From Paratractidigestivibacter faecalis (lineage in GTDB: Bacteria; Actinomycetota; Coriobacteriia; Coriobacteriales; Atopobiaceae): a stretch of 64,000 nucleotides of DNA. Made by a program: the position numbers and the translations under genes. The DNA is taken from contig NZ_QSNG01000001.1 in assembly GCF_003416765.1 (NCBI RefSeq), positions 708,742 to 772,741 of the forward strand. The letters run 5' to 3'. The notes beneath the pieces are model-generated. The model had not been told where the DNA came from and did not search any database. It worked only from the letters and a program-made list of their open reading frames with translations. This document shows positions 1-64,000 of this stretch, piece by piece; the stretch's first letter is position 1; every line of letters starts with the position of its first letter.

Positions 1-798
1 GTGTATGGCATCATCCTGCTGCTCAACTTCGCGCATGGTGACATCATCATGGTCGGCGCATACATCTCCTGGCTCGTCATGAGCAAGCTGGGGCTCAATC
101 CGGCCATCGCCGTCGTGCTCTCCATCGTGGAATGCATGCTCCTCGGCGTCCTTATCGACAAGGTGGCCTACGCGCCGCTGCGCGACGCACCCAGGCTCTC
201 CATTCTCATCACGGCCATCGGCGTCTCGTACTTCCTCGAGAATGGCTCCCAGCTGCTCTTTGGAGCGGACGCCAAGGTGGTGCCGGCCTACACCAGCGTG
301 AGCAACATCCAGGTCGGGGACCTCACGCTCTCCTTCTCGGCCATCGTGACCGTCGTGGTCACGGCGGTTGCCACGGTGGTCCTGACCTTCCTGGTGCAGA
401 AGACCAAGCTCGGCAAGGCCATGCGCGCCGTGTCCGAGGACATGGGCGCCGCGCGCCTCATGGGCATCAACGTCAACACCACCATCTCGTTCACGTTTGC
501 CGTGGGCTCGGCACTTGCCGGCATCGGTGCCGTCCTCTACTGCATGGCCTATACGCAGGCAAGCCCCACCATGGGAATCATGCTGGGCACCAAGGCCTTC
601 GTGGCCGCGGTCCTGGGCGGCATCGGGTCCATCCCGGGCGCCGTCATCGGCGGCCTTCTGGTCGGGTTCGCCGAGGTCTTCGTCTCTGCCATCGGTCTTT
701 CCGTCTGGCAGGACGCTGTCGTGTTCCTGCTGCTCATCGTCGTGCTCATCGTCAAGCCGACGGGCCTTCTGGGCCGTCCGATGACGGAGAAGGTCTAG
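1..798 (+). CDS. livH: Branched-chain amino acid ABC transporter permease LivH (5' truncated)
   Basis: Inner-membrane permease of the high-affinity leucine/isoleucine/valine importer. The frame is open from the first base. The LivH-like motif NFAHGD lies only about 10 residues in, whereas family members carry roughly 25 more residues before it, so the GTG at position 1 is an internal valine codon cut by the window edge. Several hydrophobic spans follow, ending in the typical KPTGLLGRP tail. It is followed after 10 bases by livM, livG and livF. The periplasmic-type binding protein gene livK is not in the window and may lie upstream. Confidence 0.95.
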   Translation: MYGIILLLNFAHGDIIMVGAYISWLVMSKLGLNPAIAVVLSIVECMLLGVLIDKVAYAPLRDAPRLSILITAIGVSYFLENGSQLLFGADAKVVPAYTSVSNIQVGDLTLSFSAIVTVVVTAVATVVLTFLVQKTKLGKAMRAVSEDMGAARLMGINVNTTISFTFAVGSALAGIGAVLYCMAYTQASPTMGIMLGTKAFVAAVLGGIGSIPGAVIGGLLVGFAEVFVSAIGLSVWQDAVVFLLLIVVLIVKPTGLLGRPMTEKV

Positions 799-808
799 GG
801 GTGGCAGC

Positions 809-1786
809 ATGACAACCAAGAACCCCATGGGCGAGGAGAAGCCCGTCATCACCACCGGCATCGGCCGGGCCAAGGGCGCCTACCGCACCCTGCCCACGCC
901 CGTGCGCTATGCCATCAACTTCGCGCTCGTTGCCGTCTTCATCATGCGCATGATGCCCGTCATGGGCGTCTCCGCCACCGAAATGGCCTCCGGCAGCCCC
1001 GCCGCGGTCCTTCTCTTCGTGTTTGGCCTGCTCTTCGGCGGCGTCTGCGCCGCCGTCTGCGGCCTCGTCATCGGCATCCCCGCACTGCGCCTCAAGGGCG
1101 ACTACCTGGCCATCATCACCCTCGGCTTCGCCGAGATCATCCGCGTGGTCATGCTCAACATCGACAACGTCCTGGGCTTTGACCTCACCGGCGGCGCCAA
1201 GGGCCTCACGGGCATCCCCAAGTACACGAGCTTCCTTGACACCTTCGTGGTCGTGGCCATCGTGATCTTCCTCATCCACACGTTCATGAAGAGCCGCCAC
1301 GGCCGCGCCGTCCTGGCCATCCGCGACAACGAGATCGCGGCCGAGGCCTCCGGCGTCAACACCACCTACTACAAGACGCTGGCCTTCGTGGTCTCCGCGT
1401 TCTTTGCCGGCATCGGCGGCGGCCTGTACGCCGGCTGCATCGGCGTCATGGCGCCGGCCAAGTTCGGCTTCGTGAAGTCCGTCGAGATCCTGGTCATGGT
1501 GGTCCTGGGCGGCATGGGCTCCATGCTTGGCTCGGTGGTCTCCGCCACGGTCCTGACCATCCTGCCCGAGGCGTTGCGTGCCTTCTCCGACTACCGCATG
1601 CTGGCCTACTCCATCGTCCTCATCCTGGTCATGATTTTCCGTCCGCAGGGCCTCTTCGGCTCCTACGACTTCTCGCTCTCCCGCGTGATCGAGCGCGTCA
1701 TGAACGGGGACCTTCCCTGGAAGAAGGGCGCCCAGCCCGCATCCGAGCCCGGCGAGAACACCAAGGAGGTGGGCACCGATGAGTAG
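809..1786 (+). CDS. livM: Branched-chain amino acid ABC transporter permease LivM
   Basis: Second permease of the Liv importer, 325 residues. After a polar N-terminus of about 30 residues come repeated membrane spans, the transport-domain motif LRLKGDYLAIITLGFAEIIR (about residues 95-114), and the EAA-like stretch SRHGRAVLAIRDNEIAAEASG that contacts the ATPase subunits. The C-terminus contains MIFRPQGLFG, the usual LivM ending. The ATG follows a GGGGTGG-like ribosome site. The last codons overlap livG by 8 bases, indicating translational coupling. Confidence 0.96.
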   Translation: MTTKNPMGEEKPVITTGIGRAKGAYRTLPTPVRYAINFALVAVFIMRMMPVMGVSATEMASGSPAAVLLFVFGLLFGGVCAAVCGLVIGIPALRLKGDYLAIITLGFAEIIRVVMLNIDNVLGFDLTGGAKGLTGIPKYTSFLDTFVVVAIVIFLIHTFMKSRHGRAVLAIRDNEIAAEASGVNTTYYKTLAFVVSAFFAGIGGGLYAGCIGVMAPAKFGFVKSVEILVMVVLGGMGSMLGSVVSATVLTILPEALRAFSDYRMLAYSIVLILVMIFRPQGLFGSYDFSLSRVIERVMNGDLPWKKGAQPASEPGENTKEVGTDE

Positions 1787-2630
1787 CGCAAACGCCAAGC
1801 GAGACGTGCTCGTCCAGCTCGAGACCCCCAATCTCATCCCCGAGCGCGACCTGGGGCAGATTCCGGTCCTGCAGGCCCAGCACCTGGGCATCGACTTCGG
1901 CGGCCTCACTGCCGTGGACGACTTCAACATCGCCATGGGCCGCACTGAGATCTCTGGCCTCATAGGCCCCAACGGCGCCGGCAAGACCACCATCTTCAAC
2001 CTGCTGACCAACGTGTACCAGCCCACCCGCGGCACCGTCCTTCTTGACGGCTACGACACCGCCGGCAAGAGCGTCACCGAGGTTAACCACATGGGCATCG
2101 CCCGCACCTTCCAGAACATCCGCCTCTTTAGCCAGATGACGGTAGAGGAGAACGTCCTGGTGGGCTTTGGCCACTCCATGAAGTCCAACCTGCTGACCGA
2201 CGTCTTCCGCCTTCCGGGCCACTGGAAGCAGGAGGCGGAGTTCCACGACAAGGCGCTCGAGCTTCTCGACATCTTTGACATGCGCAAGTACGCGGACGCC
2301 AAGGCCGGAAACCTGCCCTACGGCGCCCAGAGGCGCCTGGAGATTCTGCGCGCACTGGCCACCGGCCCCAAGGTGCTGCTGCTCGACGAACCTGCGGCCG
2401 GCATGAACCCGGCCGAGACCGAGGAGCTCATGGAGAACATCCGCCGCATCCGCGACGAGTTCAGAATCGCCATCCTGCTCATCGAGCACGACATGGGCTT
2501 GGTCATGGGCGTGTGCGAGGTCGTGGGTGTGCTCGACTACGGCCGCATCATCGCCAAGGGAACGCCCGAGGAGATTCAGAACGATCCCAAGGTCATCGAG
2601 GCCTACCTGGGCAAGCAGGGGGTGAACTAA
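1779..2630 (+). CDS. livG: Branched-chain amino acid ABC transporter ATP-binding protein LivG
   Basis: ATPase subunit of the Liv importer, 283 residues. Walker A is GPNGAGKTT (about residues 65-73), the Q-loop region is ARTFQNIRLF, and Walker B is VLLLDEPAAGMNPAE. The signature region reads LPYGAQRRLEILRAL, the usual LivG form. About 30 extra N-terminal residues precede the domain. The start ATG lies inside the end of livM, behind a GGAGGTGGG ribosome site, and livF begins one base after the stop. Confidence 0.97.
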   Translation: MSSANAKRDVLVQLETPNLIPERDLGQIPVLQAQHLGIDFGGLTAVDDFNIAMGRTEISGLIGPNGAGKTTIFNLLTNVYQPTRGTVLLDGYDTAGKSVTEVNHMGIARTFQNIRLFSQMTVEENVLVGFGHSMKSNLLTDVFRLPGHWKQEAEFHDKALELLDIFDMRKYADAKAGNLPYGAQRRLEILRALATGPKVLLLDEPAAGMNPAETEELMENIRRIRDEFRIAILLIEHDMGLVMGVCEVVGVLDYGRIIAKGTPEEIQNDPKVIEAYLGKQGVN

Positions 2631-2631
2631 C

Positions 2632-3344
2632 GTGGCAGAGACCATGCTCTCCGTTCATGACCTGCACGTCAGCTACGAGGCCATCAAGGCCGTTCGCGGC
2701 ATCTCCTTTGACATCAAGCAGGGAGAGATCGTCACGCTCATCGGCGCCAACGGCGCTGGCAAGTCCACGACGCTCAACACTGTGGCGGGCCTCATCAGGC
2801 CCGACTCCGGCTCCATAGAGTTCAAGGGGCAGAGCATCGTGGGCGTGAAGTCCCACAAGGTCGTGGAGCGCGGCATGGCGCTGTGCCCCGAGGGGCGCCG
2901 CGTCTTCTCGCAGATGAGCGTCTCCGAGAACCTGGACATGGGCGGCTACACCCGCTCCGAAGCCGAGAACCGCGAGACCCTACAGCGCGTCTCGAGCGCT
3001 TCCCGCGCCTTAAGGAGCGCGTGGGCCAGATGGCGGGCACGCTTTCCGGCGGCGAACAGCAGATGCTGACCATGGGCCGCGCCCTCATGAGCAAGCCTGA
3101 CCTGCTCATGCTTGACGAGCCCTCCATGGGCCTGGCCCCCATCCTGGTGCAGGAGATCTTCGACATCATCAAGGAGCTCAACGCGGCCGGGACCACGATC
3201 CTGCTGGTAGAGCAGAACGCCAACATGGCGCTCTCCATTGCCGACCGCGCCTACGTGCTTGAGATCGGCACCATCAAGAAGACCGGCACCGGCGCCGACC
3301 TCCTCCAGGACGACGATGTCCGCAAGGCCTACCTCGGCGGCTAG
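2632..3344 (+). pseudogene. livF: LivF ATP-binding subunit, interrupted by a one-base frameshift
   Basis: The second ATPase of the Liv importer, split over two frames. The first frame (GTG at 2632) carries Walker [10 protein letters not shown] and continues through [14 protein letters not shown]. Homology then jumps to the other frame at about 2991, where [21 protein letters not shown] holds the ABC signature and [13 protein letters not shown] is Walker B. Restoring one base near 2991 gives a normal 237-residue LivF. No slippery run or stimulatory hairpin is evident, so a sequencing error or a recent inactivating deletion is likelier than programmed frameshifting. The surrounding liv genes are intact. 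Confidence 0.88.
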
Positions 3345-3394
3345 CGAAGAAGAGCGTTGCCCTGCGTTTGTGTCTGGCCTACGTGTATTAAGAG

Positions 3395-3476
3395 TTTGAT
3401 ACACAATGCCTCCCTTGGCACATACAGCCCGTGCATGCACGGCCGTTATGTGCCAAGGGAGGCTTCCTGTATCAAA
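3395..3476. repeat. Long imperfect hairpin between livF and the orphan nuclease gene
   Basis: Arms TTTGATACA (3395-3403) and GCCTCCCTTGGCACATA (3408-3424) pair perfectly with 3468-3476 and 3447-3463. The loop contains the palindrome CCGTGCATGCACGG. A T-run lies about 15 bases downstream (3491-3499), so it may terminate liv transcription. The element is preceded by CGTGTATTAA (3382-3391), shared with a second element at 4779-4897. No gene is seen in the rest of 3345-3720. Confidence 0.75.
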
Positions 3477-3720
3477 TTCTAAATGCACGTTCTTTTTTTG
3501 CTCTGGTGGGCAGCGTCTGTGGGTTTTGTGACGCGTGCAAGCGTACGCTGCCAACTGGGCGTGCAGGTACATAAGGCCGTTAACTGACTGCATTGCTCTT
3601 TCAGCGGATTTCCGCCTGCGGTGCATTTGCTACCGTCTGCGGGCTCCGCCATCTGTGCGTCACGCTTCCAACTTCTTGGGTATTCTCGCCTGACTGTTGC
3701 GGTCGGAGGGAGAGAAGACC

Positions 3721-4755
3721 ATGGGCGTTGACATCTGCCTGGGAGGTACGTCGGCTATCAGGGCGTGGCGAGAAGCGCGGGCACGCGTCTCTCTGGGCAA
3801 CCAGATGGATGCGGATGACCCAAAGTTTCGGCCGCTGCTCTCACGCCTGATTCGCGGTGAGGGCCCATGCCTGAATCTAGTTGACCTTCCAGCCGAATCC
3901 TCATTGCAAGAGCTGCCTGCAATGGTGTGCTCGTCCAGCCTGGGCGTTCTCGGTCCAGACAATGAGAGGGTTGAAGTCCTGCTCGGAGCGGCCAGTGGCC
4001 GCCGCTACTTCAAAGGTCTTGCTTGCTCGGTGTTTGGGGCGCCTCTACCCAATGGGTCGCTCAGAGTTTTGCGAGAGGGGCTTCTCGTCCCGTCTCCCGA
4101 GATGCTGGTTGTCCTGGCGGCACACGTCTTTAGCCAGCTGGAATTGACCCTGCTCGTTTGCGAGCTCTGTGGCTTTTATGTCCAGGCTCCGGGTTCCGAT
4201 GCGGGCTTCCTCGCTTCTCCGCCGGTGATGACTCTGAGCGGACTCTCTACGTATGTCACTGATCTTGAGCACCTGTGCAAGGAGGGAAACCATAGGGTTC
4301 CCAATGGCCTTGGAAAGGCCAGGTTCGCATGCGCCCATGCGGTCGAGCGCTCCGCCTCGCCAGCCGAGACCGTTTGCGCGCTTCTGCTTTGCCTGCAGCG
4401 TCGGTATGGCGGCTATGGTCTTCCCAAGACCTCTCTGAACGGGTTGGTGGATGCCGACAACACCTCGTTTGCCTGCGATTTGCTTTGGAAGCCCCAGGGA
4501 GTCGTGGCCGAGTACCAAGGAGCGTGTCATGACGCTGCGTCCTCTGCCTCGCAGGACCGAAGAAAGGCGGTCTTGCTTGCTGCGGAAGGGTTCAAGGTTA
4601 TCCAAATCGGCAAGGAGGACGTCAGGGTGCTCTCTCGCCTTGACGCCGTTGCCAAGGCGATTTCTGCGGCTCTAGGCGTTGCCTGGCGGCCGCCTACCGA
4701 ATCCTTTAGGGCGGCGCAGACCGAACTGCGCCGGGTTCTTCTCGCCGGGTGGTGA
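3721..4755 (+). CDS. Orphan nuclease-like protein, Coriobacteriia-type (possible PD-(D/E)XK/Vsr-like fold)
   Basis: A 344-residue protein of unknown function. The C-terminal third resembles Vsr/DUF559-type nuclease folds: CDLLWKPQGVVAEYQGACHD (about residues 250-270) supplies a D...E-x-Q pattern, followed by a basic helix (QDRRKAVLLAAEGFKVIQIG) and a final strand. The middle carries a conserved-looking SPAETVCALLLCLQRRYGGYGLP motif that I associate with coriobacterial proteins of this kind. The ATG at 3721 is chosen over an upstream in-frame TTG because GGAGGGAGAG precedes it. Third-position GC is lower than in neighbours, suggesting an accessory gene. It stands alone between two related hairpin elements. 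The nuclease assignment is inference. Confidence 0.55.
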   Translation: MGVDICLGGTSAIRAWREARARVSLGNQMDADDPKFRPLLSRLIRGEGPCLNLVDLPAESSLQELPAMVCSSSLGVLGPDNERVEVLLGAASGRRYFKGLACSVFGAPLPNGSLRVLREGLLVPSPEMLVVLAAHVFSQLELTLLVCELCGFYVQAPGSDAGFLASPPVMTLSGLSTYVTDLEHLCKEGNHRVPNGLGKARFACAHAVERSASPAETVCALLLCLQRRYGGYGLPKTSLNGLVDADNTSFACDLLWKPQGVVAEYQGACHDAASSASQDRRKAVLLAAEGFKVIQIGKEDVRVLSRLDAVAKAISAALGVAWRPPTESFRAAQTELRRVLLAGW

Positions 4756-4852
4756 GGCTGCCTTGGAAGACGGATTTGCGTGTATTAAAACCTTGATGCA
4801 CGCAATGCCCTAAAGATCTTTTGCGCCGTTCATGCACGCCTCTTTAGTGCTA

Positions 4853-4896
4853 AACGCCCCTTCGTGTATCAATTAGTTAATACACGAAGGGGCGTT
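4853..4896. terminator. Perfect 17-bp hairpin between convergent nuclease-like gene and thrB
   Basis: AACGCCCCTTCGTGTAT (4853-4869) pairs without mismatch with 4880-4896 around a 10-base loop. It lies about 100 bases after the orphan gene and 60 bases after thrB on the other strand, so it could stop both transcripts. The upstream CGTGTATTAA (4779-4788) can alternatively pair with TTAATACACG (4877-4886), so two exclusive folds are possible. Confidence 0.7.
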
Positions 4897-4955
4897 CGAT
4901 ATGCGGTGCCATTATCGTCAGTCGAGAAGTGTCAGCCGAGAAGCGCCCCTCGCCG

Positions 4956-5834
4956 CTAGTGCACCTCGACGGTGGTGCCGAGGGTGTTGGCGGGTAGGGT
5001 GTGGAGCCAGAAGCCGGGGCGCAGCTGGCGGATTGCGGCCTCCACCTGGGCGGCAACGTCGTCGCCGTCGCAGACGGCCAGCATCGTGGAGCCGGAGCCA
5101 GAGATCATGAACGCTGCGGCTCCGGCAGCAAGGGCGCACGCGCGCAGGGGCTCGTAGTCCGGGATGAGCTTGGCGCGGTAGGGCTCGTGCAGCCTGTCGT
5201 GGCTGGCCTTTCCCAGAAGGGCGGCGTCGCCGGTCTCCAGCGCCCTCACCACGGCCACGCAGCGGCCCATCTGCCAGACGGCCGTGGACGTGGGGACCTC
5301 GGTGGGAAGCACGCGGCGGGCGTCTGCCGTCCGCACCTCATAGGGAGGAGCCACAGCAACAAAGCGCAGGTTGGGGGCTATCTCCATGCGGATGCTCGTG
5401 GTGTCGTCGCCCTCCACGAAGGAGCTCACCAGGCCGCCCATGATGGCCGGGGCCACGTTGTCGGGGTGTCCCTCGATGGCGCACGCAAGCTCAAGGCACC
5501 TCTCGCGGTCATAGCCGGAGGGCGAGAGGGCCATGGCGCAGGCGACTCCCGCGATGACGCAGACCGAGCTGGAGCCAAGGCCGCCCGAGAGCGGGATGGG
5601 GGAGAGAATCGTGATCTTGAGGGGCTGCGCCTTGCAGCCGAGCTCGCGGCAGGCGGTGAGGTAGCTCTGCCAGACGAGGTTGTCCTCGCCACGGAAGCGC
5701 TCCTCGCAGCCGTCGATCTCAAGGCACCCTGCCGGCGTCATCAAGAACGCGGCCGTGAGGTCGAGCGCCAGTCCCAGGCAGTCAAAGCCCACGCCCACGT
5801 TGGCCGAGGTGGCGGGAACGCGCACCAGGACCAT
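4956..5834 (-). CDS. thrB: Homoserine kinase ThrB
   Basis: GHMP-family kinase that phosphorylates L-homoserine with ATP for threonine synthesis, 292 residues. The N-terminus MVLVRVPATSANVGVGFDCL is typical, the ATP-binding loop reads PLSGGLGSSSVC, and a late glycine-rich motif FMISGSGSTMLA closes the active site. The ATG at 5834 gives the family start. A GTG that overlaps the thrC stop as GTGA would add ten residues and tighter coupling. It lies directly downstream of thrC on the minus strand. Confidence 0.95.
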   Translation of the reverse strand: MVLVRVPATSANVGVGFDCLGLALDLTAAFLMTPAGCLEIDGCEERFRGEDNLVWQSYLTACRELGCKAQPLKITILSPIPLSGGLGSSSVCVIAGVACAMALSPSGYDRERCLELACAIEGHPDNVAPAIMGGLVSSFVEGDDTTSIRMEIAPNLRFVAVAPPYEVRTADARRVLPTEVPTSTAVWQMGRCVAVVRALETGDAALLGKASHDRLHEPYRAKLIPDYEPLRACALAAGAAAFMISGSGSTMLAVCDGDDVAAQVEAAIRQLRPGFWLHTLPANTLGTTVEVH

Positions 5835-5860
5835 GGGGCGCGCCTGTCCGTCGGCCCCGA

Positions 5861-7345
5861 TCACAGGAAGACCCTTGCGCAGGAGCTCTCCACGAAGGCG
5901 CCCATCTTGGCGCGGTCGCAGACGTCCTCGTGAAGGACGGACAGGTCGCGAAGGCCGGAGAGCTGGGCCGGGGCCGTGGTGCCGGTGGCCTTCTCCAGCG
6001 CGTCCATGCAGGCAAAGCCGCTCATGCCGGAGGTGTCTTGGCCCAGCGCGGCCAGCACGTCGGAGCTGAACTTGTACGGGCTTGCTGTGGAGAGGCACAC
6101 GCGCACGCTGCCGTCTGCCGGCACGGCGTCCAGCACGCTCTTGGCCACGGCTGTGTGCGGGTCGATGAGCGCGCCCAGCTCGCTCCAGGTGGAGGCAATC
6201 TCGGCGCGCGTTGCGTCGTCGTCGGCGCGCCCGCACGCAAAGACCTCCTGGATCTTGGCGAGAAGCCCCTCGGGCACCTGGTAGAAGCCGTTCTCGCCGA
6301 GGTCGGCCATGAGGCTGGCAACAAGCTCGCAGTCGCCGTCGCTCATGTAGTAGAGCAGGCGCTCGAGGTTGGAGGAGACCAGGATGTCCATGGAGGGGCT
6401 GATGGTCTTGGCAAAGTCGCGGCGGCGGTCGTAGGTGCCGGTGGTGATGAAGTCCGTGAGCACGTCGTTTTTGTTGGACGCAACAACAAGGCGGGCCACG
6501 GGCAGGCCCAGGAGCTTGGCGTAGTAGCCGGCCAGCACGTCGCCGAAGTTGCCGGTGGGAACGCAGAACGTGACCTTCTCCCCAAACTTGACCGCCCCGG
6601 CGCGCATGAGCTGCGCGTAGGCGTCAAAGTAGTAGGTCACCTGCGGCGCCAGGCGGCCTACGTTGATGGAGTTGGCGCTGGAGAGTGCGACGCCCGAGGC
6701 GGCCAGGCGCTGGGCGAGGGCCTCGTCGGCAAATATGGACTTGACCTCGCTTTGGGCGTCGTCAAAGTTGCCGCGGATGGCACAGACGGCCACGTTGTCG
6801 CCGGCCTGGGTGGCCATCTGGAGGTGCTGGACGTCGGAGACCTTGCCCTCGGGGTAGAAGACGGTGACGCCGGTGTGCGGCACGCCCGCAAAGCCGTCCA
6901 GGGCCGCCTTGCCGGTGTCTCCGGAGGTGGCGGTGACAATCATCACGTCCCGGCCGTCGCCTGCGCGCGCGACGCTCATGAGCTGCGGCAGCATCTGCAG
7001 GGCGACGTCCTTGAAGGCGCTCGTGGGGCCGTGGTAGAGCTCAAGCAGCCAGTCCGCGCCGAGCGGGGTCACCGGGGTCACGGCCGGGGTGTCCCACTGG
7101 CTGCCGTAGGCCGCCTCCACGCACGCCGCGAGCTCGTCCTCGGCGTAGTCGGGAAGCAGGATGCCCAGCACCTGGCGGGCCGTCTGGTGGAAGCCCTGGG
7201 CGCAGACGGCCGCAAGGTCCATCTTGGTCTGACCGAGCCAGTCCGCCACGTACAGGCCGCCGTCGGGGGCGATTCCGCGAAGGATAGCTTGCTTGCTTGT
7301 TACGGAATCGAGCTTGCTACGCGTGCTGTGGTAGAACGAGTTCAC
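5861..7345 (-). CDS. thrC: Threonine synthase ThrC
   Basis: PLP enzyme converting O-phosphohomoserine to threonine, 494 residues, the length of the longer bacterial form. The N-terminus holds IAPDGGLYV. The PLP lysine is K112 in GPTSAFKDVALQML, and ATSGDTGKAALDGF plus CVPTGNFGDVLAGYYAK bind phosphate and cofactor. Transcribed leftward with thrB and divergently from hom across about 100 bases that contain a short palindrome. Confidence 0.97.
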   Translation of the reverse strand: MNSFYHSTRSKLDSVTSKQAILRGIAPDGGLYVADWLGQTKMDLAAVCAQGFHQTARQVLGILLPDYAEDELAACVEAAYGSQWDTPAVTPVTPLGADWLLELYHGPTSAFKDVALQMLPQLMSVARAGDGRDVMIVTATSGDTGKAALDGFAGVPHTGVTVFYPEGKVSDVQHLQMATQAGDNVAVCAIRGNFDDAQSEVKSIFADEALAQRLAASGVALSSANSINVGRLAPQVTYYFDAYAQLMRAGAVKFGEKVTFCVPTGNFGDVLAGYYAKLLGLPVARLVVASNKNDVLTDFITTGTYDRRRDFAKTISPSMDILVSSNLERLLYYMSDGDCELVASLMADLGENGFYQVPEGLLAKIQEVFACGRADDDATRAEIASTWSELGALIDPHTAVAKSVLDAVPADGSVRVCLSTASPYKFSSDVLAALGQDTSGMSGFACMDALEKATGTTAPAQLSGLRDLSVLHEDVCDRAKMGAFVESSCARVFL

Positions 7346-7380
7346 TGCGGTCTCCTTGCGTCATGTGGCAACTACGGCAG

Positions 7381-7396
7381 ATGATGCAAGCATCAT
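7381..7396. promoter_or_regulatory. Palindrome in the thrC/hom divergent intergenic region, candidate operator
   Basis: ATGATGC-AA-GCATCAT is a perfect 7-bp inverted repeat with a 2-base spacer in the only gap between the two arms of the threonine divergon. Its size and symmetry fit a dimeric repressor site, but no regulator is identified and no clear sigma-70 hexamers were found around it. Confidence 0.4.
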
Positions 7397-7452
7397 ACCT
7401 GCAGGATTTTGAGTGTGGCACCATGGACACAGACTTGAAAGATTGGACGAAC

Positions 7453-8577
7453 ATGAAGATCGCCCTTCTCGGCTATGGCACCGTCGGACGCGGAGTCGAC
7501 AAGATCATCGGCGAGCGCGTGGACGACGTCGAGGTCTCCCGCATCCTCGAGCTGCCCGACCGCCTGAGCGACCCCCGCATGACCTCGGAGTACGAGGACA
7601 TCGTCTCTGACCCCGAGATTGGCATCGTCGTGGAGTGCATGGGCGGCATCGAGCCGGCCCACGCCTTCATCATGCGCGCCCTCGAGGCCGGAAAGCACGT
7701 GGTGACCTCCAACAAGGCCGTGGTCGCGGCCCATTTTGCAGAGTTTGCCGCCTGCGCCCTGGAGCACGGCGTGAGCCTGTTCATCGAGGCCTCCGTCGGC
7801 GGCGGCATCCCCTGGATCGCCGGCATCGAGAAGGCCCGCCGCGTCGACGAGGTCACGTCCTTCTCGGGCATCATGAACGGCACCACCAACTACATCGTCT
7901 ACGCCATGCTCAAGGATGGCGCGGACTTTGGCGAGGTCCTGGCCGAGGCCCAGTCCCTGGGCTACGCCGAGCGCGACCCCTCGGCCGATGTCGACGGCAT
8001 CGACGTCAAGAACAAGACCGTCATCACGGCCTCCGTGGCCTTCGACGTGGCCTGCGAGAAGGACATCCCGGTCTCCGGCATCCGCAACCTCACCAAGGCC
8101 GACCTGGACCTCTTTGGCGAGCGTGGCCTCACGGTCAAGCTCTTGGGCCGCGGCGTCCAGCAGGACGGCCGCTACGCCGTGGCCGTCGAGCCGGTCGCCG
8201 TGCCGCTGGAGTCTCTGGAGGCCAACGTCCCCGGCAACTTCAACCTTGTGACCCTCGACGCCACCACCGTGGGCGAGCTCAAATTCTACGGCCAGGGCGC
8301 GGGCAGCCTCCCCACCGGCAACGCCATCGTCCAGGACGTGCTCGACTGTGTGCGCGGCACCCGCGCCCCCGAGTACGACTTCAGCCGCGGCCTGGCCTAC
8401 GACCCGGAGCTGCTGCGCGCCAGCTACGTCATCCGCGCGTCCCAGGCGCCGGCAGGCTCCGAGCCCTACGCCGAGGGCGCCTGGATCGTCCGCGACGTCA
8501 CCGCAGCCGCCGCCCGCGCGCTTCTGGACGAGGCGCTTAAGACCGACCCCGCCGCCTTCATGGCCGCGCTCGCATAG
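7453..8577 (+). CDS. hom: Homoserine dehydrogenase, short form without an evident ACT domain
   Basis: NAD(P)H-dependent reduction of aspartate semialdehyde to homoserine. The start MKIALLGYGTVGRGV is the Rossmann dinucleotide motif. VVTSNKAVVA and FSGIMNGTTNYIVYAML are family signatures, and AERDPSADVDGIDVKNK matches the substrate-binding region. At 374 residues it stops about 50 residues after the catalytic domain, whereas many bacterial enzymes of about 430 residues end in an ACT domain for threonine feedback. An ATG at 7423 would add 10 residues. It heads hom-lysC-asd. Confidence 0.95.
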   Translation: MKIALLGYGTVGRGVDKIIGERVDDVEVSRILELPDRLSDPRMTSEYEDIVSDPEIGIVVECMGGIEPAHAFIMRALEAGKHVVTSNKAVVAAHFAEFAACALEHGVSLFIEASVGGGIPWIAGIEKARRVDEVTSFSGIMNGTTNYIVYAMLKDGADFGEVLAEAQSLGYAERDPSADVDGIDVKNKTVITASVAFDVACEKDIPVSGIRNLTKADLDLFGERGLTVKLLGRGVQQDGRYAVAVEPVAVPLESLEANVPGNFNLVTLDATTVGELKFYGQGAGSLPTGNAIVQDVLDCVRGTRAPEYDFSRGLAYDPELLRASYVIRASQAPAGSEPYAEGAWIVRDVTAAAARALLDEALKTDPAAFMAALA

Positions 8578-8594
8578 GAAGGGCTTCCACGCAC

Positions 8595-9941
8595 ATGATC
8601 AAGATCGCTAAGTTCGGTGGCTCCTCCGTAGCCTCGGCCGAGCAGTTCCGCAAGGTCAAAGGCATCGTCGATTCCGACCCTGACCGCCGCTTCGTGGTGG
8701 TCTCCGCCGCCGGCAAGCGCTTCTCCGGCGACAACAAGATCACCGACCTGCTCCTGCTGGTCAACGCCCACGTGCAGTACCACGTGGACTGCACGGCGCT
8801 TCTCGCCGACATCCAGCAGCGCTTCCAGGACATTGCCGACGAGCTGGGCCTCAAGTGGCCGGTTGCCGAGAAGTTCGAGGCCTTCGCGCGCAACATCAAG
8901 AAGCACTCCCCGGAGTACGTGGTCTCCCGCGGCGAGTGGTTCACCGCCAACCTCGTGGCCGAGTACCTGGGGCTTCCCTTCGTCGACGCCGCCGACGTCA
9001 TGGTCTTCCACCACGACGGCTCCGTCGACATGGAGCGCACCGCCGTCCGCCTGAAGGACGTCATGGTCCGCAACGGCTCCTTCGTGCTGCCGGGCTTCTA
9101 CGGGGCCACCGTGGACGGCCAGATCAAGCTCTTCGACCGCGGCGGCGGCGACATCACCGGCGCCATCCTGGCCCGCTGCATCAACGCGGACCTCTACGAG
9201 AACTGGACCGACGTCTCGGGCTTCCTCTCCGCAGACCCCCGCATCGTGGACAACCCCCGCTCCATCAAGCGCATCACCTTCGACGAGATGCGCGAGCTCT
9301 CCTACATGGGCGCCTCCGTCCTGCAGGAGGAGGCCATCTTCCCGGTGCGCGAGGTCAACATCCCCATCCAGATCAAGAACACCAACCGTCCGCAGGACGA
9401 GGGCACCATCATCCGCGAGTCCGCCGAGGCCGGCGAGGACGAGCACCTCATCACCGGCATCGCCGGCAAGAGGGACTTCGTCTCCGTCCACATCAAGAAG
9501 GCGCACATGTCCGGCGAGGTGGGCCTCGTCCGCAAGACGCTGGCCATCTTCGAGCGCTACGGCGTCTCCGTGGAGCACATCCCCACGGGCGTCGACTCCT
9601 TCGGCGTCATCGTCAACGGCGCCGACGTGCGCGACTCCATCTACTCCATCATCTCGGACATCCGCAAGGAGATAAGCCCCGACGACGTCTCCATGGTGGA
9701 CAAGCTCGCGCTTCTCTCCGTGGTCGGCCGCAACATGTCCAAGCGCTCCGGCACCTCCGGCAAGGTCTTCGGCGCCCTGGGCGACGCGGGCATCAACATC
9801 CGCATGATTACCCAGAGCTCCCAGGAGATCTCCATCATCATGGGCGTCAACAACGAGGACTTCGAGCGCGCCATCAAGGTCATCTACGACCGCTTTGTCG
9901 CGGACGAGATGGTCTGTGCCGGCGCGGCCGAGGTCCAGTAG
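8595..9941 (+). CDS. lysC: Aspartate kinase LysC
   Basis: First enzyme of the aspartate family pathway, 448 residues. KFGGSSVAS (residues 5-13) is the kinase nucleotide-binding start, and DRGGGDITGAILARC is the catalytic glycine-rich region. Two C-terminal ACT repeats follow (about 310-440), the last reading ALGDAGINIRMITQSSQEISI. The monofunctional, single-polypeptide form with a long kinase domain resembles E. coli LysC/ThrA-type kinases. The gene starts 17 bases after hom. Confidence 0.97.
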   Translation: MIKIAKFGGSSVASAEQFRKVKGIVDSDPDRRFVVVSAAGKRFSGDNKITDLLLLVNAHVQYHVDCTALLADIQQRFQDIADELGLKWPVAEKFEAFARNIKKHSPEYVVSRGEWFTANLVAEYLGLPFVDAADVMVFHHDGSVDMERTAVRLKDVMVRNGSFVLPGFYGATVDGQIKLFDRGGGDITGAILARCINADLYENWTDVSGFLSADPRIVDNPRSIKRITFDEMRELSYMGASVLQEEAIFPVREVNIPIQIKNTNRPQDEGTIIRESAEAGEDEHLITGIAGKRDFVSVHIKKAHMSGEVGLVRKTLAIFERYGVSVEHIPTGVDSFGVIVNGADVRDSIYSIISDIRKEISPDDVSMVDKLALLSVVGRNMSKRSGTSGKVFGALGDAGINIRMITQSSQEISIIMGVNNEDFERAIKVIYDRFVADEMVCAGAAEVQ

Positions 9942-10016
9942 GCAAGGCGTAAGAGGCGAGAAGCCCGTCGACCCAGATGCGGCCCGTCCCGTGCGGGCCC
10001 ACCGAAAGGAAGAGAC

Positions 10017-11027
10017 ATGGCCCAGAAGACCGTAGCCATCCTCGGCGCCACCGGCGTCGTCGGCACCCAGATGCTCCAGTGCCTGGAGGAGCGAGACTTT
10101 CCCGTGGGCAAGCTCGTCCCGCTGGCGAGCGAGCGCTCCGTGGGCAAGACCGTGACCTTCCGCGGCGAGCAGGTCCCCGTGCAGCTTGCCTGCCCCGAGG
10201 CCTTCGAGGGCGTTGACATTGTCCTGGGCGCCGCCGGCGACGCACAGGCCAAGGAGCTCATGCCCGAGGCCGTCAAGCGTGGCGCCACCTGCGTGGACAA
10301 CTCCCACGCCTTCCGCCTCTACGACGAGGTGCCCCTCGTCATCCCCGAGATCAACGCCGGCGACATCGCCAAGAACCAGGGCATCATTGCCAACCCCAAC
10401 TGCGCCACCATCATCGGCCTGGTGCCCGTCTGGCCCCTTCACCAGGAGGCCCACGCCACGCGCCTGATCGTCTCCACCTACCAGGCCGCCTCCGGCGCCG
10501 GCATGCCGGGCCTGACCGAGCTCGAGCGCGAGATGGCCTGCGTCGCCTCCGGCGAGCCCGTGGGTCAGACCAAGCCCTTCCAGCACCAGCTCGCCGTGAA
10601 CCTCATCCCGCAGATCGGCGGCTTCAACGAGGTGGGCTACACCTCCGAGGAGATGAAGATGCAGAACGAGGGGCGCAAGATCATGCACCTGCCCGAGCTG
10701 CGCGTCAACTGCACCTGCGTGCGCGCCCCCGTCATGCGCTCCCACTCCGAGAGCATCACCGTGGAGTTTAAGAAGCCGCTCAGCCCCGAACGCGCCCGGC
10801 AGATCCTTGAGGCGGCGCCTGGCGTCAAGGTCGTGGACGACCCTGCCAACAGCGTGTACCCCATGCCGCTTGACACCTCTGACCAGGACCTCGTTTACGT
10901 CGGTCGCATCCGCGAGGACCTCTCTGCGCCGGACGGCGTGAACTCCCTCACGTTCTGGTGCTGCGGCGACCAGATCAGGAAGGGCGCGGCGACAAACGCT
11001 GTGCAGATTGCGGAGTACCTGTTGTAG
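10017..11027 (+). CDS. asd: Aspartate-semialdehyde dehydrogenase Asd
   Basis: Reduces aspartyl phosphate to aspartate semialdehyde, the branch point to lysine and homoserine; 336 residues. The N-terminal motif is GATGVVGTQML. The nucleophile is C129 in NPNCATI, and ASGAGMPGLTELE plus RVNCTCVRAPVMRSHSE are family regions. A GAAAGGAAGAG ribosome site precedes the ATG. It closes the hom-lysC-asd arm, followed by a very long hairpin. Confidence 0.97.
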   Translation: MAQKTVAILGATGVVGTQMLQCLEERDFPVGKLVPLASERSVGKTVTFRGEQVPVQLACPEAFEGVDIVLGAAGDAQAKELMPEAVKRGATCVDNSHAFRLYDEVPLVIPEINAGDIAKNQGIIANPNCATIIGLVPVWPLHQEAHATRLIVSTYQAASGAGMPGLTELEREMACVASGEPVGQTKPFQHQLAVNLIPQIGGFNEVGYTSEEMKMQNEGRKIMHLPELRVNCTCVRAPVMRSHSESITVEFKKPLSPERARQILEAAPGVKVVDDPANSVYPMPLDTSDQDLVYVGRIREDLSAPDGVNSLTFWCCGDQIRKGAATNAVQIAEYLL

Positions 11028-11035
11028 GAACGGTT

Positions 11036-11140
11036 GGGCCTCCCGCCCTTCTCCGTGCTCAAACAGTCCTGCTCGCACGAAGGCCACATTAAGTGGCCTT
11101 CGGCTCGTGCGGAACTGCGCCGGAGAAGGGCGGGAGGCCC
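11036..11140. repeat. Nested hairpin repeat element, copy 1 (after asd)
   Basis: Outer arms of 20 bases (11036-11055, starting GGGCCTCCCG, and 11121-11140) are perfectly complementary. Inside them CGAAGGCCAC (11078-11087) pairs with GTGGCCTTCG (11093-11102) around ATTAA. The core CAGTCCT...CTCGCACGAAGGCC...GGCCTTCGGC...TGCGGAACT recurs at 16481-16535. It probably ends the asd transcript and is convergent with the hydrolase gene on the other strand. The remainder of 11028-11205 shows nothing. Confidence 0.8.
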
Positions 11141-11205
11141 TTCCTGTGGCAGGGTTGACTCCTTCCGCCTAATTCTGGCCGGGAGGGTGACGGCTCAAAA
11201 GCGGG

Positions 11206-12042
11206 TTAGCTTAGCAGGCGGGTTATCCAATCGGCGGTCAGTGAGGTGAAGAGCTCGGAGTGCTCGAACTGGAGGTTGTGGCCGGAGATGTCTAGGACGG
11301 CGTAGGTGCAGCGGGGGAGGTGCTGGATGAGCCTCAGCTGGTCCCTGTAGCCGACCATAGCGTCCTGGCGGCCGCAAAGGATGAGGGCGGGTGCCGCAAA
11401 GGGGCGTGCTGCCAGGGCCTCGTCGACGTCGGGGGAGAGGGGCAGGTGCTCGTCGACGGCGTCCATGAAGGCAGGGTTGGCAGCGGAGAAGCCCGGGGCC
11501 TCCTCGGTGGCAAAGCGCTCCCATGTCTGGCGGTCGGCTCGCACCGCGAGCTGCAGGAAGCTCTCGCGCTCGGCGTCGGAGAGCGTGGCCAGAAAGGCGT
11601 CGTCATGCCTGATGAGCTCGAGCTTCTCCACCTGGCGGGCGCCAAGGTCGGGAAGGGTGAGCGGGCAGACGAGGCCCAGGCCCATAACCCGCCCCGGGTG
11701 CTGCGTCGCCAGGCCGAGGGCCAGGTAGCCGCCGAAGGACTGGCCCGCCACGGCAAAGGGCCGTCCGGGGGCCACGTGGTCCATGAGGGCCAGAAGGCAC
11801 GCCACCAGGGCATCGCTTGAGGCGAGGGTGAGGTCGGCCTTGGCGCTCCTGCCGTGGCCGGGAAGGTCGACGTACACCCTGAGCAGGCGCTCGTTTGCCT
11901 TTGCGGCAGTCACGGCGGGCTCCATGCAGCCACGCATGATCTCAAGCTGGCAGCCAAACCCGTGGACCATGAGGACGGGCAGGCCGTCTGTCGGCCCCTC
12001 GAGCTCGTAGTGGACGTCACAACCCGGATGCTGGAACCTCAT
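11206..12042 (-). CDS. Alpha/beta-fold hydrolase
   Basis: A 278-residue single-domain serine hydrolase of unknown substrate. The oxyanion motif HGFG is at residues 27-30, DLPGHGRS follows, and the nucleophile elbow GQSFGG places Ser102. A late aspartate in LILCGRQDAMV and a histidine in ISGHNLQFEHSE near the C-terminus complete a plausible triad. The ribosome site GGGAGGC precedes the ATG on the minus strand. It is divergent from a second alpha/beta hydrolase gene with only 68 bases between them, so the two may share regulation. Confidence 0.85.
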   Translation of the reverse strand: MRFQHPGCDVHYELEGPTDGLPVLMVHGFGCQLEIMRGCMEPAVTAAKANERLLRVYVDLPGHGRSAKADLTLASSDALVACLLALMDHVAPGRPFAVAGQSFGGYLALGLATQHPGRVMGLGLVCPLTLPDLGARQVEKLELIRHDDAFLATLSDAERESFLQLAVRADRQTWERFATEEAPGFSAANPAFMDAVDEHLPLSPDVDEALAARPFAAPALILCGRQDAMVGYRDQLRLIQHLPRCTYAVLDISGHNLQFEHSELFTSLTADWITRLLS

Positions 12043-12110
12043 GCCTGCCTCCCGACCTCGTGTGCAATACTCGCAACAGTCTATGCCATATCGCCTAAGG
12101 AGGAGCCAAG

Positions 12111-13583
12111 TTGCCGCTGCTTTCCAAGTACTACCTGCCCGGCCTTGCCGTCGAGGACCATTCCATTGAGGTGCCGCTTGACTGGCGCGGCACGTCCCCG
12201 GCCGCGCTTGCGGGCGTAGCTGACCCGCGCCCTTCTCGCCTGGCCTCCGAGTCCGCGGGCCTCGAGCCCGACCCGGCCTTTGCGGGGCAGAAGATCAAGC
12301 TCTTCTACCGCGTGGTCTGCTCGCCCGAGAACGTGGGCCGTGACCTGCCGCTCATTGTGTTTCTGCAGGGTGGTCCCGGCGGCGCGTGCCCGCGTCTGAC
12401 CTCCCCTTCGAGCGACGGCTGGGTGGAGGAGGCCATCAGGCACTTCAGGGTGGTGCTGCCTGACCAGCGAGGCTGCGGCCGCTCCTCTCGCGTCGACGGC
12501 GCCCGCATGGAGGCTCTTGCCGCGCAGGCGCGGCGCGAGGGCGCCGACCCCGCATGCCGCCAGGCGGACTACCTCAAGCGCTTTTTGGCAGACTCCATCA
12601 TCAGGGACTTCGAGTACCTGAGACTCTCGGAGTTTGGCGGAGCGAGGTGGGTGACGCTTGGCCAGAGCTATGGCGGCTTCCTCACGCTTGCCAACCTCTC
12701 GACCTTCCCCGCCGGCGTTGCGGCTGCCTTCACCTGCGGCGGCATCCCGCACGTGCCCGCGAGCGCCGACGAGGTCTACGCCCACACCTTCCCGCGCATG
12801 CTGGCAAAGACGCGCGGCTGGTACGAGCGCTACCCGGAGGACGCGAGTCGCATGTCCCTTATTGCCGACTGCGCGGCCGCGGGCGACCTGACCCTTCCGG
12901 ACGGCAGCCCTCTTTCCGTCCGCAGGCTTCAGCTCTGTGGTGGCGGCCTGGGCATGAAGCCTGCCCCCGAGCGCCTTCACAACATGCTTGACATGGCCTT
13001 TGTTGACGGGGATGGCGGCTGCAAGGACGCTCTTGCGGCCGCTGGTGGCAACCCCCAGGCGGTCACGCTCTTTCGCGGCTTCCTCGAGGACGTCCAGACC
13101 CAGACCGACTCGGCGGGCAACCCGCTCTACTGGACGCTCCAGGAGTTCATCTATGCGGATGGCGAGCTTGAGCGGCCCATCCGCTGGTCCGCGGCGCGCC
13201 AGGCGGCGAGCATGCCCGAGTTCGACGAGGACGCGCGCCCGCTCATGCTCTTCGGCGAGGCCATGTTTCCGTGGATGTTCCGCGAGGATCCTGCCCTCAT
13301 GCCGTTTGCCGAGGCAATGGACCTTCTCATGGAGGACACCTCCTTCGGGCGCCTCTATGACCAGGAGCAGCTTGCCGCAAACGAGGTCCCGCTCCAGGCA
13401 GCCGTCTACTTCGACGACCTCTACGTTGACTCTGGCCTGCAGCTGGACACGCTCTCCCACGTGGATCGCTCGCACGCCTGGGTGACAAACGAGTTCGAGC
13501 ATGACGGCCTCCACGGCAGCGAGGTATTCCGCCACATTCTGGCGGAGGCACGAGACCGCGGAGACCTCGGGGGCATTCTGTAG
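12111..13583 (+). CDS. Proline iminopeptidase-like alpha/beta hydrolase (S33 family)
   Basis: A 490-residue hydrolase. LQGGPGG (about residues 85-91) is the S33 oxyanion motif, DQRGCGRSSR follows, and the nucleophile is Ser186 in GQSYGGF. The C-terminal region has DDLYVD and a histidine within RSHAWVTNEFEHDG that may complete the triad. Prolyl aminopeptidases of this architecture release N-terminal proline from peptides; the exact substrate is inferred. A strong AAGGAGGAG ribosome site fixes the TTG start at 12111. No signal peptide is seen, so it is probably cytoplasmic. Confidence 0.87.
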   Translation: MPLLSKYYLPGLAVEDHSIEVPLDWRGTSPAALAGVADPRPSRLASESAGLEPDPAFAGQKIKLFYRVVCSPENVGRDLPLIVFLQGGPGGACPRLTSPSSDGWVEEAIRHFRVVLPDQRGCGRSSRVDGARMEALAAQARREGADPACRQADYLKRFLADSIIRDFEYLRLSEFGGARWVTLGQSYGGFLTLANLSTFPAGVAAAFTCGGIPHVPASADEVYAHTFPRMLAKTRGWYERYPEDASRMSLIADCAAAGDLTLPDGSPLSVRRLQLCGGGLGMKPAPERLHNMLDMAFVDGDGGCKDALAAAGGNPQAVTLFRGFLEDVQTQTDSAGNPLYWTLQEFIYADGELERPIRWSAARQAASMPEFDEDARPLMLFGEAMFPWMFREDPALMPFAEAMDLLMEDTSFGRLYDQEQLAANEVPLQAAVYFDDLYVDSGLQLDTLSHVDRSHAWVTNEFEHDGLHGSEVFRHILAEARDRGDLGGIL

Positions 13584-13707
13584 GGAATACACACCGCAGG
13601 CCTGCATGACGCATTCCTGCCGAGAAGATCGTGGGGCCCGTGCCGACGGCCTCGTGACCGCCGGTCGGTGCCCCCATGCAACCCCTCTTGCGCAGGCCCA
13701 TTTGGGG

Positions 13708-13830
13708 TATTATGGGTTGCGACAGGGGCTAAGCCCTCCTGTTAGACGGATTTGCATTGGGCAATGCCCAGGGAACAGCCGCTTTGCAGGGGCGGCTGTT
13801 CCCGTTTAGGGGCCTTGCCCAATGCGCTTA
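13708..13830 (+). ncRNA. Candidate short antisense RNA converging on the small membrane peptide gene
   Basis: A TATTAT hexamer (13708-13713) precedes a short segment without an open frame that contains CAGGGGCTAAGCCCTCCTG and then two nested inverted repeats. A transcript starting near 13720 and ending in the repeats would be about 100 bases and overlap the 3' end of the minus-strand peptide mRNA, as in Fst/par-type toxin loci. The -35 is weak (TTGC-like, spaced short). The RNA is inferred from layout only. The stretch 13584-13707 holds no other feature. Confidence 0.35.
13754..13825. terminator. Nested inverted repeats between convergent small transcripts
   Basis: GCATTGGGCAA (13754-13764) pairs with TTGCCCAATGC (13815-13825), and inside it GGGAACAGCCGC (13771-13782) pairs perfectly with 13792-13803. 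The outer arm ends three bases from the stop codon of the minus-strand 28-residue peptide. Symmetry on both strands suggests a bidirectional terminator, though neither side has a long T-run. Confidence 0.6.
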
Positions 13831-13914
13831 TCTGCGACCAATAATCAGAAGCAGAACTGCCAGCGCCAAGAACAGCGTGGCGTTGGAGAGGACGAACGCT
13901 GTGAGCTCGGTCAT
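13828..13914 (-). CDS. 28-residue single-span membrane peptide, possible type I toxin
   Basis: Minus-strand frame reading MTELTAFVLSNATLFLALAV then LLLIIGRR and a TAA stop. A ribosome site CTGGAGGTG sits 9 bases before the ATG. One hydrophobic helix (residues 7-25) follows a short polar N-terminus and ends in two arginines, the usual shape of Fst/Ldr/holin-like type I toxins and of small regulatory membrane peptides. A TAAACT hexamer about 55 bases upstream could be its -10. It is convergent with a candidate antisense RNA. The coding call rests on ribosome site and composition; toxicity is inference. Confidence 0.55.
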   Translation of the reverse strand: MTELTAFVLSNATLFLALAVLLLIIGRR

Positions 13915-14069
13915 ACGGGGTACACCTCCAGTCTCCTGCGGGACTCGGAGGGCGCCGCCTGCCGTGACTGTAGTTTACCCTAGTTTTGTTCGAGTGGGAA
14001 CTAGTGTTCTAGTTTTCATTCGTGTATCCTCTTCTCAATACCTATCTGATGACAAGCAAAGGAGGCCCT

Positions 14070-15098
14070 GTGGCCACGCGCATTGTGAACCTTCTGGTGG
14101 GGCCGGAGTCGGACGGCATGCGGCTCGACGCCTTCCTGGCCACGGGGCCCGACATGCCGTCTCGCTCCGCCTGCGCGCGCCTGGTGGAGGAGGGCTCCGT
14201 CACCATCAACACCTGCGAGGCCACATCCAAGAGCGAGAAGGTCCTCTTGGGAGACCGCGTCACCTGCGAGCTTAAGGTTGAGGAGAAGGGCGCCGAGGCC
14301 GGGCTTCTCGCCCCCAACCCGGAGATTGCGCTGGACATCCGCTATGAGGACGAGCACCTCATCGTGCTCTCCAAGCAGGCCGGCCTGGTGTGCCACCCCA
14401 GCCCCGGGCACGTGGACGACACGCTGGCCAACGCCCTCGTGGCCCACTGCGGGTACGGCAACCTGGGCCTTCTGCAGGGGGAGGATCGCCCGGGCATAGT
14501 GCACCGCCTTGACATGGACACCTCCGGCCTCATGGTGGCCGCAAAGTCCGACGAGGTCCAGAAGGCCCTGCAGGACCTCATCCGCCTGCGCGTGCTCGAC
14601 CGTCGCTACGTGGTGCTGGTCCACGGGTATGTAGCGCACGACAAGGGAACCATCGTCACGGGTATCGCGCGCTCCACGCGCGACCGGCTGCGCATGACGG
14701 TGACCGATGACCCTGCCGCCCGCGAGTCCATCACCACCTACACCACGCTCGAGCGCTTTGAGGCGGGACGGCGCGACGAGGGCTACAGCCTCCTTGAGTG
14801 CCACCTCTACACCGGGCGCACGCACCAGATCCGCGTCCACATGCGCCACACGGGCCACCCGGTCGTGGGAGACCAGCTCTACGGCAGGGGAGACGACGGC
14901 ACCAACCATGGGCTGCGCCGCCAGTTCCTCCACTCCTGGCACATCGCGTTTGACCATCCGGTGACGGGGGAGCCCATTGAGCGGGCGGACCGTCTGCCGG
15001 ACGACCTTCTCGCTATACTTGAGGGACTGAAGGAAACCTCAATGGGACGCACCGAGGCGGGGGAGCGCATCTGCCCGCAGCTCGGGGCCTCTTGGTAG
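14070..15098 (+). CDS. RluA-family 23S rRNA pseudouridine synthase (RluD-like)
   Basis: Isomerises uridines to pseudouridine in rRNA, 342 residues. An N-terminal S4-like RNA-binding domain (about 15-75) precedes the catalytic domain. The catalytic aspartate is D148 in HRLDMDTSGL, and LYTGRTHQIRVHMRHTGHP is the second family motif. The GTG at 14070 is chosen because AAAGGAGG ends five bases before it; an upstream in-frame ATG would place that ribosome site inside the gene. The next gene starts 43 bases later. Confidence 0.92.
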   Translation: MATRIVNLLVGPESDGMRLDAFLATGPDMPSRSACARLVEEGSVTINTCEATSKSEKVLLGDRVTCELKVEEKGAEAGLLAPNPEIALDIRYEDEHLIVLSKQAGLVCHPSPGHVDDTLANALVAHCGYGNLGLLQGEDRPGIVHRLDMDTSGLMVAAKSDEVQKALQDLIRLRVLDRRYVVLVHGYVAHDKGTIVTGIARSTRDRLRMTVTDDPAARESITTYTTLERFEAGRRDEGYSLLECHLYTGRTHQIRVHMRHTGHPVVGDQLYGRGDDGTNHGLRRQFLHSWHIAFDHPVTGEPIERADRLPDDLLAILEGLKETSMGRTEAGERICPQLGASW

Positions 15099-15141
15099 GT
15101 CTCCCACGCAACTGAAAGCCGCGACGGAGGGGTAAACCACC

Positions 15142-16440
15142 ATGCCGACGCTCGGAAGGCTCGGGCTCACGCCCATCGTGATCTTCAACATAATCATCTG
15201 GCTGTTTTTCACGCTTGCCTACTTCTATCAGCTTGTCTACATCCTCCGCGTCATCAGGCGCGGCACGGTCAAGCTCCCGGTGGCCAAGAAGAACCACCGC
15301 TATGGCTTCGTCATCGCGGCGCATAACGAGGAGCCGGTCATCGGCAACCTGGTGCGCTCCATTCTGACCCAGGACTACCCGAGCGACCTCGTGGACTGCT
15401 TCGTCATCTGCGACGCCTGCACCGATGACACCCATGGCGAGGCCGAGCGCGCCGGCGCCATCGTCTGGGACCGCAATGACCTTGCCCGCAAGGGCAAGAG
15501 CTGGGTCCTCGACTACGCCTTCAACCGCATCCTCGACGACTTTGGCGACAAGTACGAGGCCTTCGTCATCATGGACGCCGACAACATCATCGCGCCCGAC
15601 TACCTCAAGATCATGAACCAGGCCTTCGATGCCGGCTACCTCGTCTGCACGAGCTACCGCAACTCCAAGAACTTCGACTCCAGCTGGATCAGCTCCGCCT
15701 ACGCCACGTGGTTCCTCCGCGAGGCCAAGTTCCTCAACAACGCCCGCATGATGGTGGGCACCTCCTGCGCCATCTCCGGCTCCGGCTGGATGGTCTCCGA
15801 GCGCATCATCAAGGGTATGCACGGCTGGGACTTCCACACCCTGACCGAGGACATCCAGTTCTCCACCTTCTGCTGCGCCAACAACATCCAGATCGGCTAC
15901 GCGCCCGCCGAGTTCTTTGACGAGCAGCCGCTCACCTTCAAGGCCTCCTGGACGCAGCGCATGCGTTGGACCAAGGGCTTCTACCAGGTGTTCTTCTCGT
16001 ATAACCGCGACCTCGTCCGCGGCATCGGCAAGGGGCAGTTTGCCTCCTACGACATGCTGATGACCATTGCCCCGGGCATGATCTTGACGCTGCTCTCGTT
16101 CTTCATCAACGCCACGTACCTCATCGTGGGCAGCCTCTCCCACGGCTTCATTGCCACGCAGGGCGAGCTCCTCATGTGCACGGGCTCGCTGGTCATGACG
16201 TTTGCCTCCATGTATGTGGTCTTCTTCATCCTGGCGGTCATCACCACCATCTCCGAGCGCGAGCACATCCACGCAAAGAAGAAGTGGCGCATCTTCACCA
16301 ACCTCTTCACGTTCCCCATCTTCATGATTTCCTACGTGCCCATCACCGTGGCGGCCCTGTTCAAGAAGGTCGAGTGGGTTCCCACCAAGCACGACATCGC
16401 GGTAAACTTTGACGATGTGATGGCGGAGGGTTCTAAGTAG
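15142..16440 (+). CDS. Membrane-bound processive-type family 2 glycosyltransferase
   Basis: A 432-residue integral membrane glycosyltransferase. One span (about 10-37) precedes the GT2 domain, which shows AAHNEEPVIGNL, DACTDD, the metal/nucleotide-sugar motif DAD (145-147), TED (235-237) and QRMRW (272-276), the pattern of processive beta-glycosyltransferases such as BcsA and hyaluronan synthase. Two to three spans follow (about 300-385 and 395-410). No PilZ domain, partner subunit or other sugar gene adjoins, so the polymer cannot be named. GGAGGGG precedes the ATG. Confidence 0.88.
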   Translation: MPTLGRLGLTPIVIFNIIIWLFFTLAYFYQLVYILRVIRRGTVKLPVAKKNHRYGFVIAAHNEEPVIGNLVRSILTQDYPSDLVDCFVICDACTDDTHGEAERAGAIVWDRNDLARKGKSWVLDYAFNRILDDFGDKYEAFVIMDADNIIAPDYLKIMNQAFDAGYLVCTSYRNSKNFDSSWISSAYATWFLREAKFLNNARMMVGTSCAISGSGWMVSERIIKGMHGWDFHTLTEDIQFSTFCCANNIQIGYAPAEFFDEQPLTFKASWTQRMRWTKGFYQVFFSYNRDLVRGIGKGQFASYDMLMTIAPGMILTLLSFFINATYLIVGSLSHGFIATQGELLMCTGSLVMTFASMYVVFFILAVITTISEREHIHAKKKWRIFTNLFTFPIFMISYVPITVAALFKKVEWVPTKHDIAVNFDDVMAEGSK

Positions 16441-16449
16441 GGGATTGGC

Positions 16450-16535
16450 CCTCTCGCCCTTCTCTCGAACAATTTAAGACAGTCCTCTTCGCACGAAGGC
16501 CCCGTTTAGGGGCCTTCGGCCCCTGCGGAACTCAT
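16450..16535. repeat. Hairpin repeat element, copy 2 (after the glycosyltransferase gene)
   Basis: The core CAGTCCTCTTCGCACGAAGG onward to TGCGGAACT matches the element at 11036-11140, with the inner stem CGAAGGCCCC/GGGGCCTTCG around GTTTA. The preceding CTCTCGCCCTTCTC also resembles the left arm of copy 1, but the right outer arm is not matched here. It probably acts as the terminator. The rest of 16440-16745 holds AT-richer sequence and a TACAAT hexamer (16680-16685) that may be the -10 of guaB. Confidence 0.75.
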
Positions 16536-16745
16536 TTTGGGGAGATGAGCGGCGGGCGGCCTGGGTTTCTCGGACGCGCTCCGCTGCCGCCAAATTAACT
16601 AACCGGTTGTTTGGGACGCTAAATAAAATGCTGGTACGTGGCTTATTTGTGCCTGACGGTTTGTTTGGCGCGTCGATGCTACAATACCGTGCAATCTGGC
16701 GAACTTTGGGGTCCTGCGTGCGCGGGACGGAAGGAGCAAGACCGT

Positions 16746-18257
16746 ATGGCAACGTTCTTCGAGGGAGAGTCCCACACCTTCTCTGAGTACCTGCTCGTTC
16801 CCGGCTACTCATCGGCGGAGAACATTCCCGCCAACGTTTCCCTCAAGACCCCGCTCGTGCGCTTCAAGCGTGGCGAGGAGTCTCCCATCACCCTCAACAT
16901 CCCGATGGTCTCCGCCATCATGCAGTCCGTCTCCGGCCCCAGGCTCGCCATCGCTCTCGCGCAGGAGGGCGGCATCTCCTTCATCTACGGCTCCCAGCCC
17001 GCCGCCGCTGAGGCGGCCATGGTCCGCGAGGTCAAGAGCTACAAGGCAGGCTTCGTGGTCTCCGACTCCACCCTCACCCCCGACATGACCCTCGAGGACG
17101 TCCTCGACATGGTCGACCGCACCGGTCACTCCACCATGCCCGTCACCGAGGACGGCACCCCCACCGGCAAGTTCTGTGGCATCGTCACCTCCCGCGACTA
17201 CCGCGTCTCCCGTGACCCGCGCGACAAGAAGGTCCGCGAGTTCATGACCCCCGCCGAGAAGACCATCGTCGCCGAGGACGGCACCTCCCTCAAGGTCGCC
17301 AACGACCTCATCTGGGAGCACAAGCTCAACGCCCTGCCCATCGTGGACAAGGACGGCAACCTGGTCTCCCTGGTCTTCCGCAAGGACTATGACTCCCACA
17401 AGTCCCGCCCCAACGAGCTTCTTGACCAGCACAAGCGCTACATGGTGGGCGCGGGCATCAACACCCGCGACTACGCCGAGCGCGTGCCGCTGCTCGTCGA
17501 GGCCGGCGCCGACGTCCTGTGCATCGACTCCTCCGAGGGCTTCTCCGAGTGGCAGAAGCGCACCCTCGAGTGGATCCACCAGAACTACGGCGACAAGGTC
17601 AAGGTCGGCGCCGGCAACGTCGTGGACGCCGAGGGCTTCCGCTTTCTGGCCGACTGCGGCGCGGACTTCGTCAAGGTGGGCATCGGCGGCGGCTCCATCT
17701 GCATCACCCGCGAGACCAAGGGCATCGGCCGCGGCCAGGCCACGGCCCTCATCGACGTCTGCCGCGCCCGTGACGAGTACTTCGAGGAGACCGGCGTCTA
17801 CGTGCCCGTCTGCTCCGACGGCGGCATCGTCTACGACTACCACATGACCCTGGCTTTGGCCATGGGCGCCGACTTCATGATGCTAGGCCGCTACTTTGCC
17901 CGCTTCGACGAGAGCCCCACGTCCCGCGTGAACGTCAACGGCCAGTACATGAAGGAGTACTGGGGCGAGGGCTCCGCTCGCGCCCGCAACTGGCAGCGCT
18001 ACGACCTGGGCGGCGCGGCCAAGCTCTCCTTCGTCGAGGGCGTCGACTCCTACGTTCCCTACGCCGGCTCCCTCAAGGACGGCGTCGACGGCACCCTCTA
18101 CAAGGTGAAGTCCACCATGTGCAACTGCGGCGCCAACTCCATCCCCGAGCTCCAGCAGAAGGCGCGCCTGACGCTCGTCAGCTCCACCTCCATCGTCGAG
18201 GGCGGCGCCCATGACGTCGTGGTCAAGGACTCCCAGCAGAGCGTGACCTACCGCTAG
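16746..18257 (+). CDS. guaB: IMP dehydrogenase GuaB, Tritrichomonas foetus-like type
   Basis: Oxidises IMP to XMP, the committed step of GMP synthesis; 503 residues. Catalytic C319 lies in [12 protein letters not shown], and the flap residues R418 and Y419 in RARNWQRYD; these numbers coincide with those known for the T. foetus enzyme, also 503 residues, and the N-terminus ([24 protein letters not shown]) follows the same pattern. A CBS pair lies at about 105-225. The ATG at 16746 follows GGAAGGAGC. Lone gene with its own terminator. Confidence 0.96.
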
Positions 18258-18298
18258 CCGCAAGTCAGACGGCAGACATCTCCAGATAGCCAAGAGAG

Positions 18299-18328
18299 GG
18301 GCCTCGGCGTTTGCCGGGGCCCTTTCTT
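18299..18328 (+). terminator. Rho-independent terminator of guaB
   Basis: A 10-bp GC-rich stem with one T-G pair (18299-18308 with 18313-18322) and a GTTT loop is followed by TTTCTT. It lies about 40 bases after the guaB stop. Confidence 0.85.
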
Positions 18329-18471
18329 AGGAGCGCTGCCTTGCAATCGGAATGACTGCCATCAGGGTCGCCACGTCCGCCTCGGAGAAGGCCTGGACGG
18401 TGCCTCCGCTCTTCTCGGCAAGAAGCGTCAGCCTTCGAAGGCCGAGCTCGTCGTCCCAGACCTTCGCCCCC
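18327..18471 (-). pseudogene. Remnant resembling the C-terminal end of a histidine kinase ATPase domain
   Basis: The minus-strand frame reads DDELGLRRLTLLAEKSGGTV followed by QAFSEADVATLMAVIP and a stop. This fits the final helix and strand of a HATPase_c domain (G2 box LGLRRL, then AEKSGGTV and a closing VIP strand). Nothing upstream encodes the rest of the kinase, because a GH3 fragment begins on the opposite strand at about 18475. It is a decayed tail left by rearrangement. The match is by eye and rests on some 40 residues. Confidence 0.5.
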
Positions 18472-18474
18472 TCG

Positions 18475-19242
18475 ATGAACATCCACCGCACGCCCTTCTC
18501 GGGCCGCAACTTTGAGTACTACTCCGAGGACGGCTTCCTGAGCGGCCGCTTTGGCGCGGCCACGGTCCGCGGTGCGCGCTCCAAGGGCGTCATCACCTTC
18601 GTGAAGCACTTTGCCCTCAACGACCAGGAGACCATGCGCACCAAGGTGGCCACGCTCTCCAACGAGCAGGCAATCCGCGAGGTGTACCTGGCCGCCTTCG
18701 AGCCCAGCGTCTCGGGCGGCGACGAGGGCACCCTGGGCATCATGCTCAGCATGAACCGCGTGGGCCTGGTCTGGTCCGGCGACCACAGGGGCCTTGTCAC
18801 CAACGTGGTGCGCGGCGAGTGGGGCTTTGACGGCGTGGTCATCACCGACCAGGCCTCCTATCCGCAGGCCTTCCCGCTGCTGGCCATCCGAGCGGGACTT
18901 GGGGCGGGCACCGACCTGTGGCTCAACTCCGGCACCGACAACTGGCAGATCGATGGCTACGCCTCCAACCCCACTGTCATGTGCCAGCTGCGCGAGGCCT
19001 CCCGCCACATCCTCTATGCCGTTTCCCGCAGTCTTGCCATGAACGGCATCTCCTCCACTGCGGAGGTGGTCCCCGCAATGGCAACCTGGCAGTAGGCCCT
19101 GACAGGCGTCGATGTGGTGGCAGGCGTCGCTGCGGTCGCAGGCGCATGGGCAATCGTCCGCAACATGCGCAGGGCCAAGGCAAAGGTCTCTGACGAGGCG
19201 CAGGACGAGGCTGACGAGAAGAATGAGGGGGTCGAGGCGTAG
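18475..19242 (+). pseudogene. Glycoside hydrolase family 3 remnant with in-frame stop and membrane anchor
   Basis: The frame enters mid-domain at NIHRTPFSGRNFEYYSEDGF, the part of GH3 N-terminal domains after strand 5, and continues through VKHFALNDQET (the conserved KH-F region) and GEWGFDGVVITDQ, whose aspartate is the usual GH3 nucleophile (SDW-type position). About 200 upstream residues are missing. A TAG at 19093-19095 interrupts the frame, after which a predicted membrane helix (GVDVVAGVAAVAGAWAIV) and a charged tail run in the same frame to 19242. Both the 5' loss and the stop argue for a dead beta-glucosidase-like gene. Confidence 0.8.
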
Positions 19243-19276
19243 CCCCCGGCCGCCAGGGACCTCAGCCTGCTCTTCC

Positions 19277-19305
19277 AAGGGCCCCGGCTCATGTCGGGGG
19301 CCCTT
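19277..19305 (+). terminator. Hairpin after the GH3 remnant
   Basis: AAGGGCCCC (19277-19285) pairs with GGGGCCCTT (19297-19305). The following T content is modest (CTCGCTT). It insulates leuS, which starts 61 bases later, from the debris region. Confidence 0.6.
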
Positions 19306-19366
19306 CTCGCTTGATTACTGGTAAACTCTGGAAGTTACCCGTTTTGCGGCCAAAAGGAGCGCATAC

Positions 19367-21928
19367 ATGTGCGACACCGATAAGAGCGCGTTCGAGATCC
19401 CGGCCTACGATGCCGAGGCAATCGAGACCAAATGGCAGAAGACCTGGGCCGACGAGGAGCTCTACAAGACCGACGAGGACCCCTCCAAGCCCAAGAAGTA
19501 CGTGCTGGAGATGTTCCCGTACCCCTCGGGTGACCTCCACATGGGCCACGCCCGCAACTACACCATCGGCGACGCCATGGCTCGTCAGGCCCGCATGCGC
19601 GGCTACGACGTCCTGCACCCCATGGGCTTCGACGCCTTCGGCCTGCCCGCCGAGAACGCCGCCATCAAGCACAACACCCAGGCGAGCGTCTGGACGCACA
19701 AGAACATCGCCCAGGCCGTCAAGACCATGAAGCGCATGGGCTTCTCGTATGACTACGACCGCACCTTCAACACCTGCGACCCCGAGTACTACAAGTGGGG
19801 CCAGTGGATGTTCCTCAAGATGTGGGAGAAGGGCCTGGCCTACCGCAGCACGTCCCCGGTCAACTGGTGCCCGTCCTGCAACACGGTCCTTGCCAACGAG
19901 CAGGTCGTCGAGGGCCGCTGCTGGCGCTGCGGCTCTGTGCCCGAGAAGCGTGAGCTCTCCCAGTGGTACCTCAAGATCACCGACTACGCCCAGGAGCTCC
20001 TGGACGACCTCGACAAGCTGACCGGCTGGCCCGAGAACGTCAAGGCCCAGCAGCGCAACTGGATCGGCCGCTCCGAGGGCGCAGAGATTGACTTCGCGCT
20101 TGCCGCCGAGGACGGCGTCACGCCTACCGACCGCAAGATCACCGTCTTCACCACCCGCGCCGACACCCTGTTTGGCGTGAGCTTCCTCCTGCTGCCGCCC
20201 GAGAGCCCGCTTGCCGCCGAGCTCGTCGCCGGCACCGAGCACGAGCAGGCCTTCATGGAGCTCAAGGCAGCCGCCGAGAAGGTCTCCTCCGTCGACCGCC
20301 AGGGCTCCGACCGCGAGAAGCACGGCGTCTTCACCGGCCGCTACGTCATCAACCCCATCAACGGCCGTCCGGCCCCCATCTGGGTGGCAGACTACGTCCT
20401 CATGGACTACGGCACCGGCGCCGTCATGGGCGTTCCCTGCGGCGACCAGCGCGACTTCGACTTCGCCAAGAAGTACGGCCTTGAGATTGCCCCGATCATC
20501 TGCGAGAAGGCCGACCCCCTCTACGAGCAGCTCAAGGACGAGAAGGAGCTCAAGGTCACGTCCGTGGACTGGGACCGCGCCATGGAGGCCGAGGGCTACC
20601 TCGTGCAGTCCGGCGAGTTCACCGGCCTCAAGGGCGGCAAGCACTCCGAGGCCGTCAAGGCCATCATCGGCTGGCTCGGCGAGCGCGGCCTTGGTCGCGA
20701 GAAGGTCCAGTTCCGCCTGCGCGACTGGCTGATCTCCCGCCAGCGCTACTGGGGCAACCCCATCCCGATGATCCACTGCGACTGCTGCGGCGACGTGCCG
20801 GTGCCCTATGACCAGCTGCCCGTGACGCTTCCCGACAACCTGGACCTCGGTGCCGGCGAGACCCTCGCCGAGTATGCGCCCTTCTACGAGACCACCTGCC
20901 CCAAGTGCGGCAAGCCGGCCAAGCGCATCACCGACACCATGGACACCTTCACGTGCTCCAGCTGGTACTACCTGCGCTACTGCGACCCCCACAACGACGA
21001 GGCCCCCTTCTCCAAGGAGGCCGTGGACCGCTGGATGCCGGTGGACAACTACATCGGCGGCATCGAGCACGCCATCCTGCACCTGCTCTACAGCCGCTTC
21101 TGGACCAAGGTCCTGCGCGACCTCGGGATGATCGACGAGGACGAGCCCTTCACCAACCTGCTCTGCCAGGGCATGGTCAAGGACGAGCATGGCGACGTCA
21201 TGTCCAAGTCCAAGGGCAACGTCGTTCCGCCCTCCAGCGTCATCGGGCCCTACGGCGCGGACACCATGCGCCTCGCCATCCTGTTCATCGCCCCTCCCGA
21301 GAAGGACTTCGACTGGGACCCCAAGGCCGTCGCGGGCGCCAATCGCTTCATCAAGCGCGCCTGGAACATCGTCTGGCAGCTCTCTGACGGTGCCGTCCCC
21401 GGCGATGTCGACCCCAAGTCCCTGAAGGGCCTTGGCGCCGAGCTCTTCCGCACCCTGCACGGCATGGGCGTCAAGGCCACGAGCGACTTCGACCGCGGCC
21501 AGTTCAACACCGCCATCTCTGCCGCCATGGAGATCGTGAACGCCGCGAGCAAGTACCTGAACGAGACGCCTGCCGTCGAGCGCAACCACGAGCTCGACTT
21601 CCGCGTCGCCCACGACGTCGTGGCCATGCTTGCCCCCATCTGCCCGCACTGGGCCGAGGAGCTCTTCCACGAGGCCCTGCACCTCACGGGCTCCGTCTAC
21701 AACGAGCCCTGGCCCGCGTTTGACGCCGAGCTCGCCAAGAGCGACGAGGTCGAGATCGCCGTCCAGATCAAGGGCAAGGTCCGCGGCCGCATCACGGTTG
21801 CCGCCGACGCCTCCGACGACGCGATGGCCGAGGCCGCAAAGGCCGCCGTCGCCGATCAGCTCGAGGGCAAGACCGTCAAGAAGGTCATCGTGGTCAAGGG
21901 TCGCCTGGTGAACATCGTCGCCATCTAG
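19367..21928 (+). CDS. leuS: Leucyl-tRNA synthetase LeuS
   Basis: Class I synthetase charging tRNA-Leu, 853 residues. The HIGH motif appears as HMGH (58-61) after FPYPSG, and the KMSKS motif as VMSKSKGN near residue 610. The editing (CP1) domain lies between them. It has zinc-like cysteine pairs at WCPSCNTVL...CWRCGS and HCDCCGD...CPKCGK, which are common in bacterial LeuS. AAAAGGAG precedes the ATG. No T-box leader is visible in the 125 bases upstream. A strong terminator follows. Confidence 0.98.
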   Translation: MCDTDKSAFEIPAYDAEAIETKWQKTWADEELYKTDEDPSKPKKYVLEMFPYPSGDLHMGHARNYTIGDAMARQARMRGYDVLHPMGFDAFGLPAENAAIKHNTQASVWTHKNIAQAVKTMKRMGFSYDYDRTFNTCDPEYYKWGQWMFLKMWEKGLAYRSTSPVNWCPSCNTVLANEQVVEGRCWRCGSVPEKRELSQWYLKITDYAQELLDDLDKLTGWPENVKAQQRNWIGRSEGAEIDFALAAEDGVTPTDRKITVFTTRADTLFGVSFLLLPPESPLAAELVAGTEHEQAFMELKAAAEKVSSVDRQGSDREKHGVFTGRYVINPINGRPAPIWVADYVLMDYGTGAVMGVPCGDQRDFDFAKKYGLEIAPIICEKADPLYEQLKDEKELKVTSVDWDRAMEAEGYLVQSGEFTGLKGGKHSEAVKAIIGWLGERGLGREKVQFRLRDWLISRQRYWGNPIPMIHCDCCGDVPVPYDQLPVTLPDNLDLGAGETLAEYAPFYETTCPKCGKPAKRITDTMDTFTCSSWYYLRYCDPHNDEAPFSKEAVDRWMPVDNYIGGIEHAILHLLYSRFWTKVLRDLGMIDEDEPFTNLLCQGMVKDEHGDVMSKSKGNVVPPSSVIGPYGADTMRLAILFIAPPEKDFDWDPKAVAGANRFIKRAWNIVWQLSDGAVPGDVDPKSLKGLGAELFRTLHGMGVKATSDFDRGQFNTAISAAMEIVNAASKYLNETPAVERNHELDFRVAHDVVAMLAPICPHWAEELFHEALHLTGSVYNEPWPAFDAELAKSDEVEIAVQIKGKVRGRITVAADASDDAMAEAAKAAVADQLEGKTVKKVIVVKGRLVNIVAI

Positions 21929-21956
21929 GGTTTTGACCTGACATTCTGATTTGGCT

Positions 21957-21984
21957 GGGGCCGCGCTTCTGCGCGGCCCCTTTT
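21957..21984 (+). terminator. Rho-independent terminator of leuS
   Basis: GGGGCCGCGC (21957-21966) and GCGCGGCCCC (21971-21980) form a perfect 10-bp stem with a TTCT loop followed by TTTTGT. Confidence 0.93.
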
Positions 21985-22014
21985 GTCTTGGCGCGGCGTC
22001 GGTCTGCATTTGCC

Positions 22015-22135
22015 TGCGTCAAAAATGCGAGGTTTAGAAGGGCTGGATGTCCGTTGAGGACGTGTGGGAGCACAAACCTCCAAATTCTGACGCAGCCCAG
22101 CGCTCGAAATTTTCAAACCTCGATTATTTGACGCT
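22015..22135. repeat. Three copies of a 21-bp motif, AAACCTC-N7/8-TGACGC
   Basis: Copies at 22015-22035 (inverted), 22074-22094 and 22115-22135 share AAACCTC at one end and TGACGC(A/T) at the other with an AT-rich centre. The first and third form a large inverted repeat; the third touches the stop codon of the P1 peptidase gene. The stretch between the leuS terminator and that gene has no convincing coding sequence. Confidence 0.75.
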
Positions 22136-23159
22136 AGAGGAACTCAGACAGGCTGTGATAGAAGGTGCCATCAAGGCCTCGCATGGGCTCGGCGGCAAGC
22201 AGCGAGTCAAGCACAGCCTCCTCAGTTGCCTCCGCACACGCGCGGAAGAGCCCATCTAATGCCGCCTCAGGCAGAACCTGCAGTCCAAGTGGCATCCCAT
22301 TGGCGGAGTCCGACATGTAGTTTGCCGTCGTGAACCCAATGAAGACGTCCCCGCTGCCGTGTCCCATATATGAGCCGCAGCGCACGAGCCCCACGGTCGC
22401 CCGCCTGATGACGCGCCCGAGCTGGCGAGAAGAGAGCGGCGCATCGGTGGCGACCACCACCATGACCGACCCTCGCTCGGGCTCCTCGGTCACGGCGAAC
22501 TTGCCGGCAATGCGCCTGCCGATGGGCTCACCGCAGACCGCGAGGTCTGGCATGCGCCCGAAGTTGCTCTGTACGAGCACGCCCAGCGTGTACGTCGCCC
22601 CACCTATCTCTATCAGACGAGAAGAGCTTCCGATTCCGCCCTTGAGCCCAAAGCAGACCGTGCCGCGGCCGGCTCCGACTGCTCCGTGGGCGAAATCGGT
22701 GCCAGCGGCATCGATGGCATCCAACACGTCCCTCCCGCCTACGGAGCGAGCACGGATATTGTTGATCCGCCCGTCGTTTGTCTCGCCTACGACGGGGTTT
22801 ATGGTGCCAGGCAGGTCAAGGCCATCCCGTTCGGCCTCGCGCAGCGCATGGGTGACCAGCGCATCTGCGACACGCCCCACGCAGAGGGTGTTGGTGAGCG
22901 CGATGGGCGTCTCCAGGCAGCCGAGCTCCTCCAGCTGCACGAGCCCACATGTCTTTCCGAAGCCGTTGAGCAGGTGCGCGGCTGCCACGGGCTTGCGTGC
23001 GTAGACGTTGCCCTCGCAAGGCACGATGACGGTCACGCCCGTGTGCGCGTCTCCATGATCAACGGTTGCGTGGCCCACACGCACGCCGGCCACGTCCGTG
23101 ATGGCGTTTCGCGTGCCGCGCGGCAGCTTTCCTACGCCAATTATGAAGTCCTTCGTCAT
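22134..23159 (-). CDS. P1 family (S58) peptidase, DmpA-like
   Basis: A 341-residue member of the self-cleaving DmpA/BapA aminopeptidase family, which removes N-terminal residues from small or beta-peptides. The N-terminus reads TDVAGVRVGHATVDHG and TGVTVIVP, followed by NGFGKTCGLVQLEELGCLETPI. The presumed nucleophile serine is in ERGSVMVVVATDAPL, where DmpA autoproteolysis occurs between Gly and Ser. The ATG at 23159 starts at the conserved domain; the longer frame upstream is not supported. The ribosome site is weak. It is divergent from the HTH-PASTA gene, 64 bases away, and its codon use is less GC-rich than the core genes. Confidence 0.88.
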   Translation of the reverse strand: MTKDFIIGVGKLPRGTRNAITDVAGVRVGHATVDHGDAHTGVTVIVPCEGNVYARKPVAAAHLLNGFGKTCGLVQLEELGCLETPIALTNTLCVGRVADALVTHALREAERDGLDLPGTINPVVGETNDGRINNIRARSVGGRDVLDAIDAAGTDFAHGAVGAGRGTVCFGLKGGIGSSSRLIEIGGATYTLGVLVQSNFGRMPDLAVCGEPIGRRIAGKFAVTEEPERGSVMVVVATDAPLSSRQLGRVIRRATVGLVRCGSYMGHGSGDVFIGFTTANYMSDSANGMPLGLQVLPEAALDGLFRACAEATEEAVLDSLLAAEPMRGLDGTFYHSLSEFL

Positions 23160-23223
23160 GGTTGTGCCGCTAATCGCATTGCTTTTTAGAATGGGATTGT
23201 GTACCCAAAAGACTGGAGTCGTC

Positions 23224-24012
23224 ATGTCTGACCCTGCTTCCGTACCTCGGGGACCCAAGCCGTTTGAAGATTTGCTTAAAAGTGTAGGCCTCTCTGAGCG
23301 TGAGGCCGACGCTGTTCGCACGGTTGTCCTAGATTTGACTGCCGCTGAAGCGGCCCCCCTTATCGGTGTTGGCGGATCAACCGTTGGCAGCTATCGACAA
23401 CGCGCCTACCAGAAGCTTGGCGTTGCCACTAAGTCTGAATTCCTTAGACTTCCTGCGTGCGCTGCTTGGCGGGAGAGTCTGAGACGAGAGAGGGCTTACG
23501 GCAAGGGTGCGGGGCCTGCGAATGACACTTTGAACTCTGGGACAAGATGTGAGACTCAAGTTTCTGATGCATCTGAGTCAAAGTGCCAAAGTGGAGGAGT
23601 TGAGCACGCAAGTGAAAAACTTCCTTGCGAGCGCACTCACGGTTTGGCTTTCCTCTTTTTGAAGTGTCTTGCTGTCAGCTTTGCCATGGTCTCCGCCTTT
23701 GTCACTCTTTTTGTCCTTCTCCAGCCCAGGTACAGTTATCTCGAATCTCCAAACGGCTGCATCTCTTCTGCCTATGGCGATGTTCCAAATGTGACGGGGA
23801 TGCGCGCCGATAATGCAGCCCTCGCATTGGCAAGCGAGGGCTATTATCCAGAATTCTCGACTTGTGCCTCATCTGATGCCCCCGGCACAGCTCTCTGCGT
23901 TGCAGAGGTGGGCGATATGACGGAGGCTGAGCAGGAACGGTCAAACGTGGCCTGGAAGGGGGCAGCGTGTCTGGCTATAACGTGTCTGGTGATTGGAGGG
24001 CTTTTGTCTTGA
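23224..24012 (+). CDS. Membrane-anchored LuxR-type regulator with a PASTA-like extracellular domain
   Basis: A 262-residue protein with an unusual order of parts. Residues 20-75 form a LuxR/GerE-like helix-turn-helix (LSEREADAVRTVVLDLTAAE, then STVGSYRQRAYQKLGV). A polar linker follows, then a membrane span (about 140-166), a PASTA-like segment (GDVPNVTGMRADNAALALAS, about 185-235), and a terminal span (243-262). Four cysteines lie outside the first span up to residue 225 and in the last helix. The predicted topology puts the HTH inside and PASTA outside. Codon use is distinctly less GC-rich than the core genes. The target is unknown; the divergent peptidase gene is a natural candidate. Confidence 0.7.
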   Translation: MSDPASVPRGPKPFEDLLKSVGLSEREADAVRTVVLDLTAAEAAPLIGVGGSTVGSYRQRAYQKLGVATKSEFLRLPACAAWRESLRRERAYGKGAGPANDTLNSGTRCETQVSDASESKCQSGGVEHASEKLPCERTHGLAFLFLKCLAVSFAMVSAFVTLFVLLQPRYSYLESPNGCISSAYGDVPNVTGMRADNAALALASEGYYPEFSTCASSDAPGTALCVAEVGDMTEAEQERSNVAWKGAACLAITCLVIGGLLS

Positions 24013-24202
24013 TCGAGGTCGCCGTTTAGCGACGCGTTCACGGGTCTATTGCCTCCGCTGAGGTGTGGCAAATGTGGCAAGTCTCGTTTTGCTACATATG
24101 TTGTCGTTGCTGCCGCATTACCTTTGCAAACAAGCCGGGGCGGCAAAAGAAGCTCTGGCTTAGCAACGTTGGTAGCTTTAAGTAGCTTTCGGAGGTGTAT
24201 CA

Positions 24203-24325
24203 ATGGTTCAGGGCCTGAGCGCGTGGGAGATTATCGGCATTTTTCTTGCCGTGGTTCTTGTTGTGGCGCTGGTCATCTTTGGGATTGTCCTTCTTTCCAG
24301 ACGAATCCTCGGAAAGCGCGATTAA
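24203..24325 (+). CDS. 40-residue single-span membrane peptide
   Basis: The frame reads MVQGLSAWEIIGIFLAVVLV, continues with a hydrophobic run, and ends SRRILGKRD. A strong GGAGGTG ribosome site lies 6 bases upstream. One helix (about residues 10-31) is followed by a basic tail, so the C-terminus should face the cytoplasm. It lies 190 bases after the HTH-PASTA gene and before the rimP promoter. No function is recognised. The 24013-24202 stretch shows no other gene. Confidence 0.6.
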   Translation: MVQGLSAWEIIGIFLAVVLVVALVIFGIVLLSRRILGKRD

Positions 24326-24383
24326 TCTCTGCTGCGTTGTGGTCATCTGGTGGAGAAGGGCATGCCTCTGGCTGGCGCAAAGT

Positions 24384-24412
24384 TTGACGTTAGCTGGGCA
24401 AATGCGTATATT
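24384..24412 (+). promoter_or_regulatory. Sigma-70-type promoter of the rimP-nusA-infB operon
   Basis: TTGACG (24384-24389), a 17-base spacer and TATATT (24407-24412) make a near-consensus vegetative promoter. The start should fall near 24419, about 80 bases before rimP. Confidence 0.85.
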
Positions 24413-24440
24413 GTTCACGTAATCGAAGTAGTTAACCGTA

Positions 24441-24475
24441 GGAAGTGGGGCTGCGTCACTGGCCCCGCTTCCTTT
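24441..24475 (+). promoter_or_regulatory. rimP leader hairpin
   Basis: GGAAGTGGGGC (24441-24451) pairs with GCCCCGCTTCC (24462-24472) followed by TTTC, within the short untranslated leader of rimP. Similar GAAGTGGG-type hairpins precede rimP/nusA in other bacteria, where premature termination and NusA feedback are thought to act. The role here is inferred. Confidence 0.6.
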
Positions 24476-24501
24476 CTGTATGTAGGTGAGAGGGAGGTCA
24501 C

Positions 24502-24987
24502 ATGCCCAAGGAGGGTGCCGAGAAGGGCATCATCGCCGCGCTCGAGGCCAAGGGGGCAGAGCACGGCATTGACATCGTCAACGTCGAGGTGGTGGGTGCC
24601 ACCAAGAACCCCTGCGTCCGAGTGCGCATCGACCACGCGGACGAGCAGGCCCCGACCATCACGCTCGACGAGGTCACCGCGGAGACCGGCTGGATCTCCG
24701 ACGCCATCGACGAGCTGGACCCCTTCCCGGCCGCGTTCACCCTCGAGGTGAGCTCCCCGGGCCTGGACCGCCCGCTGCGCCGCGAGCGCGACTTCGTCCG
24801 CTTCGCCGGCTCCGACGTCAGCCTCTCCACCACGGCCACCGAGGGGCGCCGCAAGTTCTCCGGGCGCCTGGAGGGCGTGGAGGACGGCCGCGTGGTCCTC
24901 ACCTGTGACGCAGAGCGCGTCGAGGTCCCCCTCGACGAGGTCAAGAAGTGCAAGGTCAGGCCCGACTTCTCCAACTCGGGCAAGTAG
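24502..24987 (+). CDS. rimP: Ribosome maturation factor RimP
   Basis: Assists 30S subunit assembly; 161 residues. The N-terminal domain includes GIDIVNVEVVGA and VRVRIDHAD, and the family motif LEVSSPGLDRPLRRERDFVRFAGSDV... joins it to the C-terminal SH3-like barrel (GRLEGVEDGRVVLTC). The ATG follows GAGAGGGAGG. It heads the classical rimP-nusA-infB-rbfA block, and nusA starts 18 bases later. Confidence 0.95.
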   Translation: MPKEGAEKGIIAALEAKGAEHGIDIVNVEVVGATKNPCVRVRIDHADEQAPTITLDEVTAETGWISDAIDELDPFPAAFTLEVSSPGLDRPLRRERDFVRFAGSDVSLSTTATEGRRKFSGRLEGVEDGRVVLTCDAERVEVPLDEVKKCKVRPDFSNSGK

Positions 24988-25005
24988 GAAGGAAGGATTC
25001 AACCC

Positions 25006-26247
25006 ATGGCATCTGAGATGATGGAAGCCCTCGAGCTTCTCTGCCAGGAGAAGCACATCGACCAGCTCTACCTGCTGGACCGCCTCGAGCAGTCCCTGGC
25101 CAAGAGCTACGCCGACGTGCTGCACCTGCCGTTTGGCGCCCGCGTCACCATCGACCGCGCCTCTGGTCGCGTCTACGTCTACGAGCTCGTCCCCAAGGGC
25201 GAGGAGGACCCGGAGACCGGCGAGTACTCCGAGTTCGACGAGGTCGACGTGACCCCTCCCGGAACCTCCCGCATCGCCGCGCAGCATGCCAAGGCCGAGA
25301 TCCGCGCCATCGTGCGCAACGCCGCTCGCGTCCAGATCTACGAGGAGTTCTCCCAGCGCGTCGGTGACATCGTGACCGGCACCGTGCTCCAGACCACGCC
25401 CGACTTCACGATCATCAAGATCCGCGAGGGCGTGGAGGCCGAGCTGCCCCACTTCGACCAGCGTCGCTTCCCCGACGAGCGCAACGAGCGCCCGCAGGGC
25501 GAGCGCTACACCCACAACCAGCGCATCAAGGCCCTCATCATCGAGGTCCGCGACCCCAACAACGCCCAGCCCGTCGTCCGCGGCGAGCGCCAGCGTCCGC
25601 CCATCGTGGTTTCCCGCACCCACCCGGACCTGCTCCGTCGCCTCTTTGAGGTCGAGGTGCCCGAGGTCTACGACGGCATCGTCGAGATCCGCTCCGTGGC
25701 CCGCGAGGCCGGCGTCCGCTCCAAGGTGGCCGTCTCCTCCAACGACGACCACCTCGATCCGGTGGGCGCCTGCGTCGGCCCCAAGGGCAGCCGCGTCCGC
25801 ACCGTCGTCTCCGAGCTGCGCGGCGAGCGCGTCGACGTCGTCCTGTGGCACGACGACCCCGCCAAGTGCGTGGCCAGCGCCCTCTCCCCGGCGCGCGTCT
25901 CTCGCGTGCTCATCGACGAGGACAAGAACTACGCCACGGTCATCGTTCCCGACGACCAGCTTTCCCTGGCCATTGGCAAGGAGGGCCAGAACGCCCGCCT
26001 CGCCGCCCGCCTCACCGGCATGCACATCGACATCAAGAACGAGTCGCTTGCCGCCGGCGTCCTGCGCGACCTGCCCCTCACCGTCGCCGAGTCCGACGAC
26101 GAGGACGAGGAGGCCCACCGCTGCGAGTACGTGGGCGAGAACGGCGTCCAGTGCCGCAACATGGCGCGTCCGGGCTCCCGCTTCTGCGGCCTGCACGAGC
26201 GCATGGACGACGTCGAGGTCTCCGACGACCCCGACTCCCTCATCTAA
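25006..26247 (+). CDS. nusA: Transcription factor NusA with a C-terminal Cys3His motif
   Basis: Elongation/termination factor binding RNA polymerase, 413 residues. The N-terminal domain (1-130) is followed by S1 (about 120-185) and two KH domains, with [19 protein letters not shown] and [18 protein letters not shown] in the second part. After an acidic linker the tail has C373, C383, C394 and H397 (GVQC, RFCGLHE), a small zinc-binding-like motif not found in standard NusA. The gene that usually lies between nusA and infB, ylxR, is absent. Confidence 0.96.
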
Positions 26248-26310
26248 GGGCAATGCCCGACCCAAGATCTGTCCCCGGGCACGCGCCCGATGCTTTGGAA
26301 GGTAGGTTAC

Positions 26311-28962
26311 ATGGCCAAGACACGCGTACATGACCTGGCTAAGGAATACGGCATGACCAGCAAGGAGATGCTGGGTCACCTCGCCGACATGAAGATCCCC
26401 GCCAAGAGCGCCTCCTCCACCCTGGAGGACGCCTACGTCTCCATGGTCCGCAAGCAGCTCAAGCCCATCCTCGATGCCCGCGCCGCAGAGATCGAGGCCG
26501 AGAAGCGCGCCGAGGCCGAGGCCAAGGCCGAGGAGGAGCGCATCGAGGCCGAGCGCGCCGAGAAGCAGCGCATCGAGGCCGAGAAGCGCCGCGAGGCCGA
26601 GCGCGCCGAGGAGGAGCGCCGCCGCAAGGCCGAGGAGGAGCGCCGCCGCCGTGCGGAGGAGGAGCGCCTCGCCGCCGAGAAGAAGGCCAAGGAGGAGGCC
26701 GAGAAGAACCGCGTGCGCGACACCGCGCCCAAGTCCGTCCCGTCCTTCTCCAGCCTGCTCGACCAGATCGCGCAGCAGGAGCAGGTCCTGAAGCACCAGG
26801 CCGAGGAGGCCGCGCAGAAGAAGGCCGAGTCCAAGGGCTCTCGCGGCGGCAAGCGCGGCTCCGGCCGCGGCGGCGAGAGCCGCCAGTCCGCCGCCCCTGC
26901 GGCCTCCGGCAACGCCCCGGCCGCCAACGCCGGCGCTGCCAACGACTCCGAGCGCTCCGACGGCCGCCGTCGCGGCAAGAAGGGCCGTCGCGGCGAGGAG
27001 GGCGGCGAGGACCGCTACAGCCGCATGGCCCGCGAGGCGGAGGCCTACAACCGCAACAAGGTCCTCGACGAGGCCCGCGAGGCCGTCGAGGAGGCCTCTC
27101 GCGAGTCCACCGGCCGCCGAAAGCGCCGCAAGGAGCGTCGCCAGAAGCAGCAGGCCGAGGCCGAGCAGGAGAAGCGCATCGAGGAGGCCATAGCCAACGA
27201 TCAGGACCTGTCGCAGCTCGACACGGTCAAGGTCCCGCAGGGCTCCACGGTCAGCGACCTCGCCGAGCTTCTCGGCGTGCCAGCCAACGACATCATCAAG
27301 CGCCTCTTCCTGCTGGGCACCCCGCTCACGCTCACCGAGTCCATGTCCGACGACCTCATCGAGCTCGTTGCCGACGACCTCGGCCGTGACGTCAAGGTCA
27401 TGACCAAGGAGGAGGAGAACTCCTTCAGCTTCTACGACAACCCCGAGGACCTGAAGCCGCGCTCCCCCGTGGTCACCGTCATGGGCCACGTCGACCACGG
27501 CAAGACGTCCCTGCTGGACGCCATCCGCCACACCGGCGTGGCGGCGGGCGAGGCTGGCGGCATCACGCAGGCCATCGGCGCCTCCCAGGTCCAGATCAAC
27601 GGCCGCACCATCACCTTCATCGACACCCCGGGCCACGAGACCTTCACGGCCATGCGTGCCCGCGGCGCCAAGGTGACCGACATCGTCATCCTGATCGTCG
27701 CCGCCGACGACGGCGTCATGCCGCAGACCGTCGAGTCCATCAACCACGCGAAGGCCGCCGGCGTGCCCATCATCGTCGCCGTCAACAAGATCGACAAGCC
27801 GGGCGCCAACCCCGACAAAGTGCGCCAGGAGCTCACCGAGTACGGCGTCATCCCCGAGGAGTGGGGCGGACAGAACATGTTCGTCAACATCTCCGCCAAG
27901 AAGAAGCAGGGCATCGACGAGCTGCTGGAGAGCGTCCTTCTGGAGGCCGACGTCCTTGAGCTCAAGGCCAACCCCGACACGTTTGCCTCCGGCTACGTGC
28001 TCGAGGGCAAGCTCGACCGCGGCCGCGGCTCCGTGGCCACGGTCCTGGTCAGCCGCGGCACCCTGCACGTGGGCGACGCCCTGGTGGCGGGCCTGTCCTA
28101 CGGCCGCGTCCGCGCCATGATCGACCCCAAGGGCAACCCCGTCACCGAGGCCGGCCCCTCCGACCCGGTCGAGATCCTGGGCCTTTCCTCCGTGCCCAAC
28201 GCCGGCGACGAGTTCCGCGTCTTCCAGGACGACCGCGAGGCCCGCGACCTGGCCGACCAGCGCGCCCTCAAGGCCCGCATCGAGGAGCAGAACCGCGTGA
28301 AGCACGTCACGCTGGAGAACCTCTTCGACACCATGGCCGACGCCGACGTCAAGGAGCTCAACCTCATCATCAAGGCCGACGTCCAGGGCTCCATCGAGGC
28401 GCTCCAGGACTCGCTGGACAAGATGGACCAGTCCGAGGTCCGCATCAACACCATCCACTCCGCCGTGGGTGCCATCAACGAGACCGACGTGGTCCTGGCC
28501 GACGCCTCCAACGCCATCATCATCGGCTTCGGCGTGCGTCCCGACGCCAAGGCCCGCGGCGCCGCCGAGCGCGCCGGCGTCGAGATCCGCTGCTACGACG
28601 TCATCTACAAGGCCCTCGAGGACCTCGACGCCGCTCGCATCGGCATGCTCAAGCCCACCGAGGTGGAGGTCTCCACGGGCCTGGCCGTCGTCCTCGACAC
28701 CTTCAAGGTGCCCAAGGTCGGCATCGCCGCCGGCGTCCGCGTGGAGGAGGGCGAGATCGCCAACTCCGACTCCGTGCGCCTGGTGCGTGACGGCATCGTG
28801 GTCTACAACGGCAAGATCGCTTCCATGCGCCACTACAAGGACGAGGCCAAGAGCCTACGCGGTGGCATGGAGGGCGGCATCGGCCTCGAGAACTTCCAGG
28901 ACATCAAGCCTGGCGACCAGATTGAGGCCTACCGCATCGACCAGGTCGCTCGCACGGAGTAG
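26311..28962 (+). CDS. infB: Translation initiation factor IF-2
   Basis: GTPase that places initiator tRNA on the 30S subunit, 883 residues. An N-terminal IF2_N module ([15 protein letters not shown]) is followed by a long Glu/Arg/Lys/Ala-rich, probably helical and unstructured linker (about 70-300), then a second IF2_N-like piece and the G domain: G1 GHVDHGKT, G3 DTPGHE, G4 NKID. C-terminal barrels end with GDQIEAY. The ATG at 26311 is preferred over an earlier in-frame ATG because of GGAAGG upstream and the family start. Confidence 0.98.
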
Positions 28963-28964
28963 CC

Positions 28965-29387
28965 ATGAAGCAGAACCAGAACTCCCGCAGGAACAACCAG
29001 ATCGCCCGCGAGAAGCTCGCGAGCATCCTGCTCTTCGAGATCTCTGACCCCGACCTCGCGCTCGTCACCCTGACGGGCGTGGAGGTCTCGGTCGACAAGT
29101 CGTTCCTTCGCGCCTACGTGAGCTGCGAGGCCTCCCGCTACGAGGAGGTCTCCGCGGCTCTTGGGCGCGCCAAGGGACGCATCCGGAGCCTTCTCGGCCA
29201 CGCCCTCGGCTGGCGCGTGACCCCCGAGATCGCCTTCGAGATCGACACCACCACCGACGAGGCCGAGCGCATCACCCGCGCGCTCGAGAACGTCCCGCCC
29301 ACCATCGGCGTCGAGAAGGACGAGTTCGGCTACCCGGTCGAGCCTGCCGACGAGGACGCCGTGGGCGAGGACGAGGACCCCGAATAG
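28965..29387 (+). CDS. rbfA: Ribosome-binding factor A
   Basis: Cold-shock 30S assembly factor acting on the 5' end of 16S rRNA, 140 residues. The core shows NNQIAREKLASILLFEISDP, VTLTGVEVSVDKSFLRAYV and the KH-like RIRSLLGHALGWRVTPEIAF. An acidic tail of about 25 residues follows. It begins two bases after infB, so it is certainly co-transcribed. Confidence 0.95.
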   Translation: MKQNQNSRRNNQIAREKLASILLFEISDPDLALVTLTGVEVSVDKSFLRAYVSCEASRYEEVSAALGRAKGRIRSLLGHALGWRVTPEIAFEIDTTTDEAERITRALENVPPTIGVEKDEFGYPVEPADEDAVGEDEDPE

Positions 29388-29403
29388 AGGACAGCCCAGA
29401 ACA

Positions 29404-30417
29404 ATGACGGTTTCCGACTTCGAGTGGCAGGCCGGCCTCTTCGACGAGATCTCCAAGCTCGTCGAAGAGGCCTCGTCCGTCGCCATCTGCGCCCACACGT
29501 CCCCCGACGGGGACGCCATAGGCTCCGCGCTCGCCCTGGCCGAGCTCATCGAGACGGCCTGGCCCGCCTGTGACGTGACCTGCCTTCTGGCCGACCGAGA
29601 CGTCGTGCCCAGGACCTACAAGTTCCTGCCGGGCACCGAGCGCTTCGTCCACGTGGACGACTACGCCACAGACCCGGACCTCTTCTTCTGCGTCGACCTC
29701 TCCGCGCCGGGCCGCCTGAACGAGGCACGCCAGGTGCTGGAGCGCTCCCGCAAGGTGGCGGTCATCGACCACCACCCCTCTGGCGAGCGCTTCTGGGACG
29801 CCGGCGTGGTCAGGCCCGACGCCGCGGCCGCGGGCGTCATCGTCGCCGAGTACGCCCAGCACGTCCTGGGCCACCTCACCCAGACGATGGCCCAGAACCT
29901 GCTGTGCGCCGTCATCACCGACACCGGGCGCTTCCAGTACCAGAACGCCAACGGCGAGGCCTTCGAGGTGGCAAGCATGCTCGTCGACGCTGGCGCCCGC
30001 CCCGACGAGGTGGCCGTCAACGTCTACCAGAGCGACCGCCTGGCCTACCTGCACCTCTGCGCCAAGGTAATGAGCCGCATCGCCACCTTCGAGTCCGGGA
30101 AGATCGCCTACAGCTACGTCACGGACGCAGATTTCCGCGCCTGCGGCGTCCCCGTGAGCGAGTGCGATGGCCTCGTGGACCTCGTCCGCTGCGTCGAGGG
30201 CTCCGAGGTGGCGCTCTTCCTCAAGGAGGTGCCCGGCAACCAGGTCCGCGGCAACCTCCGCTCCAAGTCCGACAAGGACATCTCCGGCATCGCCCGCAGG
30301 ATGGGCGGGGGCGGCCACCGCGCCGCCGCGGGCTTCACCGTGGACGGGGACATCGACCAGGCGCTCTCCGCCGTCCTGCCCATGCTGCGCGAGCTCTACG
30401 CCCAGGAGGTCCGTTGA
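29404..30417 (+). CDS. nrnA: DHH/DHHA1 phosphoesterase NrnA (nanoRNase / pAp phosphatase-like)
   Basis: Degrades short oligoribonucleotides and dephosphorylates pAp in characterised homologues; 337 residues. Metal-binding motifs are HTSPDGDAIGSA (about 31-42), CVDLSAPGR, the DHH signature VIDHHPSGE, and ITDTGRFQY. The DHHA1 substrate motif GGGGHRAAAGF sits at the C-terminus. Its stop codon overlaps the TTG start of truB. Confidence 0.93.
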   Translation: MTVSDFEWQAGLFDEISKLVEEASSVAICAHTSPDGDAIGSALALAELIETAWPACDVTCLLADRDVVPRTYKFLPGTERFVHVDDYATDPDLFFCVDLSAPGRLNEARQVLERSRKVAVIDHHPSGERFWDAGVVRPDAAAAGVIVAEYAQHVLGHLTQTMAQNLLCAVITDTGRFQYQNANGEAFEVASMLVDAGARPDEVAVNVYQSDRLAYLHLCAKVMSRIATFESGKIAYSYVTDADFRACGVPVSECDGLVDLVRCVEGSEVALFLKEVPGNQVRGNLRSKSDKDISGIARRMGGGGHRAAAGFTVDGDIDQALSAVLPMLRELYAQEVR

Positions 30418-31361
30418 GCCGCGGCCCGAGCGCGCTGAACGCGCTCGTCGCCGTCAACAAGCCCCTCGGCCTCTCCAGCCACGACGCGGTCAACCGCGTC
30501 CGTCGCGCGGTGGGCGAGAAGCGCGTCGGGCACGCCGGTACGCTCGACCCGGCGGCCTCCGGCGTGCTAGTCATAGGCATCGGCCAGGCCACCAAGCTCC
30601 TCGGCATGCTCACGCTGGACCGCAAGGCCTACGTCGCGCAGGTGGAGTTTGGCTCTGCCACGGACACCGACGACGCCGAGGGCGAGGTCGTCCGGACGGC
30701 CCCGGTGCCGCACGAGCTCTCCGACCCCGCGTTTGCCGCCGAGGCCCTGCACGGGCTTCTCGGCGAGCAGGACCAGGTGCCGCCGGCTTACTCCGCCATC
30801 TCCGTCAACGGCAGGCGCGCCTACGCCCTGGCCCGCGACGGCAAGCAGGTCGAGCTTGCGGCCCGCCACGTGACCGTCCACGCTGCCGGCCTCGTCTCCG
30901 TCGAGTCCGGCGAGAAGTGCGTCTGGACCTGCGCCTTCGATGTGTCAAAGGGCACCTACGTGCGCAGCCTCGCTCGAGACCTCGGCGAGCGCCTGGGCAC
31001 CTGCGCCCACCTGTGCGGCCTGGTGCGCACGCAGGCGGGCGGCGTCTGCCTGGGAGACTGCGTCGACCTGGACGAGCTTGCCGAGGGCGGCAAGTCGCTC
31101 GTCGTGGAGCGCTGCCTTGACCCGGTGGCCCTCCTGGGGCTGCCGAGGCGCGACCTTGCCCTGGGGGAGCTTGCCGACGTCTCCTGCGGGCGCAAGATCG
31201 AGGTGGGGGAGGTCTTCGCGAGGGGGGAGCGGAGGGAGCCGCGCCCCGAGGAGCGCGTAGCCCTCGTGTTTGACGGGGCGCTTGCCGGCATCTGGGAGCG
31301 CCGGGGGACGAGCCTTGCCTGTCAGACCAACTTCCCGCAGGCCATCGAGGGGGTCAAGTGA
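30414..31361 (+). CDS. truB: tRNA pseudouridine-55 synthase TruB
   Basis: Makes pseudouridine 55 in the T-loop of tRNAs; 315 residues. NKPLGLSSHDAVNRVRR is motif I, and the catalytic aspartate is in GHAGTLDPAASGVL. GTYVRSLARDLGE is the later family motif, and a PUA-like C-terminus includes VALVFDG. The TTG start overlaps the nrnA stop as TTGA and is preceded by AGGAGGT. The truB stop in turn overlaps the start of ribF. Confidence 0.95.
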   Translation: MSRGPSALNALVAVNKPLGLSSHDAVNRVRRAVGEKRVGHAGTLDPAASGVLVIGIGQATKLLGMLTLDRKAYVAQVEFGSATDTDDAEGEVVRTAPVPHELSDPAFAAEALHGLLGEQDQVPPAYSAISVNGRRAYALARDGKQVELAARHVTVHAAGLVSVESGEKCVWTCAFDVSKGTYVRSLARDLGERLGTCAHLCGLVRTQAGGVCLGDCVDLDELAEGGKSLVVERCLDPVALLGLPRRDLALGELADVSCGRKIEVGEVFARGERREPRPEERVALVFDGALAGIWERRGTSLACQTNFPQAIEGVK

Positions 31362-32488
31362 TGCTCGACTGCGAGCTCATGGACATAGCGCCCGAGGCGC
31401 CGCTCTCACGGGGCGGCGCCTGGCGTCTTGCGCAGGGGTCGCTGCCTGCGACGCGGGGTGCCTCTGGACGCCCCGTGCCCTTCTGCGTGGCCGGGGGCCG
31501 CGCCACGGGCTCCATCGCGCCTGCGGCGGGCCAGGACGACCTGGCCGGGCATTGGGTCTGCGCCATCGGGGCCTTCGACGGCCTCCACCGCGGCCACCAG
31601 GAGCTGCTGCGCCGCGCCCGCGGGGAGGCCCGCTGCCGGGGCTGCCGCCTTGCCGCCGTCACCTTCAGCCCCGACCCGGCAGACGTCCTGGGCGAGCCGC
31701 AGGGCCGCTCCAGGCTCCTCACCTGCGAGGAGCGCTCTCGCGGGCTTCTTGCGCTGGGCGTTGACGCCGTGGTGGCCTTCGACTTCACCGCGGCCCTCGC
31801 CGCCCTGGACCACCTCTCCTTCATGGGGGACGCCCTCCTGGCCGTCCTGGACGTGGACGCAGTCGTGGTGGGGTCCGACTTCCGGCTGGGCGCCGCGGGC
31901 GCCGGCACGGTCGAGGCCCTCGCGGCCGATGGCAGGGCGCTGGGCTTTGACGTCTGTGGGCTCGACCTTCTGGACGCCGGCGGCGAGGCCATAACGGCGA
32001 CGCGCGCCCGGTGCCTCGTGCGCGCCGGGCGCGTGGAGGCCGCGGCGGGCCTTCTCGGCCGCTGCCTTTGCGCCACGGGCGTGGTCGAGCACGGGCGCGG
32101 CGAGGGGACCTCCTTTGGGTTTCCCACCGCAAACGTCATGGTGGACGCGCTCTCCTGCGTGCCCGACCAGGGCGTCTACGCGTGCCTGGTCACCCTCGAG
32201 GGCGAGGGCGGGCTTCTTGGCTGCTGGCCTGCCGCCGTCAACGTGGGGGTCCCGCCCACGTTTGCCGGCCAGTCCTCGCCGGACGCGAGGACGCTGCTCG
32301 AGGCCAACCTCATAGGCTTTGCGGGCGACGCCTACGGGCGCGTGGCGCACGTCACCTTCGTGCGGTGGCTTCGCGACTCCAGGTCCTTCTCGTCCCTGGA
32401 GGAGCTCGAGCGGACGGTTCGGGGCAACATCGGCTGGACGGCCCGGTCTCTGGGCGAGGGCAACGTCATGGGAGGGGGTGCCGCGTGA
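31358..32488 (+). CDS. ribF: Bifunctional riboflavin kinase / FAD synthetase RibF
   Basis: Produces FMN and FAD from riboflavin. The N-terminal adenylyltransferase domain carries AIGAFDGLHRGHQELL (the HxGH motif) and VTFSPDP; the C-terminal flavokinase carries GRGEGTSFGFPTANV and VPDQGVYAC. At 376 residues it is longer than the usual 310-330. About 60 extra N-terminal residues of low complexity lie before the HxGH domain. The GTG overlaps the truB stop and an ATG follows immediately at 31361. Confidence 0.93.
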   Translation: MMLDCELMDIAPEAPLSRGGAWRLAQGSLPATRGASGRPVPFCVAGGRATGSIAPAAGQDDLAGHWVCAIGAFDGLHRGHQELLRRARGEARCRGCRLAAVTFSPDPADVLGEPQGRSRLLTCEERSRGLLALGVDAVVAFDFTAALAALDHLSFMGDALLAVLDVDAVVVGSDFRLGAAGAGTVEALAADGRALGFDVCGLDLLDAGGEAITATRARCLVRAGRVEAAAGLLGRCLCATGVVEHGRGEGTSFGFPTANVMVDALSCVPDQGVYACLVTLEGEGGLLGCWPAAVNVGVPPTFAGQSSPDARTLLEANLIGFAGDAYGRVAHVTFVRWLRDSRSFSSLEELERTVRGNIGWTARSLGEGNVMGGGAA

Positions 32489-34500
32489 TCACCGACGAGG
32501 ACAAGGAGCGCGTCCGCCAGGCAACGGACCTCGTCGCCCTGGTGTCCGAGACCGTGGAGCTCCGCCAGCGCGGCCAGGAGTTCTGGGGCTGCTGCCCCTT
32601 CCACGGCGAGAAGAACCCCTCCTTCAAGGTCAACCCCAACACGGGCCTGTGGCACTGCTTTGGCTGCGGCGAGGGCGGCGACGTCTTTAGCTACGTGCAG
32701 AAGCGCGAGAACCTTGAGTTTCCCGATGCCATCCGCTACCTGGCGGACCGCGCGGGCATAGAGCTCGCCGAGGAGCGCGGCGGCCAGCGCGGGCCGCGCA
32801 GGAACCGCCTCATCGAGTGCCTGACCGAGGCCGAGTCCTTCTACTCGACCATGCTCATGCGCAGCCGCTCGGAGGGCGCCGCCCAGGCGCGAGCCTACTT
32901 TGCCGGGCGCGGCTTTGGCAGCGACGTCTGCCGCCGCTGGGGCCTGGGCTACGCCCCCGGCCGTGGCGCCCTGGTGGCGCACCTGCGGCAGAAGGGCTTC
33001 TCGGCGAGAGAGATCGTGGCGGCCGACCTTGCCGTGGACCGCAGCGGCCGCCCCTCCGACCGCTTCTACGAGCGCGTGATGTTTCCCATCCACGACGAGC
33101 TGGGGCGCACCATCGCCTTCGGCGGGCGCATCATGGGCAAGAAGAAGGACGTGGCCAAGTACGTCAACACGCGCGACACGGCCGTCTTCAACAAGGGCAA
33201 GCACCTCTTTGCCTACGACCGCGCCAAGCAGACCATGGCCGCCACGGGCCAGGCAATAGTCTGCGAGGGCTACACCGACGTCATAGCCATGCACGAGGCG
33301 GGCTTCACCAACGCGGTGGCCGCGCTGGGCACGGCGTTCAGGCTGGACCACGTCAAGCTGATGGAGCGCCAGCGCGTGAATCGCATCACGTGCATGTTCG
33401 ACGGCGACGCCGCGGGCCAGCGCGCCGCGGAGCGCGCCGTGCGCTACATAGACAAGACCACGGCGGAGTTCCGCTGCGTGGTGCTGCCGGACGACATGGA
33501 CCCCATGGAGTTTTTGGCCGCCCGCGGCGCCGACGAGCTGCGGCCCATCCTCGAGGCGGCCGAGCCGCTCATGGACTTCGTCTTTGCGAAGCGCCTGGAG
33601 GGCCTGGACCTCTCCGTTCCGGGCCGACGCGTGGCGGCCCTCAAGGACATGGCGTCGCTCCTGGCGCCGCTCAAGCACTCCGTCCTCCTGGACGAGTACG
33701 CGACGCGGCTGGCCGACACCTTGGGCCTTGAGGTCGAGGACGCCAAGCGCGCCATCCGCGAGGCCCCCGTCCAGGACGCCGACGACGAGAGGCCCAGAAG
33801 GGGCGGCGGCTCCCAGGGCGCCGCGGGGGGCTCCGGCGCGCGCCGCCAGGCTGCGGCCCCCGCCCGCAAGCCGCGAGCCCAGGCGGGCTCCTCCTGGGAC
33901 GACGGGGTGCCCATGGACGCCTACGACGCCGTCCCCGTGACGGAGGACGGCGGTTGGGACGTGCCGCCCGAGTACGGCGCCCCCCTCGAGGCCGCGTCTG
34001 CGGCGCCGGCGTCCCCGCGCCTGGAGTCCCTCTCCGCCGACGAGCGCCTGCAGGTCTTCTCGGAGCGGGAGCTCCTCTGCGCGCTCGCGGCCAGGCCGGA
34101 CGAGGTCAGGCCGTACGCGGACCGCATCGCGTCCTTCTCGTGGACGGACTCGCGCCACGAGGCCATGGCCTGGGCCATGCTCTCCGCCCCGGAGGGGTCA
34201 AGCCCCGCCGAGGTGGTGGCAGCCGCCGCCGGCGTGGTGCCCGAGGCGCCTTCCATCCTCTCCGGCGGACGCGCCCTGGAGGGTCGGGAGATGCCCGACG
34301 AGCGGAAGCTCTCGGTGGTCATGGACACGGTGGAGCTCGGCAGCTGCCGCCGTCGCATCAGACAGATCCGCGTGCGGCTGCGCAGCCTCTCCAAGGGGGC
34401 GCCCGACGGAGAGTCCGAGGGCCTCTTCGAGGAGGCCACCTCCCTTCAGCTCAGGGTGAACGAGCTTGTGAGGAAGCTGTCTTCCTCTTCTAACGACTGA
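32485..34500 (+). CDS. dnaG: DNA primase DnaG
   Basis: Synthesises RNA primers at the replication fork; 671 residues. The N-terminal CHC2 zinc finger reads [12 protein letters not shown]...[10 protein letters not shown] (about 39-70). The TOPRIM domain holds [11 protein letters not shown] (catalytic Glu) and [10 protein letters not shown] low-complexity Ala/Gly/Arg-rich linker (about 430-500) leads to the helicase-binding C-terminus. The GTG start overlaps the ribF stop as GTGA behind GGGAGGGGG. The next gene, rpoD, starts 47 bases later. Confidence 0.97.
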
Positions 34501-34547
34501 CGGTTTTGGGTATAGTGTTGAGAAGTTTGTGCGTCGAAGGGACATAC

Positions 34548-35915
<1,368 letters not shown>

Positions 35916-35930
35916 CCTCAAGTTGCCTCT

Positions 35931-35961
35931 GAGCGCCTCGGGCCAACCGCCCGGGGCGCTC
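35931..35961 (+). terminator. GC-rich hairpin after rpoD
   Basis: GAGCGCCTCGGGC (35931-35943) pairs with GCCCGGGGCGCTC (35949-35961) over 13 bp with one T-G pair. There is no T-run, so it may be a weak or factor-assisted terminator. Confidence 0.6.
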
Positions 35962-36031
35962 CGCGTATGACGGCTCGCCTTTCAGGTATGCTTGTCATCT
36001 TTAAAGGCGCGCTAGGGGAGAGGAACCAACC

Positions 36032-36589
36032 ATGCGCAAGAAGTTCGCACCCGCGGCCGTGGCCGCAGCACTGCTGGCCCTCGCGATCGCACTCGTGGGC
36101 TGCTCGTCCGGGCCGTCCGACGAGGAGGTCATCAGGCAGGGCGTGAGCGAGGAGCTCGCCGCCATCAAGGCCGGCGACGACGAGCTCATCAGCTCCGTCG
36201 AGGAGGGCGCCGGAGAGGACCTCAAGACCCTTGGCATCGACGCCCGCGACTTCATGAGCGCGTACCTGGACGGCTTCGACTACTCGGTGGGAGACGTCAA
36301 GGTCGACGGCGACTCCGCCACGGTCCACCTGTCCATCACCTGCCGCTCCATGGGAGAGGCCACGGAGGCCTTCATGGGCGCCTATGGCGACGCCCTTGCC
36401 GACGCGGAGGACCTCACGGACACCGACGCCCTCTACGAGCTCGCTGGTAAGACGCTGCTGGAGAGCCTCTCGGCAACCCAGCCCAAGACCGTCGAGTGCG
36501 ACGTCCAGTGCCAGAAGGACTCCGACGGCAACTGGTCCTACGCCGACGGGGTCTCCGAGCAGATGAGCGAGCTCTTCCTCAGCCAGTAA
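36032..36589 (+). CDS. Putative lipoprotein, first of a paralogous pair
   Basis: A 185-residue secreted protein with a type II signal peptide: MRKKFAP, a hydrophobic run, and lipobox LVGC with Cys24. The mature part is mixed alpha/beta, with STVHLSITC-like strands in DSATVHLSITCRSM and a C-terminal CDVQCQKDSDGNWSYADG strand pair. Fold and length recall the small DUF4878/DUF5105-like lipoproteins. The adjacent gene encodes a diverged copy, so the pair arose by tandem duplication. Function unknown. GGGAGAGGAACC precedes the ATG. Confidence 0.8.
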   Translation: MRKKFAPAAVAAALLALAIALVGCSSGPSDEEVIRQGVSEELAAIKAGDDELISSVEEGAGEDLKTLGIDARDFMSAYLDGFDYSVGDVKVDGDSATVHLSITCRSMGEATEAFMGAYGDALADAEDLTDTDALYELAGKTLLESLSATQPKTVECDVQCQKDSDGNWSYADGVSEQMSELFLSQ

Positions 36590-36611
36590 CCGACTATCAC
36601 CGGAGTTGCCC

Positions 36612-37145
36612 ATGACCAGAAGATTCCACACGCCCGCGCTTCTCGCCCTGTTGACCGCGCTTGTCCTTGCGCTTGTCGGCTGCGGCGGGACCACGACCGG
36701 CGCCGACGCTGAGGCGGCCCGTGCCTGCGTCCAGACGGCCATGGAGGACGTGAGGACGCAGGCCCCCGACGCCCGCCAGGCCGTCCTCGACGAGCTGGAA
36801 TCCCATGCGGAAAAGCCCCTCGCCAAGATGGGAGTCTCGGCGGAGGACCTGGTGGACGACTACTTCCGGGACTTCTCCTTCGAGGTCGGGGAGGCCACGG
36901 TCACCGGCAACAGCGCCCAGGTGAGCGTCAGCGTCACCTGCAGGCCCGTGCGCGACATCGTGACCCAGCTCGTCGAGAAGTGCGCAGGCAAGTGGGAGGC
37001 CGCCGCCCCCACGCTGTGGGAGCTCCTGGATGGGTCCGAGCCGCAGCAGGTCCAGACCTCGGTCAGCTGCACCAAGGAGTCTGACGGGACGTGGTCCTGC
37101 GACGATGGCCTGAAGCGAGCGCTCACTGATCTTTGCCTCAAATAA
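36612..37145 (+). CDS. Putative lipoprotein, second of a paralogous pair
   Basis: A 177-residue lipoprotein with signal MTRRFHTPALLALLTALVLA and lipobox LVGC. The mature part aligns along its length with the upstream neighbour: lysine/aspartate-rich helix, VSAEDLVDDYFRDFSFEVGE against IDARDFMSAYLDGFDYSVGD, SVSVTCRPV against LSITCRSM, and CTKESDGTWSCDDG against CQKDSDGNWSYADG. The ATG at 36612 is chosen over a TTG six bases earlier because GGAG is correctly spaced. Function unknown; 22 bases separate the genes. Confidence 0.8.
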   Translation: MTRRFHTPALLALLTALVLALVGCGGTTTGADAEAARACVQTAMEDVRTQAPDARQAVLDELESHAEKPLAKMGVSAEDLVDDYFRDFSFEVGEATVTGNSAQVSVSVTCRPVRDIVTQLVEKCAGKWEAAAPTLWELLDGSEPQQVQTSVSCTKESDGTWSCDDGLKRALTDLCLK

Positions 37146-37200
37146 TCCGCAGGTAGGAGACCTCGTCCGCAGTCTTTCTCAAAATAGTTGAGATTGAGGG

Positions 37201-37228
37201 TTGCATCGTCTGCGAAATCCTGTATATT
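37201..37228 (+). promoter_or_regulatory. Promoter of tRNA-Asn
   Basis: TTGCAT (37201-37206), a 16-base spacer and TATATT (37223-37228) lie about 30 bases upstream of the mature tRNA 5' end. Confidence 0.75.
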
Positions 37229-37258
37229 ACTTTCTTGTGCGAACGAGCACCCACCAAT

Positions 37259-37333
37259 TCCCCGGTGGCGCAGTGGTAGCGCAGCTGACTGTTAATCAGC
37301 GTGTCGCAGGTTCGAATCCTGCCCGGGGAGCCA
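37259..37333 (+). tRNA. tRNA-Asn (anticodon GTT)
   Basis: The acceptor stem TCCCCGG pairs with CCGGGGA, with discriminator G and encoded CCA. The D arm GCGCAGTGGTAGCGC, anticodon arm CTGACTGTTAATCAG with anticodon GTT, and T arm GCAGGTTCGAATCCTGC all fold normally. It is a single tRNA unit with its own promoter and terminator. Confidence 0.97.
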
Positions 37334-37343
37334 GTAATTTCAT

Positions 37344-37372
37344 AGACCGTCGGGAAACCGGCGGTCTTTTTT
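37344..37372 (+). terminator. Rho-independent terminator of tRNA-Asn
   Basis: AGACCGTCGG (37344-37353) pairs with CCGGCGGTCT (37358-37367) around GAAA with one T-G pair, followed by a run of six T. Confidence 0.93.
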
Positions 37373-37487
37373 GTTGCCTCCTACAACTGCGGCAATTCTA
37401 TGGCCGCCATGGCGCTGTGATAGCATCAATGAGTTATTGCAACCACTAGACCTGTCTCGCGCGGCGTGTCCGCGTTAGGGGGAAATC

Positions 37488-38315
37488 TTGGATCAGAACA
37501 CCCAGGGAGCCACCGCTCCCACCAAGGTGCACGTGGGCGGCCGCCTCTCCAAGGACCGCTACATCCTTCAGCAACTCGTCACCAAGGACTTCAAGCTCCG
37601 CTACCGCAGGAGCGTCCTGGGCGTCGTCTGGAGCGTCCTCAACCCGCTGCTCATGATGATCATCATGAGCTTCGTCTTCCAGTACTTCCTGCGCTCCAAC
37701 CTGGAGCACTACTCGCTCTACCTCATCGTGGGTAACATCACCTTCGCCCTCATGAACGACGCCACCAACGGCGGCCTGCGCTCCATCATCGACGCCTCGT
37801 CGCTCCTGAAGAAGGTCAAGGTGGACCGTTGGGTCTTCCCGGTCCAGAAGGTCTTCTCGGCGGCCGTCAACTTTGCCTTCAGCCTCATCGCCGTTGCCAT
37901 CGTCATGGTCTTCGACGGCGTGATGCCCACCATCCACGTTCTGTGGTTTGTCGTGGGCCTCGTGCTGGTCATGCTCTTCTCCATTGGCATCGGCCTCTTC
38001 ATCGGCGCCCTGGCCGTCTTCTTCCGCGACATGATCCACCTCTGGAGCGTCGTGCTGACCGCGTGGACCTACCTCACGCCCATCTTCTGGGATCTGTCGC
38101 TTCTTACCAACTCAAACGCCCCGCGCATCGTGGTCTGGATCGTCAAGGCCAACCCCATGTACAACTACCTGGAGATCATGCGCTCGGCCTTCGTCTACCA
38201 GAACAACCCGTCTGTCACGGTGCTCGCGCTTGCCGCCATCTGGGCCGTCATCGCCCTGGTCATCGGCATCACGGTCTTCAAGAAGACCGAGCACAAGTTC
38301 ATCCTCTACATCTAG
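37488..38315 (+). CDS. ABC-2 type polysaccharide/teichoic acid export permease (Wzm/TagG-like)
   Basis: A 275-residue membrane subunit of an exporter that moves lipid-linked surface glycans across the membrane. The cytoplasmic N-terminus ends KDFKLRYRRSVLGVVWSVLNPL, the typical Wzm/TagG entry motif. Six spans follow, including FFRDMIHLWSVVLTAWTYLTPI, which is conserved in the family. The TTG start is supported by AGGGGGA 4 bases upstream. The ATPase subunit follows after 18 bases. No glycosyltransferase genes adjoin. Confidence 0.9.
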   Translation: MDQNTQGATAPTKVHVGGRLSKDRYILQQLVTKDFKLRYRRSVLGVVWSVLNPLLMMIIMSFVFQYFLRSNLEHYSLYLIVGNITFALMNDATNGGLRSIIDASSLLKKVKVDRWVFPVQKVFSAAVNFAFSLIAVAIVMVFDGVMPTIHVLWFVVGLVLVMLFSIGIGLFIGALAVFFRDMIHLWSVVLTAWTYLTPIFWDLSLLTNSNAPRIVVWIVKANPMYNYLEIMRSAFVYQNNPSVTVLALAAIWAVIALVIGITVFKKTEHKFILYI

Positions 38316-38333
38316 GGAAGGCACGGCCCAGTC

Positions 38334-39104
38334 ATGGCTTACAACTCTCTGCCCGCCTCCTCGCAGGAGAAGTACTCCATCGAGGTCGAGGACGTCTCCA
38401 TGATCTTCAACATCGCCTCCGAGGTGCTCACCAACCTCAAGGAGTACTTCATCAAGGCCATGAAGCACGAGCTGTTCTTCAAGGAGTTCCGCGCCCTCAA
38501 CCACGTCTCGTTTAAGGTCAGCCGAGGCGAGGTCGTGGGCCTGGTGGGCACCAACGGCTCCGGCAAATCCACCATGCTCAAGTGCATCGCCGGCGTGCTC
38601 GAGCCCAGCGAGGGCTCCATCACCGTCCGCGGCAACATCGCCCCGCTGATCGAGCTGGGCGCCGGCTTTGACCCTGAGCTCACCGCGCGCGAGAACATCT
38701 ACCTCAACGGAGCGCTGCTGGGCTACACCAAGGAGTTCATCGACGGCCACCTGCAGGACATCATCGACTTCGCCGAGCTGCAGGACTTCATGGACATGCC
38801 GCTCAAGAACTACTCAAGCGGCATGGTGGCCCGCATCGCCTTCGCCATCGCCACGGTGACCGAGCCCGACGTCCTCATCGTCGACGAGACCCTCTCCGTG
38901 GGCGACGTCTTCTTCCAGGAGAAGTGCGAGGCCCGCATCAAGTCCTTCATCGACAGCGGCCACGTGACGGTGCTCTTCGTCAGCCACTCCATCGAGCAGG
39001 TCGAGCGCATCTGCACCCGCGCCGTCTGGATCGAGAAGGGCCAGCAGCGCATGGACGGCCCCGTCGAGGAGGTCTGCCGCGCCTACAGGGCCCAGTTCGA
39101 CTAG
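38334..39104 (+). CDS. ABC transporter ATPase for polysaccharide/teichoic acid export (Wzt/TagH-like)
   Basis: A 256-residue ATPase partner of the upstream permease. Walker A is GTNGSGKST, the LELGAGFDPELTARENIYLNG stretch is typical of Wzt/TagH, the signature is YSSGMVARIAFAIAT, and Walker B is VLIVDETLSVGD. It lacks the C-terminal carbohydrate-binding extension found in some Wzt proteins, so substrate selection probably resides elsewhere. About 30 N-terminal residues precede the ABC fold. Confidence 0.91.
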   Translation: MAYNSLPASSQEKYSIEVEDVSMIFNIASEVLTNLKEYFIKAMKHELFFKEFRALNHVSFKVSRGEVVGLVGTNGSGKSTMLKCIAGVLEPSEGSITVRGNIAPLIELGAGFDPELTARENIYLNGALLGYTKEFIDGHLQDIIDFAELQDFMDMPLKNYSSGMVARIAFAIATVTEPDVLIVDETLSVGDVFFQEKCEARIKSFIDSGHVTVLFVSHSIEQVERICTRAVWIEKGQQRMDGPVEEVCRAYRAQFD

Positions 39105-39174
39105 CGTCGGCGGGGGAGAGGGGCGCTTCTCCTTGCGCCGCCCGCCGTCATTTCCGTGCCGCTCGATTTTTGCC

Positions 39175-39203
39175 TTGCCCGCCGCCCGACTCAGGCGTAC
39201 AGT
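39175..39203 (+). promoter_or_regulatory. Promoter of the pyr operon
   Basis: TTGCCC (39175-39180), 17 bases, and TACAGT (39198-39203) precede the PyrR leader. The expected start is near 39210, giving a leader of about 130 bases. Confidence 0.7.
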
Positions 39204-39209
39204 ATGCAA

Positions 39210-39321
39210 GAACCTTTAAGCGGTACTGTGAGACCAGCAAGGTGAGACAACCCCTTCCGGGGTCACTTATAGCCTTCCTACTGGGTGTCCTGTGCCGCCT
39301 GACGGTCAGGGCATCTTTTTT
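39210..39321 (+). promoter_or_regulatory. PyrR-type attenuator leader
   Basis: The leader contains GGTACTGTGAGACCAGCAAGG (39222-39242), shown by its GTGAGACC core to resemble PyrR-binding loops, and ends in a G+C stem (39294-39312) with six T (39316-39321), 16 bases before pyrR. In characterised systems PyrR with UMP binds the loop and lets the terminator form. Whether this region encodes the competing antiterminator was not resolved. Confidence 0.72.
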
Positions 39322-39325
39322 GTAA

Positions 39326-39910
<585 letters not shown>

Positions 39911-40846
39911 ATGCTTTCCGTCAAGCACTTGATCGACACGACGAGCCTCACCGAGGATGACATCTACCAGATCCTCGACACGGCCCGCGCGTTCGAGGAC
40001 GTCAACAGCCGCGCCATCAAGAAGGTTCCCGCCCTGCGCGGCCGCACCATCGTGAACCTCTTCCTGGAGCCCTCCACCCGCACCAAGAGCTCCTTCGAGC
40101 TCGCCGAGAAGCGCCTGTCCGCGGACAGCCTCTCCATGGGCGGCTCCACCTCCTCGGTGGTCAAGGGCGAGTCCTTGGCCGACACCATCCAGACCATCGA
40201 CGCCATGAACGTCGACATGTTCATCTGCCGCGCCAAGCTCGCCGGCACGCCGCAGAAGATTACCGAGCACACCGACGCCATCGTCATCAACGCCGGCGAC
40301 GGCAAGCACCAGCACCCCACCCAGGCCATGCTGGACCTCTACACCATGCGCAAGAACTTCGGCCACCTGGACGGCCTGAAGGTCGCCATCGTGGGCGACC
40401 TCTCCCACAGCCGCGTCTGCGGCTCCCTGGTGCCGGCCTTGAAGACCGTCGGCGCCGACGTCACCCTCGTCGGCCCCCCGACCTTCCAGGTCGACGACCC
40501 TGACTACTACGGCGTGCCGCAGACCGCCGACTTCGACTCCGTCATCCCCGAGGTCGACATCGTCTACATGCTGCGCGTCCAGCTCGAGCGCATGGAGGGC
40601 GCGTCCATCCCGTCCCGCCGCGAGTACAACCGCCTCTGGGGCCTGGACATGGCCCGCGTCAACAAGATGCGCCCGGAGGCCATCATCTGCCACCCCGGTC
40701 CCATGAACCGAGGCATGGAGATCAACGCGGACGTCGCCGACTGCGCCCGCTCCAGGATTCTGACCCAGGTCAACGCCGGCGTGCTCACCCGCATGGCCGA
40801 GATGTACCTGCTGCTGGGAGGAGAGAACAATGGCATTTCTGCTTAG
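39911..40846 (+). CDS. pyrB: Aspartate carbamoyltransferase catalytic subunit PyrB
   Basis: Condenses carbamoyl phosphate with aspartate; 311 residues. The carbamoyl phosphate motif FLEPSTRTKSSFELAEKRL (about 51-69) is intact, with HPTQAMLDLYT and HPGPMNRGMEI later. No regulatory pyrI chain is present. It starts directly after the pyrR stop and overlaps pyrC by 17 bases. Confidence 0.97.
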   Translation: MLSVKHLIDTTSLTEDDIYQILDTARAFEDVNSRAIKKVPALRGRTIVNLFLEPSTRTKSSFELAEKRLSADSLSMGGSTSSVVKGESLADTIQTIDAMNVDMFICRAKLAGTPQKITEHTDAIVINAGDGKHQHPTQAMLDLYTMRKNFGHLDGLKVAIVGDLSHSRVCGSLVPALKTVGADVTLVGPPTFQVDDPDYYGVPQTADFDSVIPEVDIVYMLRVQLERMEGASIPSRREYNRLWGLDMARVNKMRPEAIICHPGPMNRGMEINADVADCARSRILTQVNAGVLTRMAEMYLLLGGENNGISA

Positions 40847-42131
40847 GGGCGCCCGCGTCGTAGACCCGCAGGAGGGCATCGACGACGTCCTCGACGTCCT
40901 CATCGACGGCGAGAAGATTGCATGCGTCGGCAAGGACCTCGAGGCTCCCGCCGACGCCGAGGTCATCGATGCCGCCGGCAAGTACCTCGTTCCCGGCCTG
41001 GTGGACATGCACGTCCACTTCCGTGACCCGGGCTTCGAGTACAAGGAGACCATCGAGACCGGCTCCGCGGCCGCGGTCCACGGCGGCTTCACCGACGTGG
41101 CCACCATGCCCAACACCGACCCGGTCACCGACACCGGTGCCGAGATCCGCTACCAGATCGACCGCGCCCACGCCGCCGGCCTGTGCCACGTCCGCCCCAT
41201 CGGCGCCATGACCCGCGGCGAGAAGGGCGAGTCCCTCGCCGAGATCGGCGACATGGTCATCGAGGGCGCCGCCGCCTTCTCCGACGACGGCCACGGCGTC
41301 CAGAGCGCCGGCATGATGCGCACCTGCATGGAGTACATCGCCCAGTTCGACCGCGTCGCGCTCGCCCACTGCGAGATCGAGTCCCTCTCCGGCCACGGCG
41401 TCATCAACGAGGGCCGCGCCTCCACGCGTCTGGGCATGTTCGGCTGGCCGGCGCTGGCCGAGGAGCTCGAGATCTACCGCGACATCGAGCTCGTCCGCCT
41501 CACCAAGTGCCCGCTGCACATCTGCCACATCTCCACTCGCAAGGGGCTTGACCTGGTGCGCGCCGCCAAGGCCGACGGCCTGCCCGTCACCTGCGAGGTC
41601 ACCCCGCACCACCTCTTCCTCTGCGAGGACGACATCACCGACGCCTATGACACCAACCTCAAGATGAACCCGCCCCTGCGCACCGCCGACGACGCGGCCG
41701 CGCTTCGCGAGGGCCTTCTCGATGGCTCCATCGACTGCGTGGTCACCGACCACGCGCCGCACGCCCCGCACGAGAAGGACTGCGAGTGGGAGATCTCCTT
41801 CTTCGGCATCGTGGGCCTCGAGACCTCGCTTCCGCTCATGCTGCAGAACCTCGTGGCCAGCGGCAAGATGAGCTGGGCGCGCCTCGTCGAGGTCATGGCC
41901 GTCAACCCGCGCCGCCTGCTGCGCCTTGACCCCGTCAGCGTCAAGGCCGGCTCCGCCGCCGACCTCACCCTCATCGACCCGGCCAAGTCCGTCACCGTGA
42001 CCCCCGAGTGGATGCAGAGCCGCTCCAAGAACTCCGCCTGGCTTGGCCAGACGCTTACCGGCGTCGCCACCGACGTCTTCGTCTCCGGCAAGCGCACGCT
42101 CACCGACGGCGTCGTCACGCCGCGGCACTAG
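40830..42131 (+). CDS. pyrC: Dihydroorotase PyrC
   Basis: Zinc amidohydrolase that cyclises carbamoyl aspartate; 433 residues, class I length. The metal motif DMHVHFRDPGFEYKET is at about 56-71; later metal/substrate residues lie in HCE, HICHIST and DHAPHAPHEKD. The ATG is preceded by GGGAGGAG inside the end of pyrB. The spacing to pyrK is 9 bases. Confidence 0.97.
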   Translation: MAFLLRGARVVDPQEGIDDVLDVLIDGEKIACVGKDLEAPADAEVIDAAGKYLVPGLVDMHVHFRDPGFEYKETIETGSAAAVHGGFTDVATMPNTDPVTDTGAEIRYQIDRAHAAGLCHVRPIGAMTRGEKGESLAEIGDMVIEGAAAFSDDGHGVQSAGMMRTCMEYIAQFDRVALAHCEIESLSGHGVINEGRASTRLGMFGWPALAEELEIYRDIELVRLTKCPLHICHISTRKGLDLVRAAKADGLPVTCEVTPHHLFLCEDDITDAYDTNLKMNPPLRTADDAAALREGLLDGSIDCVVTDHAPHAPHEKDCEWEISFFGIVGLETSLPLMLQNLVASGKMSWARLVEVMAVNPRRLLRLDPVSVKAGSAADLTLIDPAKSVTVTPEWMQSRSKNSAWLGQTLTGVATDVFVSGKRTLTDGVVTPRH

Positions 42132-42140
42132 GGGACAAAG

Positions 42141-42932
42141 ATGACCCTCATGTCCAGGGTGCGAGAGCACGCCTACACGGTGCTCGAGAACGAGGCGGTC
42201 GGTGACGGTATCTGGCGCATGGTCTTCAGCGCGCCGGAGCTCGCCGGCTCCCTCGAGCCCGGCCAGTTCATGAACTTCCTCGTCCCCGGCGCCAAGCAGA
42301 TCCTGCGCGTGCCCCTCTCGTTCGCCTCCGCGGACGCGGAGTCAGGCACCGTAGAGGTCATCTACGCGGTCGTCGGCGACGCCACCCGCGCGCTCACCAG
42401 GATGGCGGCGGGCGAGTCCTCCTCCGTCCTCGGGCCCTCCGGCAACGGCTGGGTCGTCCGCAAGGGGCAGGGCCGCTCCGTCGTCGTCGGCGGCGGCGTG
42501 GGCGCGCCCCCGGCCGTCGCCGCGGCCGGCCTCCTCGCAAAGAAGGGCGTCGCCTTCGACGGCGTTCTCGGCGCGCAGACCGCCTCCAAGCTCTGGGGCG
42601 TCGAGCGCCTGGGCGAGCTCGGCGCAGGCCTTGCGCTTGCCACGACCGACGACGGGTCCTTCGGCATCAAGGGCTTTACCACCGACGCCCTGCGTGAGCT
42701 GCTCTCGCAAGGAGACTACGACACGGTCTACACCTGCGGTCCGCAGGTCATGATGCGCGGCATCGCCGCGATTTGCCGTGAGGCGGGCATCAAGTGCCAG
42801 GTCTCCATGGAGCGCATGATGTCGTGCGGGTTCGGCGCGTGCAACACCTGCAACGTGCTCATGGCCGACGGCACCTACAAGTCGTGCTGCATGAACGGCC
42901 CCGTCTTCGACGCCGAGGAGGTGGCGTGGTAA
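42141..42932 (+). CDS. pyrK: Dihydroorotate dehydrogenase electron transfer subunit PyrK
   Basis: FAD and [2Fe-2S] subunit that passes electrons from PyrD to NAD; 263 residues. The FAD barrel has ILRVPLSFASAD; the NAD domain has VVGGGVGAPPAVAAA. The iron-sulfur ligands are in MSCGFGACNTCNV and SCCMNGP. Its TAA overlaps the ATG of pyrD by one base, fitting a stoichiometric PyrDK complex. Confidence 0.95.
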   Translation: MTLMSRVREHAYTVLENEAVGDGIWRMVFSAPELAGSLEPGQFMNFLVPGAKQILRVPLSFASADAESGTVEVIYAVVGDATRALTRMAAGESSSVLGPSGNGWVVRKGQGRSVVVGGGVGAPPAVAAAGLLAKKGVAFDGVLGAQTASKLWGVERLGELGAGLALATTDDGSFGIKGFTTDALRELLSQGDYDTVYTCGPQVMMRGIAAICREAGIKCQVSMERMMSCGFGACNTCNVLMADGTYKSCCMNGPVFDAEEVAW

Positions 42933-43861
42933 TGGCGAAGAGCTGCGTGAACATGGCCGTCGACCTCGGCGGCGTGAAGATGCAAAACCCCGTCAACACC
43001 GCGTCGGGCACGTTCGGCTTCGGCTGGCAGTTCGAGGGCTTCTTCGACGTGTCGCGTCTCGGCGCCATCACGACGAAGGGGTGCTCCGCCGAGCCCTGGC
43101 TCGGCAACCCCGAGCCCCGCATGTGCGAGGTGCCCTCCGGCATGATGAACACCGTCGGCCTCGCCAACCCCGGCGTCGGCGGCATGCTCGACGCCTGCGG
43201 CGACTATCTTCGCGAGCTCGAGGGCCGCGGCTGCCGCGTGATCTTGCAGGCTGCCGGCCACTCCCACGAGGAGTACATCGCCGCCGTCGAGAAGATCGAG
43301 GAGCTTGCGCCGTGGTGTTCCGGCATCGAGCTCAACATCTCCTGCCCCAATATCGCACGCGGGGGCGCCCTTGTGGGCGGCACCCCGGAGTCCGCCTCCG
43401 AGGTCGTCGAGGCGGTGCGCGACCGCGTGCACAGGCCCCTCTTGGTAAAGATGGCCCCGGTGCGCGTGCCCGAGATCGCCCGCGCGTGCGAGGCGGCGGG
43501 CGCAGACGCCCTGTGCCTCATCAACACCATCAACGGCATGCACCTCAACGTCCACACGCGCAGGAGCATGCTCTCCAAGCCCACCGGCGGCGTCTCCGGC
43601 CCCGCCATCCACGCCATCGCCGTGCGCATGGTCTGGGAGGCCGCCAATGCCGTGAAGATCCCCATCAACGGCATGGGTGGCGTCGCCACCTGGGAGGACG
43701 CGGCCGAGATGATCTTGGCTGGCGCGACTTCCGTCACTGTGGGCACCGCCAACTTCTACGACCCCTGCGCCGCTAGCAAGATCGTGGACGGACTGGCCGG
43801 CTGGGCCGTCGAGCAGGGAGTATCCGACATCAACGAGCTGATTGGAGCCGCAGAATGCTGA
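42932..43861 (+). CDS. pyrD: Dihydroorotate dehydrogenase class 1B, catalytic subunit PyrD
   Basis: FMN enzyme that oxidises dihydroorotate in partnership with PyrK; 309 residues. Class 1 features are NPVNTASGTFGFG, the catalytic cysteine in NISCPNI, and INGMGGVATWEDAAEMILAGA for phosphate of FMN. Cysteine, not serine, as base and the adjacent pyrK identify class 1B (NAD-dependent, suited to anaerobes). The longer frame beginning at 42794 overlaps pyrK and is not used. Confidence 0.96.
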   Translation: MAKSCVNMAVDLGGVKMQNPVNTASGTFGFGWQFEGFFDVSRLGAITTKGCSAEPWLGNPEPRMCEVPSGMMNTVGLANPGVGGMLDACGDYLRELEGRGCRVILQAAGHSHEEYIAAVEKIEELAPWCSGIELNISCPNIARGGALVGGTPESASEVVEAVRDRVHRPLLVKMAPVRVPEIARACEAAGADALCLINTINGMHLNVHTRRSMLSKPTGGVSGPAIHAIAVRMVWEAANAVKIPINGMGGVATWEDAAEMILAGATSVTVGTANFYDPCAASKIVDGLAGWAVEQGVSDINELIGAAEC

Positions 43862-44577
43862 CGTATGAGCAAGCCTCCGACAAGGTCATCATCGCACTGG
43901 ACTGCAGCCGCGAGCGCGCCTTCGAGCTTGCGGACATGCTCGCCGGCAAGGCCACCTGGGTCAAGGTCGGCATGACTCTCTTCTACGCCGAGGGCCCCGC
44001 CATCGTGGAGGCCATGCGCGAGCGCGGCCTCAGGGTCTTCCTGGACCTCAAGGTCCACGACATCCCGTTCCAGGTCCAGGGCGCCGTGCGCTCCGCCGCC
44101 ATGACGGGAGCCGACATCATCTCCATCCACGGCCTGGGCTCCTCCGCCATGGTCTCCGCCGCCCGCAAGGGTGCCGAGGAGGCCGCCGAGAAGTGCGGCC
44201 GCGAGCGCTGCCGCCTTGTCGCCATCTCGGTCCTGACGAGCATGGACCAGGACGCCCTGGCAGAGATTGGCGTCACGTCCCCCATCGCCGAGGAGGTGGC
44301 GCGTCTCGCCAGCCTTTCCTATGGCGCTGGCGCCGACGGCATCGTGTGCTCCCCGCAGGAGGCCGCCCAGATGCGCGAGCTGCTTGGCCCCGACGCGCTC
44401 ATCGTCACCCCGGGCGTGCGCCCGGCGGGCTCCGCGGTGGGGGACCAGAAGCGCATCGCCACGCCCGCGGCCGCCATCCAGGCCGGCTCCTCCAAGCTCG
44501 TCGTCGGCCGCCCCATCACCGCCGCCGACGATCCGGTGGCCGCCTTTGACGCCATCTGCGAGGAGCTCATGGCCTAG
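43855..44577 (+). CDS. pyrF: Orotidine-5'-phosphate decarboxylase PyrF
   Basis: Decarboxylates OMP to UMP; 240 residues. VIIALDCSRERAFELAD opens the barrel, the catalytic D-K-x-x-D motif is FLDLKVHDIP, and VTPGVRPAGSA binds phosphate. It overlaps pyrD by 7 bases and closes the operon. carAB and pyrE are not in this window and must lie elsewhere if present. Confidence 0.97.
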   Translation: MLTYEQASDKVIIALDCSRERAFELADMLAGKATWVKVGMTLFYAEGPAIVEAMRERGLRVFLDLKVHDIPFQVQGAVRSAAMTGADIISIHGLGSSAMVSAARKGAEEAAEKCGRERCRLVAISVLTSMDQDALAEIGVTSPIAEEVARLASLSYGAGADGIVCSPQEAAQMRELLGPDALIVTPGVRPAGSAVGDQKRIATPAAAIQAGSSKLVVGRPITAADDPVAAFDAICEELMA

Positions 44578-44607
44578 GGGCTTCAGCTTTTTGCACAAAA
44601 CAGACCG

Positions 44608-44653
44608 TTTAGCTGCGGTTTTTGAAAATAGTGCTTGCATTGCCGCAGCTAAA
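44608..44653. promoter_or_regulatory. Inverted repeat and promoter upstream of mihF
   Basis: TTTAGCTGCGG (44608-44618) and CCGCAGCTAAA (44643-44653) are perfect 11-bp arms. They straddle TTGCAT (44635-44640), which sits 17 bases before CAAACT (44658-44663) as a plausible promoter. A protein bound to, or a fold of, the arms would cover the -35. The operator role is inferred. Confidence 0.55.
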
Positions 44654-44738
44654 TGGGCAAACTATCACAGTGCAAAGCCGACCGAGTGTGTTTCCGCAGG
44701 TCAGCGGCAATCAAGTGTTTTCGATGTTTGGAGGAACC

Positions 44739-45047
44739 ATGGCTCTACCCCAGCTTACCGACGAGCAGCGCAAGGCCGCCCTCGAGAAGGCTGCCCAGGC
44801 CCGTCACGAGCGCGCTGAGCTGCGCGAGAAGATCAAGAGCGGCAAGGTCACCCTGGAGGAGGTCCTCGACTCCGACGACCCCATCGCCTGCCGCATGAAG
44901 GTCTCCACGCTCATCGAGTCCCTCCCCGGCTATGGCAAGGCCAAGGCCGCCAAGATCATGGACGAGCTCGGCATCTCCGCCACCCGTCGCGTCAAGGGCC
45001 TCGGCGCCCGTCAGCGCGAGCAGCTCATCGAGCAGCTCTCCAAGTAA
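44739..45047 (+). CDS. mihF: Integration host factor, actinobacterial type (mIHF)
   Basis: Nucleoid protein of Actinobacteria, unrelated to E. coli IHF; 102 residues. A long basic N-terminal helix (LTDEQRKAALEKAAQARHER) precedes the compact DNA-binding part with LPGYGKAKAAKIMDELGIS and RVKGLGARQREQL. It is followed by gmk and rpoZ, the usual actinobacterial order. The ATG at 44739 follows TTGGAGGAACC. Confidence 0.95.
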   Translation: MALPQLTDEQRKAALEKAAQARHERAELREKIKSGKVTLEEVLDSDDPIACRMKVSTLIESLPGYGKAKAAKIMDELGISATRRVKGLGARQREQLIEQLSK

Positions 45048-45048
45048 G

Positions 45049-45627
45049 TTGGCCAGAAGAGCTCGCCTCTTCGTGGTCTCGGGGCCGTCAGGTGTGGGCA
45101 AGGGTACCCTGGTCGCGCGTCTGCGCGAGCAGGAGCCGGGCCTGGGCCTGACGGTCTCGGCCACTACGAGGGCACCCAGGGAGGGCGAGGTAGAGGGCAC
45201 CTCCTACTACTTCCTCACCGAGGACGAGTTCGACCGCCGCGTGGCGGCCGGCGAGTTCCTGGAGTGGGCCCACGTGCACGGGCACCGCTACGGGACGCTG
45301 CGCGCCGAGGCACAGCGCCTCATGGACCAGGGTCGCTCCGTCGTTCTTGAGATCGACGTGCAGGGCGGCATTAACGTCCGCCGCGTTCACCCCGACGCGG
45401 TTCTCGTCTTCATCGAGCCCCCCTCAGCGGAGGAGCTCGAGAGGAGGCTTCGGGGCCGTGGCACCGAGGACGAGGCGTCCATCCAGATGCGCCTTGCCAA
45501 CGCCACCAAGGAGTTGGGCTACGCGGACTCCTACGACGTCCGGATCGTCAATGACGACCTCGACCGCGCCGTGGCTGAGCTGGCCCATGTGATCGATACG
45601 TACGAGACTGACGGAGGTCCCTTCTAA
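45049..45627 (+). CDS. gmk: Guanylate kinase Gmk
   Basis: Phosphorylates GMP to GDP; 192 residues. The P-loop is SGPSGVGKGTL, the GMP-binding part is SATTRAPREGEVEGTSYYFL, and LEIDVQGG and LRGRGTE follow. The TTG at 45049, one base after the mihF stop, gives the family length, but its ribosome site is weak, so translation is probably coupled to mihF. It lies immediately before rpoZ. Confidence 0.93.
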   Translation: MARRARLFVVSGPSGVGKGTLVARLREQEPGLGLTVSATTRAPREGEVEGTSYYFLTEDEFDRRVAAGEFLEWAHVHGHRYGTLRAEAQRLMDQGRSVVLEIDVQGGINVRRVHPDAVLVFIEPPSAEELERRLRGRGTEDEASIQMRLANATKELGYADSYDVRIVNDDLDRAVAELAHVIDTYETDGGPF

Positions 45628-45628
45628 G

Positions 45629-45913
45629 ATGTCTGTTACCAAGCCCCAGATTGACGGCCTGCTCGAGAAGACCGAGCAGAACCCGTTCCTGCTGTGCTCC
45701 CTCGCCTCCAAGCGCGCCTGCGACATCAACAACATGATTCGCGGCCAGCACCTGCGCGTGGCTGCCATCCAGGACTTCGATGACATCACCACCATGGTCT
45801 CCGGCAAGGACACCGTCTCCATTGCCATGGAGGAGATCAAGGATGGCACCCTGAGCTTCGTCAAGGAGGACTTCGACGAGGACATCAAGGGCGCCAACAC
45901 CATCTCGATGTAG
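45629..45913 (+). CDS. rpoZ: RNA polymerase omega subunit RpoZ
   Basis: Assembly subunit of RNA polymerase, 94 residues. NPFLLCSLASKRACDINNMI corresponds to the conserved omega helix (the usual YxLVxxAxxRARQI pattern), followed by SIAMEEIKDGTLSF. The unusual Cys-Asp-Ile variant in place of ARQI is notable. It starts one base after the gmk stop. Confidence 0.93.
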   Translation: MSVTKPQIDGLLEKTEQNPFLLCSLASKRACDINNMIRGQHLRVAAIQDFDDITTMVSGKDTVSIAMEEIKDGTLSFVKEDFDEDIKGANTISM

Positions 45914-45915
45914 CC

Positions 45916-47187
45916 ATGACCCAGAGACTTTGCCTGGTCCACTACCACGAGATCGGCCTCAAGGGCAAGAACCGCGCGACCTTTGAGAACCAGCTCGTGA
46001 CCAACCTTCACCGTGCGCTCAAGCCGTTCGACGTGGCCAACATTGGCCGCATCTCCGGCTACATCGTCGTGGAGGCCGCCGACCACCGCGCCACCGACGC
46101 CATGGCCGCGGCCATCCGCCAGGTGCCCGGCGTCGCTCGCGTGAGCCTTGCCTACAAGTGCGGGCTTGACGAGGACGAGTACAAGGCGGCCGCCGTCCAG
46201 GCGCTCTCCGAGGCGGGGGACTTCTCCACCTTCAAGGTGCATGCCAGGCGCTCCTCCACCACCTATCCGGTCCACACGCTGGAGATGAACCAGCTCGTGG
46301 GCTCGGTGCTGTGCGAGGCCTTCCCCCAGAAGAAGGTCGACGTGCACAACCCGGACGTCACCGTGGTCGTCCACGTGGTCCAGGGCTCCACCTACGTCTA
46401 CGCGGCCTCCGCGCCGGGCGTGGGCGGCCTTCCCGTGGGCACTGCTGGCAAGGTCGTGACGCTGCTCTCCAGCGGCTTCGACTCGCCGGTCGCCACCTGG
46501 ATGGTCGGCCGTCGCGGCGCCACGTGCATCCCGGTGCACTTCTCGGGGCGTCCGCAGACCTCCGACACGAGCGAGTGGCTCTGCCAGGACATCGTTGACG
46601 CCCTGGCGCCCTCCGGCGTCGTCGGGCGCCTCTACGTGGTGCCCTTTGGCGACAGGCAGCGCGAGATCTCCCTTGCGGTGCCGCAGAGCCTGCGCATCCT
46701 CATGTACCGTCGCGTCATGTTCCAGGTGGCCGAGCGTATCGCGCAGCTCGAGGGCGCCAAGGCCATCGTGACCGGTGAGTCCCTGGGACAGGTTGCCTCC
46801 CAGACGCTGGAGAACATCACCGCCGTCAACGAGGCCGTCACCATGCCCGTCCTTCGTCCGCTCATCGGCTCCGACAAGCAGGAGATCATCCGCCGCTCGC
46901 AGCAGATCGGCACGTACGAGATCTCCAGCCAGACGGCCCCGGACTGCTGCACGCTCTTCATGCCGCGCCGCCCGGAGACCCACGCCCGCATGCGTGACAT
47001 CCACGAGGCCTGGGAGAGCTTTGACCACGAGGCCATGGTCGCGGATCTCGTGGAGCACATGGAATACCGCGACTACTCGCAGTGCCCCAGCTACCATGCA
47101 CCCAAGGGTAGGCTTCGCGCCCACCACTCGGAGCTGGCTCCCATCGAGCCGGAGCTCTCGGACGTGGAGAGGCCCGAGGGCGAGTAG
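45916..47187 (+). CDS. thiI: tRNA 4-thiouridine synthase ThiI
   Basis: Adenylates tRNA U8 for sulfur transfer; 423 residues. N-terminal ferredoxin-like and THUMP domains (about 1-165) lead to the PP-loop LLSSGFDSPVATW and then TGESLGQVASQTLENI. It lacks the rhodanese domain of the E. coli enzyme, as in many Gram-positives, so sulfur must be delivered by another protein. It starts two bases after rpoZ and is closed by a strong terminator. Confidence 0.95.
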   Translation: MTQRLCLVHYHEIGLKGKNRATFENQLVTNLHRALKPFDVANIGRISGYIVVEAADHRATDAMAAAIRQVPGVARVSLAYKCGLDEDEYKAAAVQALSEAGDFSTFKVHARRSSTTYPVHTLEMNQLVGSVLCEAFPQKKVDVHNPDVTVVVHVVQGSTYVYAASAPGVGGLPVGTAGKVVTLLSSGFDSPVATWMVGRRGATCIPVHFSGRPQTSDTSEWLCQDIVDALAPSGVVGRLYVVPFGDRQREISLAVPQSLRILMYRRVMFQVAERIAQLEGAKAIVTGESLGQVASQTLENITAVNEAVTMPVLRPLIGSDKQEIIRRSQQIGTYEISSQTAPDCCTLFMPRRPETHARMRDIHEAWESFDHEAMVADLVEHMEYRDYSQCPSYHAPKGRLRAHHSELAPIEPELSDVERPEGE

Positions 47188-47211
47188 CCCTGGCACCCGT
47201 TGTGTTGAATG

Positions 47212-47239
47212 GCCCCTTCCCTTTGGGAAGGGGCTTTTT
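47212..47239 (+). terminator. Rho-independent terminator of thiI
   Basis: GCCCCTTCCC (47212-47221) and GGGAAGGGGC (47225-47234) form a perfect 10-bp stem with loop TTT, followed by TTTTT. Confidence 0.95.
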
Positions 47240-47502
47240 GGTGCCGCTTGCACCTTTGGCGCATGGGGCTTTGACGTTGCTCGGCGAGAGGTGCGATTGA
47301 GCCTGCGAGCGGCGTTCACTGCGGGCGAATCGGTGATGACTTTCTGGTATGTACCAGTTGATTTCGACCTTGCCTTTATGCGGAAACGCGAATGGCCGCA
47401 AGCATGCCGTCAGCTTGCGGAAAGCCTGCCGAAAGGGGACTTTGCCGACCGGGGCCTCCCTGCCGCTGACCTTGCCCCAGAGTTGTGCCAGGGGGTGGTC
47501 GC
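47240..47502. other. Gap between thiI and comEA without a confident gene
   Basis: AT-richer than its surroundings. An open frame from an ATG at 47336 runs into comEA to 47566 in another frame, but it lacks a ribosome site and has atypical codon use. A hairpin CCGCAAGC/GCTTGCGG (47396-47403 with 47413-47420) is the only structure seen; it may lie in the comEA leader. Confidence 0.5.
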
Positions 47503-48159
47503 ATGCAGAGGGCTGCAAAGGGAGGCCTTGCAAGAAGGCTTCTGGCGGGTAGGGTCCCGGCGCTGATGACGGCTCTGGTCGTCATCTGCCTTGCGGGAGT
47601 GCTTCTGACGCTCGGGCGGGGCGGCGGGGTGACCATAGAGCGCTCCGACGGGGTAGAGGCGGCGGCCGGCCAGGAGGCGGACGCCTCGGAGGGAGGAGAG
47701 GCCGCCGAGACGGTGGCTCCCGTCCTCGTCGTTCACGTCGACGGCTGCGTGGCCTCGCCGGGGGTCTACGAGCTCGCGGGTCCTGACCTGCGCGTGAACG
47801 ACGCCGTGGAGGCGGCGGGAGGCCTTCTGCCCGAGGCCGACACGAGCCAGATGAACCTTGCGGCTGGGCTTGCCGACGGGCAGAAGGTGCTCGTCCCGGC
47901 GCGGGCGGAGGAGGGCGCGGCCGCCGCTGCGCCAGGGGGAGGCACCGCCTCGCAGACGGGCGCAGGCTCGCTCGTGAACATCAACCTTGCCACGGCAGAC
48001 CAGCTCCAGGCGCTCTCGGGCGTCGGCGAGGCTACGGCGCGGGCCATCGTGGAGGACCGCGAGGCCCACGGCCCCTTCTCGTCGGTCGAGGACCTCATGC
48101 GGGTCTCTGGCATAGGGCAGAAGAAGTTCGACAAGCTCAAGGGGCAGATCTGTGTCTGA
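47503..48159 (+). CDS. comEA: Competence protein ComEA, DNA receptor
   Basis: Membrane-anchored DNA-binding protein that feeds DNA to the ComEC channel; 218 residues. A basic N-terminus and one membrane span (about 18-40) precede an acidic linker, an SLBB-like domain (HVDGCVASPGVYELAGPDLR), another linker, and a helix-hairpin-helix pair at the end (NLATADQLQALSGVGEATAR, VSGIGQKKFDKLK). The ATG at 47503 follows AGGGGGTGG; a GTG at 47485 is an alternative. comEC overlaps its 3' end by 8 bases. Confidence 0.93.
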   Translation: MQRAAKGGLARRLLAGRVPALMTALVVICLAGVLLTLGRGGGVTIERSDGVEAAAGQEADASEGGEAAETVAPVLVVHVDGCVASPGVYELAGPDLRVNDAVEAAGGLLPEADTSQMNLAAGLADGQKVLVPARAEEGAAAAAPGGGTASQTGAGSLVNINLATADQLQALSGVGEATARAIVEDREAHGPFSSVEDLMRVSGIGQKKFDKLKGQICV

Positions 48160-50557
48160 GGGGCGCGTTCGGAGGGAGTTTCCCAGCCGTCCCGCGGTCC
48201 CGCTTGCCCTGCCGGCGCTGCTGGTCGTTCTCGCGGTGGAGCGCCTGACTATGACGGGGGTCGTGACCTGGGGTCCATTGGCGCTTGGAGTCGTCCTTCT
48301 CCTTGCGGGGTTGCTCGCGCGGGCCGCTTCCTCGTCCGCACAGAGGGGCGAGGGCGGACTGCGCGCGCTCGCGCCTGTGCTTGGGGCGGCGTGCGTGGCG
48401 GCGGCCCTCGCGGGCCTGTCCTGCCGGGCGTCGGTGGCGTGCGTCTCGGAGGCGCTTGCGTCGTCTTCCGTCTCAGGGTGGAGGTTCGAGCTCGTCGGCG
48501 ACATGTCGCCCACTACGACGGGCACCTGGCGGGGCCGCGCGCGTGCGGAAGGCGAGGCGTGCTCTGGCTACGTCTGGCTCACCTCCCCGGACGAGCTGCT
48601 CATGGGAGACCGGATACGCTGTGTCGGGAGGTTCTCGCCCAACGCTGACGACGAGTGGGGCAGAAGCTCGGCCGCGCAGGGCCTGTCCGGGTCCGTTCGG
48701 GTGGTGCTCGCGACCGAACGTGACGAGCCGGAGGGGCTGGCGCTTCTGGCCAGGCGCATCAGGTGGGCCGCCCTTGACGTGCTGCGGCCCGGGGAGTCTG
48801 ACTCTGGGGCGCTTCTGGCCGCCTGCGTGTGCGGGTATGCGCCACCCATGAGGGCGCGAGGTCTCTCCGAGGAGTTCTCGCGGGCGGGAATATCGCATCT
48901 GGCGGCCGTGTCCGGCTCCCACCTGGCGCTCGTCGCCTCGTGCGTATCCGCCGTTCTCGAGGGGCTTTGCCTTGGGGTCCGGGTGCGCTCCGTGGCGTCG
49001 ATCCTTGTGACGGGTGGGTTCGTGCTGCTCTGCGGCCTGCCTGTCTCGGCCGTTAGGGCCTGGGCCATGGCGTGCGTCTCCCAGGCGGTCGCCCTTTCCG
49101 GCAGGAGGGGCCACCAGCTCTCTTCGGCAAGCCTGGTTGGGCTGGCCATGGCGCTCCTTGATCCCAACCTCTCGGGGCAGCTGGGCTTTCTCCTCTCGGT
49201 CTCGAGCGTCGTTGGCATCGGGCTCTTCTGCCCATACGCGCGTTTTGCCCTGGGCGAGGCCGCTTTGGCGCTGGGCTCCATGGGCGCCGGGGCTGCCGGT
49301 CGGGGCGTGCCGCGGCCTCTTGGGCAGGCGCTTGGAAGGTTCGGGCGTGTCGGCCGCGGCGCACTGGATGCCCTGGCCGTATGCGTGGTCTGCCAGGCGT
49401 CAACGTTCGCGATCGGCGCCTCGTCGTTTGGGAGCGTCTCACTGGTGGCGCCGCTGGCAAACCTCCTCGCCGCTCCCGTCCTGGGCATCCTCATGCCCCT
49501 GGGGCTTGCCGTGGGGGTCGCAAGCCCGGCCCCCGTTGCGGCCGATTACCTTGCGCGCCTTGCCGGGGCGGTGGCCCAACCCATCCTCGCGGGGGTCTCC
49601 TGGCTCTCTTCTCTGGGCCTTGCGAGCGTCCCCGTGTCGGTGGACCTTGGGCTGGCCCTCCTGGTCACCGTTCTTCTGTCTGCGGTCCTTCTCGTTGCGT
49701 GGCCCAGGCCCAGCGGCCGCCTGCTTGCGGGCGGGACGCTCGTTGCGCTTGCCCTGGCGGGGGCCGTTCTCCTCCGCCTGCGCTGGCTTGCGCCGCCGCG
49801 CGTCTGCGTCCTTGACGTGGGGCAGGGCGACGCCATCCTGGTGCAGGACGGGGGTAACGCGATCCTGGTGGACGCGGGGCCCGGCGATGCCGTGGAGGCG
49901 GCCCTTGCAAGAAACGGCGTCCTCCACCTCGACGCCGTCCTGGTCACGCACCTTCACGACGACCACTACGGAGGCCTCTCCGCGCTTGGCCCTATGCTTT
50001 CCGGAGGAGAGGTCCTGTTCGGGCAGGGCGTCTCCGGCTCGCTGACCGACGAGGTCAAAGGCGAGCTCTCGGCGCTTGCCCCGGGCTCCGTGTCAGAGGT
50101 GTCCCACGGTGACGTTCTGCGTGTCGGGCGCTTCTCGCTCAGGGTGGTCTCTCCGGTCGGGCCCACGGACGGGTCCCAGAATGCGGACTCGGTGCAGCTG
50201 GCCCTCTCGTTCGAGGACGGCCCGCGCAGCCTCTCCGGTCTCCTCACCGGCGACGGCGAGAAGGACGAGCTCGCAGCCGAGCTGGGACGCGGGGACGTCG
50301 GGGACATCGACTTTCTCAAGGTCGGGCACCACGGGTCCGCCGTCTCTCTTGGCGAGGCCGAGGCCATGGCCCTAAGCCCTGAGGTCTCCATTGCGAGCGC
50401 GGGCGCCAACAACCGGTACGGTCACCCTCGGCAGGAGTGCGTGGACGTCCTGGAGAAGGCCGGGTCCGCCTTCCTCTGCACGATGGACGTCGGTGACGTG
50501 ACCGTGGAGCCAGGGGAGTTGGGACCGCGCGTCACCACCGCCCGCGCGGCCGCCTGA
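48152..50557 (+). CDS. comEC: DNA uptake channel ComEC/Rec2
   Basis: Polytopic channel for single-stranded DNA import, 801 residues. Order: N-terminal spans and soluble OB-like part with a DUF4131 pattern (about 1-215), the competence core with AGISHLAAVSGSHLALVASC and further spans (about 225-545), and a C-terminal metallo-beta-lactamase-like domain with LDVGQGDAILVQ, VTHLHDDHYGG and LKVGHHGS. The MBL metal motif HxHDDH appears complete. The GTG start overlaps comEA. Confidence 0.95.
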   Translation: MSEGRVRREFPSRPAVPLALPALLVVLAVERLTMTGVVTWGPLALGVVLLLAGLLARAASSSAQRGEGGLRALAPVLGAACVAAALAGLSCRASVACVSEALASSSVSGWRFELVGDMSPTTTGTWRGRARAEGEACSGYVWLTSPDELLMGDRIRCVGRFSPNADDEWGRSSAAQGLSGSVRVVLATERDEPEGLALLARRIRWAALDVLRPGESDSGALLAACVCGYAPPMRARGLSEEFSRAGISHLAAVSGSHLALVASCVSAVLEGLCLGVRVRSVASILVTGGFVLLCGLPVSAVRAWAMACVSQAVALSGRRGHQLSSASLVGLAMALLDPNLSGQLGFLLSVSSVVGIGLFCPYARFALGEAALALGSMGAGAAGRGVPRPLGQALGRFGRVGRGALDALAVCVVCQASTFAIGASSFGSVSLVAPLANLLAAPVLGILMPLGLAVGVASPAPVAADYLARLAGAVAQPILAGVSWLSSLGLASVPVSVDLGLALLVTVLLSAVLLVAWPRPSGRLLAGGTLVALALAGAVLLRLRWLAPPRVCVLDVGQGDAILVQDGGNAILVDAGPGDAVEAALARNGVLHLDAVLVTHLHDDHYGGLSALGPMLSGGEVLFGQGVSGSLTDEVKGELSALAPGSVSEVSHGDVLRVGRFSLRVVSPVGPTDGSQNADSVQLALSFEDGPRSLSGLLTGDGEKDELAAELGRGDVGDIDFLKVGHHGSAVSLGEAEAMALSPEVSIASAGANNRYGHPRQECVDVLEKAGSAFLCTMDVGDVTVEPGELGPRVTTARAAA

Positions 50558-50619
50558 CCCGGCGTGCGCGGATGCGCCGTTTGTGGCAAAGTTGGGTATT
50601 CGAAGCGAAGGGAGCGAGC

Positions 50620-51585
50620 ATGGCGGGTGCGACAAGGCTTCTTCCGGCCTACCTGGTGGTTGGTCCGGACGAGCTCAAGAGGAAGCAGACGGTGACGAGG
50701 CTGCGTGCCCACGTGGAGGGCTCCTTTGCCGACTTCAACCTTGAGGAGCTCGTCGCCTCCGCGGACATGGAGCCCGTGGGGGTGCTCTCGTCCCTCAACA
50801 CGCTGCCCATGGGGGGAGACCTCCGCGTCGTCATCATCGAGAACGCCGGAAAGCTCCCAAAGCCCGTCTCGGAGGCCATCATCGAGTACCTCAAGGCCCC
50901 AAACGAGAGCTGCACGCTCCTGCTTGTGGCGGAGACCCTCGCCAAGTCGACGCGCCTCTACAAGGCCGCGGCAAAGGTCGGTCCCCGGTCCGTCATCGAG
51001 TGCGGCGCCCCCAAGCGGCGTGACCTCACGCCCTACGTGCAGAAGCTCGCGGCGGCCCATGGCGTCGGGATTGACGCCGACGCCGCGTCCGAGCTCGTGA
51101 GCCGCGTCGGCGAGTCCACCACGATGCTCGACAACCAGCTCTCCGCCCTCTCGGCGCTCTTGGGCGGGCGGGGACAGCTCACCCGCGCCTTCGTCGAGCA
51201 GAACGTCGCCAGGACGGCCGAGGTCAAGCCCTGGGAGTTCCTCGACCGCATTGCGGAGAGGGACGCGCGCCGCTCCTTCGAGCTTCTCGCCCTGCTGCGC
51301 GGCAACTCCGCCATCGGCCTCCTGAGCCTGGTGACGGGCCGCATCCGCGAGCTCATCTGCGCCAGGGCCCTCATGGCGCGGGGGGACGCCCGCGGCATCG
51401 CGGCTGCGTTGGGCAAGGCCGACTGGCAGGTGCGCGGCCACGCCAGGAACGCCGGCCGCTTTGCGGAGGGGGAGCTCGAGGGCCTTCTGGTGGAGTGCGC
51501 CCGTGCCGACCGCGCCCTCAAGACCGGTGCCGACGCCGATGCCACCATGGCCGTCCTCGTGGCGCACATCTGCGGCGTCCGCTAG
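50620..51585 (+). CDS. holA: DNA polymerase III delta subunit HolA
   Basis: Clamp-loader subunit that opens the sliding clamp; 321 residues. The N-terminal AAA-like domain has AYLVVGPDELKRKQTVTRL and a strand at LRVVIIENAGKLPK. CGAPKRRDLTPYVQKLAAAHG and ESTTMLDNQLSALSAL are characteristic; the C-terminal collar starts near RDARRSFELLALL. comEC, holA and rpsT are neighbours in many Gram-positives. GAAGGGAGC precedes the ATG at 50620. Confidence 0.93.
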   Translation: MAGATRLLPAYLVVGPDELKRKQTVTRLRAHVEGSFADFNLEELVASADMEPVGVLSSLNTLPMGGDLRVVIIENAGKLPKPVSEAIIEYLKAPNESCTLLLVAETLAKSTRLYKAAAKVGPRSVIECGAPKRRDLTPYVQKLAAAHGVGIDADAASELVSRVGESTTMLDNQLSALSALLGGRGQLTRAFVEQNVARTAEVKPWEFLDRIAERDARRSFELLALLRGNSAIGLLSLVTGRIRELICARALMARGDARGIAAALGKADWQVRGHARNAGRFAEGELEGLLVECARADRALKTGADADATMAVLVAHICGVR

Positions 51586-51657
51586 GCACGGCTTTGCCGG
51601 ATGCCCGCCCCGTCCGTCTGGCCGGTCTTCTCGCCTGGGCGCAAACCGTTTGAGCAC

Positions 51658-51687
51658 AAAAAAGGACCTCGACCGAGGTCGGGGTCC
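51658..51687 (-). terminator. Rho-independent terminator of rpsT
   Basis: Read on the minus strand, GACCTC-GGTC-GAGGTC forms a stem followed by a run of six T (A6 at 51658-51663 on the plus strand). It lies about 25 bases after the rpsT stop. Confidence 0.9.
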
Positions 51688-51711
51688 CAAGAAGCCACTT
51701 TGTGGCAGAAG

Positions 51712-51975
51712 CTACTTGATGGAGTTGACGAGCTTCTGGGCGCCGGACTTGCGCTGGGCAGCCTGGTTCTTGTGGATGATGCCCTTGGAGGCAGCCTTGT
51801 CGAGCAGACGGCCAGCCTTGTTGGCAGCGGCCTGGGCGGCCTCGACGTCATTGGCCTCAACGGCGGCGCGGACGGCCTTGATGGCGGTCTTGAGCTCGGA
51901 GCGGACAGCCTTGTTGCGCTGACGCGCCTTCTCAGCGGTGATGATGCGCTTCTTCTGAGACTTGATGTTAGCCAC
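51712..51975 (-). CDS. rpsT: 30S ribosomal protein S20
   Basis: 16S rRNA-binding helical protein, 87 residues. It begins (V)[10 protein letters not shown] and continues with [36 protein letters not shown], all typical of S20. The start is a GTG at 51975 with AAAGGAAC upstream on the minus strand. It is transcribed opposite to holA and lepA. A minus-strand TATACT at 52043-52048 may be its -10. Confidence 0.96.
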
Positions 51976-52069
51976 GTGCAGTTCCTTTCGGTTTCTAATA
52001 TCTGAGGCCTCTGTGCTGAGACACGGCGAGGTCAACTTCGCGAGTATAGCATGAAGACTCGGAGTTCGC

Positions 52070-52075
52070 TATCAT
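52070..52075 (+). promoter_or_regulatory. Candidate -10 element directly upstream of lepA
   Basis: TATCAT ends 7 bases before the lepA ATG, and no Shine-Dalgarno sequence is present in that stretch. If this is the -10, the lepA mRNA would begin at or near its start codon (leaderless). The -35 match (TAGCAT) is poor. Confidence 0.4.
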
Positions 52076-52082
52076 TCACCTT

Positions 52083-53893
<1,811 letters not shown>

Positions 53894-53894
<1 letters not shown>

Positions 53895-54994
53895 TGGCGC
53901 CCACGCAGACGCAGTCCCCAGCCGACGTCCTGGCCGCCCTTGGCCCGGGCGTCGGCCTTTGCGGGGAGCTTGCGCCCTTTGCGGGCGGCAGTGCGGGCCT
54001 CCCGCTTGCCCAGAGACTTGCCGAGCATCCGCTGCTCATGGCGCCCATGGCCGGCGTGACGGACTCGGCGTACCGCATGATGGCCCGGGCCGGCGGGGCA
54101 GACCTCGCCTACTCCGAGATGGTCTCGTGCGCTGGCCTGCACTACGGCGGCGAGAAGACCTGGGAGCTCGTTGACGTGGCTCCCGGGGAGCCCGACCTCG
54201 CCGTCCAGCTCTTTGGCACCAAGCCCGAGCTCTTTGCCGAGGCCGCGGCCGGCGTGGCCGAGCGCCTGGGCGAGAGGCTCGTCCTCATCGACATCAACAT
54301 GGCCTGCCCCGTGCCCAAGGTCACCAAGAAGGGCGAGGGCGCGGCGCTCATGGAGACGCCCGAGCTTGCGGCTTCCCTGGTGGCGGCCTGCGCGGGCGCC
54401 GTCGACGTGCCCGTGACGGTAAAGATCCGCCGCGGCCGGCGCGACGGCGCCGAGGTCGCGCCGGAGTTCGCCCGCCGCATGGCAGACGCCGGCGCGCAGG
54501 CCGTGGCCGTGCATGGCCGCTATGCCACGCAGTTCTACCATGGCGAGGCGGACTGGGACGTGGTGCGCAGGGTCGTCGAGGCCGTTGACGTGCCGGTCAT
54601 TGGTTCCGGAGACGTGAGAGACGCCCGCGAGGCGGCCCGCATGCTCACCGAGACCGGGGCCACGGCAGTCATGGTCGCGCGGGGAAGCTATGGCAACCCG
54701 TGGGTCTTCTCGCAGGCCAGGGCACTCCTGTCTGGCCATGAGCCCGAGCCCGTGAGCCTGGTGAGGCGCGTCGACGCCTTCGAGTGTCACATGCGCCTCC
54801 TCGCCGCCACGGGAGCCCACCTCAAGCGCGGGCGCAGCCTTGCCACCTGGTACCTGCGGGGTATGCCCGAGGCCGCCTACTGGCGCGGGCGGGCAAACGA
54901 GTGCTCCACGCTTGAGGAGTTCCTCGGCGTGACGGCCGAGCTTCGTCGGGCCATGGCTGAGGCCGACGCCTCAAAGGACGCGGCTCATGAGTGA
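53894..54994 (+). CDS. tRNA-dihydrouridine synthase (DusB-like)
   Basis: FMN enzyme reducing uridines in tRNA; 366 residues. MAPMAGVTDSAYRMM binds FMN, the catalytic cysteine lies in NMACPVPKVTKKGEGAAL, and VHGRYATQFYHGEADW and IGSGDVRDAREAARML follow. An additional N-terminal stretch of about 45 residues (1-45, Gly/Ala/Leu-rich) precedes the barrel. Its ATG overlaps the lepA stop and its 3' end overlaps hemW by 8 bases. Confidence 0.93.
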
Positions 54995-56249
54995 GCGGGG
55001 CTGGGACGGCCGCCTGAGGACGTCTTCGGCCCAGGCCCTCTACCTGCACGTGCCCTTCTGCGCCCGCAAGTGCGCCTACTGCGACTTTGCCTCCTGGGAC
55101 ACGCGGGCGCAAGACCCGCTCATGGCCGCCTATGCTCATGCCCTCTCCGTTCAGATCGACGAGGCCGAGGGCCTGGGGCTTCTCCAGGACGCCGACACCG
55201 CCTACGTGGGCGGAGGCACGCCAAGCCTTCTGGGCGAGGGGCTGGCCCCCCTCGTCTCCCGCGTGGCCGCACTGGGCGTCTCCGAGCTCACCTGCGAGGC
55301 CAACCCCGACTCCCTGACCGACTCCCTTCTCGAGGGCCTTGCTCGCGCCGGGGCCACGCGGCTGTCCGTTGGCGTCCAGAGCCTGGAGGACGCCGAGCTG
55401 GCCGAGCTTGGCCGCCTCCATGACGCGGCGTGCGCCAAGGAGCGCGTGGCTGCCGCGGTGGCCTCGGGCCTGGACGTCTCCTGTGACCTCATGTGCGCCA
55501 CGCCATGCCAGACGGACGCCTCATGGGGGCGGACGCTGCGGCAGGCGGCCGCGCTTGGCGTCGGCCACGTGAGCGTGTACCCCCTCATGATCGAGGAGGG
55601 GACGGCGCTTGACCGTCGGTACGCCCATGACCCCTGCGCGTGGAACTCCGACGAGGTTCAGGCGGCCAGGATGCAACAGGCTCAAGTTCTGCTTGAGGGT
55701 TACGGCTACCGCCGCTATGAGGTCGCAAGCTATGCAATGCCTGGTAAAGCGTGTCGTCACAACAAGGCCTATTGGACAGGTAGACCCTACCTCGGGCTAG
55801 GCACCCAAGCCTCAAGCATGCTCACCCTCAATGGTTACTCGAGGCTTCGGGGACTGGCGCGGCAGCTGCCGGAGCCTCCCTGCGGCACGGCTCGGGTGCG
55901 CCTGACCATGACGTCGGAAAGAGGGCGCCTCGCACAGGCCCCCTCGCTTGCGGGCCAGCCCTTCTCGCTTGAGTTCCTCGGCGAGGCGCAGGCGGTCGCC
56001 GAGGACCTCATGCTTGGTGCTCGCCTCGTCGAGGGGCTGGACCCCGGGCTTCTTGGCCACGCGCGGGAGGTGCTTTCGGCGGGCGCACTCGACGCCTGCC
56101 TGGAGGGGCTCCTCGCGGACGGCCTGCTGTCGGAGCGTGACGGCCGCCTTGCCCCCACGGAGTCCGGCTGGCTTCTGGGCAACGAGCTCTACGAGCGGCT
56201 CTGGGACCTCGCCCCTGGCGAGGTCGCATCTGTGGATTGCGGCGCCTGA
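54987..56249 (+). CDS. hemW: Radical SAM HemW-like protein
   Basis: Member of the HemN/HemW family, 420 residues. The radical SAM cluster is C25-x3-C29-x2-C32 in FCARKCAYCDF; YVGGGTPSLL and EANPDSL follow. HemW proteins lack the coproporphyrinogen oxidase residues of HemN and act in heme handling; which function applies here is inferred from length and the CxxxCxxCDF spacing. A stretch near 55640-55830 is visibly less GC-rich than the rest of the gene. Confidence 0.88.
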   Translation: MSERGWDGRLRTSSAQALYLHVPFCARKCAYCDFASWDTRAQDPLMAAYAHALSVQIDEAEGLGLLQDADTAYVGGGTPSLLGEGLAPLVSRVAALGVSELTCEANPDSLTDSLLEGLARAGATRLSVGVQSLEDAELAELGRLHDAACAKERVAAAVASGLDVSCDLMCATPCQTDASWGRTLRQAAALGVGHVSVYPLMIEEGTALDRRYAHDPCAWNSDEVQAARMQQAQVLLEGYGYRRYEVASYAMPGKACRHNKAYWTGRPYLGLGTQASSMLTLNGYSRLRGLARQLPEPPCGTARVRLTMTSERGRLAQAPSLAGQPFSLEFLGEAQAVAEDLMLGARLVEGLDPGLLGHAREVLSAGALDACLEGLLADGLLSERDGRLAPTESGWLLGNELYERLWDLAPGEVASVDCGA

Positions 56250-56318
56250 GGCGGTCCTCTCCGGCGCTCTTGTGGCATCCTAGCCACTGACCAGACGGGA
56301 CCCAGGAGGGGAGAGGCA

Positions 56319-56789
56319 ATGCCGGGAAAGCGCGACGACGTCATCAGTTGGGACGAGTTCTTCATGCGGGTGGCCATTGCGGCCAAGCTGCGCAGCAAGG
56401 ACCCCAACACTCAGGTCGGCGCCTGCATCGCCGACACGCACCACCGCATCCTCTCGGTTGGCTACAACGGCACCCCGGCCGGTCTCGACGACGACGAGTT
56501 TCCCTGGGAGTCCACGGGAGACCCGCTGACCGACAAGCACAACTACGTCATCCACGCCGAGGCCAACGCCATCCTCAACTACCGCGGGTCGCTCAAGGAC
56601 ATGGCGGGCGCCACGGTCTACGTCACGCTCTTCCCCTGCCACGAGTGCGCCAAGACCCTCGTGCAGGCGGGCATAGGCGAGGTGGTCTACCTCGACGACA
56701 AGTACCACGACACCGAGGACGGCGTGGTGTCCCGCTCTATCCTGGACCGCTGCGGCATCTCCTACCGCCAGGTGGTCGTGGCCGAGTAG
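56319..56789 (+). CDS. dCMP deaminase family protein (ComEB-like)
   Basis: Zinc nucleotide deaminase, 156 residues. The metal site is HAEANAIL together with PCHECAKTLV. SKDPNTQVGACIAD and GYNGTPAGLDDDEFPW are characteristic of dCMP deaminases, which produce dUMP for thymidylate synthesis. In Bacillus the homologue comEB sits with comEA and comEC; here it is 6 kb away. GGAGGGGAG precedes the ATG. Confidence 0.92.
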   Translation: MPGKRDDVISWDEFFMRVAIAAKLRSKDPNTQVGACIADTHHRILSVGYNGTPAGLDDDEFPWESTGDPLTDKHNYVIHAEANAILNYRGSLKDMAGATVYVTLFPCHECAKTLVQAGIGEVVYLDDKYHDTEDGVVSRSILDRCGISYRQVVVAE

Positions 56790-56902
56790 ACCTGCCGCCC
56801 GGCGTGTTTAGACCGGACGCGCCGCGGATATAATTCCAACCATGCGCCGGCGGGCCCGCCCCCGCCGGCCCTCATCCCACCCCGGACAAAGGGACCAGCC
56901 AC

Positions 56903-57994
56903 ATGGCATCCATGAACGACAAGGACTACTACGCCATTCTCGGCGTGTCCAAGGACGCCTCCACGGAGGAGATCCGCAAGGCCTTCCAGCAGAAGGCCAG
57001 GAAGCTTCACCCCGACGTCAACAAGGAGCCCGACGCGGAGGAGCGCTTCAAGGAGGTCTCCGAGGCCTACGCCGTCCTCTCCGACGACGAGAAGCGCCGC
57101 CGCTACGACGCCATGCGCTCCGGAGTGCCCTTCGCCGGCGGCTACTCCGGCCAGGCCCCGCGCGGCGGCTATGGCGACCCCTTTACCGGCGGCCCCTATG
57201 CCTGGGGCCCCTTCGGCGCCTCCACGCGCAGGCAGTCCAGGGCCTATCGGCCCCGTCAGGGAGCCGACGTCGTCATCGACGTCACTGTCGGTGCGGAGAA
57301 GGCCGCGACCGGCATGCGGCGCGGCGTCACCTACCAGCGCTATGCCGCCTGCGACCACTGCCACGGCACGGGCTCGGTCGAGGCCGAGCACTCCGAGACC
57401 TGCCCCACCTGCGGCGGTCGGGGCCGCATCTCCGTGGACCTCGGCTCTATCTTCGGCATCGGCGTCATGGAGATGGAGTGCCCCGAGTGCGAGGGAACGG
57501 GCCGGGTGGTGGCGGACCCCTGCGACGTCTGCGGCGGCACCGGGCGCACCCTCACCGCCTCCGAGGTCGTCGTGGACATCCCTGCCGGGTCTCATGACGG
57601 CGACGAGGTCCGCGTGCCCGGAATGGGCAACGCCGGCACCAACGGCGAGGCCGCGGGTGACTTCGTCTGCCGCGTCTGCGTGCCGGAGGAGCGCCTCACC
57701 CCCTCGCAGGCCAACGGCTTCGCCCTCATCGGCTTTGCCGTGCCCTTCGTGGTCTTTGGCCTGCTCACGCGCTCGCTCGGGTCCTTCTCGCTGTTCATCG
57801 CCGCACTTGTGGTGGCCGGCCTGGTCATGGTCGTGCGCGGCGGTGTCAAGCTGAGCCGCCGCTGGTGGAGAAACGCGGGCATGGCGCTGGGCAACGGCGC
57901 GAGCCAGGGCTTCACCATCGCGCTGTTCGTCACGCTGATGTTCTCGTGCACGGCCGGACTCGGTCGGGTCGGGTACATGGGACGTGGCTTCTAG
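56903..57994 (+). CDS. Membrane-anchored DnaJ-like cochaperone
   Basis: A 363-residue J-protein of unusual build. The J domain (1-75) has HPD at 36-38. A Gly/Phe/Tyr-rich part (75-115) follows, then CTD-I with a full zinc finger: CDHCHGTG, CPTCGGRG, CPECEGTG and CDVCGGTG. Instead of the second C-terminal domain and dimer region, about three hydrophobic spans occur (roughly 270-312 and 333-355). The protein is therefore predicted to sit at the membrane. It should still stimulate DnaK. GGGACC and AAAGGGA lie before the ATG. A canonical dnaJ lies just downstream. Confidence 0.82.
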   Translation: MASMNDKDYYAILGVSKDASTEEIRKAFQQKARKLHPDVNKEPDAEERFKEVSEAYAVLSDDEKRRRYDAMRSGVPFAGGYSGQAPRGGYGDPFTGGPYAWGPFGASTRRQSRAYRPRQGADVVIDVTVGAEKAATGMRRGVTYQRYAACDHCHGTGSVEAEHSETCPTCGGRGRISVDLGSIFGIGVMEMECPECEGTGRVVADPCDVCGGTGRTLTASEVVVDIPAGSHDGDEVRVPGMGNAGTNGEAAGDFVCRVCVPEERLTPSQANGFALIGFAVPFVVFGLLTRSLGSFSLFIAALVVAGLVMVVRGGVKLSRRWWRNAGMALGNGASQGFTIALFVTLMFSCTAGLGRVGYMGRGF

Positions 57995-58044
57995 CCGCGC
58001 GCGCCGGGCCGCCAGCTGATAAGATTTCCTCTGCGCAAACCTTC

Positions 58045-58072
58045 GTCGGGGGCCATCGGCCCCCGACTTTTT
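58045..58072 (+). terminator. Rho-independent terminator between the two dnaJ genes
   Basis: GTCGGGGGCC (58045-58054) pairs with GGCCCCCGAC (58058-58067) around ATC, followed by TTTTT. It separates the two J-protein genes into different transcription units. Confidence 0.93.
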
Positions 58073-58129
58073 GGGTATCAGGTGTTGGGTAACTGAACGT
58101 TTCTTGGCTTTTGTGGGAGATAGGTCAGA

Positions 58130-59386
58130 TTGGAACCGAAGAAGGACTACTACGAGGTGCTCGGCGTCGACCACGACGCGGACGCAAAGACCATCAAGCG
58201 CGCTTTCCTGAAGCTTGCCCGCAAGCTTCACCCGGACGTCTCGGACGCCCCGGACGCCGAGGAGCGCTTCAAGGAGGTCAACGAGGCCTATACGGTCCTT
58301 TCCGACGACCAGAAGCGCGCCAACTACGACCGCTACGGAGACCCCAACGGCCCCGCCGGCTTTGGCTCCGACTACGTTGACGTCTCCGACATCTTCGGCG
58401 GCGGTGGCTTTGGCTTCGGCGACATCTTCGACTCCTTCTTCGGCGGCCAGGGTCGCGGCGGCGCCCAGGCCCGCACGCGCGGCCGCGACATGGGCATCCA
58501 TCTGAGGATCACCCTTGCCGAGGCGGCCGCCGGCTGCAAGAAGACCGTCTCCTACGAGCGCCTCGCGCCCTGCGACGACTGCGGCGGCACCGGCGTCGCC
58601 GAGGGCGGCCACGCCAAGACCTGCGACCGCTGCCACGGCTCCGGTCGCGTGGTCGAGGTCCAGCGCACCATCTTCGGCCAGATGCAGTCCCAGTCCACCT
58701 GCCCCGTCTGCCACGGCAGCGGCAAGGTCGTGGACAAGCCCTGCGAGACCTGCGAGGGCCAGGGCCGCACCCCTTCCCGCGAGAAGGTCGAGGTCCAGGT
58801 GCCGGCCGGCATCCACTCCGGCCAGACGCTCACCGTCGAGGGCAAGGGCGAGGCCGGCATGAGGGGAGACGCCTCCGGCAACCTCGTCGTCTCCGTCGAG
58901 ATTCTCCCGGACGAGCGCTTTGAGCGTCAGGGCGACGACCTCTACTGCACCGTCGAGGTGGACGCACTCGAGGCCATCCTGGGCACCACGGTCCACATGG
59001 ACGGCATCCTGGAGGGCGAGCGCGTGACCGTCGAGGTCCCGGCCGGCTGCCAGTTCGGCCAGCAGATCATCGTCGAGCGCCGCGGCATGCCGCGCGTCGG
59101 CATGATCGCCCGCGGCAACCTCGTGGCCGTCGTCCAGGTGAGGACGCCCAGCGACCTCACCAAGAAGCAGCTGCTCGAGGTCGCCTCCATCGTGGCCGAG
59201 CGCACCATGTCGGACGAGGGCGACGGCGCCGCCGAGGCCGAGGAGGGCCCCGAGGGCGCGGCCAAGGAGCCCGGCGTCGGCTCCAAGCTCAAGGAGGAGA
59301 TCGAGGAGGAGGTCGCCGAGCACTTCTCGTCCGACAAGTGGCACGCGCCCAGGAACCCGTTCAAGGGCAAGGGGAAGCGCAAGTGA
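58130..59386 (+). CDS. dnaJ: Chaperone DnaJ (class I)
   Basis: Cochaperone that delivers clients to DnaK, 418 residues. J domain with HPD (about 36-38), a Gly/Phe region (78-112), four zinc repeats CDDCGGTG, CDRCHGSG, CPVCHGSG and CETCEGQG, CTD-I and CTD-II (LEAILGTTVHMDGILEGE), and an acidic then basic tail. The TTG start follows GGGAGATAGG. No dnaK or grpE adjoins. Its stop overlaps the GTG of mtaB. Confidence 0.95.
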   Translation: MEPKKDYYEVLGVDHDADAKTIKRAFLKLARKLHPDVSDAPDAEERFKEVNEAYTVLSDDQKRANYDRYGDPNGPAGFGSDYVDVSDIFGGGGFGFGDIFDSFFGGQGRGGAQARTRGRDMGIHLRITLAEAAAGCKKTVSYERLAPCDDCGGTGVAEGGHAKTCDRCHGSGRVVEVQRTIFGQMQSQSTCPVCHGSGKVVDKPCETCEGQGRTPSREKVEVQVPAGIHSGQTLTVEGKGEAGMRGDASGNLVVSVEILPDERFERQGDDLYCTVEVDALEAILGTTVHMDGILEGERVTVEVPAGCQFGQQIIVERRGMPRVGMIARGNLVAVVQVRTPSDLTKKQLLEVASIVAERTMSDEGDGAAEAEEGPEGAAKEPGVGSKLKEEIEEEVAEHFSSDKWHAPRNPFKGKGKRK

Positions 59387-60672
59387 CGCCTGGCGCCCCC
59401 GCGAGCGGGCGTCCCGGCGTCTGCCTGCTCAACCTCGGCTGCCGCGTGAACCGCGTGGAGCTAGACCTCATGGCCTCCGAGCTCGAGGCGGCCGGCGCCG
59501 TGCTGGTGGACGAGGCCGAGGCCGACGCCATCGTGGTCAACACCTGCGCGGTCACGGGCGAGGCGGAGGCCAAGACCAGGAAGGCCGTCCGGCGCGCCGC
59601 CGGCATGCCCAAGGCTCCCGCCGTGGTGGCAACCGGGTGCGTGGCCTCGCTCTTCTCGGCGGAGCTCTCGGAGCTTGCGCCCAACGTGGTCGTCGAGGCC
59701 AACAAGTCCCTGGTGGCCGGACGCGTGCTCGACCTCCTGGGCCTGGCCGCGGGCTCCGTCACCGACGAGGGCGGCCTTGTGTCCGCGCCGACGCCGACGG
59801 GCCGCACCCGCCCCGGCGTCAAGATCCAGGACGGCTGCGACAACCGCTGCACCTACTGCATCGTCTGGAAGGCCCGCGGGCGCGGCCGCTCGCTCGCGCC
59901 CGAAGATGTCCTCGCGGGCATCCGCGCCGCACAGGCCAGGGGCGCCCACGAGGTCGTGCTCACGGGCATCAACCTGGGTAGCTACCACTGGGAGCGCGAC
60001 GGTGCCCCCGACCTGCGCCTGCCGGGGCTGCTTGACCTCATCATGGAGAAGACCGACGTGGAGCGCGTGCGCCTCTCGTCCATCGAGCCCCCCGACGTCA
60101 CGCCCGAGCTCTGCGATGCCATGGCGCGTTCGGGGGAGCGCGTCGCCCCCTTCCTGCACGTGTGCCTGCAGTCCGGCTCCGACCGCACCCTGCGCCGCAT
60201 GGCGCGCGTCTACCGGACCGACCTCTTCCGGCGCGCGGTGGAAGAGGCGCGCTCCCTCGTGCCGCGCCTTGCCCTGGGCACCGACCTCATCGTGGGCTTT
60301 CCGGGCGAGACGGACGAGGACTTTGCGGACTCCCTGGCCTTCTGCGAGGAGATGCGGTTTGCCAAGATGCACGTCTTTCGCTACTCCCGCCGTCCCGGCA
60401 CGCCCGCCGCTGACTTCCCCGACCAGGTCGACCCCCATGTCATGGCCGCCCGCGGGGCGCGGATGCGCGACCTTGCGAGCCGGATGCGCCGCGAGGAGGC
60501 GGCCTCACTCGTGGGCACGGACGACCTCGTGGTGGTGCAGTACCCCGGCCGCGGCGTCTCCGGCGGCCTCTTTGACGTGCGCGTGCCCGAGGAGGTGCCG
60601 CTCGACACGCTGCTGCCGGTGAGGCTCTCCGAGGTCCTGCCGGACGGCACGCTCGTCGGCGTCCCGAGGTGA
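59383..60672 (+). CDS. mtaB: tRNA threonylcarbamoyladenosine methylthiotransferase MtaB
   Basis: Radical SAM enzyme that adds methylthio to t6A37 of tRNA; 429 residues. The N-terminal cluster domain has CLLNLGCRVNRVELDLM, NTCAVT and TGCVAS; the radical SAM cluster is in KIQDGCDNRCTYCIVW; LGTDLIVGFPGETDEDF follows and a TRAM-like end closes it. The GTG start overlaps the dnaJ stop (GTGA) behind AAGGGGAAG. The family name rests on order of cysteine motifs and absence of MiaB-specific ones. Confidence 0.92.
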   Translation: MTPGAPASGRPGVCLLNLGCRVNRVELDLMASELEAAGAVLVDEAEADAIVVNTCAVTGEAEAKTRKAVRRAAGMPKAPAVVATGCVASLFSAELSELAPNVVVEANKSLVAGRVLDLLGLAAGSVTDEGGLVSAPTPTGRTRPGVKIQDGCDNRCTYCIVWKARGRGRSLAPEDVLAGIRAAQARGAHEVVLTGINLGSYHWERDGAPDLRLPGLLDLIMEKTDVERVRLSSIEPPDVTPELCDAMARSGERVAPFLHVCLQSGSDRTLRRMARVYRTDLFRRAVEEARSLVPRLALGTDLIVGFPGETDEDFADSLAFCEEMRFAKMHVFRYSRRPGTPAADFPDQVDPHVMAARGARMRDLASRMRREEAASLVGTDDLVVVQYPGRGVSGGLFDVRVPEEVPLDTLLPVRLSEVLPDGTLVGVPR

Positions 60673-60751
60673 CCGGGGCCGCGTTTGCGGCTATCATCGA
60701 GTCCTAGCGAAGCTGCCGGGTCGCGCCAGCGCCATCTGACCATGGAGGAAC

Positions 60752-61699
<948 letters not shown>

Positions 61700-61717
61700 G
61701 CCACAAGGAGGCTTGTC

Positions 61718-62224
61718 ATGGAAAACGACTACGACATCGCAAACGAGGACGGCCTGGACTTCCCGCTGGGCGACGACGAGGTGGCCTCCTGCATCGACGC
61801 CGTGCTGGCGCACGAGGGCGTGGGAAGGCCCTGCATGGTCTCGGTCTCCGTCGTCTCCGACGAGCGCATCCGCGAGGTCAATGCCGAGTGGCGCGACGTT
61901 GACGCCCCCACCGACGTGGTGAGCCTCGAGTGCGAGCGTCCTGACGACCCCGACCTCGCTCCCGGCGAGCCCTGCGAGCTGGGGGACATCGTCCTGGCGC
62001 CGGCCTACATCGCCGCGCAGGCCGCCCGCTTTGGCACCACGGCGGCGGACGAGTGCCGCCTGCTCCTGGTCCACGGCACGCTCCACCTCCTGGGCCACGA
62101 CCACCTCGTCGAGGAGGACGCCGTGGCCATGGAGGCCCTGGAGGACAAGATCCTCTCGGCCATGCCCACCGACGGGACCCTGGGGCACGTGGTCATCACG
62201 CGGCACCGCACGGAGGTGGACTGA
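61718..62224 (+). CDS. ybeY: Endoribonuclease / rRNA maturation factor YbeY
   Basis: Zinc RNase for 16S rRNA 3' processing, 168 residues. The metal motif is HGTLHLLGHDH, and NAEWRDVDAPTDVVSLE is the family substrate segment. AAGGAGG precedes the ATG. Its stop overlaps the start of dgkA (TGATG). Confidence 0.95.
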   Translation: MENDYDIANEDGLDFPLGDDEVASCIDAVLAHEGVGRPCMVSVSVVSDERIREVNAEWRDVDAPTDVVSLECERPDDPDLAPGEPCELGDIVLAPAYIAAQAARFGTTAADECRLLLVHGTLHLLGHDHLVEEDAVAMEALEDKILSAMPTDGTLGHVVITRHRTEVD

Positions 62225-62604
62225 TGATTCCCGGGTCGGACTCGGACCACCCGAGCTTCCTCAAGAGCTTCCTCTTTGCCGTGCAGGGCTTCCGCTTCGC
62301 CGTGCGCAGCGAGAGGAACATCAAGGTCATGCTCTGCGGGGGAGCGCTCGCCGTGGTGGCGGGGCTGGTCCTTCAGCTCGACCTGCTGAGCTGGGGCATC
62401 ATCTTCCTCTGCTGCGGCGTCGTGATCTCCGCCGAGCTCGTGAACACCGCCATCGAGACCGTCGTGGACCTCGTCTCCCCGGAGTTCCACCCGCTGGCGG
62501 GCCGGGCCAAGGACATCGCGGCCGCCGCGGTCTGGGTGCTCTCGCTCATGGTGGCCCTCGTCGGCCTCGCCGTCTTTGCCAACGCGCTTCTCGCCAGGCT
62601 GTAG
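62224..62604 (+). CDS. dgkA: Diacylglycerol/undecaprenol kinase DgkA
   Basis: Small three-span membrane kinase, 126 residues. The signature ELVNTAIETVVDLVSPEFHP (about 63-82) is intact. In Gram-positives the enzyme phosphorylates undecaprenol for cell wall recycling. A polar N-terminus SDHPSFLKSFLFAVQGF precedes the first span. It lies between ybeY and era. Confidence 0.93.
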   Translation: MIPGSDSDHPSFLKSFLFAVQGFRFAVRSERNIKVMLCGGALAVVAGLVLQLDLLSWGIIFLCCGVVISAELVNTAIETVVDLVSPEFHPLAGRAKDIAAAAVWVLSLMVALVGLAVFANALLARL

Positions 62605-62672
62605 CGCGCGGGTGCCGGCCCGACTCCCCACAGAACCCACTAGACCAGGGCATCGGCCCAGGAAGGTTGCAA

Positions 62673-63584
62673 ATGACTGACACCACCCCCGCCTTCAGGA
62701 GCGGATTCGTCGCCCTCGTCGGACGCCCCAACGCGGGCAAGTCCACCCTCGTGAACGCCTGCATGGGCGAGAAGATCGCCATCACGAGCCCCGTCGCCCA
62801 GACCACGCGCCGTCGCATGCGCGCCGTCGTCAACACCGAGGCGAGCCAGCTCGTCATCATCGACACGCCGGGCCTCCACAAGCCCAAGGACGCCCTGGGA
62901 AGCGAGCTCAACAAGGCCGCGCTGGCCGAGCTCGCCGACGCCGACGTGGTGGCCTTCCTCGTTGACGCCACCAAGCCGGTTGGCACGGGCGATGCCTGGG
63001 TGGCGGGCCACGTCGCCAAGGCCGACGCTGACTACAAGCTCCTGGTGGTCACCAAGGCAGACATCGCCGGTCCCCAGAAGGTCGCCGAGCAGCTCGAGGC
63101 CGCCCGCGCGCTTGCCACCTTCGACGACGAGCTCGTGATCTCGGCCAAGGAGGGCTTCAACGTCGACGCCTTCCTCCAGCTGGTCTCCGCCCACCTGCCC
63201 GAGGGCCCCAAGTGGTTTCCCGACGACATGGACACCGACACCACCGACGAGGACCTCGTGGCCGAGTTCGTCCGCGAGAAGCTCTTCCTCAACCTGCGCC
63301 AGGAGCTCCCGCACTCGGTCGGCGTGCTCTGCGACCAGATCGAGTACGCCGACGACGGCCACGCGTCCATCTGCGCGACCATCCTCGTCGAGCGCGAGGG
63401 CCAGAAGGGCATCGTCGTGGGTCGCGGCGGCCAGATGGTCAAGAAGGTGGGCACCGAGGCCCGCCACGACATCGAGAAGCTCCTCGGGTGCAAGGTCTTC
63501 CTGGAGCTGCGCGTGCGTGTGGAGCCCCAGTGGAGGCGCAACGCAAACATCATCCAGCGCCTGGGCTACGGGGAGCAGGAGTAG
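62673..63584 (+). CDS. era: GTPase Era
   Basis: 16S rRNA-binding GTPase for 30S maturation, 303 residues. G1 is GRPNAGKST, G3 DTPGLHKP, G4 TKAD, and the KH domain ends GIVVGRGGQMVKKVGTEARH. The ATG at 62673 has AGGAAGG upstream. It is in line with phoH-ybeY-dgkA. The next gene is recO, three bases after the stop. Confidence 0.97.
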   Translation: MTDTTPAFRSGFVALVGRPNAGKSTLVNACMGEKIAITSPVAQTTRRRMRAVVNTEASQLVIIDTPGLHKPKDALGSELNKAALAELADADVVAFLVDATKPVGTGDAWVAGHVAKADADYKLLVVTKADIAGPQKVAEQLEAARALATFDDELVISAKEGFNVDAFLQLVSAHLPEGPKWFPDDMDTDTTDEDLVAEFVREKLFLNLRQELPHSVGVLCDQIEYADDGHASICATILVEREGQKGIVVGRGGQMVKKVGTEARHDIEKLLGCKVFLELRVRVEPQWRRNANIIQRLGYGEQE

Positions 63585-63587
63585 AGC

Positions 63588-64000
63588 TTGGCGGGTGCCC
63601 GCACATACCACGCCCGCGCCCTCGTGCTCGACCGGACCAAGCTCGGCGAGACGGACCTCATCCTGACGCTTCTTGCCCAGGACGGCCGACAGCTGCGCTG
63701 CGTGGCCAAGGGCGCCAGGAAGCCCGGCGGCCGGCTTGCCGCCCGCGTGGAGCTCTTCTGCGAGTGCGACTTCCTGGTGGCACGGGGGCGCAGCCTGGAC
63801 GTGGTCTCGGAGGCCGGCCTGGTTGACGCCCACGCCCGCCTGAGGGGCGACCTCGCGCGCGTGAGCGCGGCCTCGGCCGTCTGCGAGGTGGCCCGCCTGA
63901 CCTGCTACGAGGACGCGCCGGACCCGTTCCTGCACGCCATCTGCGCCCGGGCCCTGCGCGCCTGCGAGGAGGCAGCCGACCAGGCACACCTTGACCTCGC
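63588..64000 (+). CDS. recO: DNA repair protein RecO (3' truncated)
   Basis: Recombination mediator that loads RecA with RecR. About 137 residues are visible before the window end. The N-terminal OB fold reads ARALVLDRTKLGETDLILTL and LRCVAKGARKPGGRLAARVE, typical of RecO, followed by the start of the helical domain. The TTG at 63588 follows GGAGTAG and gives the usual family N-terminus. Confidence 0.9.
   Translation, partial: MAGARTYHARALVLDRTKLGETDLILTLLAQDGRQLRCVAKGARKPGGRLAARVELFCECDFLVARGRSLDVVSEAGLVDAHARLRGDLARVSAASAVCEVARLTCYEDAPDPFLHAICARALRACEEAADQAHLDL

Follow-up and report, generated by a model that had tools for sequence, protein, structure and literature searches.

A GerE-type helix-turn-helix, one membrane span and a PASTA domain on a single chain in Atopobiaceae: a candidate membrane-tethered regulator beside a conserved operator-like repeat

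The window analysed here is a stretch of 64,000 nucleotides of Paratractidigestivibacter faecalis (contig NZ_QSNG01000001.1, forward strand), a host genome of 2.1 Mb that is 99% complete. Between leuS and rimP-nusA-infB (names assigned by eye), the window carries a gene whose open reading frame and start codon lie where a previous, sequence-only reading had placed them. That reading had proposed the order helix-turn-helix (HTH), transmembrane span, PASTA-like domain, second transmembrane span, in a protein that would signal from the cell wall to DNA without a kinase. The gene and three of the four parts claimed for it are genuine. The features discussed below are the following:

23224-24012, plus strand: HTH-TM-PASTA gene, open reading frame of 262 amino acids whose frame is broken close to the 3' end (alignment of orthologues)
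23290-23442, plus strand: GerE/LuxR-type helix-turn-helix, residues 23-73 (Pfam E=0.0014; fold like RcsB, NarL and DosR)
23665-23721, plus strand: the one genuine membrane span, residues 148-166 (19-residue hydropathy of 2.52)
23782-24026, plus strand: PASTA domain, in the frame of the gene to about 23957 and in another frame at 23958-24026
23947-24003, plus strand: apparent second transmembrane span, residues 242-260, an out-of-frame artefact (hydropathy, DNA alignment, reading of the tail)
23958-23962, plus strand: run of G, one base short in the window compared with five orthologues (DNA alignment)
24027-24029, plus strand: stop codon of the orthologue frame
24064-24096, plus strand: candidate operator-like site, a 33-bp repeat TGTGGCAA-A-TGTGGCAA-N8-TTGCTACA (conserved, non-coding, past the stop)
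24203-24325, plus strand: small one-span membrane peptide of 40 amino acids, a conserved partner (open reading frame of a type found in 9 of 11 single-PASTA loci)

By eye, leuS also lies upstream of the gene in five other genomes (G001, G141, G144, G029 and G113), and rimP, nusA or infB lies downstream in three (G113, G143 and G144). A second type of locus, between lepA and rpsT, was recognised by eye in genus g29. In the window, leuS is separated from the HTH gene by a divergent gene (22134-23159, minus strand) that starts 64 bp from it and was not seen there in the relatives inspected; from its appearance, we take it to be a P1/DmpA-type peptidase. An Rfam scan of 22000-25000 gave no match.

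Pfam places a GerE domain at residues 23-73 of the window protein (E=0.0014, 18.6 bits against a curated cut-off of 23.5) and a PASTA domain at residues 187-222 (E=0.016, 15.6 bits against 23.2). From the window sequence alone, support for the HTH and the PASTA domain would be weak. The homologues are stronger: a survey of 140 family genomes yielded 18 proteins, encoded in 16 of these genomes, that combine GerE and PASTA on one chain, and GerE exceeds its cut-off in 17 of them, the window copy being the one below. The HTH of the sequence-only reading is upheld in this way, and its first membrane span coincides with the strong hydrophobic stretch at 148-166. Its PASTA domain fares less evenly: the profile does match where proposed, with a score under the cut-off in the window and passing scores in homologues, PASTA exceeding the cut-off in 8 of the 18 proteins and reaching E values between 2.7e-4 and 0.038 in the other ten.

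Single-PASTA proteins were aligned as a set of eleven (window, L056, L026, L054, L055, L059, L057, L058, L035, L060 and L077), and seven proteins have two HTH domains (L065, L061, L062, L064, L066, L068 and L011). Some relatives carry two GerE and three PASTA domains (E<1e-14). Pfam scans of the 18 proteins found no kinase domain and no cytoplasmic domain other than the HTH. The closest full-length named relatives, L036 and L037, come from records labelled Olsenella, a genus of the Atopobiaceae; a search of contigs returned 18 loci, these two matching over nearly full length and 16 at the HTH region alone. In scans of two sets of 396 genomes, one drawn from the class and one from the phylum, proteins with both HTH and PASTA were seen only in three genera of the family, a distribution that rests on the 4 best candidates of each genome in the class scan and on up to 6 in the phylum scan, so that misses are possible. 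Further frames that match the HTH (e.g., L063, L067, L069 and L071) show no PASTA by eye.

Other combinations of these parts are also detected. The window's own genome encodes a protein (L002, G000:C1:153346-156534) in which two GerE domains and a hydrophobic span are followed by an exterior of another kind, to which PASTA does not match. The HTH-TM head seems to be combined with varied exteriors, and the family shows domain shuffling. Two proteins with three PASTA domains by Pfam and no HTH (L096:1495-2253, minus strand, and L098:1492-2253, minus strand) share their first PASTA type with the HTH proteins; in the class scan, at the best 4 candidates per genome, they were found in other genomes than the three-PASTA HTH proteins.

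The second span of the sequence-only reading has a different origin. Residues 242-260 of the window frame are hydrophobic, more weakly than residues 148-166; no copy but that of the window has them, and there they arise solely in the frame that follows a one-base deletion in the G-run at 23958-23962. Read in another frame, positions 23958-24026 encode the conserved end of the PASTA domain, GGSVSGYNVSGDWRAFVLIEVAV, followed by the stop at 24027-24029; because of the deletion, this end is out of the frame of the gene, and in that frame the window copy lacks the last PASTA strand. No second span was found in the other single-PASTA proteins by alignment and hydropathy, L077 being left out of the hydropathy set on account of a frame break of its own nearby, and hydropathy detects one span in all aligned relatives. 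Hence, the candidate second span is rejected, and the corrected order is HTH-TM-PASTA.

The tail that follows the break was compared with three orthologues. It shares 18 of 23 residues with L056, with 11 of 17 base differences at third codon positions; for L054, the figures are 19 of 23 and 11 of 14. The comparison with L026 is weaker (14 of 23 residues; 7 of 17 base differences at third positions). The identities with L056 and L054, and base differences that lie mostly at third positions, indicate that the tail was under protein constraint until very recently, and the deletion is therefore either a mutation of very recent date or an error of the assembly.

Two more loci are broken, and in all three loci of the single-PASTA type concerned (window, L077 and G001) the frame breaks lie at or near G-runs. 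In L077 (G141:C10), an independent one-base deletion disrupts the PASTA end of that second copy. In G001, from the same genus, the HTH frame stops just past a GGGGG run, leaving a broken receptor; inspection by eye reveals a hydrophobic stretch in another frame after the break and no PASTA. Error, decay or switching by slippage may lie behind these breaks.

The window copy may accordingly be non-functional or carry an assembly error, and it is a real possibility, if short of probable, that the gene is already dead in its host: a young pseudogene doing nothing, from a family perhaps functional elsewhere. The loss of the PASTA end to a single base, the broken same-genus locus and the break in L077 speak for such decay. 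On the other side, the HTH, the span and most of the PASTA domain are intact, and the tail, when read in the frame of the orthologues, still agrees with L056 and L054 at 18-19 of 23 residues, as expected if the break is very recent or an error.

Structure prediction was applied to the orthologue L056, using 15 sequences. The model has a mean pLDDT of 80, with values above 90 in the HTH and mostly 84-92 in the exterior; the linker between HTH and span is of low confidence (pLDDT <50 at residues 92-109 and 136-145). The predicted exterior (154-238) aligns with PASTA domains of PknB, both 5e10 (Z 7.3, rmsd 2.2, 58 residues) and 2kui (Z 7.0, rmsd 1.7, 57 residues), Z values that are middling on the alignment tool's own scale, and the predicted HTH aligns with RcsB, NarL and DosR (Z 8.5-8.9). 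The model of the three-PASTA relative L065 is clearer: single PASTA domains reach Z values up to 10.8, and its exterior matches 5e12 with a Foldseek E of 1.9e-8. Three-PASTA relatives match the exteriors of PknB and PrkC, and an NCBIfam model of PASTA kinases also matches them, starting at the membrane region of the model and running through to its end. When the PDB was searched with a sequence profile, the HTH was matched and the PASTA domain was not. The PASTA structure that had been suspected for the outer segment is thus borne out by two predicted folds. Altogether, sequence comparison and modelling agree in placing a putative DNA-binding head, a membrane span and an exterior domain on one chain, and homologues, structure prediction and the absence of a kinase domain back the proposal of a kinase-free single-chain protein.

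Two observations bear on the orientation of that chain. Of 15 aligned proteins, 11 carry more positive charge just ahead of the span than just behind it, with 4 ties and none reversed, and the N-termini of L096 and L098, which precede related sets of PASTA domains, resemble by eye twin-arginine signals with a lipobox. Flank charges and signal-bearing PASTA lipoproteins fit an arrangement with the HTH inside and the PASTA domain outside the cell, and are a fit rather than a proof.

A DNA site had been proposed upstream of the gene, near 23160-23223. The conserved operator-like candidate sits downstream instead, at 24064-24096, before the partner genes. The repeat is found past the gene in all six orthologous loci tested (window, L036, L037, L054, L059 and G001), and none of 2000 dinucleotide shuffles per locus equals it when the spacer is 1 or 2 and the third half-site lies at 7-9, a freer spacing that was picked after the L059 and G001 sequences had been seen and with the half-site taken from the window. 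With strict fixed spacing, the test failed in two of the six loci, where 1494 (L059) and 1031 (G001) of 2000 shuffles reach the score. Loci of the lepA type have a similar TGTAGCA...TTTGCCACA by eye. In G001 (L009/L136, minus strand), the repeat is kept despite the broken receptor, from which PASTA is missing; there it precedes a different secreted-looking protein of 221 amino acids and a membrane protein of 84 residues.

A wider regulon was also considered and rejected. The sole exact copy of the direct-repeat part in the genome is the one beside the gene, and TGTGGCAANTGTGGCAA with up to 2 mismatches occurs at 3 places, 1 of them exact (again beside the gene), compared with 1 for a reversed-pattern control. 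A version of the repeat with ten-base period gave scattered matches in 10 genomes, at or above control counts in most of them.

The partner genes are of two kinds. One is a one-span open reading frame of 40-41 residues, which follows the gene in nine of the eleven single-PASTA loci and was not found after L059 and L058. The other is a family of secreted-looking proteins that occurs at 6 places in 5 of the 140 family genomes, every one of them beside an HTH-TM-PASTA gene; it is absent from the window genome. Neither kind has a useful Pfam match, and the secreted family has none in NCBIfam or PHROG. A match to Bacteriocin_IId (E=0.1) was dismissed as chance.

Such linkage raises the question of what the PASTA domain might read. 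One answer is that the ligand is the linked secreted protein rather than the wall, the PASTA domain serving as a protein receptor that would form a private cassette together with the secreted protein and the small peptide. The restriction of the secreted family to these loci (6 of 6 places) and the occurrence of the small peptide at 9 of the 11 single-PASTA loci are in its favor. However, several loci, the window included, have receptor and small peptide with no secreted gene, and linkage suits a target gene equally well; we regard this answer as rather unlikely.

The reading towards which we lean, with some reserve, is that the protein is a membrane-tethered one-component transcription factor which uses PASTA to read a signal from outside the cell and controls the neighbouring genes. 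Its GerE-type HTH would lie in the cytoplasm and its PASTA domain outside, with a linker and one membrane helix between them. Its ligand might be a peptidoglycan fragment, a lipid-linked precursor or the neighbouring secreted protein. Ligand binding would alter the pairing of exteriors, two HTH heads would in consequence meet on the repeat (24064-24096), and transcription just downstream would change, whether up or down: that of the small membrane peptide and, in relatives, also that of the secreted protein. The simplest reading is that the logic of a PASTA kinase applies, an HTH taking the part of the kinase. The portion of PMC12189002 consulted describes activation of PASTA kinases by ligand-induced dimerisation, and that of PMC3145798 the binding of specific muropeptides by the PknB exterior. 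Wall binding by PASTA, with signalling from there to the HTH, is plausible.

PASTA might instead merely position the protein at sites of wall synthesis, either with the cytoplasmic part reading the signal or with the protein tethering DNA to the membrane. The requirement of the PknB exterior for localisation, as given in the part of PMC3145798 consulted, lends this option some support, but no cytoplasmic domain other than the HTH was found by Pfam in the 18 proteins and the conserved, promoter-like position of the repeat favors local control, and we regard it as improbable. Equally improbable is release of the HTH as a soluble regulator by an extracellular cut and a membrane protease: the long low-confidence linker predicted between HTH and span would suit it, but the stretches inspected in relatives show no protease in linkage with the gene.

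In the open-access literature searched, including the portions consulted of PMC7159879, PMC4601284 and PMC12189002, no GerE-HTH/TM/PASTA protein is described; as far as that literature goes, the parts are known and their combination is undescribed. Also new are the 33-bp repeat, the small membrane-peptide partner and the secreted family found only beside these genes. If PASTA drives a DNA-binding head directly, wall sensing would be reduced to one protein and one promoter, and PASTA ligands and transmembrane signalling could be tested with a simple reporter, free of the multiple targets that a kinase has. A route that leads from the wall (or from a dedicated secreted ligand) to a specific promoter through a single protein and no kinase, by way of a local operator and a private cassette of secreted protein and small peptide, is offered as a tentative proposal.

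Among known systems, three classes come closest to the protein. Work on PASTA domains has dealt with them as the sensors of Ser/Thr kinases and as components of penicillin-binding proteins. The PASTA kinases PknB, PrkC and StkP have, like the HTH-TM-PASTA proteins, one span and a PASTA exterior, but a kinase domain where the latter have a GerE-type HTH. Membrane-tethered regulators of the ToxR/CadC type consist of an N-terminal DNA-binding head, one span and an exterior domain, and ToxR has a nearby gene for a small membrane partner, ToxS. The HTH-TM-PASTA proteins resemble them in the N-terminal head, the single span, the exterior and the small membrane partner gene nearby; they differ in having a head of the GerE/LuxR type instead of an OmpR-type winged helix, and PASTA as the exterior. 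Lastly, the fold of the head is common to response regulators of the LuxR/NarL type such as RcsB, VraR and LiaR, the latter two of which respond to wall stress. Those regulators, however, are soluble and carry a receiver domain, whereas the HTH described here is N-terminal and membrane-bound.

Follow-up and report, generated by a model that had tools for sequence, protein, structure and literature searches.

The window, a stretch of 64,000 nucleotides from Paratractidigestivibacter faecalis, carries on its forward strand, at positions 56903-57994, a gene for a DnaJ paralog (here called TM-DnaJ) in which a J domain and a zinc finger are joined to a hydrophobic C-terminal tail. With a probability of roughly 0.75, TM-DnaJ is a conserved membrane-tethered J-domain protein that serves as a DnaK co-chaperone at the cytoplasmic face of the membrane. 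The domain make-up of the protein, the loss of CTD-II, the conservation of the tail and the selection acting on it, the single clade, and the organization of the locus were established by computation; from the sequence we infer membrane insertion, orientation, the DnaK partner, and the clients. J proteins set where Hsp70 works, and, outside E. coli, little is understood about the route by which bacterial DnaK reaches the membrane. Entire families of gut bacteria appear to possess, in addition to a soluble DnaJ, a zinc-finger paralog that is anchored in the membrane. TM-DnaJ is a natural experiment in which J-domain and zinc-finger functions are separated from CTD-II and dimerization, and it makes the action of DnaK at the membrane testable through one gene.

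Domain architecture and the hydrophobic tail

The TM-DnaJ reading frame starts with ATG, encodes 363 amino acids, and is preceded by AGGGA (56890-56894), a likely ribosome-binding site located 8 bases 5' of the start codon; all features given below lie on the same, forward strand. The first-pass annotation had described an intact J domain and a four-repeat zinc finger, and Pfam recognizes both. The J domain (residues 8-69; 56924-57109; PF00226, E = 2.8e-26) contains the HPD motif at residues 36-38, which is present in 104/104 distinct orthologs (129 rows before collapsing). In place of the G/F region, there is a glycine-rich, disordered linker (residues 75-117; 57125-57253) with pLDDT values mostly below 50. 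The first part of CTD-I (residues 121-149; 57263-57349) was assigned by the DnaJ_C profile and by VIA-align against 6jzb and 1nlt. The zinc-finger domain, with four CXXCXGXG repeats (residues 150-214; 57350-57544; PF00684, E = 5.5e-14), retains seven of its cysteines in all 104 orthologs and the eighth, C193, in 103, and is followed by the second part of CTD-I (residues 215-262; 57545-57688), at the end of which homology to canonical DnaJ stops.

The Pfam DnaJ_C match covers profile positions 2-77 of 152, which corresponds to CTD-I without CTD-II; the match of the canonical DnaJ encoded next to it spans positions 3-152. Likewise, a profile built from 65 canonical DnaJs aligns up to residue 262 and no further, and the canonical DnaJ profile detected no CTD-II in any frame of 57600-58129. 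The NCBIfam model TIGR02349 (DnaJ_bact) matches residues 8-263 with 246.6 bits, below its cut-off of 377.2. Nor does any canonical DnaJ sequence match that could represent a dimerization domain appear beyond residue 262 in any frame; membrane-type helices are predicted there instead. TM-DnaJ possesses the J domain and zinc finger that help to define class A proteins and lacks the set of two β-sandwich domains and a dimerization domain. Judged by the defining features, it falls short of a full class A protein, yet it groups with dnaJ by descent.

The place of CTD-II and the dimerization region is occupied by a hydrophobic tail of approx. 100 amino acids (residues 263-363). AlphaFold2, run with 54 aligned sequences (whole-protein mean pLDDT 79.4, pTM 0.55), predicts three helices in the tail, mostly with pLDDT above 90, and the same three helices were obtained when the tail was modeled alone (mean pLDDT 83.9). 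The first two, also indicated by hydropathy, are predicted membrane helices at residues 267-289 (57701-57769) and 292-313 (57776-57841); the third is long (residues 319-356; 57857-57970), starting near W321-W322 and having C349 close to its end. The highest 19-residue Kyte-Doolittle mean ranges from 1.85 to 3.05 in the tails of the 104 orthologs, compared with 0.61-1.69 in the C-terminal parts of the 65 canonical DnaJs, 62 of which contain no segment reaching 1.6. The earlier proposal that hydrophobic spans stand where CTD-II and the dimer interface normally lie is therefore upheld, and the tail does not look like that of a soluble protein. A point against the three-helix model is that exactly three segments of at least 1.6 are found in just 49 of the 104 tails; two are found in 46, four in 5, and one in 4.

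On average, lysine and arginine residues together number 3.15 in the loop that joins helices 2 and 3, compared with 0.11 in the one joining helices 1 and 2, and the first of these loops has more of them in every ortholog (104/104). By the positive-inside rule, this bias predicts that the J domain is cytosolic and, in the three-helix form, that the C-terminus lies outside the cell, which places C349 close to the outer end of helix 3. Several tail residues are kept: G277, W321, and G332 in 104/104 orthologs, P281 in 103, W322 in 94, and C349 in 92. Of the 12 orthologs without C349, one (L083) is masked at this cysteine, and 11 (L084, L087, L089, L091, L092, L098, L103, L106, L107, L108, and L110) have a longer hydrophobic end, in most cases terminating in basic residues; this extension may form a fourth span that turns the C-terminus inward.

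In a scan of 64 tails, no known domain was recognized: any one Pfam family matched at most 4 of them and any one NCBIfam family at most 5, and the best E-value was 0.0012. Among PDB sequences, the best match to the tail had an E-value of 0.079, and the best row of a structural search was FliT (Z 6.3, rmsd 6.8, 96 residues aligned), which falls within the chance range for helical bundles. These results are an absence of match and not proof of a new fold.

Distribution, descent, and selective constraint

A profile of the tail matched 162 of the 297 genomes of the order at an E-value of 0.01, namely 91/91 in family f1, 65/65 in f10, 2/3 in f3, and 4 in f2 (per-family counts were tallied by hand from the search listings). 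Judging from named records with the same sequences (Olsenella, Thermophilibacter, Tractidigestivibacter, and others), f1 is the Atopobiaceae; f10 is probably the Coriobacteriaceae and f2 probably the Eggerthellaceae. The f2 matches are weak (four at E = 0.005-0.01; G155 reached 3.3e-4 with a wider profile) and were treated as chance; the two loci read out of the four, G155 and G042, hold no J protein. A second, weak match in G002 was likewise set aside; the membrane protein in which it lies has no J domain. The tail is thus accepted in 158/297 genomes, including every genome sampled from two families, so that the search for the architecture in other Coriobacteriia suggested by the first-pass annotation found it widely retained among orthologs. 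A class-wide search matched 157/346 genomes, the listed matches belonging to f1, f10, f3, and, marginally, one f2 genome; a phylum-wide search matched 23/396 genomes, all of them f1 or f10, and no lineage beyond the TM-DnaJ families was found among these 396. The f3 proteins display the full architecture (J domain, zinc finger, CTD-I, and membrane region) and share the S/N-C pair close to the C-terminal end.

A few genomes deviate from the usual single intact gene. The f3 genome G011 contains a tandem pair of TM-DnaJ copies (L139, 655-1785 and 1954-3081; also L200); their DNA is identical from approx. base 120 of the gene through its end and into the downstream region, and the starts of their J domains differ, which reflects either recent gene conversion or an assembly artifact. 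In five genomes (G144, G230, G054, G160, and G233), the match contains one internal stop, and in G206 (L136) it is split across two overlapping frames; pseudogenes, sequencing errors, or matches that run past a stop are possible explanations.

A tree was built from 94 proteins over 206 columns (with the tail and the linker excluded and 8 rows omitted as partial, duplicate, or, in L003, a CbpA-like protein), and in it all 32 TM-DnaJs lie on one side of a single branch with a support of 100/100. Within this clade, f3 branches first, the f10 rows cluster together, as do most f1 rows, and one f1 sequence (G218) is set apart on a long branch. The clade itself is sure; the depth of its origin is less so, because no single branch separates the outgroup from the other proteins (2 rows fall on the wrong side). 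Most likely, TM-DnaJ was born from one ancient dnaJ event, for which duplication is the proposed mechanism.

The constraint on the separate domains is uneven. When columns conserved in at least 90% of 53 canonical DnaJs were scored in the 32 TM-DnaJs, 30/35 were kept in the J domain and 17/20 in the zinc finger, in comparison with 2/11 and 7/12 in the two parts of CTD-I (9/23 overall) and 1/8 in the G/F region. The tail shows dN/dS values of 0.05-0.18 (closest 25 of 176 pairs), which indicates that it is under purifying selection. Taken together, the parts that dock DnaK and bind zinc have been kept, general client binding has apparently become looser, and the tail is selected. The loss of CTD-II and the relaxation of CTD-I might be expected of a degenerate or frameshifted dnaJ copy that ends in meaningless hydrophobic sequence; however, such a reading is ruled out for practical purposes, its probability being negligible, by the presence of the tail throughout the sampled genomes of two families, by the selection on it, and by the missing CTD-II in every frame.

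The same data bear on a further possibility, held at clearly less than even odds, that the three-helix domain is a dedicated adaptor that binds one specific membrane partner (a translocon, insertase, protease, or transporter), which would make TM-DnaJ a specialist co-factor and not a general membrane chaperone. The fixed tail residues go beyond what hydrophobicity requires and, together with purifying selection, point in this direction, as does the relaxation of CTD-I but not of the J domain and zinc finger, which would fit a lesser need for general substrate binding. However, the fixed residues may have no role other than in helix packing or at the membrane interface, and no partner gene accompanies TM-DnaJ in its conserved neighborhood; among 109 loci, no gene of this neighborhood suggests a link to secretion or to membrane quality control. 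Such an adaptor would refine the membrane-tethered co-chaperone reading and not exclude it, and the confidence placed in the two overlaps. It is also conceivable, though unlikely, that the place of the second client-binding domain and of the dimer interface was taken by a dedicated intramembrane domain with fixed Trp, Gly, and Pro residues and an outward-facing Cys, and that clients would be captured, and copies of the protein would associate, within the membrane; TM-DnaJ would then be an integral arm of the DnaK system for chaperoning membrane proteins, present already in the ancestor of the Atopobiaceae and the related carrier families.

The expected DnaK partner and comparison with known J proteins

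The genome encodes three J proteins: TM-DnaJ, the canonical DnaJ, and a CbpA-like protein, whose gene is located between grpE and a MerR-like regulator that resembles HspR (names assigned by reading the translations). It contains one full-length Hsp70 (DnaK), encoded just 5' of a reading frame as long as the grpE just mentioned; the other PF00012 match is limited to profile positions 135-240. Because there is one full-length Hsp70, DnaK is the expected partner of TM-DnaJ, and since the J surface is kept, the most natural interpretation is that TM-DnaJ recruits DnaK to the membrane, as the first-pass annotation had proposed.

According to the membrane-tethered co-chaperone reading, a class A dnaJ would have been duplicated once, in the distant past, and the CTD-II and dimerization region of one copy would have been exchanged for a three-helix membrane domain, which would place the J domain, zinc finger, and CTD-I at the cytoplasmic face of the membrane. 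There, TM-DnaJ may capture segments that are unfolded or just emerging close to the membrane and pass them to DnaK, whose ATPase would be stimulated by the HPD loop. The membrane domain would hold DnaK activity beside sites of secretion or insertion or beside damaged membrane proteins, and the cytosol would be served by the canonical DnaJ and the CbpA-like protein. As CTD-I is relaxed and the G/F region largely lost, substrate handling by TM-DnaJ may differ from that of canonical DnaJ or be weak.

Searches of titles and opening parts of abstracts on DnaJ in combination with transmembrane, Coriobacteriia, Collinsella, or Actinobacteria retrieved no description of this architecture, which may nevertheless have been listed earlier. 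TM-DnaJ resembles class A DnaJ and Ydj1 in its N-terminal J domain with HPD, in the zinc finger inserted in CTD-I, and in its position in the tree; it differs from them in the lack of CTD-II and a dimerization domain, in the reduced G/F region, and in its three predicted membrane helices. Ydj1 and human DNAJA1/A2 reach membranes via C-terminal farnesylation. DjlA is a membrane-located protein with an N-terminal anchor and a C-terminal J domain; TM-DnaJ is not a DjlA, as it scores 14.6 bits against NCBIfam NF006948 (cut-off 162). E. coli DjlA works with DnaK, and DjlB and DjlC are class C J proteins that have a C-terminal membrane anchor and cooperate with HscC (PMC8215388). The C-terminal membrane region is common to DjlB/DjlC and TM-DnaJ, but the latter has three predicted helices instead of a single tail anchor and, unlike the former, contains a zinc finger and CTD-I; moreover, no HscC-type Hsp70 was found in the genome, its one full-length Hsp70 being encoded in the grpE cluster. 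A study of Leishmania lists two type I J proteins with a zinc finger, J45 and J46, each with a single transmembrane segment (residues 12-32 and 8-31, respectively), and likens them to ER proteins (PMC9141911); in both, the segment is N-terminal and, unlike the tail of TM-DnaJ, does not replace CTD-II. Chlamydomonas ZnJ6 is described as a protein that is associated with the thylakoid membrane, has four CXXCX(G)X(G) motifs, and exhibits oxidizing activity (PMC7865324), but it is a plastid protein and not a bacterial DnaJ paralog.

The dnaJ locus, expression signals, and HrcA

A standard dnaJ just downstream of TM-DnaJ, as previously noted, is confirmed: a canonical class A gene (58130-59386, TTG start, 418 amino acids; recognized by Pfam and by TIGR02349 with 379.2 bits) starts 135 bases after the TM-DnaJ stop codon. 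TM-DnaJ is almost always located directly 5' of the canonical dnaJ or of an hrcA-dnaJ pair, and dnaJ is downstream in 108/109 surveyed loci; in the remaining one, L076, dnaJ is partly masked, which was not scored as a loss. Because one promoter-like site (TTTAGA-16-TATAAT, 56807-56834, a consensus match only) lies upstream of TM-DnaJ and one terminator-like hairpin followed by TTTTT (58045-58067) lies downstream, the gene is probably its own transcription unit in this genome. The proposed separate control from dnaJ is therefore favored here but does not hold in general: a terminator-like site follows TM-DnaJ in just 30/104 loci (17/520 shuffles), so that cotranscription with dnaJ is possible elsewhere. 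A promoter-like site precedes it in 12/102 loci (10/510 shuffles), on which no general claim is based; in both counts, the shuffles preserve single-base content only.

HrcA was found in 130/297 genomes of the order, that is, in 7/158 with the tail and 123/139 without it; it was not found in the present genome, in 84 of the 91 f1 genomes, or in the 65 f10 genomes. HrcA positions were taken from this search of the 297 genomes, a single-sequence phmmer search having recovered only its own source. In all 7 genomes with both genes (G068, G076, G159, G221, G259, G275, and G281, all f1), HrcA is encoded directly 3' of TM-DnaJ on the same strand, and several loci have a gap of approx. 800-1000 bases between TM-DnaJ and dnaJ, which is enough for hrcA. 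Given these positions and gaps, the simplest history is an ancestral order hemW - TM-dnaJ - hrcA - dnaJ, from which hrcA would later have been lost in most lineages.

The scarcity of HrcA among genomes with the tail raises the idea that TM-DnaJ controls the availability of DnaK, and hence an HspR-type heat-shock response, in lineages that mostly lack HrcA. This is improbable: the 7 genomes that carry both rule out a simple replacement of HrcA by TM-DnaJ, the pattern may be an effect of shared lineage, and no CIRCE- or HAIR-like site is located near the TM-DnaJ gene. The window contains no CIRCE-like site and one HAIR-like (HspR) match, which is at chance level and far from TM-DnaJ. Between hemW and TM-DnaJ, the window also contains a dCMP-deaminase-like gene (56319-56789); it was found at the same spot in 40/109 surveyed loci, some of the 109 ending before they reach it, and seems to come and go.
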